This document shows, piece by piece, positions 1 through 64,000 of a DNA stretch of 64,000 nt (its first letter is position 1; each line of letters begins with the position of its first letter). The notes beneath the pieces were generated by a model. It worked only from the letters and a program-made list of their open reading frames with translations. It was not told the origin of the DNA and searched no databases. The stretch is from Ceratorhiza oryzae-sativae. Its lineage: Eukaryota > Basidiomycota > Agaricomycetes > Cantharellales > Ceratobasidiaceae. The position numbers and the translations under genes were made by a program. The stretch covers positions 62,001 to 126,000 of the forward strand of contig JARWMV010000012.1 of the NCBI GenBank assembly GCA_030998015.1, in the 5' to 3' direction.

Positions 1-422
1 ACCCAGCACTTATGGTGGTTACCCTGAACTTGCTCCAGCATTTCTCTCCCATGTTACTTGGAGTGAGGAGTGAGTTGTCATGTGACCTCAGCACTTAAAT
101 CATGTGACCCAGACCTTGCATGGCTCTATAAGATTCAGAGCTGCACAAACTTAAGAAACACAATCATCTAACCCATAGTACTGTATGTAACCTGTACCTG
201 CTGCAGACTGTGCTTAGATAAGATATCTGCAGCCACTGCAGCCACAGGTATATAAGTAGGATAAAGCAAGACTGGACACCTCAGCTTGCTTTATCTTGTC
301 AACCACCATAGACCATAGCAAACACTGTAACTAGAACACTCAATACATACCACATAACACCAAACTGTCAACACAGCCACTACTTAAGTGTTCTGCAAGG
401 GAGCATCAAGAGGGTCACAACA
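1..422 (+). repeat. 5' LTR of E1 (partial)
   Basis: It matches the solo LTR at 1172-1825 over the CATGTGACCCA, CTCTATAA, CAGCTTGCTTTATCTTGTC and GCCACTACTTAAG blocks. It ends in GGTCACAACA, the counterpart of the GTCATAACA expected at the end of this LTR family. The left end lies outside the window. A TATATAAG box lies at 249-256. The sequence CAGCTTGCTT, 33 nt below the start of that box, is the likely transcript start. Confidence 0.85.
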
Positions 423-427
423 TTATC

Positions 428-437
428 AAGCAAGCTG
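428..437 (+). promoter_or_regulatory. Self-primer binding site of E1
   Basis: AAGCAAGCTG just after the LTR is the exact reverse complement of CAGCTTGCTT at 282-291, the predicted 5' end of the element's own transcript. This is the Tf1-type arrangement, in which the mRNA 5' end folds back to prime minus-strand synthesis instead of a tRNA. The match is seen directly; the priming role is inferred from the known Tf1 mechanism and from the same geometry in E2 and E3. Confidence 0.7.
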
Positions 438-540
438 CAAACTTAACTAGTGGCAAACATAAGTATACTATACAGATACTAAAGAGCTGAGTACACTAGA
501 AACCAGCTAACTCCTGTGATACATAAGAGAACACCAGGAA

Positions 541-3060
541 ACTATGTCACAGAGACCACAAACCCAATCTCAAAGCAGAGTGGCCAATAGTAGACCACAA
601 TCACCCAAACCTGTTATTCCCCCAGAGGCCAAAGGTAACCCAGATGAGACTCTCCAGGGAACACTGGGGGGGTTGCCACAAAATCCATGACCAGTGGCTC
701 AACCTGAACCCACTTGGGCCTCTGTCCTGCAAGGGCAAATTGGGGGAATACTGCTCCACAGTCCTCATCCACCAAATCTCCCACTAAACTCAGACCCAGG
801 AGATACTTCAAATCCAGAGAGGGATGAGGTAGAAGATATGACTCAGATCATATACAATCAAGGCACAGCCATGGTGGAAGAGGCAAGGACACAACCCCAG
901 CCAGGTACTGGAGCTATAACCACAGCCAACCCTATTCACACCATTGCCAGCCATCAGGGCAGGGCTCAAGGAACTAAGAGATAATAACCATAGGGAACTG
1001 GAAAAGGCAATCATGAGCATATATCAGTGTCAAACATCACTAACACAACAAGAAGGAGATGTAGCCTGGATGGTAAAATCAATAGAAACATCCAACAAAA
1101 ATGTCCTCTATGTGGCAAAGAACCAGGACAACCTAAAAGCAGAAATGGGGAACCTGATAAAAGAACTAAAGTGTTATGACCCACACTAATGGTCATAACA
1201 TAACAAGGAGTCTAGCCTGTAGTGTATAGCATTTTCCCCACGGTCAAAACAAGCTAGAAACAGGTCACATGACTCTGGTGCTTACCATGGTTACCCAACT
1301 CACTCCTGCAATTCTCTCCTTTGTAACTTGGAGCAAGGAGCAAGTTGTCATGTGACTTTGGTGCTTACATGGGTGCTTACTGTGGTTACCCAACTCACTC
1401 CTGCAATTCTCTCCATTGTAACTTGGAGCAAGGAGCAAGTTATCATGTGACTTCAGTGCTTAAACCATGTGACCCACAGACCCTGCATGGCTCTATAAAA
1501 TTTGGAGCTGCAACAACCCTAAGAGCAACTTACATAACTCCTCATGCTATCACATGACCCCCAATCAACAATCACTCAGTGGCCCCTCATGTCACATGAC
1601 CAGTAAACATTGCTGACTGTGGAACTGTCTGACTCACCTCACATGAGGATATATAAGAAAACAAAAGCAAGGCTGATGGCCCCAGCTTGCTTTATCTTGT
1701 CAACCACAGGGGCCACTTGTACATAACACTAGATACATCAATATATACTATAGGAAAACACATAAGAACATAGCCACTACTTAAGGGATCAACAAGACAA
1801 CAGAGGAGACAGAGGGGTCTTGACATAAAGGACATCTCCACAGGGATAAACCAGGTATTGGGAATGCAAGAGTAAAAGCTTGAGAGCTTAGAGAAGAAAA
1901 CCAAAAGCACAGGAGAAATCCTAACTGCACTAGAACAACAGGTAACTGACTTAGGAAATGAGCTCCAGAAAACAACTGGAGTGGGAAGGCAGACAGAAAA
2001 TACAGAAGAGAGCAGGGGAAGAACTAGGGTGGTTATAGGAAGTCCCTCACAATCCCCCTCCATCTCCCTGGTACAAACACCCTTTCTGGGAAGAACCTTT
2101 CAGGCCAATTCCACAATAAGACCCCAAGCAGAACCACCCCTTTGCATGCCCACTCCAAGACCCACAGAACCCTGGTCCAACCCCCAATCCCAAGTAAACC
2201 AAACCACCCTTGTTGCAAACCATGTTCCTAAGGAAGTGCAACTAGGGAGACCCAGCAAATTCAATGGGAAAAAGGGGAAAGAAGCAGAGAACTTTGTGAT
2301 CAGCATGGAACTTTTCTTTGCTGACTACAACAAATCAGCCTTTGCCAACTGAAAAAAGATATCTGCTGTGTTAATGAACATGGAGGACAGGGAAGTGGCA
2401 AACTGGGCACAACCTTACTGCTGGAAACTACTAGCAGGCCAATGCACAGGAATCCTTGCATCCTGGAGGGCTTTCAGGAAGGGATTCCTGGATGCTTTTA
2501 ATGATCTGGTCATAAAGGAAAAGACCATCTGGAAGCTAAGGAAATTAATGCAAACCAAGAGTGCATTAGATTATGCTACCCAATTCTGAATCCTGATGCA
2601 AGAGGTAGACTGGAACCAGGAAGCCCTCAAGGACCAATTCAGGGAAGGATTAAAACCCAAAGTACAACAAGAGATCTTGAGGATTGAAGTACTGGCAAAT
2701 GAGGCCTCAGGACCATCATATACCCTAGATCAATTAATTGACTTTGCCTGCAAAATGGATGATGTGCAGTTTGCAAACCAGAAGATGAATAAAAGGACCA
2801 GCAATTCATCAAATTCAACCTGGGCACCAGCCAAATACAACCAAGGGGGAACAATCCTGCAGGGACCAGTGGCAAACAGGGGAGTACCCAAACTAACAAT
2901 GTGGTAAGGATACCAAATAGTGAAAAGGACAGGCAAAGGAAAGAAGGACTCTGTATCAAATGTGGTAAATCAGGGCATGTCCTGAAGGACTGCCAAGGCC
3001 AGTGGACCTACAACAAAGCTAAGATACAAGGGAAGGCCAGCAGAAGTTGAAGAAGAAAGT
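541..3060 (+). pseudogene. gag of E1 (decayed, interrupted)
   Basis: The frame opens at ATG 541. It runs through in-frame stops (for example the TGA just before 694), a frameshift near 960, the solo LTR at 1172-1825, and further stops near 2350 and 2587. Across the LTR the reading joins cleanly: ...NLIKELK before it and DISTGINQ after it, sharing the TAAAG duplication. The middle part is heptad-like (1830-1990). A capsid-like segment follows (2250-2750). A CCHC zinc knuckle (CIKCGKSGHVLKDC) lies near 2952-2995. It is not functional. Confidence 0.85.
1172..1825 (+). repeat. Solo LTR, E1 family (654 bp)
   Basis: It starts TGTTATGACC and ends TTGACA, and is flanked on both sides by the 5-bp duplication TAAAG (1167-1171 and 1826-1830). 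It therefore arrived as a complete element and collapsed by LTR-LTR recombination. Its first 30 bp contain a perfect 10-bp inverted repeat (TGTTATGACC ... GGTCATAACA). Around 1270-1460 a stretch of about 90-100 bp (ACTCACTCCTGCAATTCTC) is present twice in tandem. Confidence 0.93.
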
Positions 3061-3062
3061 AA

Positions 3063-6000
3063 CTCCAAGTCAGAAAACTAATTGGTCCTACCACTTCCAT
3101 GTTGGAGGACCCCAATATAACCCCTACTGCAGATGTATGTTACCTCAAGAAATCTAGTAATCAATCAATAATATACACTATGGTAGAGGGAATCATGGAA
3201 CCAGCAAAGACACTGATTGACTCAGGATCTTCAACCAACTTCATTGACAAGCCTATTCAAGGAAAAGGGATCCAGACCACTCCCCTCAAACACAAGAAGT
3301 CAATTGTGGCCATTGACAGAAATGAAATCAAAGATGCCATAGAAGAAAAGGCAGAACTAAATATTGAAGTAGAAGGGAAGACACTGAAATGCTCCCTTTG
3401 TGTGATGACCCTAGGCAACACAGACATTGTCCTAGGGAAAGAATGGCTTGAGGAAGCAAAACCTATCATAGATTGGAAAGACCTTACAATCTCATACCCT
3501 GATGAAATTGAGGCAAGGGCAGCAAGTGAAGGCCTACTGTCATGGCCTAGACCATGATGTGGATTTATTATACTTTTTCTATATTTTATATATCTCTCTT
3601 TTTCATATTTTTGGACAAGTCCCATTTAATCAGATATATGCATAGAATTACTTACATGATCATGTGACCTTGTTGTTGTTTACATCTTGTTTGTACCTTC
3701 TGGAATATTCTGTTATGTGGCACCATTCTTACATTGTACAACAGTTGTCTTGCACCATCTGTATTTGACATAGCTACTTGTATGAATATATAAAGGGAGA
3801 GTCTGAGAGCCTTAAGCCTCAGAACTTGACCTCCTGTTGTATTCCCTCTACTACCTGTGTGACCACAAGTCATATAGTGCTGCCCAGCCCTCTTTAGGAC
3901 ATAAGCCTTCACTTTAAGTCACTCCTACCCACATCTTATTGCATACCCCTCCTTTGTTGCACATCTACCCCTTGACATTGCAACTTAGTCCTCCAGCATC
4001 ATCACCCATAGGACTCTCATCACCACTTAGGTGTTTGTGTTATCTTTCAGGCTGTAGCTCTGACACCTACAAATCCCAGAAGAATTTAGGGACTTTGAAG
4101 ACCTGTTAGGAGAAGAAGGTTTCCAAGAACTTCCACCCCACCAGGGGAACCTGGACTTCAAAATGGACCTGATTGAGGGAGCAGAACTGCCAAAACCTGC
4201 AAAGAGGCACAATATGTCACCAGCAGAAACAAAAGCACTCAGGGAGTACCTAGAGGAGGAACTAAGGAATGAAAAGATAAGGCCCAGCCAGTCAGTTGTA
4301 GCTGCCCCCTGCTTCTATGTAAACAAAACAGACAGAGGGCTTAGGCTGGTAGTTGACTATTGTAAGATGAATGACATCACCAAGCTGGACAGGTTTCCAC
4401 TTCCAATTCAAGTAGAACTGATTGAGAGACTGAAGGATGTGACCATCTATTCAAAGATGGACATTAAATGGGGTTTCAACAATATCAGGGTAAAGGAGGG
4501 AGACAAATGGAAAACAACTTTCAGGACAAGAGAAGGCCAGTTTGAATGCTTGGTCATGCCATTCAGGGTAAAGGAAGGACCAAGAACCTTTACTAGGTTC
4601 ATGATGGAAAAGTTCCATGACATAATAGATGGTTACATGGTAATCTATATGGACAATGTACTAGTGTTTTCCAGAAACAGGGAAGAACACATACAACATG
4701 TCAGGGAAGTGTTAAGAAGAATGAGGGAAAACCACCTCTTCCTCAAACCACACAAGTGCCAGTTCTTTGTGAAAGAAGTAAGCTTTATTGGAATTGTCAT
4801 ATCCCCAGAAGGGATATCAATGGAAAAGGAGAAGGTACAAGCAGTTCTGGAATGGCCAGAACCTAAAACAGTAAAAGAAGTCCAAGCATTCCTGGGCTTT
4901 GTTGGGTTCTATAGAAGGTGGTTAGGCAAGTTTAGCACCTTAGCCAAACCCCTCACAGATCTCACTCAAAAGGATGTCAAGTTTGTATGGGAAGGAAAAC
5001 AACAAGAAGCATTTGAAGCTATTGAATAAGCAGTGGCAAGAGAACCAGTCTTAATCCACCCAAACCCAAACAAGCCATACATACTGGAAACAGATGCCTC
5101 AGGAGTAGCCATGGGGGCAGTACTAAGCCAAAAGGGTGACAACAACCAATTGCATCCAATTGCCTTCCTATCAAAGAGCTTTACTCCACCAGAGAAAAAT
5201 TACAACACCTACAACAAGGAGTTGATTGCAATTGTTAGGTCCTTAGAGCACTGGAGGTTATACCTAGAAGGGACAGAAGAACCGATTGTGATATACACAG
5301 ACCATAGGAACCTCCAGTACTGGCAAAACACCCAGATGTGGAATAGAAGGCATGCCAGATGGTATCTCACTCTGGCACCCTTCAATTTTCAGATTGTTTA
5401 TAGACCAGGAAAACTCTCACAGAAACCAGATGCCCTATCCAGGAGGAGTGACCATGGGGACACCCTATGGAACCACAGATAATGATTCCAGAATAAAGGT
5501 TCATAGGTTTCAAGGCAGAGGTACAAGGGAACTTCTGGGAGGAGTTTAAAGAAGCTCAAGAAGAAGGCAAATCTATCAGATCCTTAAGGCTGAGCATAGC
5601 AAATAAAGAACAACTACCACCTTCAGTACAGAAGGAATTGAGATGGTACAAAATGAAGGAGGGCCTACTAAGGTATGATGATAGGTTCTACATCCCAGAT
5701 GACAAGGACTTGAGATTGAGTCTCCTTGAAGAATGCCATGATGCCCCTGTGGTGGGTCATCAAGGACAGGCTCAAACACTAGAATTACTGTCAAGGGATT
5801 ACTACTGGCCAGGAATGAAGGCCCAAGTAAACCAATATGTGGAATCATGTGAAACATGTCAAAGGAGCAAGGGACACAAACAAAGCACTCCTCTGAAGCC
5901 CTTACCAATTCCATGAAAGCCATGGGCAGATGTCACATATGATTTCATTGTCAAATTGCCTGTCTCTAAGGGGTATGACAGCATCTTGACAGTTGTAGAC

Positions 6001-6197
6001 CACTTCTTCTGGCAAGCCCATTTTGTACCATGTCTGGAGAGTACCAATGCAGAAGAATTGGCAGAAATATTCATAAGGGAAATATGGAGACATCATGGGA
6101 CACCAGAAACCACTGTCTCAAACTGGGGACCAACTTTTAACAGCCAATTCCTAAAGGCCCTATACAAGGGAATTGGGATAAACCCCAGATTCTCCAC
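3063..6197 (+). pseudogene. pol of E1 (PR-RT-RNaseH-IN, decayed)
   Basis: The protease has its catalytic DSGSS at about 3220. After the solo LTR (3538-4065) the frame continues with QIPEEFRDFEDLL. RT spans about 4250-4850; its active box reads YMDN at about 4650, not YxDD, so the second catalytic Asp is gone. RNase H spans 5040-5460 (ETDASG, TDHRNL, DALSRR), after a TAA stop near 5027. The integrase H2C2 finger is at about 5740-5870 and the core starts at 5930. There SNWG stands where SDRG is expected, so a DDE residue is also lost. The reading ends at 6197. Confidence 0.9.
3538..4065 (+). repeat. Solo LTR, E3 family (528 bp), old
   Basis: It begins TGTCATGGCCTAGACCATGA and ends GCTCTGACA. 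The target duplication CCTAC lies at 3533-3537 and 4066-4070. Its CpG sites are mostly TpG or CpA compared with the young LTRs of E3: GATGTGG for GACGCGG, and ATTGTACAACAG for ATCATACGATAG. It sits exactly between the protease and RT of E1, and removing it with one duplication restores the reading frame. Confidence 0.95.
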
Positions 6198-6573
6198 TGT
6201 TGATGATGACAAGTCAGGCGACAAGAAGAATAGTAAGAAAGTAAAAGAACTTGTATTCGACAAGAGGTCAAGTTCTTGAGGAGTCCTCTGCAAACTTGAC
6301 CCAGTTTATATACATGATATGAGCCACATCATAACAAACAAGTCTGTACAGTGAGTCATGACTGATAAGAGATAGAAGTGATAGAAGCAACTGTGGAACT
6401 GTGGAATTTCACATCAGAGTTGAAATACATCTTGGTTATCAGTCCAGGGCATCCCCTGAATCACATGACACAGATATACCAAAAAAGACAAGTATGTTTT
6501 TGAAAGGATCTCATAAAATGTAATAAATCAAGAAAATATTATAGAGTGGATATATGCATGTCAGCTCATGACA
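6198..6573 (-). repeat. 3' LTR of E2 (376 bp)
   Basis: Read on the minus strand it begins TGTCATGAGCTGACATG, directly after a purine run (ggggggaag, minus strand, 6574-6582), and ends CATCAACA. It aligns with 19090-19464 over its full length. Differences cluster at the end next to 6198 and at CpG positions. The first bases contain the inverted repeat TGTCA ... TGACA. Confidence 0.92.
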
Positions 6574-6829
6574 CTTCCCCCCTTCAAGGCACAGGGGTTG
6601 TGGGGTGCCTTTGGGTGTGACCTGACATAGTCAGCCATGAGTTCTGGTGCGTTTACCAGGTCATTGTAAGTTAGCCATTGTTGCTTGTCATATCCAAGCC
6701 ATTTGACATAGTATTCAAAGACATTAGACCTTTTGTTGTATCACAACTTTATGATCTGTTCTACTTCAAATTCTTCTTCCCCTTCTGGAGTTACCACAGG
6801 TGGTGGTGGGGGAACCTGATGTTCATAGG
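6574..6829 (-). pseudogene. C-terminal chromodomain part of E2 pol
   Basis: On the minus strand this continues the reading that is cut at 13093 by E3. It shows a proline-rich linker (PPPPPVVTPEG) and then a chromodomain-like stretch (EFEVEQI ... EYYVKWLGYD), ending near KGGEVS* beside the polypurine tract. Chromodomains at the integrase C-terminus are typical of chromoviruses and target heterochromatin. One stop interrupts the domain. Confidence 0.8.
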
Positions 6830-7351
6830 TGTCATGGCCTAGACCATGACGCGGATTTTATTATGATTTTTGTATATTTTATAAAATCTCTCCTTTTCAT
6901 ATTTTTGGACAAGTCCTGTTTAATCGGATATATGCATAGAATTACTTACATGATCACGTGACCTTGTTGTTGTTTATGTTCTGTTTGTACCTTCTGGAAT
7001 ATTCCGTTACATGGCACCATTCTCACATCATACGATAGTTGTCTCGCACCATACGTGTATTTGATATAGCTCATCGTATGAATATATAAGGGAGAGTCTG
7101 AGAGCCTTAAGCCTCAGAACTCGACCTCCTGTCGTATCCCCTCTACTACCTGTGTGACTTACCAGTCCATAGTCCCTGCCCAGTCCTCTTAAGGACAAGT
7201 GCACCTACTACCCTACCTCCTTGCGTCTTATCGCACCCTCACTGCACGTCCCACCTTAGACGTTGTCAGTAAAGCCTCTGGCATCGCTGCCCATAGGCTT
7301 GTCATCACCACTTAGGTGTTTGACATTCCTGTTCAGGTCATAGCTCTGACA
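6830..7351 (+). repeat. 5' LTR of E3 (522 bp)
   Basis: It begins TGTCATGGCCTAGACCATGAC and ends TAGCTCTGACA. The first 21 bp form a hairpin (GTCATGG / CCATGAC). The TATA box is at 7083-7089. It is the same as the 3' LTR apart from one CpG-to-CpA change. Confidence 0.96.
7083..7127 (+). promoter_or_regulatory. E3 promoter core and self-primer donor
   Basis: TATATAA at 7083-7089 is followed 33 nt from its start by AGAACTCGACCT (7116-7127), the predicted 5' end of the transcript. This 12-mer pairs with the site just after the LTR (7354-7365), with one G:U pair. Confidence 0.7.
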
Positions 7352-7353
7352 TT

Positions 7354-7365
7354 AGGTTGAGTTCT
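7354..7365 (+). promoter_or_regulatory. Self-primer binding site of E3
   Basis: AGGTTGAGTTCT lies 2 nt after the 5' LTR and is complementary to AGAACTCGACCT at 7116-7127. No tRNA-type TGG start is present at the LTR edge. This supports Tf1-like self-priming. Confidence 0.75.
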
Positions 7366-7718
7366 TCCTCATCACTCGGGATTGAGACGTACCCCTGTAC
7401 TAGCCTACTGTGAAACGGAGAAAGGCTTGGACCGCATAATAATCAAAAGCGGAAAGAGACTATCCAGTAACAGGTGTCTACAAGGCAGACGGTACCTATC
7501 GCCCAACCCTAGGACTCTTGTCCATCACCGCACGTGTTGCAGACAGCAAACTACCCGCTTGCAAAAAAGACGCTCTATATCACGCCCGTCAAAGGCTTGT
7601 TGATTAGTTGTAGTCATTGTTCAACGCTAGGTAGCAGAGCAGCCACAGTGTTTGAGAGTGAAAATCCCGGCTTCAAGAGCACCCACCATACTTGTCCATC
7701 CCACTTCCTTTTTTAGCT
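7366..7718 (+). other. E3 leader between primer site and gag
   Basis: This is about 350 bp of untranslated leader. I see no coding pattern that continues into gag. The gag ATG at 7719 follows TTTTTTAGCT. Confidence 0.5.
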
Positions 7719-9032
7719 ATGTCCGCACCAAACCCTGCCCCCGCTTGGATTCAGTTCGATGCCACTCAGATTCAAATACCCACCGATCCAGCCGACCTAT
7801 TAGCATTTACCCAAACAATCAAGGACGCGCTGATCACAATAAACAACAATCTGGCGGTATTCATCAATCAACAATCGGCTGAACTATCCACTATCAATAC
7901 CACTCTCCAAAACCACGATACAAGCCTATCTAACCTTGATACGAATGTAGTCGCGCTCCAGGCTGCAGTCCAAGCACCTGGTACAAGCACCTCTATTGCG
8001 CATACTCGAGCACCCAAGTTATCGGCACCTGCTAAATTCGATGGTTCGGATAAAAACAAGGCGGTATCCTTCAGGGTCGCGGTGGCTCATTATTTGCGGA
8101 CTTCCTATCCCTCTGCGACTGCTGATGAGCAGATCGCTTACATCATTTCCTGCCTGGATGGTAAAGCCCACGAATGGCTGGAACCCTATCTGGAAGACGA
8201 CGTTATCAATGGCAATCCAGTCACTTGGCTTCACAATGTCAATGATTTCTGGACCCAATTTAACGCTCGCTGGAACGTTGCCAACAAAACCGAAAACTTC
8301 AGGGCAAAATTCAAATCGCTCAAACAAAAGAATTCGGTCCAAGAATACTTCAAAGACTTCCAGACATATTCCCAGGGTCTCGGCTACAACGACACATCCC
8401 TTCGCGATCACTTCTATGATGGTCTTACGGTCAAAATCAAGGAATTCCTTGTGGCCCAAGATTATGATCATATGGCTGCCAACGTCACCCTGCAAACCCT
8501 TGCAGACAAGGCACTCAGAATCGATCAGCGTATCGAGTCGTTCCAGGCACAAAACCCATCTTCCAAATCTTCCTCTTCCAATGTGGCTAGCACCTCTACC
8601 AAAGCTTCCACCTTGCCGTCAACAGCTCCTCCCAAAGGCCAGGCCAGGGAAAAGATGTCTGTTGGGGAAAAGGTGTACACACTTGGTCCAGATGGCAAAG
8701 CTCGCAAAGGAACAATCTCGGCTATAAACCGCAACACCAAAGGACAGTCGATTCCCACGATCAAATGGAATGACGGATCATCTGAGGAAACTACCTTCAA
8801 ACAAATCCAAAAAGATTCGCATCCAATCGTCGTCGCTCCCTCAGCCCCTACCCTGGCCAAAGGGTCGGGACCTGGACCTATGGATCTAGATTCAGCAGGG
8901 AAAGGGAAAAAACCTGTAATATGCAGCACTTGCGGTGGTCGTGGCCATTATTCTAGCGCTTGTCCCTCCAAACCCTATTCTGGGCAAGCTGCTTCCCTTT
9001 CTGGTGATGAGTCGGAAAACGAGGACGCTTGA
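7719..9032 (+). CDS. Gag polyprotein of E3
   Basis: It encodes a 437-residue gag. The frame is open a little upstream, but the first ATG is at 7719 (MSAPNPAPAW). Order: an N-terminal coiled-coil-like stretch (about residues 25-80), the retrotransposon gag/capsid domain (about 105-290, with WLEPYLED and the QEYFKDFQTYSQGLGY region), a Ser/Thr-rich linker (about 285-320), a basic segment with repeated short motifs, and a CCHC zinc knuckle near residue 412 (CSTCGGRGHYSSACP). It packages the element RNA in virus-like particles. It overlaps pol, which lies in the -1 frame. The same gag type occurs decayed in E2 and E5. Confidence 0.9.
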   Translation: MSAPNPAPAWIQFDATQIQIPTDPADLLAFTQTIKDALITINNNLAVFINQQSAELSTINTTLQNHDTSLSNLDTNVVALQAAVQAPGTSTSIAHTRAPKLSAPAKFDGSDKNKAVSFRVAVAHYLRTSYPSATADEQIAYIISCLDGKAHEWLEPYLEDDVINGNPVTWLHNVNDFWTQFNARWNVANKTENFRAKFKSLKQKNSVQEYFKDFQTYSQGLGYNDTSLRDHFYDGLTVKIKEFLVAQDYDHMAANVTLQTLADKALRIDQRIESFQAQNPSSKSSSSNVASTSTKASTLPSTAPPKGQAREKMSVGEKVYTLGPDGKARKGTISAINRNTKGQSIPTIKWNDGSSEETTFKQIQKDSHPIVVAPSAPTLAKGSGPGPMDLDSAGKGKKPVICSTCGGRGHYSSACPSKPYSGQAASLSGDESENEDA

Positions 9033-12000
9033 ACATTGATGGAGCAAATGTATCAAGCGAAACCTGTACGGACTTTGAGATATATGCTGTAGACAACATA
9101 TCCCCTTTGAATATATATTTTGTTGCATCTCAAGCCCCGTCCGCTCCAGAAAATAAAAGTATCAACCGTATGCAAACCATGCATGGTTGGGCTATGATTG
9201 ACTCAGGCGCATCTTCATGCTTTATACACCCACGCCTAGTTAAACAATATCGAATACCCACTTATAAAAAGAAAAATCCAAAAAAATTAAAAGTTATCGA
9301 TGGTTGTGAAATCTCTTCTGGTATTGTTGATACGGAATGTGTTTTTATTTTAGAAATAGGTAGTCATAAGGAACAATTGGTTTGTAATGTAGCAGACATA
9401 GGTAGACACACCTTAGTACTAGGAATGTCGTGGCTCAAATTACATAATCCAAATATTGACTGGCCAATTAAACGTATTACCTTCAACTCAAACTTTTGTA
9501 TAAAAAATTGTGTTCTTGCTTCTAATGTAGTTCTTGGCAATGTTGGTGGTGTTGTTGACCCATTCAATGAAAACCTAGGAGGTGTCGAGGCTTACCAACC
9601 TCTTGAAGGCATCCCTAGGGACCCTGGAGGTGTCGTGGTATCAAAACCACTTGAAGGCATCCCAGAGGAACTCCGAGACTATACGGACGTATTTTCTGAG
9701 GACAAAGTGACGGAGTTACCTCCTCACCGTCCATATGACCTTGAGATAGTCCTCAAGGATCAAAACGCACCAGTAAAAGGACCGGTATACCCCCTTCGCC
9801 CTTTGGATGATGAGGAATTAAGAAAAATACTCAAAGAGCAGTTGGACAAAGGGTTGATCAGGCCCTCCAAATCACGATACAGCTCTCCAGTAATCTTTGT
9901 TCCTAAAAAGAATGGCAAAAGAAGGATGTGTGTCGATTATCGTTCGCTCAATTCCAACACAGTACGAAACGCGTATCCCATACCTCTCATTTCCACCTTG
10001 GTAGAGAAATTGAGAGGAGCACGCATATTCACAACTCTGGACCTTAAATCTGGCTATAATCTGGTCAGAATTAAAGAAGGAGATGAATGGAAAACAGTGT
10101 TTAAAACGAAATATGGTCTATTTGAATACTTGGTCATGCCTTTTGGTCTTTGTAATGCTCCAGCCGCCTTCCAGAACTTCATGAACAAGATCTTTAGGGA
10201 TTTACTAGATGTGTCAGTCATAGTATACCTTGACGACATACTTATATTTTCCAAAAACCCGGTGGATCACACGAAGCATGTTCAAGAGGTGTTATCCCGA
10301 CTTAGGAAACACCAACTATACTGCAACCTGGAAAAATGTGTCTTCAATGCCTCTGAAGTAGAATACCTAGGCGTAATTGCCAACGGCGAAGGAGTCAAAA
10401 CAGACCCAAAAAAGGTCACGGAAGCGGTCAATTGGGAAACACCGTGTACCGTAAAGGAAGTGCAGGAAGCACTAGGGTTTTTTAACTACTATCGCCGCTT
10501 CATAGAGGACTTTGCAGGACGAGCTTGGCCTATGTACCAGCTCTTGCGGAAAGACGTCCATTGGCGATGGGGTAAGAATGAGGAAGCATCTTTCCAAATT
10601 CTAAAAAAAGCACTAGTCGAATCTCCTGTCTTAATCCAACCAGACGTCACAAAGGAATTTATACTGGAATGTGATGCATCCGACTTTGCCACTGGAGCTA
10701 TCCTTAACCAGTATGGCAGAGACTGTAAATTGCACCCAGTAGCCTTCTATTCCAAAACTCTATCACCAGCCGAACGAAATTATGATATACATGATAAAGA
10801 ATTACTGGCTATGATACGAGCATTCAAAGAATGGCATCACTTGCTCGAAGGGTCTGAAATCCCTGTCTTGGTACTCTCAGACCACAAAAATCTAGAGTTC
10901 TTCCAGACAAAAAGGGACTTAAACCGGAGACAAGCAAGGTGGATGGGCTTCCTGGCCGACTACAACTACAGAATCAAATACAGAAAAGGGGCACAAAACA
11001 GAAAAGCTGACATACTATCTCGACGAGAATCACTTCGGAGAGAGGCAGCTAAAGAGGGGGGTGAAACCCCACCGCTTATCAGCCCCGAGCTTTTCATTTC
11101 GGCAATTCTCACAGACCATTCCCTCAATGATTTAATCAGGGATGCGTTACCAGATGATAAGACCGTATCAAAGATTCTAAAGTCCCTTGAGGAGAACATT
11201 CCGGTTAAAGGCTGGCGTCTAGAAGATGACTTGTTGTACTACCACGACCACATATATGTACCAAACGAGTCAGAAATCAGACGAGTAGTCATAGAAAGCC
11301 GACATGACAATCCTGCAGCAGGGCATCCAGGGCATTTTAGGACACTAGACCTCTTATCTCGAGATTACTATTGGTCCGGAATGAAAAAATCTGTTGTCAA
11401 TTATATTCAGGCATGCGACTCGTGTATCCGGAACAAGCATTCAAACCAAGCCCCTCCTGGTCTCCTACAACCCATAGACTTACCAAATAAACCCTGGGAG
11501 GAAATCACCTATGACTTGATCACCGGATTACCAATGTCAGAAGGTTACGATGCAATACTCACAGTGGTGGACCGATTATCAAAAATGGTACACTTTATCC
11601 CCACACACTCGGGAGCCACTGCAGTAGACATCGCAAACCTATTTGTAAACTTTGTCTGGAAACTACACGGATTACCCCGAAAAACCATATCGGACCGAGG
11701 CCCTAACTTCAATGCCAAATTCCTTCGCCAATTGTACAAACGCCTAAACATTGAACCACACTACTCTACGGCGTACAGACCACAGGTTGACGGGCAAAGC
11801 GAAAGGCTTAACCAATTTGTCAAAATATATCTTTGTCACTACATAAATCACAGACAGACAGATTGGGTAGCAGCATTGCCTATGGCGGAATTTGCGTATA
11901 ATAATGGGAAGCACTCAGGATCAAGCCACACGCCATTCTTTGCCTGCTATGGTTACAACCCAGACTTCACTGTGGGTAATACCAAAGAAAGCCAGGTACC

Positions 12001-12559
12001 TGCTGCCGATCAACACGCCGAACACCTCAAGGAAATCCAAGAAGAGGCCAAGGCTGCTCTAACGATTGCCAATCGAACATACTCTGAATATTATAATCGA
12101 AAGCATCGTGAAGCACCAAAGATTGAAGTCGGATCAAAGGTCTTCCTAGACAGCTCAAATATCAAAACTATACGCCCTTCTAAGAAATTGGATAACAGGC
12201 GTTTTGGGCCATATAAGGTACTGGAACAAATTGGGAAACATACCTTCAAACTGGAATTACCCAAATCCATGAAGGTCCATCCGGTATTCCACACTTCACT
12301 CCTATTCCCAAAACCAATAGATGACTATAACCGGCAACCTGTACCTGTCCCACCGGTGGTCACTCCTGATGGCGAAGAAGAATTCGAAGTTGAAGAAATC
12401 CTGGACTCTCGAAAGGTCGGAAGAAGATTGGAGTATTACGTCAAATGGAAAGGCTATGGACCAGAAGAAAATCTATGGTTACCTAAAGCCGAACTCAAGA
12501 ACGCACCTGAACGAGTCAAAGAATTCCACCAACTCCATCCCAATGCACTCGGACCTTGA
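9011..12559 (+). CDS. Pol polyprotein of E3 (PR-RT-RNaseH-IN-chromodomain)
   Basis: This frame is open for about 1180 residues, -1 relative to gag. It has no ATG near its start and overlaps the gag end by about 20 nt, so expression by a frameshift is likely. Domains: aspartic protease (DSGASS, about nt 9200), RT (FVPKKNGKRR ... YLDDIL near 10226), RNase H (ECDASD near 10667, SDHKNLEFF), integrase H2C2 finger (about 11310-11440), integrase core (TYDLI, SDRGPNF, and the Glu in GQSERLNQ, about 11505-11810), and a chromodomain at the C-terminus (12380-12540, EYYVKWKGYG). All catalytic residues are present. It is closest in layout to the Tf2/sushi group. Confidence 0.95.
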   Translation, partial: VGKRGRLNIDGANVSSETCTDFEIYAVDNISPLNIYFVASQAPSAPENKSINRMQTMHGWAMIDSGASSCFIHPRLVKQYRIPTYKKKNPKKLKVIDGCEISSGIVDTECVFILEIGSHKEQLVCNVADIGRHTLVLGMSWLKLHNPNIDWPIKRITFNSNFCIKNCVLASNVVLGNVGGVVDPFNENLGGVEAYQPLEGIPRDPGGVVVSKPLEGIPEELRDYTDVFSEDKVTELPPHRPYDLEIVLKDQNAPVKGPVYPLRPLDDEELRKILKEQLDKGLIRPSKSRYSSPVIFVPKKNGKRRMCVDYRSLNSNTVRNAYPIPLISTLVEKLRGARIFTTLDLKSGYNLVRIKEGDEWKTVFKTKYGLFEYLVMPFGLCNAPAAFQNFMNKIFRDLLDVSVIVYLDDILIFSKNPVDHTKHVQEVLSRLRKHQLYCNLEKCVFNASEVEYLGVIANGEGVKTDPKKVTEAVNWETPCTVKEVQEALGFFNYYRRFIEDFAGRAWPMYQLLRKDVHWRWGKNEEASFQILKKALVESPVLIQPDVTKEFILECDASDFATGAILNQYGRDCKLHPVAFYSKTLSPAERNYDIHDKELLAMIRAFKEWHHLLEGSEIPVLVLSDHKNLEFFQTKRDLNRRQARWMGFLADYNYRIKYRKGAQNRKADILSRRESLRREAAKEGGETPPLISPELFISAILTDHSLNDLIRDALPDDKTVSKILKSLEENIPVKGWRLEDDLLYYHDHIYVPNESEIRRVVIESRHDNPAAGHPGHFRTLDLLSRDYYWSGMKKSVVNYIQACDSCIRNKHSNQAPPGLLQPIDLPNKPWEEITYDLITGLPMSEGYDAILTVVDRLSKMVHFIPTHSGATAVDIANLFVNFVWKLHGLPRKTISDRGPNFNAKFLRQLYKRLNIEPHYSTAYRPQVDGQSERLNQFVKIYLCHYINHRQTDWVAALPMAEFAYNNGKHSGSSHTPFFACYGYNPDFTVGNTKESQVPAADQHAEHLKEIQEEAKAALTIANRTYSEYYNRKHREAPKIEVGSKVFLDSSNIKTIRPSKKLDNRRFGPYKVLEQIGKHTFKLELPKSMKVHPVFHTSLLFPKPIDDYNRQPVPVPPVVTPDGEEEFEVEEILDSRKVGRRLEYYVKWKGYGPEENLWLPKAELKNAPERVKEFHQLHPNALGP

Positions 12560-12570
12560 TGGGGGGGAAG
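12560..12570 (+). promoter_or_regulatory. Polypurine tract of E3
   Basis: A GATGGGGGGGAAG run directly precedes the 3' LTR. It is the expected plus-strand primer. Confidence 0.85.
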
Positions 12571-13092
12571 TGTCATGGCCTAGACCATGACGCGGATTTT
12601 ATTATGATTTTTGTATATTTTATAAAATCTCTCCTTTTCATATTTTTGGACAAGTCCTGTTTAATCGGATATATGCATAGAATTACTTACATGATCACGT
12701 GACCTTGTTGTTGTTTATGTTCTGTTTGTACCTTCTGGAATATTCCGTTACATGGCACCATTCTCACATCATACGATAGTTGTCTCGCACCATACGTGTA
12801 TTTGATATAGCTCATCGTATGAATATATAAGGGAGAGTCTGAGAGCCTTAAGCCTCAGAACTCGACCTCCTGTCGTATCCCCTCTACTACCTGTGTGACT
12901 TACCAGTCCATAGTCCCTGCCCAGTCCTCTTAAGGACAAGTGCACCTACTACCCTACCTCCTTGCGTCTTATCGCACCCTCACTGCACGTCCCACCTTAG
13001 ACGTTGTCAGTAAAGCCTCTGGCATCGCTGCCCATAGGCTTGTCATCACCACTTAGGTGTTTGACATTCCTGTTCAGGTCGTAGCTCTGACA
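12571..13092 (+). repeat. 3' LTR of E3 (522 bp)
   Basis: It runs from TGTCATGG to CTCTGACA and is followed by the target duplication ATAGG. It keeps the CpG at 13080-13081 that is CpA in the 5' LTR. Confidence 0.96.
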
Positions 13093-16000
13093 ATAGGGAT
13101 CGTCTTTATGTTTGGTCAGGAGCAAGGCATGAAATACTGGGTGTATTTTCATGGTTACTGGCAAGTCCAGTTTGAAGGTGTGAGTGCCATGTTGTGCTAC
13201 CACCTTGAATGGTCCAACTCTCTTGTGGGCCAGTTTCCTGGAAGCCTGTTGTGTCTGTATGTTCTTGGTGTTGAGCCAGACTTTGTCTCCCACCTTGATG
13301 GCTTCTGGGGTCCAATGCTTCCAATCATAGTATTCTTTGGTCCTCTGGTTTGATAATTCCAGAGCAGCCTTGAGTTTGTCATGGCCCTTTTGAAGCCATT
13401 CTGCATGATTGTCTGCTAAGGGAAATTCTTGTCCCTCCTTGTCCCCAACTGCCAACCTTGGATGGAAACTGTAGTTTGCAAAGAATGGTGATTTGCTGGT
13501 TGAGGCGTTGACACCATTATTGTAGGCAAATTCAGCCAGTGGTAAGAGTGAGACCCATTGTCCTGCTGGTCTGATACATAATGTCTGATGTACCCTTCTA
13601 CTACTTGGTTGGCCCTTTCAGACTGGCCATCTGTTTGGGGGTGATATGCTGTGGAGTAAGAGGGTTTTATATCCAGCTGTTTGTATAAGTGCCTTAGGAA
13701 TTTGGATGCAAAGTTGGGGCCATGGTCTGAGATTGTTTTCCATGGTAACCCATGAAGTTTCCATACGTATGTTAGGAACAAGTTGGCACAATCCATAGCA
13801 CTGGCTTCTGATTGGCATGGGATAAAGTGGACCATTTTTGTCAGGCAGTCAACAACCATAAATATAGCATCAAACCCTTCTGACAAGGGTAGCCCATTGA
13901 TCAGATCATAGGTGATTTCCTCCCAAGGTTTTTCTGGTGCTGGTATTGAGTTTAAGAGCCCTGGGGGAACCTGGTTGCTGTGCTTGTTCCTAATACAGGA
14001 TTTGCAATGTATAACATATTTGTTGACCAATTTTTTCATTGATGACCATGTATATTTGCAGTTTAACAATTCATATGTTCTGAACTGTCCTGGGTGTCCT
14101 GCAGCTGGGTTGTCATGACAGCTTTCAATGATCAGCTTGCAAAGTTCTTTGTTATTTGGGACATAGATTCAGCCCTTGTATCATAAAAGTCCTTCATCCC
14201 ATTCCCAATTTTTGACCTTTTCATTGTTGTCTAGGGCTTTTAGCACTTTTGACAGGTGCTCATCCCCTGGGATGGCATCCCTAATGAGTTGTTCCAGGTC
14301 ATGGTCTGGTGTGATTGCTTGTAGCCACAATGATTTTAGTTCCAAAAATTGGTTTTGTGCAAGCAGAGCTTGGCTCTCACCCCCCTCTTTAGGGATGTGC
14401 CTTGACAACCTAGAGAGTATGTCCGCCCAGCTGTTCTTTGCCCCTTCAATGTATAGAATCTTGAATTTGAATCTGGACAGGAACTCATGCCATCATGTGA
14501 CTCAGCTGTTCAGTGGCCGATTTGTCTTCCAATATTCCAGATTTTTGTGATCACAAACAATGTTTACTGGGTGTTCGGCCCCTTCTAGTAAGTGATGCCA
14601 GTGTTTGAGGGCTTTTATAATTGCCAGCATTTCCTTGTTGTAAATATTGTAATTTCTTTCTGCCAGGACCATTGCCTTGGAGTAGTAGGAGATTGGGTGG
14701 AGCATTCCATCTTCTCCATATTGCAATAACACAGCACCTGTGGCATAGCCTGAGGTGTCTGTTTCCAGAATAAATGGTTTGCTGGGTTCTGGCTGAATTA
14801 GGAGGGGGGCCTCTTTCAATTTCTGCTTCAGCAGGTTCCATGCCTGATCCCTTTCTTCTGTCCATTCCCACTTTACGTCCTTCTTGACAAGTTCATAAAG
14901 ACATTTTGTGATTTTTGAAAAGTCTTTTATGAAGTGCCTCAACCAGTTTGCAAACCCCAACCCTTCCAGGACTTCAGTTGGGTTGGTAGGGGTTGGCCAT
15001 TCAACAGCTTTTTCAACCTTGGCTGGGTCTACTTTAATTCCCTGGGGAGTCACTACTATTCCCAGGTAATCAACTTTGGTGACATCGAAAACACATTTCT
15101 CCAGGGCACAGTATAGGCCAGCTTTTTGGAGGCAACACAAGACTTCTTTGACATGTTTGTCATGTTCTTCTTGGTTTTTGGAGAACACTAATATGTTGTC
15201 CGTATAAATTACAACATAAATGCCCTCAATGTCTTAGAACTCTTCCTGGATCATGGCCATGAAGGTTCCTGGTGTGTTCTTTTGACCAAATTGCATGACT
15301 AAGGGCTTGTACAACCCATATTTGGTCTTAAAAGCAGCCTTCCATTCATCTCCTTCCCAAATTTGTATGAGGTTGAAAACCCACTTTAGATCAAACTTGG
15401 TGAATATCTTTGCCCCATGCAAAGTCTCCACAATATCATTGATGTGTGGAAGTGGGTACACATTGGAGACAGTCATTTCATTTAGTCACTGGTAGTCAAT
15501 GCACATGCGCAGCTACCCATTCTTCTTTTTAACAAATATGACTGGGGATGCCATTGGTGACCTTGAGGGTCTGATATGCCCTGCTTTCAGTTGGCAGTCC
15601 AAGGTTTTGTGCAATTCTGCATCTTCCTTGACACCCACACTATATATGGGGCCATGCCTTGGCTTGGCATCCAGCTTTAAATCTATTTCCATATCCCACT
15701 TTCTATGGGGTGGTAATGGCTGGACATCATCTTCTTCAGCAAATATTTTCTGGAATTCTTTATATTTTGCTGGGAGGGAGTCTAAGGAGTCCAACTGGAG
15801 CTCCTTGGGTTCATTTGCACACACATGCAAGGGTTTTGTGATGCAGTGCTTCAAGCATATTGGCAAGTTGAACTTCATGTCCTTTCCATCCCAATCAATG
15901 TCAGGGTTATGGAATTTGAGCCATGACATGCCCAGGACTAAATCATTTTTGCCAATGTTCACAACATAAGCACTGAGAATTTCTTGGTGCTCCTGAATGC

Positions 16001-16359
16001 ACAACTCAAAGGTGCAATAGTGGGTCACAGACCCTGAGTTGATCTCCCTTCCATTGATAACTTGTAGTTTTTTTTGGTGTTTTTAGGGAGACAGTAGGGA
16101 TATGATATTGTTTAACAAGGTCTTCATGGATAAATACTGATGTGGCCCCTGAATCAATCATGGCCCATCTGTTGAATTTTTTCATATTATATGCAGACTT
16201 GTGTTTGGGGGTTATGTGCAATGGGAATGCATGAAAGAAAAACTGAAGTTGTGATTGGTTTCCTAATGACATACATTCCATTTCCATATTTTCATTTTCA
16301 TTCTGTGCATTTTGTAACATAGCACCCAAGACCGCCCCCCTGGCACAGTTTGAGCTCAT
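13093..16359 (-). pseudogene. pol of E2 (PR-RT-RNaseH-IN, decayed)
   Basis: It reads from 16359 downwards, its ATG overlapping the gag stop (ATGA). Protease IDSGATS is at about 16160. RT spans about 15500-15150; its active box reads YTDN at about 15210, not YxDD. RNase H (ETDTSG, CDHKNLEYW) is at about 14760-14510. The integrase zinc finger and core are at about 14050-13600, with ISDHGPNF where ISDRGPNF is usual. Stops and frameshifts break it at about 16030, 15515, 15240, 14500, 14180 and 13455. The C-terminal part is cut at 13093 by E3 and continues at 6829. It is not functional. Confidence 0.9.
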
Positions 16360-17747
16360 TCTTTTACCAACTCATTGTCAGTTGTTTCTACATCCTCCAC
16401 AACCACTTTGTAACCTGACATCTTGGCCAAAGGGCACTTGGTGGCAATATGACCACGTCCTCCACAGTTATAGCAGGTGTTTATTCCCTTCCCTTTTCCT
16501 GTACCATCCAGGTCCATTGCATCTGGATCCTTTGCCTTAGGGGCTGCTGGTGGGTGGTTGTCCTTCTTTATGTCCTTGAAGGATTCTTGGACGTTGGAGT
16601 TGCTACCATTGTAATGGACAGTGGGGACCATGAAACCCCTGGCATTGGGCCTGATGGCTACAATTTGGCCCTTTACTGCCCTGCCATCCTTGATTTTGTA
16701 TATTTGTTCCCCACTCTTGAATTTTTCTTTTGGGGGGCCACTTTGGGGGGGTGTCGATGCTTTACTGGATGTGGTGTTGTTGCTGCTAGACTTGCCACCT
16801 CCATGAGATGTCCTTTTGCTACCAAATGAGATAAGGTGGTGGTCAATTTCCAAGGCCTGCTGTGTGAGCTGGGTGAATGTTTTGGTGCAGGGGTCATAGT
16901 TTTGGGCCACCATGCTGTCTGTTACATCTGATGACAGACCATTGTAGAACTGGTCACGCATGGCTGCATCATTGTAGTTGAGCCCTGTTGAATATAGGTT
17001 GAATAGGGTGAGATAATCCTGCACAGTCTTGGATTGTTTCAGTTTCCACCACTTGTTGTGGTTATTTTCAGTGTGATTCAGGTCCCCAGAACAGGTGGTA
17101 AATTCTTGCCAGAACAAGTTGGCATCATGAAGCCATGGGATTGCAGTTCTGGGGTTTAAGATTTCAAATTCTTCATATGAGTTGACCCATTCAGCAGCCA
17201 ATCCCTCAAGATAGGATGTGATAAAGGTGACCACTTGGTCAGCCAAGTGCCCACCCATAATTGTAGTGATGTATCAGGCGCATGCAATTCTGAATGAAAT
17301 AGCGTCTTTGCACTTTGTACCATCAAATTTTGGTGGAGCAGCCATTTTAACTTTTGCTGTCAACCCACTGGAGGGAGTAGTAGCTGCAGGTTGCAGCTGA
17401 GTTGTGCTTGAGGAAGGTTGTATTTGGGCACTGCTGGTGCTGCCTGAGGAGGTGTGTATTTGTACCTTGATGCGTGTAATGGTGGTTTGAAGGATTGCTA
17501 GCATGCCAACTAGGTTGTTAACATTGGTGGCCAGCCTGGCCATGTTGGCATCTATCTTTGCTTGGTTTGTCATGAGCTTTGCCTTGAGCAAGTCTATGTA
17601 GGTCTTGTTGTTATGTTCAATGTCCCCAATATCATTTTGGAGGTTGTTGGTTTGTTCTTGCAATTCATCCATTGACTGAAGCATATAGACCACTTTGTCT
17701 CTGTCAGACATATTTGCCCAAGTGGGGGCAGGAGTTGGCAATGCCAT
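16356..17747 (-). pseudogene. gag of E2 (one stop)
   Basis: It opens at 17747 (MALPTPAPTW, like the E3 gag start SAPNPAPAW). A coiled-coil-like N-terminus follows (about residues 20-75), then the capsid domain, a poly-Ser/Asn linker, and a CCHC knuckle (CYNCGGRGHIATKC) at about 16490-16440. A stop near 17274 breaks the frame between FRIACA and YITT; otherwise it is open. Conservation with E3 gag is clear over the capsid (NYNDAAMRDQFYNGL against GYNDTSLRDHFYDGL). Confidence 0.88.
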
Positions 17748-17957
17748 TTCAAAAAGGACTCAGGTGGATTCTAGAGGCAACAGAGATGATAAGGAAGTAC
17801 AGGAAATTGAGGGTTATTTTGATAGTAGAATATTTCCATTCCTTGCACAAGTCTATAAATCTTGAAGTTTTCAATTCCCCCAAACCTCAACCATGTGTTG
17901 TCCAAATCCCAACTTTTGGTGTCCTGACAACAATTTGGGTGTTCCACCCTTTTCAGT

Positions 17958-18776
17958 TTAATTTGATCCTGAAGGAGGGCTTCCTTGGGGAGAATTGACT
18001 TGGGCTGCCTGAAGGGGTGCTTCTTCCTGAATTGGCAAGCCTGTGCCACTTAGGAAGGTAAGGTGAGGAAGGTCTGACAGTGTTGAGAAGACAGGGAAGG
18101 CATACTCATGTGGTGAGGTAGTTTCTTGGACTAGTGCTTCTAGTCTGAGGTGTTTGTGGAGGAGGGATAGATAGTCCTCCTGATGTTTGTGCAACTGCTT
18201 GGTTAGGTATGTGCAATGGGCCTTGGCTTTGTGAAGTTTCTCACAAGTTTCTTCATACTTATTTTGGTAATAACAATACCTGTCTTGGAAGTTTTCAATA
18301 GTGTTTAACAGGTGACAAAGGAGTTGTTGGCCAAGGTTCTCCAGCTTATAGCTGGTTATGGGGGAAGGTGTAGTAGTATAAGAATTTCTCCTTCTTAGGA
18401 CAGTAGGGGCAGTGTGCAGGGAAGGTGGCTCCATTTGCTCAATGGCAAATTTTGCACTTGGGGGCACCTGGCTCAGTGACAAAGGCTTGTTGGGCTTGTC
18501 CAACTTTCTGGGGGTGGACTTGGATGATTACTGCACAATTAAAATCAATGTGCCCAGCCCATTCAAGGATGTCTTCAACTGAATTGAGGGTGAAGCAATG
18601 GATTGACAGGTGTCCAAACCACCCACACAAATGGCAGCACTGGTCTTCTGTAAAAGGTTGTGCCACTTGAGGGCTGTGTGTTCCGTCAGAGGTGTACTCC
18701 AGCAAGAGCAGGATAAAAAGAAAAATAGACCCTTTCCTGAGTCTATTGGAACAGGAAGGTGACCTCCATTGCTCAA
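17958..18776 (-). pseudogene. Leader ORF of E2 with zinc knuckle and coiled coil
   Basis: Upstream of gag on the same strand lies an extra reading that standard Ty3 elements lack. One frame (18705-18439) has a CCHC knuckle (CHLCGWFGHLSIHC) and then a second Cys cluster (CKICH ... HCPYC). The next frame (about 18370-17958) has a long helical, probably coiled-coil stretch (ENLGQQLLCHLLNTIENF onwards) and a Pro/Ser-rich end. A stop and a frameshift separate them, so the intact ancestor probably encoded one protein of about 250 residues. Its function is unknown. It could be an accessory nucleic-acid binding protein of the element. Confidence 0.5.
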
Positions 18777-19073
18777 CTACTTAAGGGCAATGAGCGACCC
18801 CACCTCTTGTTGACAAAAGAGATTAGAGAACCAAAGCTTGTTACAACGTGTGAGGGACCTGACCTTTGGTCAGTGAGCAGCCATGTCTGTGAAGACTGGT
18901 AGCACTTCAACTGATATAGGCATGCGAGGTTTCACAGAGGCACGTATAGGGCAACAATATCTTGTGGCTGTGGATAGGTGGAGTGGGATTGGGGAAGGCA
19001 ACAGGGAGTTATCTCAAGACAATGCCAACAGCATTCCAGACATATCCCAGGTGACACTGAGACTTACAATTGA
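18777..19073 (-). other. E2 untranslated leader
   Basis: This stretch between the primer site and the leader ORF contains only short broken frames. I see nothing else in it. Confidence 0.4.
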
Positions 19074-19087
19074 CAAGAACTTGACCT
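19074..19087 (-). promoter_or_regulatory. Self-primer binding site of E2
   Basis: On the minus strand AGGTCAAGTTCTTG lies 2 nt after the 5' LTR. It is the perfect 14-nt complement of CAAGAACTTGACCT inside the same LTR (plus coordinates 19156-19169). That donor starts about 33 nt below a TATATGAA box (19196-19203). Confidence 0.78.
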
Positions 19088-19089
19088 GA

Positions 19090-19464
19090 TGTTGACAACA
19101 ACAAGTCAGGCGATGAGGAAATAGTAAGAAAAGGAAAGAACTTGTATTCAACAAGAGGTCAAGTTCTTGAGGAGTCCTCTGCAAACTTTACCCAGTTCAT
19201 ATACATGGTATGAGCCACATCATAACAAACAAGTCTGTACAGTGAGTCATGACTGATAAGAGATAGAGGTGATAGAAGCAACTGTGGAACTGTGGAATTT
19301 CACATCAGAGTTGAAATACATCTTGGTTATCAGTCCAGGGTGTCCCCTGAATCACATGACACAGATATACCAAAAAAGACAAGTATGTTTTTGAAAGGAT
19401 CTCATAAAATGTAATAAATCAAGAAAATATTATAGAGTGGATATATGCATGTCAGCTTGTGACA
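19090..19464 (-). repeat. 5' LTR of E2 (375 bp)
   Basis: It runs from TGTCACAAGCTGACATGC to GTCAACA on the minus strand and pairs with 6198-6573. It contains the TATA box and the self-primer donor. Confidence 0.92.
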
Positions 19465-20212
19465 GCAACTAGTCTTGGAAGAATAAAACATAACAAGGCA
19501 CCTGAGTCAACCATTGCCCAACCATGCATTGTCTGCATTCAGTGGACACTTTTGTTTGTGGGAGCAGACAGGACTGATGACACAGTAAAATATATATTTA
19601 AGGGCAAAACATTATCTACAGCATATATCTCAAAGTCCATGTTTTTTTCCCCTGAAATGCTTGCTCCAATTTTGGTGTTCAGGGGTCCTTGTTTTCCAAC
19701 TCCTCATCAGATAGTGACACACCCTGTCCAGAATAAGATTTTGAGGGATAGACACTTGCATAATGGCCATGGCCACCACAGGTATTACAAATAACAGGTT
19801 TCTTCCCTTTGCCTGCAGCATCAAGATCCATGGGTCTAGGACCCTGGGCAGGGGTGAGCTTGGGAGCAGCAGGAGCAGCAACAGTAACAGGATGCAAATC
19901 CTTTTTAATATTTCTGAAAGTGGATTCTTCTGAGGATCTGTCATTCCACTTGACCATCAGGACTACTGTGCCCTTTGTATTTTTACTATAGCTGTGATTG
20001 TTCCTTTTTGAGCTTTACCATTCACAATTGCAAAAACCTTTTCCCTGACAGACATTTTTCCCTGGCATTGCCTGTGGGAGATGCCACCAACAGCAAAGTC
20101 ACACTCTTGGAAGTGGTATTGCTCAATTTGGATGATGAGCCTGCTTTGGACAACTTGTTTTGGACTTTAAAGGCCTCAAGACATTGATTGATTTTAAGAG
20201 CTTTTTCAGCTA
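19465..20212 (-). pseudogene. E5: gag/protease-start remnant related to E3
   Basis: It reads on the minus strand. It matches E3 gag from AEKALKIN (E3: ADKALRID) through the linker and a damaged zinc knuckle (CNTCGGHGHYASVYP, last Cys replaced by Tyr). It then enters the start of pol (DFEIYAVD-like, HGWAMVDSGA-like) and stops at 19465 against the E2 LTR. The upstream part is displaced to 22051-22130 by a solo LTR. CpG is depleted. Confidence 0.85.
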
Positions 20213-22050
20213 TGTTATGGATCACTAACATTTTCTATTATTTTAGTCTGCTCTGCCAACCTCAAGCGATGCCTCTGTAATTAAATTGTGAAATACTTGA
20301 ATTTGTATGCACTCCAAATTGTGCTATTTTCCGTTTCATTAAATAGTACAAATTTCCCGCTCTCCAACGCATATTTTATTAAGTTTTTATGATAAGATCT
20401 CAGAGAGATACAGAGGTTGCAATATTTCCTCTTATCAGGAGATATTGATTACAACATTGCACCACTCATATCTTGGCAACCACTTATGCTATCAAAGCGA
20501 TCTGGTGCTCTATCGATAGCTAATCTTCGGTGGTATCTGCTGCCCGAAGATCGTCGCGATCCACTGGATCCTTGCGCTGGAATGGCCTGAAGATCATTAG
20601 AATCTTACTGGACCATCAATGTCATGGCCTAGACCATGACGCAGATTTTATTATGATTTTTGTATATTTTATAAATCTCTCTTTTTCATATTTTTGGACA
20701 AGTCCTGTTTAATCAGATATATGCATAGAATTACTTACATGATCATGTGACCTTGTTGTTGTTTACATTCTGTTTGTACCTTCTGGAATATTCTGATACA
20801 TGGCACCATTCTTACATTGTACAATAGTTGTCTCACACCATATGTGTATTTGATATAGCTCATTGTATGAATATATAAGGGAGAGTCTGAGAGCCTTAAG
20901 CCTCAGAACTCGACCTCCTGTTGTATCCCCTCTACTACCTGTGTGACTCACCAGTCCATAGTCCCTGCCCAGTCCTCTTAAGGACAAGTGCACCTACTCC
21001 TACATCCTTGTGTCTCATCGCACCCTCATTGCATGTCCTACCTTAGATGTTGTCAGTAAAGCCTCCAGCATTGCTGCGCATAGGCTTGTCATCGCCACTT
21101 AGGTGTTTGACATTACTGTTCAGGTTGTAGCTCTGACAATCAATCAAGATCTAATGACTCCAGTGAGTCAGGAGAGCTTCCCAAATTGATCCAGAAGCTT
21201 CTCTGACTCACTTTATGACTCACTGAGATGTAGCCTCCATTCATGACATGTATATACTATGATAATATGATCTACAAGCCAATAGCAGGTCTCAGATGCA
21301 TCAATGCCTTCGATCCACACCCTGTCTTTACTCTCATATCCTATACTGGGCTAGGGTGTACCCCAAGTATAGCAGTACCCTCTTTTGATGATTGCACTGG
21401 CATGCATGCATCTATTTGGCTCTGGAATGCCCTCCTCAGGGTATAAAAGGACCTCCTCTGAGGCCCTTCCAGACTACCTCCCTTCACTACTCTACTCAAC
21501 CCTGACTGGTTATTGGTTTCTTTTCTCTTTCTATTTTTCTCTTGTCTGTGTGTGATTTCTTATATAACTAGTACTGAGGAATAAAGTACCATATTAGTTA
21601 TATACTGTCTGATTCATTGTATCTTATATACAGAGATATATAAGGATACAATATTGTCTGATTGAGCATGACATTATGTACCAGCTATTAGAGGAAATCT
21701 AAGTACCTGTAGCTGAGGAAGTACATGCATTAGGCAGCCCACCATCTATCCTATAAGCTATCACTTAAGTCTAGTATTAAGATTAGTATTGGTTAGTCCA
21801 AGCGACTAGGGCTGAACTACATTTAAGATATCTAAGGGAACCTGAGCATAGTAGTCTTGCTCTTTATACCTATAAATTAGTCAGTTTACACTGTGAAAGA
21901 TTAAGACTACCTTGAGTGTTACTTGATTGCATTGCAACTACTTTGAGCCTTCTTACTCTAGTCTAAGAAGTATTGAGTACAATTAGTGTATACTAATATA
22001 TCTACATTTGCTTAAGCTCTAGATATTCAAGTGTACCCTGACCTGTAACA
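20213..22050 (+). repeat. Solo LTR of the E4 family, containing another solo LTR
   Basis: TGTTATGGATCACTAACATT at 20213 to CCTGACCTGTAACA at 22050 matches the E4 LTRs (inverted on this strand). The target duplication is AGCTA (20208-20212 and 22051-22055). An E3-family solo LTR lies inside it at 20620-21138. The two parts without the insert add up to about 1.3 kb, the same as the E4 LTRs. It proves an earlier E4-type element at this spot. Confidence 0.94.
20620..21138 (+). repeat. Solo LTR, E3 family (519 bp)
   Basis: It runs from TGTCATGGCCTAGACCATGA to TAGCTCTGACA, with target duplication ATCAA (20615-20619 and 21139-21143). The flanks rejoin to the E4 LTR sequence GACCATCAATCAAGATC. CpG loss is intermediate between E3 and the copy at 3538. 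Confidence 0.95.
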
Positions 22051-22130
22051 AGCTAGCACTTGAACTGTGACTGAGCTGAGGTTGTAATTGAAGTCTTGAG
22101 CCACCATGTCACAACCTCTGAAAGTGGTTG
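22051..22130 (-). pseudogene. E5 gag fragment, displaced part
   Basis: On the minus strand MVAQDFNYNLSSVTVQVLAEKA spans the junction and parallels E3 gag (LVAQDYDHMAANVTLQTLADKA, about nt 8450-8510). It continues directly into 20212 once the solo LTR is removed. Confidence 0.8.
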
Positions 22131-22465
22131 TTGGACTGTGTTTTACAAGTGGCTAATGCCTATGATGGGTCTGGACTATGTCCTGACTACTGCTGATGCA
22201 TGGCTTGTCTTGGCTTGGTGCCTTGTGTGTGTCTACTGTCTTGTGGCTTGACACTATATGCACTTACATGCTTGTGGCTGATGGACACCTGTTGCTGAAT
22301 AAGTGACTGTAGACAGCAGCTAAGTCAGATGCTTAGTGCTGGGGCTTGTGACATGGTCTTGACTCAAGACCCTTCTAGCTGTTACTTAAGCTAATAAGTC
22401 GGCTAGGGACTGTTCTTCACACTGGATGCTGTAGAGGGGAATTGACAAGGTAGAGCAAGCTAGGG
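22131..22465. other. Unassigned repeat-like DNA
   Basis: CpG-poor, T- and G-rich text without a convincing frame. It begins with TGTCACAACC near 22108 and may be LTR-derived. I could not pair it with any other copy in the window. Confidence 0.3.
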
Positions 22466-22993
22466 TGTCAAGGCCAGAGCCTTAGACAGGGGCAAATACC
22501 AACAAAGGTTAATCACTGACTCTACTGCAATAAATACAGAGAGTCAACCTGCAATGTCTAAGGGACATGCAGGGAAGGAGGAAGGGGTAGAAGGCAATGA
22601 GGCACCAAGGATATGATTTATAAGAGGTGCACTTGTACTTAAGAGTACTGGGCAGGAACTGTTATGGCTTGGTGACCACACAGGTAGAAGGGATGACAGG
22701 ACAAGAGGTTGAGTTCTGAGGCTTAAGGCTCTCAGGCTCTCCCTTATATATTCATGGCCAAGGCTGTACATATCAAATACCAGGACCAATAAGAAGTGCT
22801 AAATGCCATGTCATCACAGAACATTCTGGTAATACCAAACAGTGAGTCAACACCAACAAGGTCACATGACATCTAGGTAAATAAACCACATATATCTGAA
22901 TAAACAGGACTTGTCCAAAATACAAAGAAATCATTGGTAAATAAAATGATTAAAGTTCATAATAAAATTGTGGTCATGGTCTAGGCCATGACA
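22466..22993 (-). repeat. Solo LTR, E3 family, diverged
   Basis: On the minus strand it begins TGTCATGGCCTAGACCATGA and has the ATATATAAGGGAGAGCCTGAG and CCTTAAGCCTCAGAACTCAAC blocks of the E3 LTR. Its far end (22466) is poorly preserved. The flanks TAGGG and GTATC do not match, so the duplication is lost or the end is misplaced. Confidence 0.85.
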
Positions 22994-23607
22994 GTATCAC
23001 TGTAGTAGGTCCAATACCACAGGCAAAAATCATGTTTTTGCTGATCTCTGCACTGCCTGGTTCATAACTCACTGTATATTAGCTCAATCAAGCTATAGTT
23101 TGGCATAGACATTTTTACATATAACACACACCTTAAGTATAAGTATCAAGCTTCAAGACATATTCAGACAGGCTAAGAATTTGTAAGCATACTCTAGATG
23201 TGTGCAAGAAAGGTTTCATGCACTTTATATCAGCAAAAACTGTTAAGAAACAGGCAATTAAGCCCATATCCATCTGTCCTGAGCATTTGAGTGCCAATTC
23301 ACAAAACAAATGGGACAGCAGCCAGTAGTGTCTGGATCTTATCTTGCTGCAGGATTGGACCACTGGTCTGAAATTTTCTGTAGCACATCTCATTGTATGT
23401 AGCTCTACAGTCTACTAATACATGCTCCTCACATTCCGTCTCCCTCGCCTGTTGCAGCCACTTTTCTGTAGTCAAGTTACATGTCCCAGTGGATGTGCAG
23501 CCCACTGTATATGCGCTTCGCTCTTACAAGAAATGTCCAACAAAATGGTTGTGTCGCCCATCAACTCGATATCAAATCGTAGACACATGACATTGGCCTT
23601 TTTATCC
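22994..23607 (-). other. Possible non-LTR retrotransposon scrap, otherwise unassigned
   Basis: On the minus strand around 23500-23380 a frame reads C-x3-C-like, then ETECEEHVLVDCRATY. This resembles the zinc-binding tail found after the reverse transcriptase of LINE-like elements (C ... EDEEHVLF.CP.Y). It is short, has no RT upstream, and is only a suggestion. The rest of the stretch shows nothing. Confidence 0.3.
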
Positions 23608-25502
23608 CTAATGCTCACATAGACTAAACGCGACATTGAAGAACCTTTCATCGTTCTTGGCAACAAATATTTTCCTCTCGTCCATCAACTCCAGCCGATA
23701 TGCATTTGCCTCCTCCCTCGTCATGGTACCTTCAGCCATCGTACTGATACGATCGATCACTTCGGGCGCCAACTTCTCCAATGCGGCCTTCAGCTTCGCA
23801 TTCTCAGCGACCGCGCCTGCCCTCCAGTTTTGTTGCTGAGGAGGAACTTTTGCCGTCGATGGAATCACGATCGCAGGGTCAACCAAAAATAGCGCGACAA
23901 TTTTTCGGTGACCCGGCTTCGTCTTGTCCTTGAGCTCGAATGGCGAGACCCGATGCTGATAGATATTGGGGAAAGCGATCGCTCGGTCTTGGCAGGTCAC
24001 AACGGATCCGAGATCATTGACACATGGGTCGTCTCTTTCGACAGGACGAGTTGAGTAAGCATGTCTAAACAAAGCCAGCCATCATGTCACTGTACCTGGA
24101 TATTCCCCAAGTCAGTGTGCATCCACGTTCGTCGTTCTGCTCGTACGATCCAGGAATAGTTCGAAACGCCAGCCGACTTTCCGTAATGTTCTCCTCGTCA
24201 TAGTAGTAGATCCCCGAGACTGCGATCGACTCATTCGACATGCCTTCGACGTGCCACGAGCCACCATCGTACGTGGGTTTTTCCGGTGTCTGGATTACAT
24301 GTCAAACGAGGAAGTATAAAATATGTGCAATACCGACCAAATGAATGTTGGCGAGCTTGACGATAACCTGTATGGTCTGTCCGGATAGTGAATACCAAAC
24401 GCTCCGTCGTTCCAAACTGCCTGGAGCGTATCCGTCGCCGACATCAGGTAACGAAATTGGCCGGTTCTCGGACCACTCTTCATACAGCCTATCGTATTCA
24501 TCGTCGTTATTCTCGTACTGCCGATAGTCTGGGGCAGGCATGTAGTCATCCTCATAAAAATACCCGTTATTTGTGCGTTCGGGAACGGCAGCGTTCTTGG
24601 GTATGCAGTCTGTGAGAACGCGCTCAAACAGCGGCAAGAACGCGCCGACCAAGCCGTCGATCGCCTTGTGCAGATCTTGGTGGCGTTCAGGGTGAATGTT
24701 GTTGATATAGCACGGGCTTTCGACAGTTTTACCGTCCTTGGAAACTGCAAAGTCGGTTGGCAGCCACTGGAACCTCTGGGAAGTATGGTAGTTCGCGTCC
24801 TGAGCCCATCGCGAGGCCGGTTCGGGCAGTTCGGGTGGCGGGATAGGCTTGAGCGTCGCTGGGTCACGATGGTTGTCTTCATCTGGATATGCCAGAGTAC
24901 GTCCATAGACGACAGGATACAATGATGGGTGGACGAGATCCAGAACCTTTCCGTCCGAGTTCGGGTGCCAGTCTTTTTCCGAGTCGGGTACATTCTCGAG
25001 TTTGGCGACAATCGACTTGAGCTTATTCTTCCAGTCAGTCGGCACGAGACGATCCGACTGCCAGATGCAATCGTAACACGCCACCTTGGTGAAAACCGTG
25101 TCAATCCCTTATAAGGGCGTGAAAAAATAAAACACACCTCGGCGCCACTCTCTTCGTCGCGTAGGCTCACATATCCGTCCAGTTCCTTGAGAACGTAATC
25201 AATATGCGACTCTTTCATGAGCTCAGCCTGCTCGAGTGCCTCTGCACGCCACCTGGCTAGAATCTCCGGGTCGCGGAATTTGGTCCACCAAGATGGTTTA
25301 GAGCGGAGTGCGGCAGAGAGTCGAACCATCTCTAGTTTGACAAGCTATGAGATGGAGGAATTAAATTCATCCGAAAACAAATCGCGCGTTTACGAGGACA
25401 TACGGGTTTGGCAGGCGTTGCGTCATCCCCATCCCAGTCATGATCCTCCGTCTCGCCAAACGGGTTGGGAAGAGGTCCTATCGTTTTCGCTGCGGAAGCC
25501 AT
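23608..25502 (-). CDS. DUF4246 family protein (Fe/2OG-oxygenase-like)
   Basis: A five-exon model gives 557 residues: 25502-25404, 25344-25138, 25084-24338, 24289-24096 and 24034-23608. Introns are 59, 53, 48 and 61 nt, and all joints are in frame. Family landmarks seen: KPSWWTKFRDPEI, KDWHPNSDGKVLDLVHPSLYP, FQWLPTDF, YINNIHPERH, GGSWHVEGMSNE, YYYDEENITESRL, AFPNIYQHRV, and ALFLVDPAI ... STAKVPPQQ near the C-terminus. DUF4246 proteins are widespread in fungi and are thought to have a 2-oxoglutarate/iron oxygenase-like fold (GSWHVEG and HR ... S could bind metal and cosubstrate). No substrate is known. The intron at 24290-24337 starts GTCGGT, an unusual donor. The ATG at 25502 gives the short acidic N-terminus MASAAKTIGPLPNPFGETED. 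Confidence 0.88.
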
Positions 25503-28500
25503 GTGTTTTCGTGCTGGCCTGGAACGGGATCAAGACGCGTTGCTTCGGGGTGATGGTACGTTGAGAAGAGAACGACGCGGTGCGGGTGACGAGGCCGTAC
25601 GTGTTCGCTATCGACACGAGTAGCGTTTACGTTTGGGTTAGCGGGCAGATTGGCAGTGTGGCGTACGCGCTGTGACTGTACGCGTAGCCTGTGCCCGGAG
25701 TGAGGGGTACTGGTCGTCATCGGCTTCCCGCGCTGGTTGTGTCCCCTCGCTCCCAACGCCCCGCTTGCCAGAACTTTTTGTATTAACGCAGCTCAGCTTT
25801 TAACTAGTTGCTGCACTTACCAGGTGCGCCAGGTTTCTTGCGATGGTTGTATAAAGAGCCGTAAGATATGCGCCAGATACATCAGGAAAAGGAGCCGCGT
25901 CTGATTGGCTCTAAACAGCACATTGAGCAGGTCGAGGGCCCCGAAATGAAAGCCGCAATCGTTACGACTTTCCAGAGCTCATCAGAGCTCGGCCGGCACG
26001 GGTCAGAATCGGACTCCGATGTCATTTAGTTGGAAACTGAGTGATATCCAGATATGCATATCGAAGTCTGCTATTGGCAAGTGGTTTTGTGGCAGTGAAT
26101 CAAGGTGTTTGCATTACTCATCAATATCTGGAACTACCGGGGCGTTTTGAAATGGTTTTGGTTGCAGTATATCCGCAAACGAAAACTACCTCCACGTACA
26201 GGTGAGACGCCTCTCAGTCGTACGTAATGCACCATGTTCGTCAGTAACTTTGCATGGGTGCGATGGCTACGTTGAGGCAAACAGATCAAATCGACCCCAC
26301 TCCAGCGAGCAAGTGCAGGAGGTGTGGCAAGTGGAGGCACACGTCGCCCTGATCATTCAGCTGATAAGCCAGGCTGCGATAATACGCATGTATGAACTGC
26401 GTCCATAAAATGTTCCTATATGACCAATCCTGGCTTCGTAGCCTAGACACCTATTCTTTCACTCTGAGAATTTCATTAGATCGGCTTATATTTGAGATTA
26501 TCTGTTTATTCGTGACTTGTATTGATTGGAGGAGCCTGTGTGCGAAATGTTTGGGGTGGATAACATTTTGCACGTAGGCTCGCTATGAAAGGTTACCGTA
26601 GATTTTACATTGTTTCTATTCCGAGTCCGTGCCATTCTGGGAGTGATGGATAAAACTCTCCAGGTGGACGGACGACAGGTTCCCGAGATAAAGGGGTATA
26701 CCATCACCAGGTTTTAGGCAGTAGATGGTTACATGTATGGAGGAATGGACTTGCCTTGAACAAGGTCTCTCAATTATTTCAAACGCTTAATTGATATCTG
26801 CCTATACATAATATATATTATAAAGGAAGTTATTGAAATCAGGGCGAGCAGTTATGACGCAGAACGTTGATGGGATGTCAAGAAATCAGACATCGGGATA
26901 TTATGCAAACATCTGAACGAATTATATGACCTTTCCGGGTGAACATATTAAGCATTCGCTTTTACTATTCTCTACGCACCACGATTGCTGTAATACGAAC
27001 GGTTGGTAATAGGACGGAGCAAACCCAGGGTGACAAATCCACAGCGCAAGCTGTTTCGTTCAAGTCAAATTTGTGTTCTGCGCCACCACCGTGCACCTAC
27101 TATGCCAGACCGCTGTTGGTGCAACTCTTAACCTCTCGCGCCGAAATCCAAAAAGAGTAAATCTGATAATACCGCGACCACGACGAAGGTCAAAAGCGCA
27201 AAGAGTGCCCGACAACTCTTGACGCGTTCGCCAGTGCCCAGGATACGATTCGGAAAACGTTCGCTTCGCCTGATTCATTCGAACTCTGCAATAACGATGC
27301 TGAAATAGAAGGGCTGATAGTGAGTGTCTCGGACTAGGACAAGAGCTTTGCAGGCAGTGTAGCTGATGCCGGAACCACCGTTCAACCTGACCCTCCACCC
27401 AAACCATCTCAAAAGATCACATCCGGGGCGAGTCGTATTGACACAAAGATCAATAGCTGCATCATGGAGCAGTGAGGATGCACCTTTTGAATTATTTGCC
27501 CCAATTCGATACACGTTGACGACAAACTGGAATCCATTGCGAACGACCATCCCGGAGGACGGATCACCGTTCACGTTCGAAGATATTTTTGTCTGACCCA
27601 CGAGTATTTGGCGCATTGTTCAAGCTGGACCGGCCACGGGTGTGTGAGTCATACGAGTTTACGTGCGACGAGTTTTGCGGGATGATGGGAAAGGTCAAAA
27701 ACGCTTCAAGGCAAGGATTTCATCTGGGGTTCTGGGGGGGGGGGTTCCCCACATGACATGCTCGGGGACAAGACGCTCTCATTCTTGCAAAGGACACCAA
27801 GATAAAACGGAAGGAGATGGCGGAGTTTACCATCAGGCGAAAATATAGGGTCAGGCTGGGACCGCCCATTGGGTTGCCTCCTGTGTAATAATTGACCACC
27901 GAGTTAACAATGGATCAACCCTCCATTCTCTTGCTGTTTTTACTACATGCATCGCGGCACTGTCTATCACGATGGTATATTGAACCACGGAAGTGGACTT
28001 GACTCGACGTCAACCACCAATCATCGTATCCTAGTGGCCGTATCGAACCTAGCATGCCCAATCACGGTAGTATCTCAACACGTTCCTCTGCCATAACGTG
28101 TGAAGACAACTAAAATACTTGTTTGGTGCATTTGCGAATTCAATGTCAAAGGGGTAGTCTTGGAAGTTAGGTCCTTGAAGAGGCTGTTTGTGTTCTCGGA
28201 GGATGCTGATGTGGGGCGCGGCACGGTGACGAGAATGTGAACTTACGCACAGGTTGCTCTCGCCAGAAACTCTGACCAGATTAGGCACGACCAGCACGTC
28301 CAAACAAGTCGAGACGGAGACCGAGGCTGACGCTGGCGATTGCCAACCGTGGAATCTCGGTGCCTGCCACTGGAGATATATTCGTCATCGACGAAGGGGT
28401 ATCAAATCTCGATCGACCCGGCGCCGATCATGGATCGAGATCGTTGTTTACGGGGGCGCCGCGCCTCGTCCGGCGGCAGATCGTGGGGTCGATTGAAACC

Positions 28501-29050
28501 GAAGCGCCGGCGGATTTACAGCAGGGCAGCACACCACCCTCGAGTGCCATTGACATGGGTACATATGAATGATCTCTTCGTCTGGCTTATTCCGCTTTTC
28601 GGTTTGTGTCTGTGGTGCGTTGGAAGGCTTGTTAAGAGTGCGGTGCGCGGCAGTGATCTAATAATTTGTACTAGAACCCCATTGAGGACGAAAGATGTGA
28701 CCATATTTGTCAGGCACTCCGCTGGAGGGTTCGTGTCATGTATGGACAATCATTTCCTAACAGCATCAAACCATATCTAGCCGCCACGAAGGGTAAAATT
28801 AACTGGCGTTGAAGGAGGTCATCCTCCAAGGCATCCTATTTTATCTACAAGAGAATGGATCGTGTACTAACACACAAATTAATAACACCGTGCTCGGGAA
28901 GACAATGAGACAGAAATGAAAATGTCACAAGAGTCGCACACGAGATTACACATAGATAACAGCTCTACACAAAAGAGCAGCCCAGCACAGAAAGCGTCAA
29001 AACTCCGTCCCGGAACAGACTCCAGATTTGTCCGATGCTTCACTGTCCCT
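25503..29050. other. Intergenic, no confident gene
   Basis: Several medium frames exist, for example minus 27616-27275, minus 28303-28049 and plus 28320-28570. They do not join into a gene model with good splice sites, and I recognise no family. An 11-G run lies at 27734-27744. The segment 25910-25995 is a dispersed repeat (listed separately). Confidence 0.4.
25910..25995. repeat. Dispersed repeat, copy 1
   Basis: The text GCTCTAAACAGCAC ... TTGAGC ... GGTCGAGGGCCCCGAAAT is found again at 37267-37352 in the same orientation, with about 80-85 percent agreement by eye over the first 50 bases. Both copies then carry repeated GAGCTC/AGCGCTC motifs. No frame is shared. Confidence 0.6.
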
Positions 29051-30650
29051 TTAGATTATCGAAACGAGCACCGCCCCCGCGGCGATCAAGACCCTCAATA
29101 CACTGCCTGCCTCGAGACCGATCGCGCCGTTATTGCTCGTGTTGCCGATAGATCCACCAGTGGATCCAGGTGTACCGGCGCTCGCAGTCGTCGTCGGCAT
29201 CGCCAACCCGGAATCACTCAGGCCGGGCGAGAGCATATACCACGCATTCGAAGGATAATCCGGGGCCTTGCTCACCAACCACTTGGCGTACTTGCCGTCC
29301 GGATCACCGTACACGCTCGCCACAGCCGCCAACGGAGGAAACAACTCGAGCGTATAGTCCTCTTCACCCGTCGGCGCAATCGTCATGGCGTAATCGCACG
29401 CCTGTTGGATCCCCGCGCCGGACTTGGTCGTGCGGTTCCAGGCGTCGGTGATCCCGACATAGGCACCGATCTTGGCATTGATGACCATCGCCATCAGGTT
29501 GTACGCCCGGTAGTGGTACGGACGTGTGCGGTCAGTCTCGAGCGGCTGGTCACCGTTAGCGGCGATTTGGTTTTGGTAGATCCCGGTGAAGAACTCTTCA
29601 ACCGTCGCTTTGGCTGCGGCGGTGTCTCCGACCAAGAGCTGGAGCGACGCCACTTGGTTGAACCAGTAGCTTCCGTGGTTGCTGAATGCCAAGCGAGAGT
29701 TAGTTTACGGATGTCAAAACGAGAGGGACGACAAACTTGGGCGCAGCCTTTTCTTCCAACGACATGCTGTTGGTCGTCAACCACCGAAGATATTCCTTGA
29801 CCCACGCATTGAGCCCGTCATCCAGCAGCTGAGTCCACTCGGGAGCTTGACCCTTTCGCAGCGTCATGATACCCGACGTGATCTTGGCCATGCCCTTCAA
29901 GTCGAGAATACCCGTATGACTGCCTTGTTGCACTCCTGGTCCTCGCAACAGCTGGGCGTAGACCAGGTTCGGGTTCATGAGTGTATCGGGGTTCAGGAAC
30001 CAGGTGTAGATCTGGTTGGCGATGTTGGACGAGTACCTCGAGTCCTTGGTGTACGACCAGGCTAAGGCGTTGTAGAATACGCTGTCGCTCAGGGCTTGGA
30101 ATGCGCCAGTGTCGTTGACCATGCGAGCATCGGGGTTGAACTCGCCATCACGTCGGGTATAATTGCACATCGTGTAAACTGGGCGAACCGATTAGCTGCT
30201 GGTCAGCTAGGAAGATAGCCGAGACTCACTCTGTTGATCGGTGAGTGCAGTGGTATTTCCAACATTTGAGCAGTCGGGCCAGAAGTAAGGGCGCAGACTC
30301 AAGTAGTCACTTCACAACAACATCAGCGTTCGATTCAAGAAGTGAGATCCGAGTCGACTGACTGAGAACTGTTGGTCGGCGGAAGGATGGGCTTCGATGT
30401 TACAGCTAGACATACATATCAGCATTTGCAAGTCGGAAAATAAACCAACACGGATGGACTTACACCAAGGCCCTTGCGCAGAAACAAACTCGGCATCCAC
30501 AATCGTGTTGGCCTGTGCCCACTTGGCGTTGGCGACCCAGCTCGAGCCAAGCACGTCTTCTGGCACGAAAAAGTAGTTTGGATAGCTCGTCATGGACATG
30601 GCGGGTGCGGCGAATGCAGCCAGCAGGCCGACCTGAATATGTCTGACCAT
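29051..30650 (-). CDS. Secreted alginate-lyase-fold protein, probably GPI-anchored
   Basis: Five exons: 30650-30464, 30405-30363, 30309-30230, 30178-29737 and 29681-29051, giving 460 residues. Introns are 58, 53, 51 and 55 nt, all in frame. Signal peptide MVRHIQVGLLAAFAAPAMS. The alginate lyase domain (PF05426 type) follows: YFWPDC at about residue 85, YTRRDGEFNPDA, and the signature NNHGSYWFNQVASLQLLVGD, whose first Asn codon is made by the last splice. The lyase fold breaks uronic-acid polysaccharides by beta-elimination. Fungal members probably act on glucuronan-like or cell-wall glucuronic-acid polymers, but the substrate here is inference. The C-terminus has a Ser/Thr/Gly-rich stretch and a hydrophobic tail (SVLRVLIAAGAVLVSII) typical of GPI attachment. 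Confidence 0.85.
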
Positions 30651-31620
30651 TGCTCTGACTCTGTTCCGAGGCAAAGAGTGTGGGCCACAACCAGAAAGAT
30701 GCAAGGGAAGACTAATCAATTAGGCAGGTGGACGTGGAGGGAAATAAACTCGACCGTCGTCGCAAAGGGGGAGGTGGCAAACGTGGATTGGGCCAGCCTT
30801 TGGGTTTTGTGGTCGCCGGCGAGCGTTATTCGATCTGATGCCAACGCCAAGTTTCTTGGCGACAGGCACGGCCACGAGATGGCCAATGCGGGCATCCGCC
30901 GATTGAGTTACTCAAATAATTCGGACGAGCCCATTACACATTTGCGACAAGCAACACGGACAAGGAAAGCTGCCCTCGCATTGGGCTGCTATGGCGGCCA
31001 GAGACAATACTTATGCTCCCGTGAGGCCAGTCGTAGCTAGGGTCCCACCCTTTGTGTTTGGGACCTCGGGCAGAAGCAGATCGGGCAAGAGCGAAATTCA
31101 CGAGGCTAGCAGTGTTGCCTTGTATTGTCGTCTACCGACTCGAGGTAATGATCAACAAGATGACCGCATTTGGGTGCTTGAGCGCGTTCAACTCTTGTTT
31201 ATTGAGCGTGTTGAAGTTCGTGTCGATCCAAAGATCACGATGCAGAATTCGAAAATGCAATTCTACGGGATGCCGCAAACGGTGGGTGCGATCAAAATCA
31301 CAAAGAAACGGGAACATTTCGGCCGGATGGGCCTAGCGCCCCCTCCAAAGGTCCTGGTACTCGTCGGGTCCGTGCTCTGGATTTCTCCGGTCCTCGATTA
31401 GCGCTGGCACAGCCGCATATATGCTAGCATGATTTCGTGATTCCAGTAGTTGTTCAAGTAACAAGGCTCTCACGTATCGTCTTCAGACTCATCACGCTTG
31501 TCCCAGTCAATCATATATTTCCAAATCCGTTCAGTGCCAGGCTCAACATTTGAGTCAAAACAAATTTCCTTGGTTGGGTTCGTTTGTGCTGAATGGTCCC
31601 ATTCACGCCCATTTCATTCT
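30651..31620. other. Intergenic, no confident gene
   Basis: Promoter side of the lyase gene and 3' side of the kinase gene. A plus frame at 30991-31401 is open for 136 codons, but it shows no family, no splice support and no clear start. I do not call it. Confidence 0.4.
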
Positions 31621-34600
31621 CTACTCAGGCGTGATACCCTGAATCTATTCCGCCGGGTTAACAGAAAGTCAGAGAATGTGCCATCCATTGCCAACAGTCC
31701 TTACCACCCAAGCAACCTGCGATGCGGTTGGCCGCGCGCTCGGCTCATAGCTCCAACACCACCGGAGTACACCAAGCATAATCGTAGCTTTTGGAGACGT
31801 TGTGTCTCCTTCGAGTAAAGGTACCTGAGGGACTCGACGTTTGTCTACGACCTCCGCGATAAGCCGGTACCCTTGAGTGATCTCCTTGAACGGAACTTCC
31901 CCCGTAATAATCTCCTGCATCAGATTTAGCTTGAGACAAGCCGATACGCGAATACATTCTCACAAGCATTGTCTAACCGTGTTGTATACACGTCAGCAAC
32001 TATGTTGGCCACGAATCTCGAATGGCTCACCATTCCCATCGCATATATGTCAGCCTCGCGTGATCGTTGAGCGTTCTCTTGATGAAGCTCTGGCGCCTGA
32101 GTCCGCATGCACAAAATTGAGCTCGTCGTAGGTAACTGCACTAGTTAAACCCACCATCCAGCGCAGCGTGCCTCCTCCTGGATCGGTCTGAGAAAACTCC
32201 AACACCTTGTCGTGCATGATTGCGAGCCCAAAGTCCGTAAGCTTGAGCGTGCCGTCTCCGTCCACAAGAAGGTTAGCCTGTTCGCGCTGTGTTACTGGTC
32301 CGACAGTTATCGTATCAAGCGTTACCCACTCCTTTGATGTCACCATGAGCCTCGACGAGTTTTACGTCAGGAACAACGGTGCGTGAAGCGAGACAATAGA
32401 AACCTACTACATTCTCTCCATGCAGGTACGTGATCGCCTGAGCCAGTTGTAGACACTAGAGTGTGGTCAACACAATGCTGCTAGGCTGATTGGGCATAGA
32501 GCTCATATCCATACCATAGGGAACCGCTTTATATCCGGCCACTTCCGAAGTACCTCGCACACGCTGCCATATGCCATCCACGGAGATACCATTGCCAGAC
32601 AGTTCTGAAATATCGCTAGACCATCGAGTGCGAGTATGTTCCTATGCTTCATCTTTGACCAAACGTTCAGTTCACGAGCAGTGCGCTGTGTGCAAGTAGA
32701 AGTAAAATAGTACCGAGTAGGTGTACGTGACACTTGGTTGTGCGTACTTTAACTTCCTTGTTGTCGCGTTGCCTCAGACACTTGACTGCCACTTGCCGCT
32801 CGTCAGAGATCATGATGCAGTAAACGTCGGACAGAGCGGTACGTGCGACGGCTGGAGCTATGGGACTCGCTGAGCTAGGCAGAATCTCTGTGAGGTCAGC
32901 AATCTGTGAGTGGGTAGCTAGGTAATGAACGACCGTCGAAAGTGGCTATTAGCAATGGATAAAAATCAGGTTAATCATTTCGAAGAAATATACAGTAACC
33001 CTACTGTATCGGCGTCGATATGGATTGGTTTCTTCCGGCCAGGGTGTTCATGAAAGAACTGTGAAGGAAGAGCACGCCTCAGGATCGTGTATGGAAGGCA
33101 AACTAATAAAATCTTACTGCCTGTCGTTCGTTCCCCAGACACTTAAGCGGTATACTTTGAGTGAGATCTAAAACTCACCTATGTACGCGCATGGTAGGCT
33201 GGTAAAAGTCTCATTCTACATAGCCGTTATGTACTTACTTCCTGCACGCCAAGGCATGTCAACGTGAAACCTGTGTGACGAGAAGAGTACTTACGATCTG
33301 AATGGATTGTGAGACGTGGGTTAGAGCGTGGGAGCATGAGGGGGTTGAGCGCACATACCTCCTAGTGCGCCGAGATACGAGACTGTCAAATGGCGATATG
33401 ATATCTACTTACGGCCTTCATAAATGGTCGCAATCAGAGGTGCAACCGATTTGTAGTGGCATGTGACGCACCAGCTAGGGAAACATACTGTCAGGACGTG
33501 ATTAGAAAGCAGCTATTGCCGATAGAGTACTCACTGTCTGTCAGAAATTAGTTTAGGGATTGATGCATGTGGATAGATGATCCGAACCATCTGGATTCAG
33601 TGAGGCAAAGCAACAATAAGCATCAGGGACAAGAGGACCACGAGGGGTACTATGAGAATGAGTGGGAGACTTACCTGCCAAGGGATGAGTGGCAGGAACG
33701 AGAGCAGGGGAAACAAGGTAGAGGCATGAGTTGATATTTTGACTGCAGCCCCTACTGACACTACGGGCATGTGAATAGATATGGCAGATTGGGAACAAGA
33801 GTAAGAAAAGTGTTACACTCACTACCTATTATAGAAAGTATAGTGTGAATGGCCAAGTGAGAATGATTGGGTTGCAAAGATCTGTGCCTACAGGTTTCTT
33901 GAGAGAAATTCAGCTGCAGGCTGTCTGGTCAGATGCACACATTGTGGACATACATGCTTTATTTGCCCAGATTGAATGAGAAGCTCAGAGAAATTGGTAG
34001 AACCTAGATAATACTCACATTCTAGAAGGCAGGGTGGGCAAGGATCTGTAATGAGTTACAATTATAGGATTTAATATGGTAGTGACCCACAAACTGGAGG
34101 CAAGCAAAGTGTGGAAGGTTAAAAGAGAGAATCAATATTTTGATATGTGACATACCTCCTTGATGTGGTAGTGTGGGGATGATGTGGTCAGAGTATGGCC
34201 ATGGCTGTGTTTTGCTCACTCACATCCTGACATGCAACAGAGTGAGAGGGGTGTGGTCAGAGTATGCCATGGCTGTGTCTTGTTCACTCACCCGCTGACA
34301 TGCAACAGAGTGAGAGGGGTGTGGTCAGAGTATGCCATGACTGTGTCTTGTTCACTCACATCCTGACATGCAACAGAGTGAGAGGGGTGTGGTCAGAGCA
34401 TGCCATGGCTGTGTCTTATTCACTCACAATCTGACATGCAACAGAGTGAGATGGGTGTGGTCAGAGTATGCCATGGCTGTGTCTTGTTCACTCACATCCT
34501 GACATGCAACAGAGTGAGAGGGGTGTGGTCAGAGTATGCCATGGCTGTGTCTTGTTCACTCACATCCTGACATGCAACAGAGTGAGAGGGGTGTGGTCAG

Positions 34601-36069
34601 AGTATGACATGGCTGTATCTTGTTCCCTCACAATCTGACATGCAACAGAGTGAGAGGGGTGTGGTCAGAGTATGCCATGGCTGTGTCTTGTTCACTCACC
34701 AGCTGACATGCAACAGAGTGAGAGGAGTGTGGTCAGAGTATGCCATGGCCATGTCTTGTTCACTCACAAACTGACATGCAACAGAGTGAGAGGGGTGTGG
34801 TCAGAGTATGCCATGGCTGTGTTTTGTTTACTCACCCACTGACATGCAACAGAGTGAGAGGGTTGGTGTGAGAGAGTGTACTAGTAACCAATACCACTTG
34901 CTTACAGGCTATATTTTGTTATGCATGCAGTTCGCAAATAAGCACATCTACAACACCGTTTCATTGTTTACAATTTTGCAGGCGATTTTCATACTCTGCT
35001 CACACTCACCTTCGGGTGAATACTCCGTTCACGTGTCCATGACCACCACTCACATGCCGCTTTTCGACCATGTATCCGCTAGTTCAGCGCTCCTCCATTT
35101 GCACAGCTCAATGACCCACATACCTGCTTTATGCTTATCGTTAGATGTTCAGCCAATTTCATTGTGTGATACTTTGGCGCACCTTCTGCAGTGAAGCGTT
35201 TAATCCAGGAATAAGATACTGCACAACAACCACTCGATCACTCACCAACTAGATTGCGCAATTAATTTTTCGATCAGCGCGCCCTCATGGCGACTCCCTG
35301 AAATCAAACTTGCCACCTAGCATCCAATCCGGGTGTCATTAGCTTCACAGTAGATTGAAAGATGTGCAACGTACCCATCGTCCGATTTCCCCTCGTATTT
35401 CGGACTGATGAATCACGGAACGAGGCCACATGGGACCACGTATGAGATCCCCACTCGGACTCATGGGTCTGGACACTCACTCGCCCCTTGATCTCGTCAT
35501 GCTCCTGTGCAAGGCGCAGTTAGCGCCGGTTTCCGTTGTAATGATGCATCTCACTTCCTAGAACATAGTCAGAGCTCTCAGTCTCACCAGGCTAGGGTCA
35601 GCCGTAGTCTGTGCGTACCGCAATTTGCCCAAAGTTGACGTAGTTCCACCCTCCTTCGGACATAGTGTCGCTCGTCCTGTCGTGGTGCGGGGCACACTCT
35701 GTATCACGAGGTTGTATTTGATCCAGCTGTTGCGTTACGTTGTTAGCAAGCTTGTGAGTTCTCAAGCGCCATGCCTCATTCCGCAACCCGACGTTCTTTC
35801 CCCCCGTTTGCACCATCACCCCGTTCATTCCTCTATCCTCAGAGAAGGCAGGGCGCACTCCACGAGACAGAAGGGGATCAAACCTTGGGCATTGTCGAAC
35901 AAGGTAGGAATGCTGACTTTTTTCCCCCCTGCAGCTGCTGTCCATAGTCGAATGCTCCTGTCAAGCCCAGTCCGTTGACTGTCACCGCCATCAGCGAAAT
36001 TCTCTGTCTGACAGATACCTGGGGCGGCGTTGAATCTCGTCTATCAGCGGGTGTTTTGAAGTCTTCCAT
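31621..36069 (-). CDS. Protein kinase with an in-frame micro-exon tract
   Basis: Kinase exons: 32945-32748, 32685-32515, 32455-32408, 32350-32330, 32277-32155, 32096-32031, 31972-31964 (9 nt, TML), 31914-31705 and 31644-31621. Motifs: QVAVKCL (Lys of subdomain II), ELNVWSKMKHRNIL, AHGDIKGAN (HRD variant), DFGLA, APE after a splice, and SARPTASQV. This is a tyrosine-kinase-like fungal kinase. The usual glycine-rich loop is replaced by AVARTALSDVY. Upstream come 33058-33005 (FFHEHPGRKKP), the micro-exon tract (33118-35557), 35726-35619 (ending WNYVNFGQIA) and exon 1, 36069-35884 (MEDFKTPADRRDS). With every exon the product is 470 residues, and every exon is a multiple of 3 in phase 0. Kinase exons are firm; the order of the N-terminal part needs transcripts. 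A 3-nt exon AAC at 35795-35793 is possible. Confidence 0.8.
33118..35557 (-). other. Micro-exon tract of the kinase gene (29 exons of 3 nt)
   Basis: Predicted exons, 5' to 3' on the minus strand: GAA 35557-55; GGGCGA 35486-81; 30 nt 35404-375; GGA 35297-95; TTG 35248-46; AAG 35185-83; CAG 35126-24; CGGCAT 35059-54; 24 nt 34995-72; CCT 34908-06; TGG 34838-36; TTT 34770-68; CTG 34702-00; ATT 34634-32; GAT 34566-64; GAT 34498-96; ATT 34430-28; GAT 34362-60; CGG 34294-92; GAT 34226-24; GAG 34158-56; TTT 34093-91; AAT 34021-19; CAT 33956-54; AAACCT 33897-92; GTA 33825-23; 24 nt 33674-51; ATG 33590-88; ACA 33537-35; CTG 33474-72; GCC 33415-13; GAG 33361-59; ATC 33297-95; GAA 33241-39; 12 nt 33198-87; GCA 33120-18. 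Most are flanked by CAG, TAG or AAG before and GTGAGT, GTAAGT or GTATGT after, with introns of 40-80 nt. Weak donors: GGA, ATG, AAACCT, the two 24-nt exons and the 12-nt exon. These were chosen partly because they keep the frame. Confidence 0.7.
34183..34862 (-). repeat. 68-bp minisatellite, ten units, each intron plus one codon
   Basis: Units start at 34183 and every 68 bases after (34251, 34319 and so on to 34795). On the minus strand each unit reads GTGAGTG, then CTCTGAC (branch-like), then GCATGTCAG, then three bases. Those three bases differ between units (TGG, TTT, CTG, ATT, GAT, GAT, ATT, GAT, CGG, GAT in gene order) while the other 65 are nearly constant. The length 68 is not a multiple of 3, so the unit cannot encode a repeat protein without splicing. 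Confidence 0.92.
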
Positions 36070-37084
36070 TCACTTTTCTGGGGCTTGAATCCGGTAGGCG
36101 GGGGAGAGGACTGGAAAGGAGGCATTCTGGGTCACTATAAGGATCAAACAGACATCTTAGAGCACGGTAAGCCCTCCGACCGTTATTTTCTTCCATAAAA
36201 CATTTCATTCCCATGCGTTCCAAGCCGGCTCAAACATCATATATTCATCGAGGATGGTGCCGGTGAGGGGTGAGAACGCAATGATCAATGAATATCTTCG
36301 GGCATCCCCGTGAATGGCAAGGTTTGAAAACTTTGCATCGCTTATCAACCTATTATTCACCCCCATCTAGGCCTTGACACATGTTGACGTCCCGGATTTG
36401 TGTGGCTTTGGATATATTGCCCGGGTACACGAATATAGAATGATGCGCATATACTCTTGGTCGTTTCAACTATTCCGGTTCGCCATCATGCTCAGGCAGC
36501 GTTTTGGTACTCGTTTTTGTCCCAGTCCCCGGCAGTACACCCGATGGTGCATATGAAGATATCCATGCTCTAAATGGTCTCCGGCGGCGATTTGTCTATG
36601 TGCTCCCTTTGACTATTGAGCCTTTTATTCATATTGATTTTTATAAATAGATTATCTATTCGCTGGACAGTCGGGCTCCGCTGAAATCCGTGAATATCGG
36701 ACTCTAAGAGGTTCAACTCGGAACCTCGAGTATCGAGCTGTTTTGTCATGCAATCATTCACGAAACCCACGCGTCTGGCATGACTGCCCGTCGCGGACCA
36801 AAACTCTTACGAAGCCTAAAACAAAACATAATCTGACGAGGGTGACTCACTTGCGCCTTAAGTCCTCGGCGAATTCCTGGGGCATTGCGCATGCCTCGAT
36901 CGAGATTCACCGATTAGTGTTTTCCTTTTTTCAAGTGTCACCCGGATAGGGTTCAATAGCGAGCTCTTATCACCTTCGAAGTAGTGGGCAGACTACCTGG
37001 TGGTTGGGTGAAATCTGTGCGTGTGTAAAATTTCCTCCTGTGATGTGTAAATACAAGGATACGAATCACACGCCGACGACCACT

Positions 37085-37267
37085 ATGACCGACAATCCTA
37101 GCAAAGCATCTGGAACGACGAACTTCGCAACAAATTCATCTGTTCTCAGCAACGAAGGCTCTCCGACGTCTACTATCTACAAGGCTCCTGTTTCTCATCT
37201 CGAAAATGCCAAAAAAACACCAAAATATTTCTCTTTCTCATCAGGAAAACGTGCTGCCGCTTACTAG
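37085..37267 (+). CDS. Short hypothetical ORF (60 aa)
   Basis: It begins MTDNPSKASGTTNF and ends SSGKRAAAY*. It is Ser/Thr/Asn-rich without a recognisable domain. The stop codon runs directly into the dispersed repeat. There is no promoter or splice evidence, so it may be chance. Confidence 0.25.
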   Translation: MTDNPSKASGTTNFATNSSVLSNEGSPTSTIYKAPVSHLENAKKTPKYFSFSSGKRAAAY

Positions 37268-37352
37268 CTCTAAACAGCACGTTGAGCTGGTCGAGGGCCC
37301 CGAAATAAAAGCCCGGATGGTTAGCGCTCGTGAGCGCTCATAAGAGCTCGAT
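37267..37352. repeat. Dispersed repeat, copy 2
   Basis: Second copy of the 25910-25995 text (GCTCTAAACAGCAC, GGTCGAGGGCCCCGAAAT), followed by GCGCTCGTGAGCGCTC inverted-repeat text. Confidence 0.6.
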
Positions 37353-38577
37353 GAGCACAGTAAAAATCGGCTGCAAGAGCTTGCGATTTGTCACGGTCGA
37401 GCTCCTATTCCGACCCGGCTCCGGCTGCTCCGGCGAGATCGAAGTCCGGCGCAGCACGCCTCCCGGGCTCCCAAATCAACGACGGCAGGGCATCATAGGT
37501 GTACCGTCCAGCTCGGGGAAATCTCGTCACCGCCATCGTTGCAATGACGCACACTACGTGCGCAAGAATCGGTGACGCTGACAGCGGGGAGATCTGACGG
37601 CGTAGATCGCGTCGATCGACTCTTGACGCCTCCAACGTCCAGAAAAATTGGATGCAGGCAAAACATAATGGACGTTAGTCAGTTTGTCCAATTCTAAATT
37701 TATGTTTAACTGTGCGTTTTACCGAATCTTGACTTCAGCACGAAATTTGGATTTCAAGACAGCACCACGGCCAAACAACAATGGTCTAAACGTCCAGAAA
37801 TAAATGGACACCAAGATGACATATAAAAGTACACTTGAGCTAGATATAGACATGTAATTTGCAAGCACAGAATCAACAAGTTGTTTCAAGACAGATACAA
37901 AAACAAAAGAATGATTGTACATAATTATATTGACTATAATACAGGCAGGCGAGCAGTCAAAACAAAATATACAGATCAATGAGTCCAAAAAATCTGGACA
38001 GAGTGAATGTGAAGAGATCAATTATAAGCGGGTTAATCATCATTTTGTAACTGAGTGGAATAGCTATTAGCAAATGCACAAGTGTCTCTGTACGAATGGC
38101 GTGTACTGAATTTTAGAACCGCGCTCTCAAAATTGCACACATCTCCTCAGAGCACTGTTTTTGCGTACCCTTTGGGGTTTGGAAATTCCGTTGTCAGACT
38201 TTGGAACGCAAACTGGACGTTATGCCAAGTCAAAAAGTATGGAATTCCAAACCGTGGTGGCGAACGAGTTCCATACATGGGAGTCGAAATTACGAAACAT
38301 TAAAAAAAGAATCACAGCGTAGAAAAAGCAAGACAAAGGTGGCGAAGGGAAAACGTAAATAAAGAGTCCAGGGCCCGGATTTAGGTCCATTTGGGTGTGT
38401 GGAGGTTACGAGAGTTGAGAAGCGTGGGGATAAAAGTGCCATCGATGATATATATGTACAGGCGTGGAAACTAAAGTCCGTTCGAACTGGCGCGGTTCGG
38501 TAATGCCCTTGTGAACACGATAGTGAAAAGTTAGAGAATCGAGGCCCACCAATGCCACGTATGGGCGCGAATCACAT

Positions 38578-39689
38578 CTAAAGTCCGGTGGTATACTCTC
38601 CTTCGTCTGTGTCATCGTCGGATGCTGTGCTTGAGCCATCCAAGGCAGGGGTTTGATCTTCGTTTGGGGTGCTTGGAGGGCTGGTCGGAGTCGAGATCTC
38701 CATCGGACTCCCGGGAGGAGGGACGTTAGCATTCTGTTCTCCAAGCTGGAGGTCGGACATCGCGCTTGCAAGCACGAGCGTGTTGTCGAACTGCTCGGCC
38801 TCGACGATCAAACGCGTAATGCGAGTGAGCATCACATGCCGCATCAACCAAAGGATCCAATGCACCGGCAACGAATCCGTGCTGGCCATGTTCGCCTCTA
38901 GTCGAATGACGTTATGCAGATGGACCGAGCAGTAGTGGTAGCAGCCAGAGCGGAGGTGTAGGATAAGGTTACGGAACACCATCTCCCGCTGGCAGATAAT
39001 GCATCGGTAGCGGTGGGTCGAATGCATCAGCATGTACGAGTCCAGCATGACCATCTGATCGCAGTCTTAGCCGATGACAAGACAGGCTCAAACAGATTGT
39101 ACTTACCTCGGTATCGATTTCGGGTGGAAGTAAATGGTGTACTCGTGGGGTCAGAGAAGACTGTGGGAGGTTGTTGGTCGTCGAGCCTGGCGCGTCAAAT
39201 ATATGTAGTCTGCGAGCAGTAAATTAGCATACGCGGGAGAGCAAAAATATATCACATACCTTGCTGTATGTTTCATTATCCAGAGCTTCTCCGATCCAGG
39301 CCTCTTGGACAAAACGATTTGGGGTGATTGTGCGGTTGAACGCAAACGATGATGCTAGTGCGGGACGCCACACGCGAGGATCGAGAGGGTGAGACAGGAT
39401 CGAAGCGGGATACCGAGCGCTATATGCCCGCTGCCGCCTGTCAGTACTGGCGTGGGTGAACGGTAAAAAAAAGGGAGACTTACGAGTTCGACCCTGCAAG
39501 GATTGTTCCATAAATGCGCATCACCTGGAAAGAGCTCGCTGGCTCACCATTATTTGCCTCAACATCATTGTTGAGCATTAATAGTGCAGGCGTGCTCAAG
39601 CCGATGGCGGGCAGAAGATGCGTGGTGGGGCTGCCTTGACGTTTGGTGTGGTTGGGGGAAACACGGGGATCCAGGGCACGTGATGTCAT
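38578..39689 (-). CDS. Hypothetical protein with a Cys/His cluster
   Basis: The five-exon model is 39689-39548, 39493-39484 (10 nt), 39437-39260, 39160-39107 and 39054-38578, giving 286 residues with all joints in frame. Introns are 54, 46, 99 and 52 nt. The middle contains YRCIICQREM and then SGCYHYCSVHLH, which could form a zinc-binding finger (C-x2-C ... C-x3-C-x3-H). A hydrophobic helical part follows (WILWLMRHVMLTRITRLIVE). The C-terminus is acidic and Ser/Pro-rich (STASDDDTDEGEY). I recognise no family. The 99-nt intron was chosen because the nearer acceptor gives a stop. Confidence 0.55.
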
Positions 39690-40521
39690 CTGACATTAGA
39701 GGCGCCAAACGCTTGGAGGTAAATCTTGGCGCCAAAGTAAATTATGACGACATTTGAATCCCGAATTAGGGGTATTAGAATATCGAAGGGCCGATGGGTG
39801 CTTCTTTAACTAGTGAAGGGGAACTAATTAAATGAGATTACGGAAATGGGGCTCACAGCTCCAAGGTTGATCGAATATGAGCCGCTGAGCTTCTGGTGTG
39901 ACAATTAGATCTCGCGGGTTCGGTTTGAGACAATCTGGTGGCACTGAATTATAATACAATTTGTGCAATTGGGGTTGACCATCACTTCACACTGCGGCCG
40001 CACTAAAAGCATAATGGTGCTTTGCGAATACTCTGCTTCGGGTTCTGAAAACCAGACCCGAGACAGTGGCATGGTAATTCCATGCCAGCGGAGTAGCATG
40101 AGTGTTCGAGATTTCCAACCCCCGGGTGGGCAATACCACACCCCCTGTTGAGTGCATACACGGTATTATTACCAGGATAGTAGATAAGTAAGACATCAAC
40201 AGCATACACTCGGTGAGAGCAAGAAACTGGTAGTATATCACTTTAAGATAGAATAAGCAAAATAAAAATAAACATAGCTCTTGTTGATGGGGGGTAATGG
40301 GGTGATGGGAAGGAATGCAGTAATGTTCTGCATCATCATGTTATGGAAGGCAATATGATACTGAGAATGGGCCAAGGGGTGTGGGCATGCATTGGGGGAC
40401 TGCAAGTAAGCTACATGGTTTGAAGTGTGAATGAGAGATGAACAAGTACACACAGCCAGTTCCAGGCCTGGTCAAACTAATCTGGGTCTACAGTATTGTC
40501 AAGTACATCCATGGGACCAAT
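39690..40521 (-). other. Old repeat flank of E4
   Basis: The right end (about 40440-40521) is the downstream half of a frame whose upstream half lies beyond E4 at 54931-55109. Joined across the CCAAT target it continues ...TVIG into PMDVLDNTVDPD*. The rest, up to about 39900, is CpG-poor and shows no gene. Confidence 0.5.
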
Positions 40522-41824
40522 TGTTACGGGTCAGGGTACACTTGAATATCTAGAGCTTAAGCAAATGTAGATATGTTAGTATACACTAATCGTACTCAAT
40601 ACTTCTTAGACTAGAGTAAGAAGGCTCAAGGTAGTTGCAATGTGATCAAGTAACACTCAAGGTAGTCTTAATCTTTCACAGTGTAAACTGACTAATTTAT
40701 AGGTATAAAGAGCAAGACTACTATGGTCAGGTTCCCTTAGATATCTTAAATGTAGTTCAGCCCTAGTTGCTTGGACTAACTGATACTAATCTTAATACTA
40801 GGCTTAAGCGATAGCTTATAGGATAGATGGTGGGCTGCCTAATGCGTGTACTTCCTCAGCTACAGGTACTTAGATTTCCTCTAATAGCTGGTACTTAATG
40901 TCACGCTCAATCAGGCAATATTGTATCCTTATATATCTCTGTATATAAGATACAATGTCACAGTATATAACTAATATGGTACTTTATTCCTCAGTACTAG
41001 TTATATAAGAAATCACACACAGACAAGAGAAATAGAAAGAGAAAAAGAAACCAATAACTGGTCTGGGTTGAGTAGTAGAAGGGAGGTGGTCTGGAAGGGC
41101 CTCAGAGGAGGTCCTTTTATACCCTGAGGAGGGCATTCCAGAGCCAAATAGATACATGCATGCCAGTGCATCATCAAAAGAGGGTACTGCTATACTTGGG
41201 GTACACCCTAGCCCAGTATAGGATAAAAGAGTAAAGACAGGGTGTGGATCGAAGGCATTGATGCATCTGAGACCTGCTATTGGCTTGTAGATCATATTAT
41301 CATAGTATATACATGTAATGAATGGAGGCTACATCTCAGTGAGTCATAAAGTGAGTCAGAGAAGCTTCTGGATCAATTTGGGAAGCTCTCCTGACTCACT
41401 GGAGTCATTAGATCTTGATTGATGGTCCAGTAAGATTCTAATGATCTTCGGGCCATTCCGGCGCGAGGATCCGGTGGATCGCGACGATCTTCGGGCAGCA
41501 GATACCGCCGAAGATTGGCTATCGATAGAGCACAAGATCGCTTTGATAGCGTAAGCGGTTGCCGAGATATGAGCGGTGCGATGTTGTAATCAATATCTCC
41601 TGATAAGAGGAAATATCGCAACCTCTGTATCTCTCTGAGATCTTATCGTAAAAACTTAATAAAATATGCGTTGGAGAGCGGGAAATTTGTACTATTTAAT
41701 GGAACGAAAATAGTACAAATCAGAGCGCATACAAATTCAAGTATTTCACAATTTAATTACAGAGGCATCGCTTGAGGTTGGCAGAGCAGACTAAAATAAT
41801 AGAAAATGTTAGTGATCCATAACA
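40522..41824 (-). repeat. 3' LTR of E4 (1303 bp)
   Basis: Minus-strand start TGTTATGGATCACTAACATT, preceded by the purine run GGGGGGGCTA (41825-41836). It ends GACCCGTAACA. The first 20 bases contain TGTTA ... TAACA as an inverted repeat. Confidence 0.95.
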
Positions 41825-41836
41825 TAGCCCCCCCAG
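41825..41836 (-). promoter_or_regulatory. Polypurine tract of E4
   Basis: Minus-strand GGGGGGGCTA directly before the 3' LTR. Confidence 0.75.
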
Positions 41837-41855
41837 TCTGGTATGTCAACTCACA

Positions 41856-42909
41856 TTAGAGAGAATCATATCCCTCATCATCAGAGCTGATGTAAATGTG
41901 CTCCCTTTCCTTTCCTTTGTTACTAAGACAAGGTTCAGGAGTACTGGGAGGTGAAGGAGGGCAGGAGCCACTGAGAGTCTCAGAATCTGAATCTTCATCT
42001 CCAAAAGAAGGCTCAGGGCTCATAGAAGGTTCTGCAGCCTCAGAGGCTTTATCCCCAAAGAAAATTCTAAGGCGAGCATTAAGCTTCTTATCCTTCTGCC
42101 CTGCCCACCATTCTTCATATTTAGCCTTAGCTGTCCTATGAGAATATTCCTCTGATAGGGCCACCAAGTAGCGCTAATTAAGAGTCAATAAATGCAGAAA
42201 GCATGAACTAGGAGATGCTTACTACATCGTTTCCCCAAACCGCAGGGACTCCATCATCTGCAGGCAACTCCCAGCTCCCATAAGGGTGTTCAAGCAAATA
42301 CTTGTCCCAGGTGCACTGGGCAAAAGCTAGAATCCCACAGGGCACAGGAGGAAGCTCCAGCAAGTGTCCTTCATCTGGAACAAGCCCCTTAGAGCGAGCC
42401 AGATGGTTCAAGGCACTCAGCATGTGATTGCCCCAGATTTGGAGACGAACTACTGTGTAGATCAGGTCAGAGAAGGAATCAAAAGGCTCATGCCAGTCCT
42501 GGATGTGGAAACCCTTTTCTGGCTCTAGAGGGTATGCAATATTTGCCACCCTAAATTGCGCATACAGAGGTGAGTCCACTCCAAAGCTGTTCAAAACCTC
42601 AGCCTTCTTAAGGCCTCCATCATTGCAGAAAGTGGCAACACAGTCGCGCACTTGCAATAGAGCATCAGTAAGAGCATGAATAGTCTGGTCACTTAGGTAC
42701 CAGCCATCCTTATACCAGCTCTGACCTACACTGTGCTGTACTTCAATGCCCTCCCTGAACTTGCGCTCAAGGATGGATGGGCTACTGAAAAACTTACTCT
42801 CCCCTTGACGCATGACACTGGCAAACACATGGAAGTGCTTGCAGGACAGGATCGAGTTGATGCTGGCCATAATCTGGACATCATTCAACATGAAGGGAGG
42901 AGTCTGCAT
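41856..42909 (-). CDS. E4 extra gene Y (334 aa, one intron)
   Basis: Exon 1 is 42909-42223. The intron is 42174-42222 (49 nt, GTAAGC ... TTAG). Exon 2 is 42173-41856. The joint WGNDV/RYLVALSEEY is in frame. The first two thirds look globular (SINSILSCKHFHVFASVMRQ, YKDGWYLSDQTIHALTDALL, WDKYLLEHPYGSWELP). The C-terminus is charged, Ser/Asp/Pro-rich and possibly phosphorylated (YISSDDEGYDSL at the end). I recognise no family. It is the last gene before the 3' LTR, where retroviruses keep env or accessory genes, but it has no signal peptide. An apparent intron inside an LTR element implies the genomic RNA must partly avoid splicing. Confidence 0.7.
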
Positions 42910-43115
42910 GGTGGAAAGGAGATGATAATATAAAGATGAGAGAGAGGTAGAGCTGTAGAACTGGAGGGTGTTGAACTGCTGAGGAGAGAGGGCTCTCCAA
43001 GGCAGTTTTTATAGCCTGGAGACGTCCTGTTGTGATCTTTGGAATTATAAAATTGTTCCTTAAGTTCACACAAGTGGAATTGGGGGACAGTAGTATAAAT
43101 TCCAAGCAGACTAAA

Positions 43116-43951
43116 CTAGTACATGTCATGAGTCTCCATGATATCCCTCAGACGTCTTTGTGCAGCTCTGAGGTTCCCTACTTCTTCCACTAGTTCCCTA
43201 TTCAACTCCTGTACCCTACTTTCCAAGGCTAACTCCGTCACCAGAAGGTCACCAGATGACTCAGTTCCATCAGAAAGTGAGTCAGATGGTGATTCTGGCT
43301 GGTATTCAGGAGAAGGGGAAGGAGGGTAAGCGAGTCTAAACAGGTCAACTTTAGATCTTGACTCAAGAGAAGTGAACTTACTGATATTCAGGAAGCTCTC
43401 CTCCTGACTCATATTCCCCATCAGTAGGTGCTTCAGAGAGTATGGAAGGCTCTCTGGAAGCCTCATGGGGTCGATGTGCATAATCCCTAAACAGATCAGC
43501 TTTAGATCTTGACTCAATCGAAGTCAAGAACTTACCAGTCCATCCTCTCCAGGAACTCCTCATAATCGACAGGGCTTATGCTCCTTGGGGGAGGCACAGG
43601 CCTTTCGTCTCTTCTGCCCCATCCATGCATCAAAACCAGATCGAATGGGGTTGGCTCCAACCCTGGAGAGGGAGGAGTTGGCCATCCAATCTCGAAATGA
43701 GGGCCTTGACTGGGAGCTTCCAATGGATAGGTTGGAAGTGGAGGATAAAGGGCAGAGGGAGCTGGATTGGGGTATACTGGAAGGGGAACATCTGGGGCAG
43801 GCTCAATGCCCTCCCTTCTAGATTGTCGCCTATTCTGCCTGTTTTGAGATCGCACCCTAGTGCGTTCCCATCTGAGGCCCATAAAGCGACGCTCCAGAAT
43901 GTCCAGATGAGTGCTGGGAGTCTGGGGACGTTCAATTGAGTAGTCAGACAT
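43116..43951 (-). CDS. E4 extra gene X (246 aa, two introns)
   Basis: Exons are 43951-43536, 43486-43382 and 43335-43116, with introns of 49 and 46 nt and all joints in frame. It begins MSDYSIERPQTPSTHLDIL. The product is basic and Arg-rich early (RTRVRSQNRQNRRQSRRE), then Pro-rich, then has two similar acidic Pro/Ser/Glu segments coded by exons 2 and 3. It ends in a short coiled-coil-like helix (LVEEVGNLRAAQRRLRDIME). The two introns are near-copies of each other (GTAAGTTC ... GAGTCAAGATCTAAAG ... CTGTTTAG), so an exon-intron unit was duplicated. Function unknown; the basic part could bind RNA or DNA. Confidence 0.7.
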
Positions 43952-44407
43952 GTTTAGAGGGTAAAACTGTGCAGTATACAGCTGTAGTACCTTAGAGACG
44001 ACACAAAAATCTTATACTGCATGTATTTCACATCCAGTTGCCAATAGGAAGCTTACTCCAATAAAAGAAGCTTGTAACTGGCCAAATAGAGTGCGCTCTG
44101 CTGTTATCTGTACAGTTATCACATGCTGATCCTTCCAGATCTTTCTTATCTAGTCCTTAAACCTTACAGTTGGTGATCGGTCCAAGCAGTCAACTGAGAT
44201 TACTTTGCAGTGACTCATTCTGATGATCGCTTAGGGGATCAGACAACTTTATACTTTAAATCTATATACAGAAAGTTCTGGTACAAGACTTAAAGGGAAG
44301 ATAAGGGGAAAGGTTTCTTGATGGGGACTAGATGTGATCGATCCAAATAGATCAGTGGACTTGATAAGATGATCAGGAAAGATCTGACTTACCAAGCTTG
44401 GTTAATC
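43952..44407 (-). other. Spacer in E4, no frame
   Basis: AT-rich text with repeated GATCNGATC-like words and no open frame worth calling. It may hold promoter signals for gene X. Confidence 0.4.
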
Positions 44408-44866
44408 TTATCTACAGCTGTAGAAAAGATCCAAGGTATTGCTGTCGCTCCGTTCCTTGCATTTGATCTGTCCAGTACCATAAGCATTAAACCCAGTAAA
44501 TAGATTTTGGACTTACAGTATGGATGTCTGGCAGGATGAAAAGCTCAGAGGGCATGCCTCTGTTTCCTGGACCCCTGTAGGGACTATACTGCCTGCGATT
44601 CCTTACCAAGGCAATGGAAAGGATGTTGGCTGGCTTAACAGTCCAGAGGGTCCTCTGCCTGCTAAGGTATACCAATCTGTGTGGCAGGGAAATGACCACC
44701 CTGCCAGTGACAGTTATGGTGCGCTCCAGGTTGGAATACTCCATTACTACCTTTTGTCCAGGTGCGACCCATATAAAGTCTTCTCCTAGACTGTAGAGGT
44801 AGTAAAGGTGGCAAACCATGAGGCATGGGAGAGAGTAACAGCAATGATGATAATGAGGTTGGCCAT
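44408..44866 (-). pseudogene. E4 env-position ORF with signal-peptide-like start (frameshifted)
   Basis: ATG at 44866 gives a hydrophobic N-terminus (MANLIIIIAVTLSHASWF) that stops at a TAG near 44790. The next frame continues without a break (GEDFIWVAPGQKVVMEY ... VTGRVVISLPHRLVYL ... GMPSELFILPDIHT) to 44518. A GTAAGT donor there and an acceptor before 44467 would add a last exon ending near 44408. One missing or extra base would explain the break. A signal peptide at the env position is suggestive of a secreted or membrane protein, but no fusion peptide or clear transmembrane anchor is visible. Confidence 0.45.
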
Positions 44867-44985
44867 GGTTGGTGTGGTGTTTCTGGTGGTAAATGCCAGC
44901 CGATTTATATCTACAAAATGACTTTGTCAGTAAACAAACAACAGAGAAATCACATGTTGTTCTTGGACTGATTTTCAGGAAAGGG

Positions 44986-46985
44986 TTAAGACTTCTTAGA
45001 TGTCTTGAGGCATCGCTTAAGTTCCCATTCCTTGAGTATCCTGGGAGCATTTGTCAACTGCTGCCTGGATAACCATTCATCCCATTCAGGTGGATAACCC
45101 ACAAATCTTGTAAGATATCGACGCTGCTTTCTCTGTCCTTTCTTGATCATCTTTTCATCCAGAATCTCTTCCACTTCCCATTCAGGTTCCTTGTCAAAGT
45201 CAGATCTATTCAGATGTTTCTTGGGACGGTCTGTACCATCTTTATCTCTATGATAAGGTTCCAGATGAGCTATATTAATCACAGGGTGAATCTTGTAGCT
45301 GGCTGGAATCTTGATGCGATAAGTTACATCTGAAAGCTTCTCTAGAACTTCAAAGGGACCATCATACTTCATCTGGAGCTTCCTTCCTTTTCCCTTCTGA
45401 TTTCTCAGCAGGTTCAGGGAATGTGGATTCAGCATGACCAAATCTCCTTCCTGTAGATCAAGATAACTATGTTCTTGTTGTATTGATCCTCCATGTGAAC
45501 CTGAGCCAATTTCAAGGCATCCTGAGCTTGAGAGCGAATAGCTTTCATCATCTCATTGAAGTTCACAGCTTTAGGATCTTCTACAGAGGGTCTGGCTAAA
45601 GCTTTACCAGTAGAAGTGAGTAAATCTGAGGGTCGAAGTGGTTCAAATCCTAAAAGAAGATAAGAAGGTGTAAATCCTGTAGATGTATGCTCCATGGTGT
45701 TGTAAGCAAAGCTAAAATCATTTAGGAGGTCACTCCAATTGTCCATTGAAGGAAAGACAAAAGCTCTTAAGGCAATCTCTAAGGTTTGGTTCATAATCTC
45801 ACTCTGTCCATCAGCTTGTGGGTGATAAGCTGTAGTAAGCGATCTCTGAATGCCAACCAAAGAGGTTAAGTGTTCCCAAAAGGCTCCTGTCCATCTAGAG
45901 TCTCTGTCAGTAATAACCTGTCTTGGAAGACCATACTTGGTCCATATATGCTCATGGAATAGTTTGGCAGTCTCTTCCTCATTGATAGAAGTATTGCAAG
46001 GGATAAAGTGTGCATACTTAGTCAATTTATCGACTATAGTTAGTATGGCATTAAATCCATTGCTAGGAGGAAGATCCATTATAAAATCCATGGTTACTAC
46101 TTCAAAAGGCTGACTAGGAATTGGAATGGATTGAAGAAAACCTCTTTGTCCATGTCTTTTAGGCTTAGCCTTTTGACAAATATCACAAGTGCGCACATAT
46201 TCCTTAATGACTTGTACCATCTTAGGCCAGTAGTAGGTAGAAGCTACTTTGTTGTAGGTCCTATGGTAGCCAGCATGAGCTCCTTCTTGAAGAGAGTCAT
46301 GTATTTCAGCTACTACTTCCTTCTGTAAGTCTTTAGGGACACACAGCTTGTAATTGTCATCTCTGCAAAAGTAAATAAGACCATTTTCTCCAATCCTGTA
46401 TTGTTTGTAGGGTGGATTTAGATGATCATACTCACCTTGCAGCTTCTTGAGTACATCAGCAAAATGGGGATCATTAGTGTATGCTTCATAAAAGCGATTA
46501 ACTTCAGATTCATTAATACTGATGTGTAGCTCATTCAAACCTGATGTAGCAAGAGAGACATTAGCTTTATATACTTTGTTTCTTACCTTAAACCTTGTCC
46601 TAAAACCTTTGGAAGGCTTTTCTTCATTGGCTAAAGCATGCATAGTCGATTGGACTAGCAAATCCTTCTCAAAGTCTACACCTATTTCTTGGTACAGATT
46701 CTTCAAGGCATCTTCAGTGTCATTGTTAAAAGTAAGAGGGGTTGATAAGTCTGCTAAAGGTCCATCTTGTCTAGGGATCCTTCTTCTTAATCTAGAGATT
46801 GGGTCAACATTAGTATGGACTTTGCCTGCTCTATGAACTATTACTAGGTCTGGAAAGGCAGCTATTACTATGCCATAACCAGATAGTCTTCTGTTCACAG
46901 TTTGGTAAGTCTTACTCCATTTAAGGGCAGCATGATCTGACACTACTACAACTTTAGCACCTTCAAGATACATGTGGAATTTCAC
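44986..46985 (-). pseudogene. E4 integrase region (one frameshift)
   Basis: It reads 46985 to about 45475, then shifts to the frame ending at 44986. It holds the end of RNase H (VVVVSDHAALKW), the H2C2 finger (HAGYHRTYNKVAS ... CDICQKAKPKRH, about 46280-46170), the integrase core (TMDFIMDL, ITDRDSRW, and the Glu in GQSEIMNQ, about 46110-45790) and a C-terminal part with LTRFVGYPPEWDEWLSRQQL, a degenerate chromodomain-like end. The single-base shift near 45475 separates YNKN and SYLDLQEGDLV. All three DDE residues are present. Confidence 0.85.
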
Positions 46986-47002
46986 TAGACCATCTCTTAC
47001 AC

Positions 47003-48135
47003 CTAGAGCTTCTCTCTCAGTGGCTGAGTACCTTGTCTCAGCTGATTTGAGAGTCTTGACCAGTAGGCAATGACTCGCTCTATGTGTACTTCAGTTTCTT
47101 CAAAGTCTTCATTCCAAGTATCTTCATAGTCAAAAGTTTCAGTACCATCAGCCCCCCCAGTCAGGATGACCTTTCCTTTGGAGTCAGGTGTAATAAACCT
47201 GGGGACAGGTAACCCTTCTTGGTGAGCTTTCTTACATTGATCATAAACTCTAGTTCCTTTCAGGTCCTTAAGTTTCATGGTTTGAATTTGCTGTAAGATA
47301 GCAGCTATTCCAAAGTCACATGCATCAGTATAAAGCCTATAGGGCATCCCTGGTATTGGGTAAGAGAGAACTGGTGCATTGGCTAGGACTAGCTTAGCTA
47401 GTTTGAAAGCATGGGATTCCAATTTATCCCATTTCCACTTGACACTCTTCTTTAAGAGATTAAATAATGGAGCTACTATCCAAGTATAATATGGAATATA
47501 ACTTGAAAAGTAGGTCATCATTCCTAAGAATGTTTGTAATGTAGGTATATCCTTAGGTTCCTCTAATTGTAGAATGCCTTCCACTTTCTCCTTATGGGTA
47601 GACATGCCAAGTCTGGACACCTTTTGTCCTAAAAGGAGTAAAGATTGATATCCAAGGTGGCATTTACCAGGAGAAAGAGTCAATCCAGAGTCTGCAATGG
47701 CCTTTAATACTTTGTCTAAATGCTCACAGTGGTCTTCAAATGACTTGCTGTATATCACAATGTCATCTATATATACTAGAGCAAATATCCATAAGAATGG
47801 GGCCAAAACATCAGTCATAACCCTTTGGAATACTGGAGGTCCATTTCTCCATCCAAAAGGCATTCTTCTGAATTGAAAGTGTCCTCTGTGACATCTAAAT
47901 GCTGTCTTAGGCCTATCCTCATCCTTTATCTGGAGTTGAGTAAAGCCTGCTAGAGCATCTAGAGTACTGAGATATTGGGCTCCTTCAAGTGAATGAAGGA
48001 TGTCTTGTTGCCTAGGTAGAGGGTATTCATCTGGTATAGCTACTGCATTAAGCTTCCTGTAATCAATGCACAAGCGAGGCTTATTATTCCGCCATACTAC
48101 AAGCACTGGGAAGCCCCAAGGGCTCTTAGATTCCT
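47003..48135 (-). pseudogene. E4 reverse transcriptase-RNaseH region (two frameshifts)
   Basis: RT reads from the shift near 48130 (DWLRLG / VIEESKSPWG) through LCIDYRKLNAV, MPFGWRNGP and the active box YIDD (near 47770), which is intact. RNase H begins YTDACDFG (about 47330) and contains a long insertion (about 70 residues, LKGTRVYDQCKKAHQ to ETEVHIER) before the next conserved block. A second shift near 47055 leads into the SATEREALGVRDGLV frame. The insertion in RNase H is unusual and Ty3/gypsy copies elsewhere in the window lack it. Confidence 0.85.
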
Positions 48136-49620
48136 CAATTACTACCTAAGCGCAACCAATCATCTATTTGCTTGTCTATAGCAGCCTTAGCTTCTTCACT
48201 TGGCCTGTAAGGAGTTAAAGCAATTTCCTTTGTACCTGGTCTGAGATTAATCTCTACCCTGGCTGGGTAATTACCAAGTCTGCCATCTAATCCAAAAGCT
48301 TCAAAGTTCTTTTTCACCACCTTTTGCAAGCTTTTCTTCTGATCTGGAGTCAAATTGTCTCCCCAATGTACTTCTGCCAAGAGTCTTTCCCTAGGGACTG
48401 GCTCTGGGTCAGGCAGTTCAGCAGTTTTAGGGCCTCCTTCTGGCTGCTTTGAGAGTTCAATCTCTTCAGCAGTAGGAGAAGGTACTTTGACTTCCTTCAT
48501 AAGAGTATTTATTAGATGTGCCTTGGCTTCTCCTGCTTTCCTAAGTTCTTCAGGCAAATCTTTTTCTTTATCCAATGCAATCTTGGGGTCATGCATATAT
48601 CCTATGACATGTCCTTTGGGTAAATGCACTGGCCTCTGAGAAAAGTTGGTCATCTGAATAGTCTTAGTATCAGGAGTGATGATGCTGTCTGTAGTTCCAT
48701 GGACATCCAGAGTTCCATTATTACTTTCTAGACTACCTTCAATAAAACCTTCTTGCTGTCCTTCCTGGAATTCAACTAGAATAGGCACTTGTGTAATGAA
48801 TTCAGCCTTTAAAAATACATCCCTAGCTAATTTAACTGGGGTAGCACCTTCAGGCCCTTTCTTTAAGGCTTTCTTCTTAGAAGATTTTTTCCTGTGAAAG
48901 GCTCTTCTTTCTAGGTTTGTCTTGAAGTCTGGTCTAGTGTAAACTTGAAATACATTTCCAGCTTCATCCAATCTTGGTTCAGTTTCTAATTCAATTACTT
49001 CAGCAGACCTACCAGAGTTGCCAAAGAGTATTCTGCTAGGAGAGGAAAGACGATCTAAAGAGATTCTATATTGGTTAGAAAAGTCATTACCCAGAATGAA
49101 AGGTACTTTCATTCCTTTCACTACATAGGCTTCTACCTGCATCTTTACAGGTCCATCCTTAGTAGGGAAGGTTAAGTCTAATACTACATATCCTGTAATA
49201 CTAGTTTTACCAGTCACTTGAATAAGATTTATCTTTTGGCCAGATTTCTCTTTAGGAGGTTGTTTCAAGCTAGTCAGAAAATTATAGCTAATCAGGGTAA
49301 TATCAGAGCCTGAGTCAACTGTAATTTCTGTTAAGCCTTCTTCATTCCCTACCCTAGCCATAGCTACTGTAGGTCTAGTTCCCAAGAAATGAGTTCCTGA
49401 AGGACGTTCCATCACCTTTTTAAGAGTAATAGTTTTATCCTCAGGGATTGATTTAAGGTCAAGAGGCTCATTCCTGGTAGATAATTGAATAGAAAATGAT
49501 TTGGTAGCCATTGTTTGATTTGCTAATGCATTATAATTGTGTACTGCCTGTATATCCTGGTCATCTGCATTTACTCCCAAGTCCTCTGTCTCATTAGATT
49601 CAGAAGGCTGGGAATTAATT
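48135..49620 (-). CDS. E4 protease region of pol
   Basis: The frame is -1 relative to gag and overlaps its end by a few bases (GAC TCG GAT TTT TAA for gag, GGA TTT TTA ATT for pol). The aspartic protease has TVDSGSDITLIS at about 49315 and IPFILGNDFSNQYRI downstream, with the flap-like VKGMKVPF. A basic stretch (FHRKKSSKKKALKKG) and a Glu-rich linker lead to the RT start (LPEELRKAGEAK, LDGRLGNYPARVEI). The frame ends at 48135 through a single-base shift. No canonical X-XXY-YYZ slippery heptamer is visible at the gag-pol overlap. Confidence 0.82.
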
Positions 49621-52600
49621 AAAAATCCGAGTCAGAAGAAGAGCTAGAAGAATCAGATTCTTCCTCTTGGTCTTCAGATGGCTCAGTTTCAGATGATTCA
49701 GGATCATAATCATTGCAGGCAGCTTCATATTCAGCATAAGCAGTTTGTTCAGCTTCAATAGTTTCAGCAAAATAAACTTGGACATTGTTAGCATTAGATT
49801 TACTATGCTTGCACTCCTTGTCATAGTGCATAAGACTTCCACAATGAATACAGCCTCTCATTCCTCTAGCTTTAGGAGTCCCTTTCTTATGTTTGGAAAC
49901 ATTAGAATTGTCTGGAGGGAAGGGCCTCTTATAGCCATTGAATTTATCAGGCTGCTTTGACTTGAACTTAGAGTTAGAAGAATTTACTGCATGAGCACTA
50001 GCTTTGTGACCATGCTTTTTCTGATGCTTTTCAGCCTTCAAAGCTTTGATCACTTCCTTGACTGTGTCATAGGTAGCTTGGTTGTTCATATGGTGAGGCC
50101 AATCTTGCAATAAGTCTTCTTGTTCCTTAATTCTAGTCACATAGGTGGACCAGTCTGCAATATCCTCATGGTTGACTATAGTTCTCCATTGTGTAGGAGC
50201 TGACCTAGCCACTTCAGCAATGATAGTGAGGTCATCCCAATCTTCAACCATGTCAAGCAGTTTCTTTTTGCGAAGTGCATACTGAACTGGTGTTTCTTTA
50301 TTGTTGCCTGAATCCTTGAACCTGGCTGCCAAAGCTTTGTTCCTAGCCTTGGTAATCCAAGTAGGAGTCCAAAAGAAACTAATTAAGCGAGCTCTCATCT
50401 GATTCCAATCTGTAGACATTCTAAGCCTTTGTTCCTCATTGAACTGATACCACCATTGTTTAGCATCTCCAGTAAACCTGAATGGGATAGTCAGGGTGAG
50501 TCTGTTGTTCTCATTTAAACCCATGGCTATATAACGACTGATTTGGTCTATCCATTCATATAGTTCATCTGGATCGCCATCATACTCTGGTATCACTTCA
50601 GGCTTTAATTTCATGTCTAGATGAGGTCGATTATTTTGGTTGTTATTGTTACCATTTCCTCCAGCTCCTCTAGGGCCTTCTGGGCCTGGTGGACCTGGTG
50701 GACCTTGTGGACCATCTCTTCCATCCCTGCCATCCCTTCCAGGGGGACCTTGGTCTCCTGGACGTCCTGGAGGGCCTTGAATCCAAGGATAAGGACCATT
50801 AGGAGGATTTCCAGGGGGCCCTGGAGGTCCAGGTGGTCCTGGTGGTCCTGGTAGTCCTTGTGGCCTAGGAGTGTTGGGTGGAATAGGTGGAATGGGAGGA
50901 ATATGAGGAATATGTCCTCCTCCTTGCTGAGGGTAACTTTGACCTACTGGAGGGTTAGGTGGCCCCTGTCCTCCTCCTGGAGGATTAGGTGGACCTGCAC
51001 TTCCTCCTGAGAAATTTCTGCCACTAGAGGCAGGAGGTCCAGTGGGAGGAGGTCCTGGTGGCCTCCTAGGTGGAGTAGAAGCCAGACCAGAGAATCCTGG
51101 TCCTAGATTTATCACAAAGGGTTGATAAGGATCAAACCTCTGAGTTCTAAATGTTTCAGCTTCAGTAGGTCTAGAGGCTTGTGGCATGTGTATGCTAGCA
51201 TCAGCAGGTAATTGTGACTGAGGTACTAATGGCTGGAAACCTAATAAGGTATTCCCTTCAGGACTATAAACTGGCATCTTTGAAGGATCTCCAGTCATAG
51301 TTACAGAAGGTCCAGTAGGTTCTCTAAAACCTTCAGCCCTATGATCTTCTGTAGGCCTACCTGCTTCAGCATCTGAAGTTCTATTAGAACTCCTATGCCT
51401 AGGTCTCCTAGCTTCTTCCTCAGAAGAGTCTTCTTCACTAGTAGTAACAATAAGGGGAACAGCTCCTTGAGGGACAGTCCCAGAGTCATCCCTTACTGGC
51501 CTAGAAGGGGTTATTGGCTCCCTAGGTGGGTAAGGAGATGCTGGTCTTCCAGTATACTGTTCATGAGGTGGAAACTCTTCCTCAATAGTGACTGCATGAC
51601 CTTTGCTAAGTCGACCCCTGAAAGGTTCCTTTCTAATAGCATTGTCAAAGGATTGACGTGGTCTAGTAGGTTTATTTACCAAGGGAGAGTCCTGGTCCTG
51701 ATCAGTATCATCCTCATTTACTTCTCCAATAGTGGGTAAAGCTGAAGTACCAGCTTCAGTCACTTGAGCAGGAGGTAATAGAGGTTCTAGCACTCTTCCT
51801 GATTGCCTAGGACCTACTCCTATGCGTCTAGGATAGTCTTTCTCTACAGGAGTAAATGAAGTTCCTAGATAACTTTCCAAGTAAGTAGAAGGACCTCTAA
51901 CTCCCAGAATGCGAGTAGCTTCTATTTGAGAAACTGATTCTGGAGTAAATAGAGCTTGTAGTCTCTTCTCACTTGGAGTCCTTATAGGAGTAATTGCACC
52001 TAAAGCTTCTGGTCTAGCTGGAGAACTAGTTACAGGGCCAAGGAAGCTCCTTCCCTGAGCCATAGCTGAAGTAGATGCAAATCCAGAAGGTTGAATTGCA
52101 GTCATGGTAGTATCCTCAGCAGAATCATCTGCTATCCTTGTGATATCTTCCACTTCCTGCTCTTCTATTTGAACTAGCTCCTCTCCACCACTCACTGGCT
52201 CATCTGGATCCTCCTGAACTTCTAGAGGTTTGAATTCTAGACGACCAGTAGGAGATCTAATTGAGTCAATAGTATGCTTAGGATGAGGGGCTGGAGCATA
52301 TTCTGGAGTCTTGGATCTGCTCTCAGAATTTTCCCACATTATTTCATTGAGCTCCCTTTGCTTCCCTTTACCAAGGTCTTGCATAGCTTGGTGTTCAATA
52401 AAGAGGTAAGCCAAAAAGCGCTCAACTTCATCCCTGAATAATACACAAGCAACTTCATGCTGTTTCTTACTGAAAGCAAAATGCTTCCTAGTTTCAGGGA
52501 ATGCAGGAACATCTGGGTGAGGTATAGGATGCCTGCTCCTAACAGGGAGTAGTTGGGACTTGAAAGCAGAGAGCTTAGTCCTAAAACTCCTATGCCTGTT

Positions 52601-52710
52601 CAAGTCAATGAACATGACAGGTTCTCCAGATGCAGACCAAGACCATTCTGGCCTAAATGTACATAAATAATCCAATTCTTGTAAGAGATCCTTGAAGAAT
52701 TCTCTACACC
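49619..52710 (-). CDS. E4 gag / ORF1 with collagen-like region
   Basis: An open frame of about 1020 residues reads from 52675 (no ATG there; the frame is entered by a shift near 52710). The N-terminal half is a long, low-complexity Pro/Ser/Glu region. At about residues 625-690 comes a collagen-like run of Gly-X-Y triplets ([35 protein letters not shown]). Then follows a retrotransposon gag domain ([32 protein letters not shown]), a basic stretch, a CCHC knuckle ([14 protein letters not shown], about 49850) and an acidic Ser tail ([12 protein letters not shown]). This gag is two to three times longer than usual. Confidence 0.85.
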
Positions 52711-53624
52711 CAATGATGGATATTTAATGTGCATTACATGGGGATGAGGACGTTCATATATCTTCCTACCTACTGCTCTAACTAACCTTCTCCTATCTGC
52801 TATCTCTGGATGCATCCTTGTTAGGTTTGTCATCCTAGTAGCAGCAGGTTGGTAAGTCAGATGCCTTTGCTCTCTAGGAGTAAGAGCAATATATGAACTA
52901 GATCCATTAGGAGGGATGGGCAAATATTGTTCATAATCTACAGTATCTGGTGATGATAACTATAGTCTGATTGTACATGCCTACCTCCTGCATCACTTCC
53001 TACCATGGAATCTGATACATAAGGATCTTCAGGTGGTAATGGGGGTGTGTACTGTCCCAAAAACTTCCAGGGACATGCACAGACATATTTGAAGTACTGG
53101 CCATAACAGTTCTTCTCCAATTCAAGATGAATTTGTACTTAGGAATAATTTTCAAAATATGTTTCAGTTACAAATTGATAAATGGCTTGATAAACTGTAT
53201 CCCAGTAGCTGGTATGGGGTGACCAGAAAGACCTAATAAATGTGTGTTGAACTTTTATTGGTTGTGGTTGATCAGGAAGATGTTGAATATAGACTTCAAA
53301 TTCAAGTCCAGCACTTAGAGCACTTGATACTGAATTTATTGGAATATATGGCCTATAATTCCTAAAGGTAAATGTCAGAGTAATATGTGGGGGTGGACCA
53401 CCATACTACTATAACCTAAAACAGTAATTGTAGGGTTTGGGGCTTGAATCCAGACAGGATCTATCTCAAGAGCCCAAGATTGTTGTTGTATTCTGTGGTA
53501 AGAAAAGTATTTCTATACACAGAGTGGTCAAAATTGAGAAATTCCGTTTTGGGCAATAGATTGACCAAAAATGGCAATGTTAGTTGATAGTTACTTGATG
53601 TAAGGACCTGGGTCGCTTCACCAA
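52711..53624 (-). pseudogene. E4 5' region: broken ORF1 start and leader
   Basis: Frames 52923-52720 (LPIPPNGSSSYIALTPREQR ... [16 protein letters not shown]) and 53120-52960 (QYTPPLPPEDPYVSDSMVG) clearly belong to the same upstream part of ORF1 but are offset by single-base shifts near 52960 and 52710. Above 53120 frames are short. Next to the LTR, minus-strand TTGGTGAAGCGACCCAGG could be a tRNA-type primer site (TGG start). No self-primer match to the LTR was found. Confidence 0.55.
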
Positions 53625-54930
53625 TGTTACGGGTCAGGGTACACTTGAATATCTAGAGCTTAAGCAAATGTAGATATGTTAGTATACACTAATCGTACTC
53701 AATACTTCTTAGACTAGAGTAAGAAGGCTCAAAGTAGTTGCAATGCGATCAAGTAACACTCAAGGTAGTCTTAATCTTTCACAGTGTAAACTGACTAATT
53801 TATAGGTATAAAGAGCAAGACTACTATGGTCAGGTTCCCTTAGATATCTTAAATGTAGTTCAGCCCTAGTCGCTTGGACTAACTGATACTAATCTTAATA
53901 CTAGGCTTAAGCGATAGCTTATAGGATAGATGGTGGGCTGCCTAATGCGTGTACTTCCTCAGCTACAGGTACTTAGATTTCCTCTAATAGCTGGTACTTA
54001 ATGTCACGCTCAATCAGGCAATATTGTATCCTTATATATCTCTGTATATAAGATACAATGACTCAGACAGTATATAACTAATATGGTACTTTATTCCTCA
54101 GTACTAGTTATATAAGAAATCACACACAGACAAGAGAAAAAGAGAAGAGAAAAGAAACCAATAAGGTCTGGGTTGAGTAGTGAAGGGAGGTGGTCTGGAA
54201 GGGCCTCAGAGGAGGTCCTTTTATACCCTGAGGAGGGCATTCCAGAGCCAAATAGATACATGCATGCCAGTGCGATCATCAAAAGAGGGTACTGCTATAC
54301 TTGGGGTACACCCTAGCCCAGTATAGGATAAAAGAGTAAAGACAGGGTGTGGATCGAAGGCATTGATGCATCTGAGACCTGCTATTGGCTTGTAGATCAT
54401 ATTATCATAGTATATACATGTAATGAATGGAGGCTACATCTCAGTGAGTCATAAAGTGAGTCAGAGAAGCTTCTGGATCAATTTGGGAAGCTCTCCTGAC
54501 TCACTGGAGTCATTAGATCTTGATTGATGGTCCAGTAAGATTCTAATGATCTTCGGGCCATTCCGGCGCGAGGATCCGGAGGATCGCGACGATCTTCGGG
54601 CAGCAGATACCGCCGAAGATTGGCTATCGATAGAGCACAAGATCGCTTTGATAGCGTAAGCGGTTGCCGAGATATGAGCGGTGCGATGTCGTAATCAATA
54701 TCTCCTGATAAGAGGAAATATCGCAACCTCTGTATCTCTCTGATATCTTATCGTAAAAACTTAATAAAATATGCGTTGGAGAGCGGGAAATTTGTACTAT
54801 TTAATGGAACGGAAAATAGTACAATTCAGAGTGCATACAAATTCAAGTATTTCACAATTTAATTACAGAGGCATTGCTTGAGGTTGGCAGAGCAGACTAA
54901 AATAATAGAAAATGTTAGTGATCCATAACA
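53625..54930 (-). repeat. 5' LTR of E4 (1306 bp)
   Basis: Same as 40522-41824 apart from scattered differences. Several are CG against TG or CA, and small indels lie around 54060-54180. Followed by the CCAAT duplication. Confidence 0.95.
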
Positions 54931-55109
54931 CCAATGACTGTAGTATGATCAACAATAAACATTGCATTTTCAGGTGCTGGAGATTTGTAATGTCTGACTA
55001 CATCAGCAAAATGGGATTTTGCTTGGGGGGCCTGGAAAGGTGTTGTAAGTAGGAAAACTAACCAAAGTACCACATAAGGCAAGTCCATGTTTAGCAGCAC
55101 TGTGAGCAA
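54931..55109 (-). pseudogene. Older-element ORF split by E4
   Basis: On the minus strand a hydrophobic start (MDLPYVVLWLVFLLTTPF, upstream ATG at 55109 also open) leads to HYKSPAPENAMFIVDHTTVIG and hits the E4 target site. The remainder is at 40440-40521. It resembles in size and shape the signal-peptide ORF inside E4 (44866-44408), so it may be the same gene of an older relative. That is only a suggestion. Confidence 0.45.
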
Positions 55110-55159
55110 CTCAGAAACACAATAAAATCCTGAAAGTCATTGAAAATCTACCTTTGTGG

Positions 55160-55270
55160 ATGCAAATCACTTTAGATCAGCACAGGCAAGCTGTAGATCA
55201 CTTCAAATCACTTCAAATCAACCAAATCACCCAAATCACCCAAACCACTCAAATCACCCACATTGCTGGA
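55160..55270. repeat. Short tandem AATCAC repeats
   Basis: Runs of CACTTCAAATCA and CAAATCACCC units, imperfect, about 100 bp. Low complexity. Confidence 0.6.
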
Positions 55271-55542
55271 AATCACTTCAGGTCACCTTCAAGCACACCA
55301 AATCCCAAACTAATCACACACCAAATTGGGATATGCCTTATTTTGGAAAAATGTCTAAGATCAATAAACCTGCTCAAAATAACTCAAAAAAGGTTGGACA
55401 AGGGGGGAGTTGAACATGTGACCTCTGATTGATGAGCTTACATCAGCAAGAGGGAATGGGTGCTCTACCCATTACAGCATGATATAACAGTACATTTATG
55501 GGATTCAATCACGTTATAAGGGCCAGGATGCGAAGCGGCGGC

Positions 55543-57306
55543 TCAAGCACCCGCCATGACAGTATCGGATTTGGTGGGGAAGATTATTCCCATAGCCTGT
55601 TTACGGCATCAATGAGAACGGTACACAACCTATCAGAAGACGAGACGAGACATACCGGAAGTCGTCCAGGTGTTGCAGCAATCATTGGATGCTGTTGATG
55701 ATTATAAAGCCATTCCCAAGGTCCTTCTTCTGTGAAATTCGACCCCATAGCTCGCACATAATCAAAGTATTGTTGTAACATCGTCATAAAATCCGACCAT
55801 GTTTGGACCCGCGGGTCTCGGGCTACCGTGGCCAATGCCAACAAAAAGTGGTCACGAGGCCGTTGGTCTCTTTCATTATAACTCGATTCAAAGGACATTT
55901 CGTCGGACTGACACGAGCTGAAAGTGATAAAGACCGGGGCATCGAGGGCTGCCACATTGCCGATCTCTTGGGACCCGGTAAAGTTGGTGACGCGAACCGC
56001 TTGATCAGCAAATGCGCCAGAGTAGCAGGATGCCAAGATGGAAAGCACAACGACACCGGCTTTGGTATTCGCTCGGATGGCCTGGTTCCAATCGTGTGCG
56101 CTGATGATGATGTCGGACGAGACACCTGGAAGAACCATGCAAACAGAATCATGGTGTTTGATTGCATGCCCGGTGAAGACAAGTGCCCGTACATCCCCGC
56201 GAAGAGCAGGACGTAAGAATCTGGCTATTTCTTCGACAAGTTCTGTCCTGTCACGAAGTTGGCGCTGCGTTATGGTATTAACCGAGTATCCCCGATTCCG
56301 GAACACAGACGCTAGGCTCTTCACGTCGTGATGCGTTGCGTACAAGGCATTAAGCGACGAAGCGGTGCTAAATCGAGTACTCGCTTGCATGGTGTCTTTA
56401 TCATAGTCACTGCCTATGATAAGCATTTTTACGCTCGCACCACTGGTCGGCCGTTTTGTAGGATGATTGGGAGTCCTGAGTAAACTGTCTCCCAGTGGGT
56501 AACACTTGGCAGATGAGCGCATCCAAATTTGAGACTGCCGCGAAGATATCGTCTAAAATTGGCTCCTGAACATCATACAATGTACTTCGCCTGTATGCTT
56601 CCGAGCCCGGGAATAGAGCCACGGGCGAGCCGGATGGGGTAGAACCTGGGTCGAGCAACTGTGTATGATCTGGGTTGATAGGTTGGATATGAGCGTACTC
56701 GTCGACGTCCGGAACAGCTATTGGAGCCGGGGGGTTGGGGATTCGGGATAGCAAACGACTCGGCGTCGTCGAAGCTGGGGGGGAAAGCAGGATCGAGGAG
56801 TCATTCTCGGCCAGCTCGAAGGTGGCCGTCTGGGGGGAACCTATAAAGCCATATTAAGCCTCGCACTCTTGTGCAGACTAGCAGTGTTCTACCATCTGCC
56901 ATCTCCAAAACGGACGCTTCGTCTGTCGAGTTTGAGGTTGCGATTATATGGACCCATCTTGAGTGTGTGAGACTATGATCCAAAGACTCTGAACCGTGAA
57001 AAAGGCTGCCACTGAGCGGTACAGCGTGGGCCACGTTGGCGGCGGAATGAACTAGATGAGAATTTGATCTCAATACACCCTCTAGACATCTCGACAGTTC
57101 AATTTACCTGCGGCGCCTATGCTGCGCTTTTGGTCATTCTCCGGTGCGGCCCTCTTGAACCAGCGCGCTCTGGGCTCGATCTCCGACTTGACACGTCGGA
57201 GACTGTTTTGCCATTCGGACGCATTCGCTTTGAGTCGTTCGATTTTATCTCGTGGGGGAAATGTGTGGCGGCGGAGTATGGGTTTGTCGTGGGGGTCGGG
57301 TCGGTC
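55543..57306 (-). CDS. Caspase-like (peptidase C14) protein, one frameshift
   Basis: Exons are 57306-57108, 57051-56867, 56829-55656 and 55596-55543, with introns of 56, 37 and 59 nt. The N-terminus is MDRPDPHDKPILRRHTFPPR. The caspase p20-like domain starts MLIIGSDYD (about 56425), with the catalytic His in LVFTGHAIK (about 56185) and the catalytic Cys in LASCYSGAF (about 56025). It then reads ALDAPVFITFSSCQSDE. Fungal caspase-like proteases cleave after basic or acidic residues and act in stress or cell death; this one's role is unknown. A run of five A at about 56428 (CGTAAAAATG) puts CERK and MLIIGS one base out of frame. The paralogue reads CERKMLIIGS in frame, so one A is extra, either a mutation or an assembly error. 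Confidence 0.8.
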
Positions 57307-58120
57307 CATAGCAGAAAATAGGTGGGCGGCGTCTAGGGAGTGGGGCACCAGTCAACTGCTCATACGGCGTCAGTCCTCAGAGTTCAAATAGTTGGAACAA
57401 ATCGCCTACGCCATGTTTCAGCTCGAGAAACCGGGATATGAGTGACGCGGAGAAGGTTACGCAAGAGGTATGGGCTTGCCGATGCCTTCCGATATAAAAC
57501 TTGACCGGCAGGACTGTGGAGACAATAGGGAAGTTAAGCTGGCGACGACTGCTTCGTGCTGCCAGGTTCCTGGAGACACGTTGTGGCGGAACCGAGCGGG
57601 CTTTTAAAAAAAAACTCAAAAATCCTTTCTAGGGAAGATCCCGATCTAAAACTCCACCAAAAGCGACGAAAAGAAATACGGGACAGATGATCAGTCAAGG
57701 CTGTCCATAGCGAAGACGAAAACGCTGGTTGATTATCACAGTTTGCTCCGACTTGGTTGAGTACGATCCGCGGTTCAAAGTGCGGAGATTCATCACCGAT
57801 CAGGAGGTTCTGTCGATCGACACCATGAGCCGCAGCATTGGGTAGGGGCAACAACTTGGTCAGCGAGCCAAAAGTTATCAGCGAACAGTGACAGCCCTAA
57901 AAAATCCAGCATTTCGAGCCGCTCTCGTCTTCGCTGGTTAAGAGAGCAAGGGTGGCGGGGTAAACCAGAATGTGCACACATTTGAAAGGTCTTTCCAGTC
58001 AGGGAATATTGCATAGTACAACAAGGCTGACATACATACGCGACCCCGAGGAGAATTCAATGCGAATTCACGCTAAAATACCAATATAAACGCATCATTT
58101 GGTGGTTCCCAACTCGAACT
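57307..58120. other. Spacer between the caspase-like pair
   Basis: Minus frames at 57854-57534 and 58014-57793 are open but join to nothing and resemble no family I know. I do not call a gene. Confidence 0.4.
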
Positions 58121-59814
58121 TCAGTAGTATAGCCACTGCGACAGGACGATGAGCGCGGAGCATCCGAAACTTAACGCCCAGAGACGAAAAGTTAGGCGGA
58201 AGGGATGCTTGGCAATAGTGGGGAATACAACCTGGAATTTCTTAATTTCGAGTCAGTCGGGTGGCGTGTATGACCTTGGTGCTCAGAGACAACATACCGG
58301 AAGCTGTCCCCAAATAGGCAAAGAAAGCGCGGGAGTCTGGGGGTTCTTGCTAAGCCATTCCTGAAATCCTTCCTCTGCAGCTGTTGAGCCCAGTGTCTGG
58401 CATAGGCGAAATACTGGTGGAGCAACATCATGAACTTGGGCCATGAATCAAGGCTCGAGGTTCGGACTACTCTGGTGAAAGCCCACAAAAAGTGATCGCG
58501 AACGTTTAGTTCAACGTTGCCGAGAGCTGACTCGTACGAGCTTTCTTGGGGACTACAAGAGGTAAAGGTGATGAAAACGGGGCATCTAGACTGGCAAGTT
58601 TCTGTATTTCCCCGGGTTGTTTAAAATGGGCGAGAGGTATAGCCTGGTCGGTGAAGGCCCCAGAGAAGCACGTCGCGAATATGGATAGCACAATCACCCC
58701 CGGTTCTGAATGCGTTCGAATGTTTTCCTTCCAGTCTTTTGCACTGATAAAGATATTATCCGATATGCGGGGAGTAGTATACATGGAGAGTGGTCGCGAG
58801 TCATGATGGAGTGGCCACTGAAAACGATCGCACGGACGTCTCCTGGAAGCGCAGAAGCCATAAAGGCAGCCACTCTCGTGAGTATTTCGTCCCTGGTAAA
58901 CTCCTGCGGAGTCAGAATCTCGATTTCATAACCTAGCACTCCGAAAGTAGATTCCATGTCGTCTATATCGTTTTGAAGTGCGTGGAGCGACTGCAGCGAG
59001 CCGATGCTGAGTCGTGTGTTACACCTTTTGGTACGGTCACGATAGTCGCTCCCTATGATCAACATCTTTCTTTCGCAGAGCTGTTCAACGCTGTAAAATG
59101 TCTCGGTGGGCGACGTGATTCGTGTTGTAGCAGATGTGGGACTTTCGACAGGTGCCATCGGGATGAAAGTATTGTACCACTCTGGGGCTCGTGTGGAGCG
59201 AGACGGGTTTCGCTCATGGAAATTAGCGACAGGAGTTGAGACGGCCGGGGCAGGGGAGGTTTGAATTCGAGGGTTTACATTCGGACATGGATCCAAAGGG
59301 CAAGAATTATTTCTGGCGCGAGCTGGTGACCGGAGTGATCCTGTTGGTGGTGTGAGGTGTTGGTCAAAATCGAGTGCCTTGAGGCCTGCAAACTAGTCTG
59401 ACATTCGATCGTGAACGTTAAAAAATATGCGTTCGTACCATCCCCTGCCTGAATATCTTGCCCCAGTTCGGTGGGGCGTTCAATTGGTAGTATTCCGGCC
59501 CATCGAAAACGAGAGTTCTGTCTCACAGCAACAGACTCGAGCGGATAGAGACTAGCCTGGAGTGGATGTGGCTTCGGCTTGAGGTTTGCAGTGTCTGTTC
59601 AAGTTCCTATCGACTCAGTCGGACGAGACGATGATATGCATAGACTCACCCACCGGGCCTCATCGTTCGAAACCACAGAGTGAAACAAGGGACCTTTGGT
59701 ACCAATTTCCGAGCTTACACGTCGCAACTTGGCCCCAGCTATCTGAATCTTGGACAGCTGTGGTCTAATATGATGACGGGATCCAGTCGGTTGTCGCGAG
59801 TTTGCTGGGTTCAT
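58121..59814 (-). pseudogene. Second caspase-like gene, decayed
   Basis: Tandem paralogue of the 55543-57306 gene in the same orientation. It starts MNPANSRQPTGSRHHI (59814), then EQLCERKMLIIGSDYRDR, the His box IVFSGHSIM and the Cys box IFATCFSGAF. Single-base losses break the frame near 58758 (ILLP / ISDNIFISAKDW), near 58590 (LDAP / FITFTSC) and near 58400 (FAYAR / GSTAAEEG). The 5' joint after 59650 is also out of frame in my model. A GTATGT donor at the same place as in the first gene leads to a last exon ending at 58121 with a hydrophobic, probably membrane-spanning tail that the first gene lacks. Either a pseudogene or a locus with several indel errors. Confidence 0.75.
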
Positions 59815-60274
59815 GGTCAGAGGATAACGACGGAGTTGGGAGGCGAGGCGACTTCATGCAACCCAAATAAGTCCAACTCGCAAGAAGCAAACAGGAACGA
59901 GGTACGCTTGCTATACTGGAATGAGGAAGAGTGACGTCGGTGTTGATTCCAAATCGATTCGTCTATCTGGCAGGGCCGATCAGATTTATGCCAAAAATCA
60001 CATGCAAGGAGTCAAACCTCCTATCTAATATTTTTCTTCCAATCAAGGGGCTTTTGAACTCGAAGGGCTTTTCTACCAGCCTGAACTACACGAGGAGGGT
60101 GGCGGACATTTAGATCCGAAACTAAACGAAAGCGGGGGAGGACAAAGAAAAATAACCACATTGGGATCGAGGCTCCTCCCGTTCCCAACTTTACACCGAA
60201 TCAAGGACTGCAGCAACACGCCACTTGGATGGTGCCGAAAATCAATAGAGTGATGAGATTTTGGGGTTGTACAC
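59815..60274. other. Spacer with a tRNA-like scrap
   Basis: No gene. The minus strand at about 60095-60005 looks like a decayed tRNA (see findings). Confidence 0.35.
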
Positions 60275-60724
60275 TCAAAAGACATAACCTAGAAAATGAA
60301 AACAAGCATCGAGAATATCTCACCTGGGCGGCTAACACCGAACATGTTCCTCAGCGCCTCCGGCTCGAAATACGCGAAGCCTAGCGCTACGTATCCACCC
60401 TCACGGGCGAGGGAACCACAAGCGAGCACCATCACCCACCTTCGGGCCGGCGTCTTCCGAGTTTACGTCTTTGATACTCTCCAGAAACGCCATGCGACGC
60501 CAGTGGAGCCAGGATCCCAAAGTGAGATCGAGTAGATCCAGATTTGACGAGATTTCGTCGGGCAACGTCGGTTGTGGTTGGCTCGTGGTCGCCGTGCGGC
60601 AGGCTACAATGCATCGCGGATCAAACGTGTGCTTAGACGCCGCGTGTTCCAGGGCCGTGTCAAACTCTAGTTGAGCCTTCGAGCTGGCCCGCGGCAAGCA
60701 TGCGGGTGGAGATCCTTTGGTCAC
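60275..60724 (-). CDS. Small hypothetical protein (124 aa)
   Basis: Exons are 60724-60440, 60399-60324 and 60288-60275, with short introns of 40 and 35 nt and all joints in frame. It starts MTKGSPPACLPRASSKAQ and contains LLDLTLGSWLHWRRMAFLES. Exon 2 codes GGYVALGFAYFEPEALRNMF and it ends RPGYVF*. No signal peptide and no recognised domain. The conserved look of exon 2 and the frame-keeping introns argue for a real gene. The intron sizes are at the low limit. Confidence 0.5.
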
Positions 60725-60954
60725 GTGCCAGAATAGACACTCGGTTCAAGGGGCAGAAGCAAACAGATCAAGGAGTAGGATGTCCAGGATAGAAATATTT
60801 TATTTACAAGCATTTTCAATTAATGGACACGACAAACGATGCAACATGGCCATCCCATGAATTCAATCAACTAGTTCCTTGTGAGAACCCAATGTAAACG
60901 GGCGCAGCGAGCCGGTTTCGCACAAGCATGGGTGCCAAATCAAGTACCAAGAGC

Positions 60955-62005
60955 TCACTTGAGTAACTCCTCGACTACCCTGTCATCCGGGATCTTCGGG
61001 ACGTTCGCACCTCGGTAATTCAAACGACGAAGGACATCAATCTACCGGAGTATGCTCTGAATACAAGAAGCGCATTCGAACCGAAACAAAGTGCTCACCA
61101 CCTTACTGCTCTCGAACCCAAGCGAGCAAAACTGATCCACGTGAGCTCGTTCAAGCCCCGCAATGGCGATCTCATCGCGAGGACCCGAACCTGCACCCCA
61201 GACTTGGTTAGAAACGATCAACAAATAATTTCGTCAATGTCGCGTACCCGTTGGAGCTGACTTGCCACCAGAGGTAATACCGGATGGCGGTGCTCCTGCA
61301 TAGGTCTCCGCCCAATACTTTGCCGTCTCGTTGAAAGATGACCGGGATGTCAGGTAGTGTTTCGCAACTAGATGATTCGCGCAGGACTTCATATATAGCA
61401 CGTGCTTCTCGAGATGTCGGCTCACCTTCTGCATCCTGGGGATCATCGGGTTCAGGACTGCACAAAAGGCTCTGCAGCGAAATGAGAGTCGATTTAAGTG
61501 TAAAAACGGGGGACCAGGCATCTTTGAGGATGTCGAGGCAAATAGCACCCTAGTTACTGTGTGCTCAGGTAGTTGGATTCAAGGAACGAGAGATTACTCA
61601 CAGAGGCAGACGACACATTCGGGTGATACACTTTCCTAATGAGCCCTTGTCGTTAGTTCAAGGTTAATTGCACGAATGGTGTCCCCCACGTTATAAACTT
61701 CATTTTCACTGGTTGGAAAGGGTATCCATCTGGAATAACAATATCCTAAAACGTATGAGAGTGGCTGAAGCTATGCACGAAAGCTAACTAACCACTTGAT
61801 ATGTTCCGCCTTGATAGGGAGTGTCTTCAGGGCCCGGGAAAGACCCGCGCAAGTGAAACGGATTATCCTCAACAAGCTCGATCGATATTTTGGACGTCTT
61901 GTCGTTCTTGCAATCTAATCTGAATGGTTTAATTTTTAAACAAACTACCATTCGCAAAGACGCACCAGCAATTTCCTTATTCACGCGCCGGAGTCGGGCA
62001 TCCAT
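60955..62005 (-). CDS. UBC1: Ubiquitin-conjugating enzyme E2 with C-terminal UBA (UBC1/E2-25K type)
   Basis: Eight exons: 62005-61966, 61914-61793, 61745-61690, 61635-61602, 61549-61426, 61367-61248, 61190-61099 and 61041-60955, giving 224 residues. Introns are 47-58 nt and every joint is in frame. The UBC fold spans about residues 5-150: [32 protein letters not shown], and [14 protein letters not shown] with the thioester Cys. The linker is Gly/Ser/Thr-rich. The UBA domain spans about 180-222: [20 protein letters not shown], then [14 protein letters not shown] at the end. It takes ubiquitin from E1 and builds, in yeast, Lys48 chains with RING ligases such as APC/C. The size and the UBA fit UBC1/UBE2K. 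The start at 62005 ([18 protein letters not shown]) matches the family start. Confidence 0.93.
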
Positions 62006-62100
62006 TGTTGTCGGCGTCGGTTCTGGAGCAGCTGATGGTCACGTGACTCAGATCAGTCAGCTCGGACATCGCTTAGCGATCACATCTGCAGCTCACGACC
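62006..62100. promoter_or_regulatory. Shared promoter of UBC1 and GSH2
   Basis: Only 95 bp separate two divergent start codons. It contains TCACGTGACTCAGATCAGTCAG: an E-box-like CACGTGA next to TGACTCA, the yeast Gcn4/AP-1 core. Such a site would suit control of glutathione synthesis by Yap1/Gcn4-type factors. The motifs are seen; the regulators are inference. Confidence 0.6.
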
Positions 62101-63869
62101 ATGTCTGTGCTCCCCGTATGGCCCCCCTCTCTGAACGAGATACAAATAGAAGAGCTCACTCTACTAGCATCTACATGGGCTCTTTCTCATGGCCTTGCAT
62201 ACCTTCCTGTCTCACCTGCTGAACAAGGAACTGCGATTCATGCGCCATTTACTTTGATACCAACGCCTTTTCCGAAGAGCCTGTTCGAACGAGCTCGCAT
62301 GTTACAAAAAGCCTACAACGTGCTGTACTCTCGAATTGCCCTAGATAGAGAATTTCTAGACTCGGTAATGGGCGATCATGGTGGTGTTGCGGACGTCGAT
62401 CCTTTTACTCAAAGTCTATGGAAGACTTGGAAGAGCACACGAGACTTGCCGAACCAGCAGGTGAGCCCACAAGCATTGGAAAAGATATGTCTTGGAACGG
62501 TTCGATATTCCTAGTCTCTCCATCTTGGACTTTTCCGATCCGATTATATGTTGCATCAAGATCCTGACGGCCGGTTAGACATCAAACAAGTAGAGTTCAA
62601 CACCATATCCTCATCTTTTGGTCCACTCTCGCATCAAGTATCTGCTCTCCATAGGTACGACACCTTGATTTGACTTGTCGTAAACTCATGCCGTCTAGGT
62701 ATTTATTATCCGCGACGAACTACTATGGGGTTTCTTCTCATCTCAAGACCGATAACCTTCCGATGAACGAAACACGATATGGACTAGTCGAAGGAATTGC
62801 GACTGCTCATCGAGCATATAGTGACCCAAGGTAAAATCACCTTTGTTGAAATTCCGAAACCCACTGCATCCAGTATGCAGCTCGAGAGTATTATTCGTCG
62901 TTCAGCCCAACGAGCGAAATATCTTTGATCAACGTTGGTTGGAGTACGATCTTATGGAGCGGTATGTATTGGCACATGCGCATCGAACCAGCCCTCCTGA
63001 TGCGCCGTTACATAAGCCATGGCATTCCAGTCATCCGTCAAACAATGACAGAACTTGCAACAAGCGCGTCACTCGATCACGACGCTAACCTTGTCGTGAA
63101 ATCTGCCACGATTTCCAACCCCTATCGAATCTCGGTCGTCTACTTCCGAGCGACATACACTCCAAACGATTTCAAGACTCCCGGTGACTGGGAAACGCGT
63201 GCTCTCCTTGAAAAAAGTCGGGCGATCAAATGCCCATCTCTGCCTTTACAGCTTGCTGGAGGCAAGATGATCCAAGCGGTCCTAGCAGCACCTGGCGTCT
63301 TGGAACGCTTTATTGGCCGAAATGAAGAAGAAAGGGGTTGGGTCGCGGAGCTTCGCCATAGCTGGATGGAAATGTGGCCTTTGGCATCGTCCGAGGAAAC
63401 AGCCGCGTACATCCGTTCGCTCGACACGGCAAAATTATCTGCCTCCACGAACCCTGCGCCCTCTGCCAGCAGATCCGGGATCGCACGTGCCGCTGAACTT
63501 TCTTCGGATCTCGTACTCAAGCCACAACGCGAGGGAGGCGGCAATAACGTATATCGCCATTCGATCCCCCCTTTCCTGAAGACGCTCCAGCCTAATTTGG
63601 AGGAAGCACGAGCATGGATCGCGATGGAATTGATCAAACCGCCATCATCGGGTAGTGAGAACTATTTGGTTAGTGCAGGCAGTGCCAAGGCAGTCAAGAA
63701 AGAGGCAGTGAGCGAGTTAGGGGTGTTTGGATGGTCACTGTTCGGAGGTCCGGATCAACACGCCCAAGAGGCGACAGTTGGCTATCTCGTCAGAACCAAG
63801 GGTCGAGAGAGCGATGAAGGAGGAGTAGCCGTTGGGTATTCCGTCATTGATAGTTTAGTGTTGGTTTAG
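62101..63869 (+). CDS. GSH2: Glutathione synthetase
   Basis: Five exons: 62101-62460, 62515-62654, 62699-62830, 62881-62961 and 63017-63869, giving 521 residues. Introns are 44-55 nt and in frame. It catalyses ATP-dependent joining of gamma-glutamylcysteine and glycine, the last step of glutathione synthesis, in the cytosol. Landmarks of the eukaryotic enzyme: FRSDYMLH, QVEFNTISSSFG, FDQRWLEYDLMERHGIPVIR, VVYFRATYTPNDF, LLEKSRAIKCPSLPLQLAG, LKPQREGGGNNVY (glycine-rich ATP loop), ELGVFGWSLFG and GGVAVGYSVIDSL at the end. Length fits the family (about 470-530). Confidence 0.95.
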
Positions 63870-64000
63870 TGGTATATAGTACAGGTGAGTTACTCCTCAT
63901 CAGAGCCGGCTGACCCCTCGAATGATTAATTTAGATAGAAGGCCAGTCCAAATATTCCTTGTGAACATCTTCACGAAACCCAGAATTTAAAGTGTAGACG
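63870..64000. other. 3' flank of GSH2
   Basis: Untranslated or intergenic text to the window edge. No feature seen. Confidence 0.4.

Follow-up and report, generated by a model that had tools for sequence, protein, structure and literature searches.

A protein kinase gene on the minus strand of a 64,000-nucleotide stretch of the Ceratorhiza oryzae-sativae genome (the window) appears to spell part of its product through a long series of exons of one codon each. As a whole, the data are best explained, and in our judgement very probably so, by serially spliced codon cassettes that would make a hypervariable, perhaps recognition, segment beside the kinase. Inclusion of these codons in the mRNA is predicted from the genomic sequence.

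The gene model contains 43 exons, 29 of which are 3 nt long; all are multiples of 3 and no stop interrupts them. The initial annotation had counted about 36 micro-exons, a somewhat high figure for a series that is itself retained. The model is a hand-picked chain, the candidates being restricted to exon lengths divisible by 3, and it is to this model that phase 0 and the absence of stops, both claimed earlier, apply; a free-length dynamic-programming chain (exons of 1-45 nt) made 26 of its 33 exons exactly 3 nt, but the remainder include frame-breaking lengths. The modelled first coding exon, MSEGGWNYVNFGQIA (35619..35663), is followed by a GAA exon (35555..35557, context tag-GAA-gtgaga), a 24-nt exon encoding EHDEIKGR (35481..35504) and a 30-nt exon encoding SEIRGEIGRW (35375..35404), the final one ahead of the codon-exon series. 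The upstream, non-tandem codon exons (34906..35316) are GTG at 35316, TTG at 35248, AAG at 35185, CAG at 35126 and CCT at 34908, with a tentative 6-nt exon, CGGCAT, among them (35059-35054). They are followed by a 10-copy tandem array (34183..34862), absent from the initial annotation, in which a 68-nt cassette made of a codon and a 65-nt intron carries in turn TGG, TTT, CTG, ATT, GAT, GAT, ATT, GAT, CGG and GAT. The downstream, non-tandem codon exons (33118..34158) have their first bases at 34158 (GAG), 34093 (TTT), 34021 (AAT), 33956 (CAT), 33825 (GTA), 33590 (ATG), 33537 (ACA), 33474 (CTG), 33415 (GCC), 33361 (GAG), 33297 (ATC), 33241 (GAA) and 33120 (GCA). Weak sites are found at 35316 (GC donor), 33590 (donor GTTCGG), and 35126 and 33956 (AAG acceptors). 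Of the 42 modelled introns, 38 measure 49-76 nt and four are long (118, 128, 145 and 232 nt).

The first exon after the series, FFHEHPGRKKPIHIDADT (54 nt, 33005..33058), has counterparts in Ceratobasidium proteins, which carry FFREHPELS and similar stretches. The kinase-domain exons (31621..32945), supported by Pfam, homologues and the gene model, lie at 32945-32748, 32685-32515, 32455-32408, 32350-32330, 32277-32155, 32096-32031, 31972-31964, 31914-31705 and 31644-31621. The seventh is the 9-nt micro-exon ACAATGCTT (31964..31972) noticed before; it belongs to the model, and homologues, P0002 and P0004 for example, contain its residues TML without interruption. The window product looks like an active protein kinase, as judged from its predicted sequence: the kinase catalytic motifs VAVK, HGD (in HGDIKG), DFG and APE are intact. 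A Pfam scan of the window protein returned kinase-type families only (PF00069, 4.9e-40; PF07714, 1e-38) and no match to NACHT, ankyrin (ANK), WD40 or TPR, the query, used also for the homologue search, being the protein minus PLSTVVHYLATHSQ (14 residues) and minus the residues of the codon series. For three other genes with codon series, the scan covered the kinase pieces.

The series was confirmed by its specificity for the 3-nt length. With strict thresholds, for which the weights of the splice-site scores were set by hand, the interval 33040-35640 held 18 units of 3 nt against four of all other lengths from 0 to 15 (two of 0, one of 4 and one of 7); with loose thresholds, 32500-36000 held 25 against 13. 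Middle thresholds gave 22 units of 3 nt, compared with a mean of 0.26 and a maximum of 3 in 500 dinucleotide shuffles. With the tandem repeat excluded, nine such units remained in the downstream part (shuffle mean 0.09, maximum 2). The upstream part contained two, a number reached by 3 of 500 shuffles, beside two units of length 4, and the evidence for the upstream codon exons is therefore weaker. Genome-wide, the pattern YAG-3nt-GTRAGT occurred twice in a row 151 times, against 18 for the backwards pattern; the 4-nt version gave one match against none, and 6 nt followed by 3 nt gave none against one.

We considered the possibility that the region is a minisatellite with decoy splice sites, never used as exons and embedded in one long intron or a few such introns. 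A tandem repeat is indeed present and irregular units exist. Yet, a paralogue in the same genome, C15, has a codon-exon series of about 30 units upstream of its kinase that is not repeated: self-BLAST at E 0.01 found no similarity among its introns. Its length spectrum comprised 28 units of 3 nt against four of all other lengths, and at middle thresholds 30 units of 3 nt were found (shuffle mean 0.22) and none of any other length from 0 to 9. Moreover, the dinucleotides of the splice sites are invariant (72/72, see below), a 2.3-kb intron would be far beyond the usual 49-76 nt, and the layout is common to three different repeat units. No stop was found among 215 clean three-nt units, where shuffling of the codon columns predicts 8.9, though the units are not independent. 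We regard decoy sites as improbable. A series that joins the N-terminal exons to the kinase, as the initial annotation had it, is supported by the length specificity, the phase, the conserved AG and GT, the absence of stops and the recurrence in other kinase genes of this genome.

It was also conceivable that a long intron is removed recursively (stepwise) by means of the AG-NNN-GT sites and that the codons are included incidentally. The 118-nt intron (33121..33238) contains a zero-length AG-GTGAGT site at 33178 that would divide it into 60 + 58 nt; similar AG-GT sites are found at 35009 and 33674, inside the 145- and 232-nt introns, and all three may have a role in their long introns. Two further zero-length sites (35182 and 35123) overlap codon exons. 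However, stepwise removal does not need a constant 3-nt spacer and leaves stop-free, hypervariable codons unexplained; we consider it quite improbable.

In the tandem cassettes, differences between units were far greater in the codon than in the intron. Among 62 complete units of the 68-nt repeat, 49 share one identical intron and carry 10 different codons. Codon diversity was 63 times intron diversity in these units and 18 times in the array of C24, and no association (LD) between codon variants and intron variants was found. The 68-nt arrays are thus near-identical repeats with few hypervariable positions. The array copies of the window and of C251 are 99% identical in the 5' flank and have codon strings reading WFLIDDIDRD and DWIWARAARWAARLARD, respectively; the array probably sits at two loci on two haplotypes, with unlike codon strings. 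In a comparison of 18 non-tandem codon exons across four copies, the splice dinucleotides varied at 0 of 72 sites, the codons at 7 of 54 and the remaining intron sites at 95 of 1485. At the splice positions next in line (-3 and +3 to +6), variation was found at 7 of 90 sites and was not lower than in the introns. Upstream codons differing among the copies were TTG/TAT, CAG/CGG/CGA and CCT/CAT.

Other tandem units were found ahead of kinases, of 62 nt (C24) and 107 nt (C250 and C66). An exact search with the 68-nt unit gave 64 matches, all within four arrays; with up to 2 mismatches allowed, the 62-nt unit had 74 matches, confined to C24, and the 107-nt unit 55, confined to C66 and C250. Searches of this kind would miss copies that have diverged further. 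The 62- and 68-nt units aligned with a score of 14 (maximum 6 in 300 letter shuffles); the score of the 62- and 107-nt units was reached by 0 of 300 shuffles and that of the 107- and 68-nt units by 4 of 300. Because they are more alike than shuffled letters, the three units perhaps do not have independent origins; common splice signals account for part of the likeness. In C15, read by eye, the start MDWNKFYFGRF resembles the first coding exon of the window gene, and GHESVKGN and RNIRPILGEW correspond to its 24- and 30-nt exons. No relatives were found in a scan of viral contigs, and a protein search with the conceptual N-terminus of C15 (residues 1-110) returned 23 candidates, none at E <= 1. 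A period-4 pattern in the codon identity of C24 was not significant when irregular units were kept as gaps.

Irregular units amount to 14 of 79 in C24, 10 of 32 in C250 and 6 of 16 in C66, where units were found by their acceptor; one in C24 starts with TAG ahead of a donor that is damaged. Unless the irregular units are consensus errors, inclusion of every unit would break the frames. Units of 0-2 nt in C24, C250 and C66 resemble a disagreement of reads with different codons, as expected of an assembly artefact, or might indicate a decaying pseudogene. Either is the most improbable of the explanations weighed here: all units of the window array are regular, the layout agrees among four copies on three contigs, the kinase motifs are intact, and the series is retained in C15, C39 and C61.

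Another explanation is combinatorial alternative splicing, each mRNA carrying a different in-frame subset of codons, such that one gene would yield a repertoire of segments, as truffle nank genes are reported to do. The modelled units are 3 nt long and in phase 0, and every subset is therefore in frame; skipping would also tolerate the interrupted donor of one C47 unit, broken by a 167-nt insert with inverted ends, and the one irregular unit of 16 in C12b, which has lost its acceptor. Published work on truffle NACHT-ANK proteins reports diversification by this means. Against it, the tandem units have strong and uniform splice sites, which suggests that they are included constitutively, and codon differences between haplotypes already supply diversity. 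We give alternative splicing slightly less than an even chance.

According to the cassette model that we favor, a segment on the N-terminal side of the kinase would be built up codon by codon, with each cassette consisting of acceptor, codon and donor, then an intron of mostly 50-70 nt. Splicing would proceed by intron definition, not exon definition, joining the codons in phase 0; because each unit is one codon in this phase, cassettes could be duplicated, lost or skipped without frame shift, and each gain or loss of an exon with its intron would change the protein by exactly one amino acid. Near-identical introns would be a substrate of unequal exchange, changing the length of the segment, and old cassettes may lose intron similarity to become non-repeated codon exons like those flanking the window array and in C15. 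The variable segment next to the kinase would most likely serve as a surface for recognition (non-self or allorecognition), and the kinase would provide the output. More tentatively, and we think rather doubtful, the array might be a dedicated diversity generator, in which local hypermutation or extreme diversifying selection alters the codon where it stands and leaves the intron identical, the germline diversity being multiplied by combinatorial in-frame splicing. An individual fungus would then own a repertoire of recognition segments, set per residue and coupled to kinases.

Codon exons are likely missed by gene finders. Among 24 related proteins, four start exactly at the FF exon and four more at most 10 residues ahead of it, which suggests that the feature may be more widespread and so far overlooked. 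P0032, a 343-aa kinase encoded on a 1338-nt contig, has a domain without intron remnants. The residues directly ahead of FFESHP in P0032 (ELNEIAK) may be compared with those ahead of FFHEHP in the window model (TLAEIEA) and ahead of FLRTHP in C15 (DSSEMED). As transcript evidence, P0032 is suggestive only, with three of seven matches and an unproved transcript origin; a search with its residues 1-80 matched P0032 itself alone.

If the cassette model is right, a second fungal lineage, distant from the first, uses single-codon exons to make a protein segment variable, here upstream of kinases, and protein variation has the smallest repeat unit possible. One could then test how serial 3-nt exons are dealt with by the spliceosome, how codons diversify next to introns that remain identical, and whether such genes serve non-self recognition in fungi. 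Schistosome micro-exon genes have serial, very short, symmetrical exons, mostly of 6-36 nt, and variable, secreted products; here, by contrast, single codons make up 29 of 43 modelled exons, in a kinase. Introners, or introner-like elements, are many near-identical introns with related copies across many unrelated genes, unlike the three repeat units, none of which was found outside its own arrays (68 nt, exact; 62 and 107 nt, up to 2 mismatches). Splicing of a 3-bp exon is exemplified by Drosophila homothorax, which has one such micro-exon rather than a series (PMC7392893). Fungal NLR arrays are described as near-identical repeats with few hypervariable positions, changing in length by unequal exchange (PMC9815663), but those repeats are coding sequence (WD-repeats and similar), whereas here the repeat is nearly all intron, with one coding codon. 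The initial annotation knew of no fungal gene with serial 3-nt exons; this no longer stands, since later publications report tens of 3-bp mini-exons in nank (NACHT-ANK) of Tuber melanosporum, and protein diversity from their alternative splicing (Iotti et al. 2012, as covered in PMC4986451, PMC9815663, PMC3689799 and PMC10197012). In a literature search on single-codon exons in fungi, kinases and Ceratobasidium, the truffle was the only serial case found. Judged from those publications, both systems would share tens of exactly 3-bp exons, an expanded putative recognition family and a recognition region that varies; the truffle genes are ascomycete NACHT-ANK receptors, whereas the present ones are kinases, from a probable relative of Ceratobasidium, with tandemly amplified cassettes and codons hypervariable in the DNA. 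What is new relative to the truffle precedent is the occurrence in kinases and in a second fungal lineage, the tandem cassettes and the decoupling of codon and intron.

On the minus strand, between 33118 and 35557, units of the form AG-NNN-GT (an acceptor, a 3-nt codon exon and a donor, followed by an intron) stand in series with a spacing mostly of 50-70 nt, as the initial annotation had reported. With a splice score that was fixed for all lengths and had hand-set weights, we counted 18 units of 3 nt versus a total of 4 for the fifteen other lengths between 0 and 15 nt. Over the whole 64-kb window, 3-nt units numbered 19 on the minus strand, 18 of them within this gene, and 3 on the plus strand, the other exon lengths scoring 0-7 per strand. 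At middle thresholds, the segment 33040-35640 contained 22 units, as compared to a mean of 0.26 and a maximum of 3 in 500 dinucleotide shuffles, while the simple pattern YAGNNNGTRNGT had 22 matches in the window versus a mean of 6.9 and a largest value of 14. Ten of the units form a 68-nt tandem repeat (34183-34862). The segment downstream of this repeat had by itself 9 units (shuffle maximum, 2); upstream there were only 2, a number equalled in 3 of 500 shuffles.

A gene model picked by hand out of the computed exon chains comprises 43 exons, all with lengths that are multiples of three, and encodes a predicted product of 371 residues without internal stops, in agreement with the proposed phase-0 reading. 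It includes 29 exons of 3 nt, fewer than the approximately 36 micro-exons announced. When exon length was left free, 26 of the 33 exons of the chain were exactly 3 nt long; some of the other exons in such free-length chains break the frame or bear stops. Among the 42 modelled introns, 38 measure 49-76 nt and four 118-232 nt. Three of these four long introns contain AG-GT junctions with zero exon length (at 35009, 33674 and 33178), the last of which divides a 118-nt intron into 60 and 58 nt; such codon-less sites may be emptied cassettes. The kinase part of the gene matches PF00069 and PF07714. Nearly all of the named relatives listed come from Ceratobasidium and Rhizoctonia, the best ones being 54-68% identical, with one from Jaapia; the source organism thus probably belongs to the Ceratobasidiaceae.

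The exact pattern CTCTGTTGCATGTCAGNNNGTGAGT had 64 matches in the genome, all inside four 68-nt arrays: that of the window, one on C12 at 44 kb (hereafter C12b), one on C47 and one on C251. In the three other copies, free-length chains contained 3-nt exons at 31/39 (C12b), 41/52 (C47) and 33/40 (C251). We read the four arrays as two loci on two haplotypes, since the flank at 26000-27500 of the window is 97% identical to C251 over its full length, versus 79% over two thirds of the flank for C47 and C12b. Over the 900 nt that precede the array, identity was 99.0% between the window and C251 and 96.1% between C12b and C47. Despite these similar flanks, the codon strings of the regular units are unlike: WFLIDDIDRD in the window versus DWIWARAARWAARLARD in C251, and HRDRWIIWRDAWIIW in C12b versus DDADDILDDLWWTAAATADDWDWDWL in C47. 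The kinase part of the window gene is 93.7% identical to that of C251 and 97.3% to that of C47, which suggests sequence exchange between the loci, because this pairing differs from that before the array. C12b has one additional unit with a lost acceptor (TGTTGG replacing TGTCAG, the CAG abutting the donor; near 3796 of L039, the reversed extracted stretch), and C47 one whose donor is interrupted by a 167-nt insert (about 33.34-33.51 kb; 5344-5511 of the extracted stretch L042). This insert bears CTCGGCCAAAA at both ends, inverted, with a probable TA duplication, and resembles a small transposon.

Other elements were also seen in the window. The stretch 26000-26435 belongs to a family whose copies are roughly 74-85% similar, and a 49-nt end is found inverted beside many of them, an arrangement typical of small inverted-repeat transposons. 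The high-copy element at 40500-42000, upstream of the kinase locus, gave 47 matches from 40 scored candidates and is probably young, as the matches are mostly 94-99% identical. A 95-nt duplication lies at 1277-1462, and repeats of 9-30 nt occupy 50681-51009.

The same layout recurs ahead of other kinase domains, with a second array on C24 (79 units, each about 62 nt long) and a third on C250 (at least 32 units, each about 107 nt long), the latter with a counterpart on C66. The 62-nt and 107-nt introns are unlike the 68-nt unit, yet all three are more similar than letter shuffles. Shared splice signals partly explain this likeness; the three different repeat units may or may not have arisen independently. 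The C250 gene (L058, C250:23201-27150) apparently has two tandem kinase domains, the first with GFG for the usual DFG, as judged by eye.

A paralogue on C15, of which C39 and C61 carry near copies, contains 28-31 codon exons (27/32 of 3 nt in the free-length chain), and no self-similarity was detected within its series at E 0.01. On visual reading, its first exons are similar to those of the window gene, and its series occupies the same position, with the GxW exon on one side and the F[FL]xxHP exon on the other. Counting from the 3' end, the last seven codons of the series are T L A E I E A for the window gene and D S S E M E D for C15, with a single silent-base difference at each shared E; this agreement is suggestive. 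We examined eight kinase flanks picked from 141 kinase matches, including C61 as a known copy. The single-codon series is thus a trait of a few genes within a large family of kinases, since the remaining seven flanks gave one series of 12 (C250), one single unit (C236) and five without any, and C23, chosen through the double-unit pattern given next, had two units near a kinase match. A genome-wide double-unit pattern had 151 matches, of which the 100 listed lie on C12, C15, C23, C24, C39 and C47.

Among the 62 complete 68-nt units, 49 share a letter-for-letter identical 65-nt intron and bear 10 different codons. The three codon positions had nucleotide diversities of 0.72, 0.75 and 0.49, compared with an average of 0.010 in the intron, a value that assembly polishing may have lowered by smoothing introns; the codon/intron ratio was 18 in the C24 array. 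We tested for an association between codon types and intron types and found none. Such codon change on a constant intron could reflect strong diversifying selection combined with homogenisation of the introns, or local mutation at the codon. In the non-repeated part (18 codon exons in four copies), core splice sites are conserved while codons change, as the splice dinucleotides varied at 0/72 sites versus 7/54 for codons; the next splice positions varied at 7/90 and other intron sites at 95/1485.

No stop codon was present among 215 clean three-nt units (68 + 65 + 22 + 10 tandem, 18 + 32 non-tandem), versus 8.9 summed from column shuffling within each set, a comparison that is inexact as a test because the units are related by duplication. 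This count excludes irregular units: 14/79 in C24, 10/32 in C250, 6/16 in that part of C66 which the acceptor pattern caught, and one each in C12b and C47. One irregular C24 unit starts with TAG ahead of a damaged donor. The length changes lie mostly at the codon or its edge, with a few in the intron. Irregular units are likely consensus errors, since their leftovers (GA, TC, CA) fit the remainder expected when two present codons disagree at one base.

As read from the DNA, the gene carries serial cassettes with their own splice signals, in phase 0 and free of stops, with codons far more variable than introns and with copies that differ in cassette number and order. The cassettes would be recognised by intron definition and their codons included in the mRNA; unequal exchange between identical introns would alter the length of the segment, which would serve recognition.

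In published work, one Drosophila gene is described with a single exon of 3 bp (PMC7392893), Trichoderma Xlr2 is reported to have a functional micro-exon (PMC11121469), and 3 bp exons are mentioned for Ophiostoma mitochondria (PMC12308204). The initial annotation knew of no fungal gene built from serial 3-nt exons; this does not hold, as truffle NACHT-ANK genes are described with tens of codon-sized exons and alternative splicing (PMC4986451, PMC9815663, PMC3689799, PMC10197012). Our literature search, which covered a minority of subscription journals, found no serial single-codon exons beyond the truffle case. The window gene does not qualify as NACHT-ANK and is not a member of that family; judged by its anatomy, it would work like the truffle genes.
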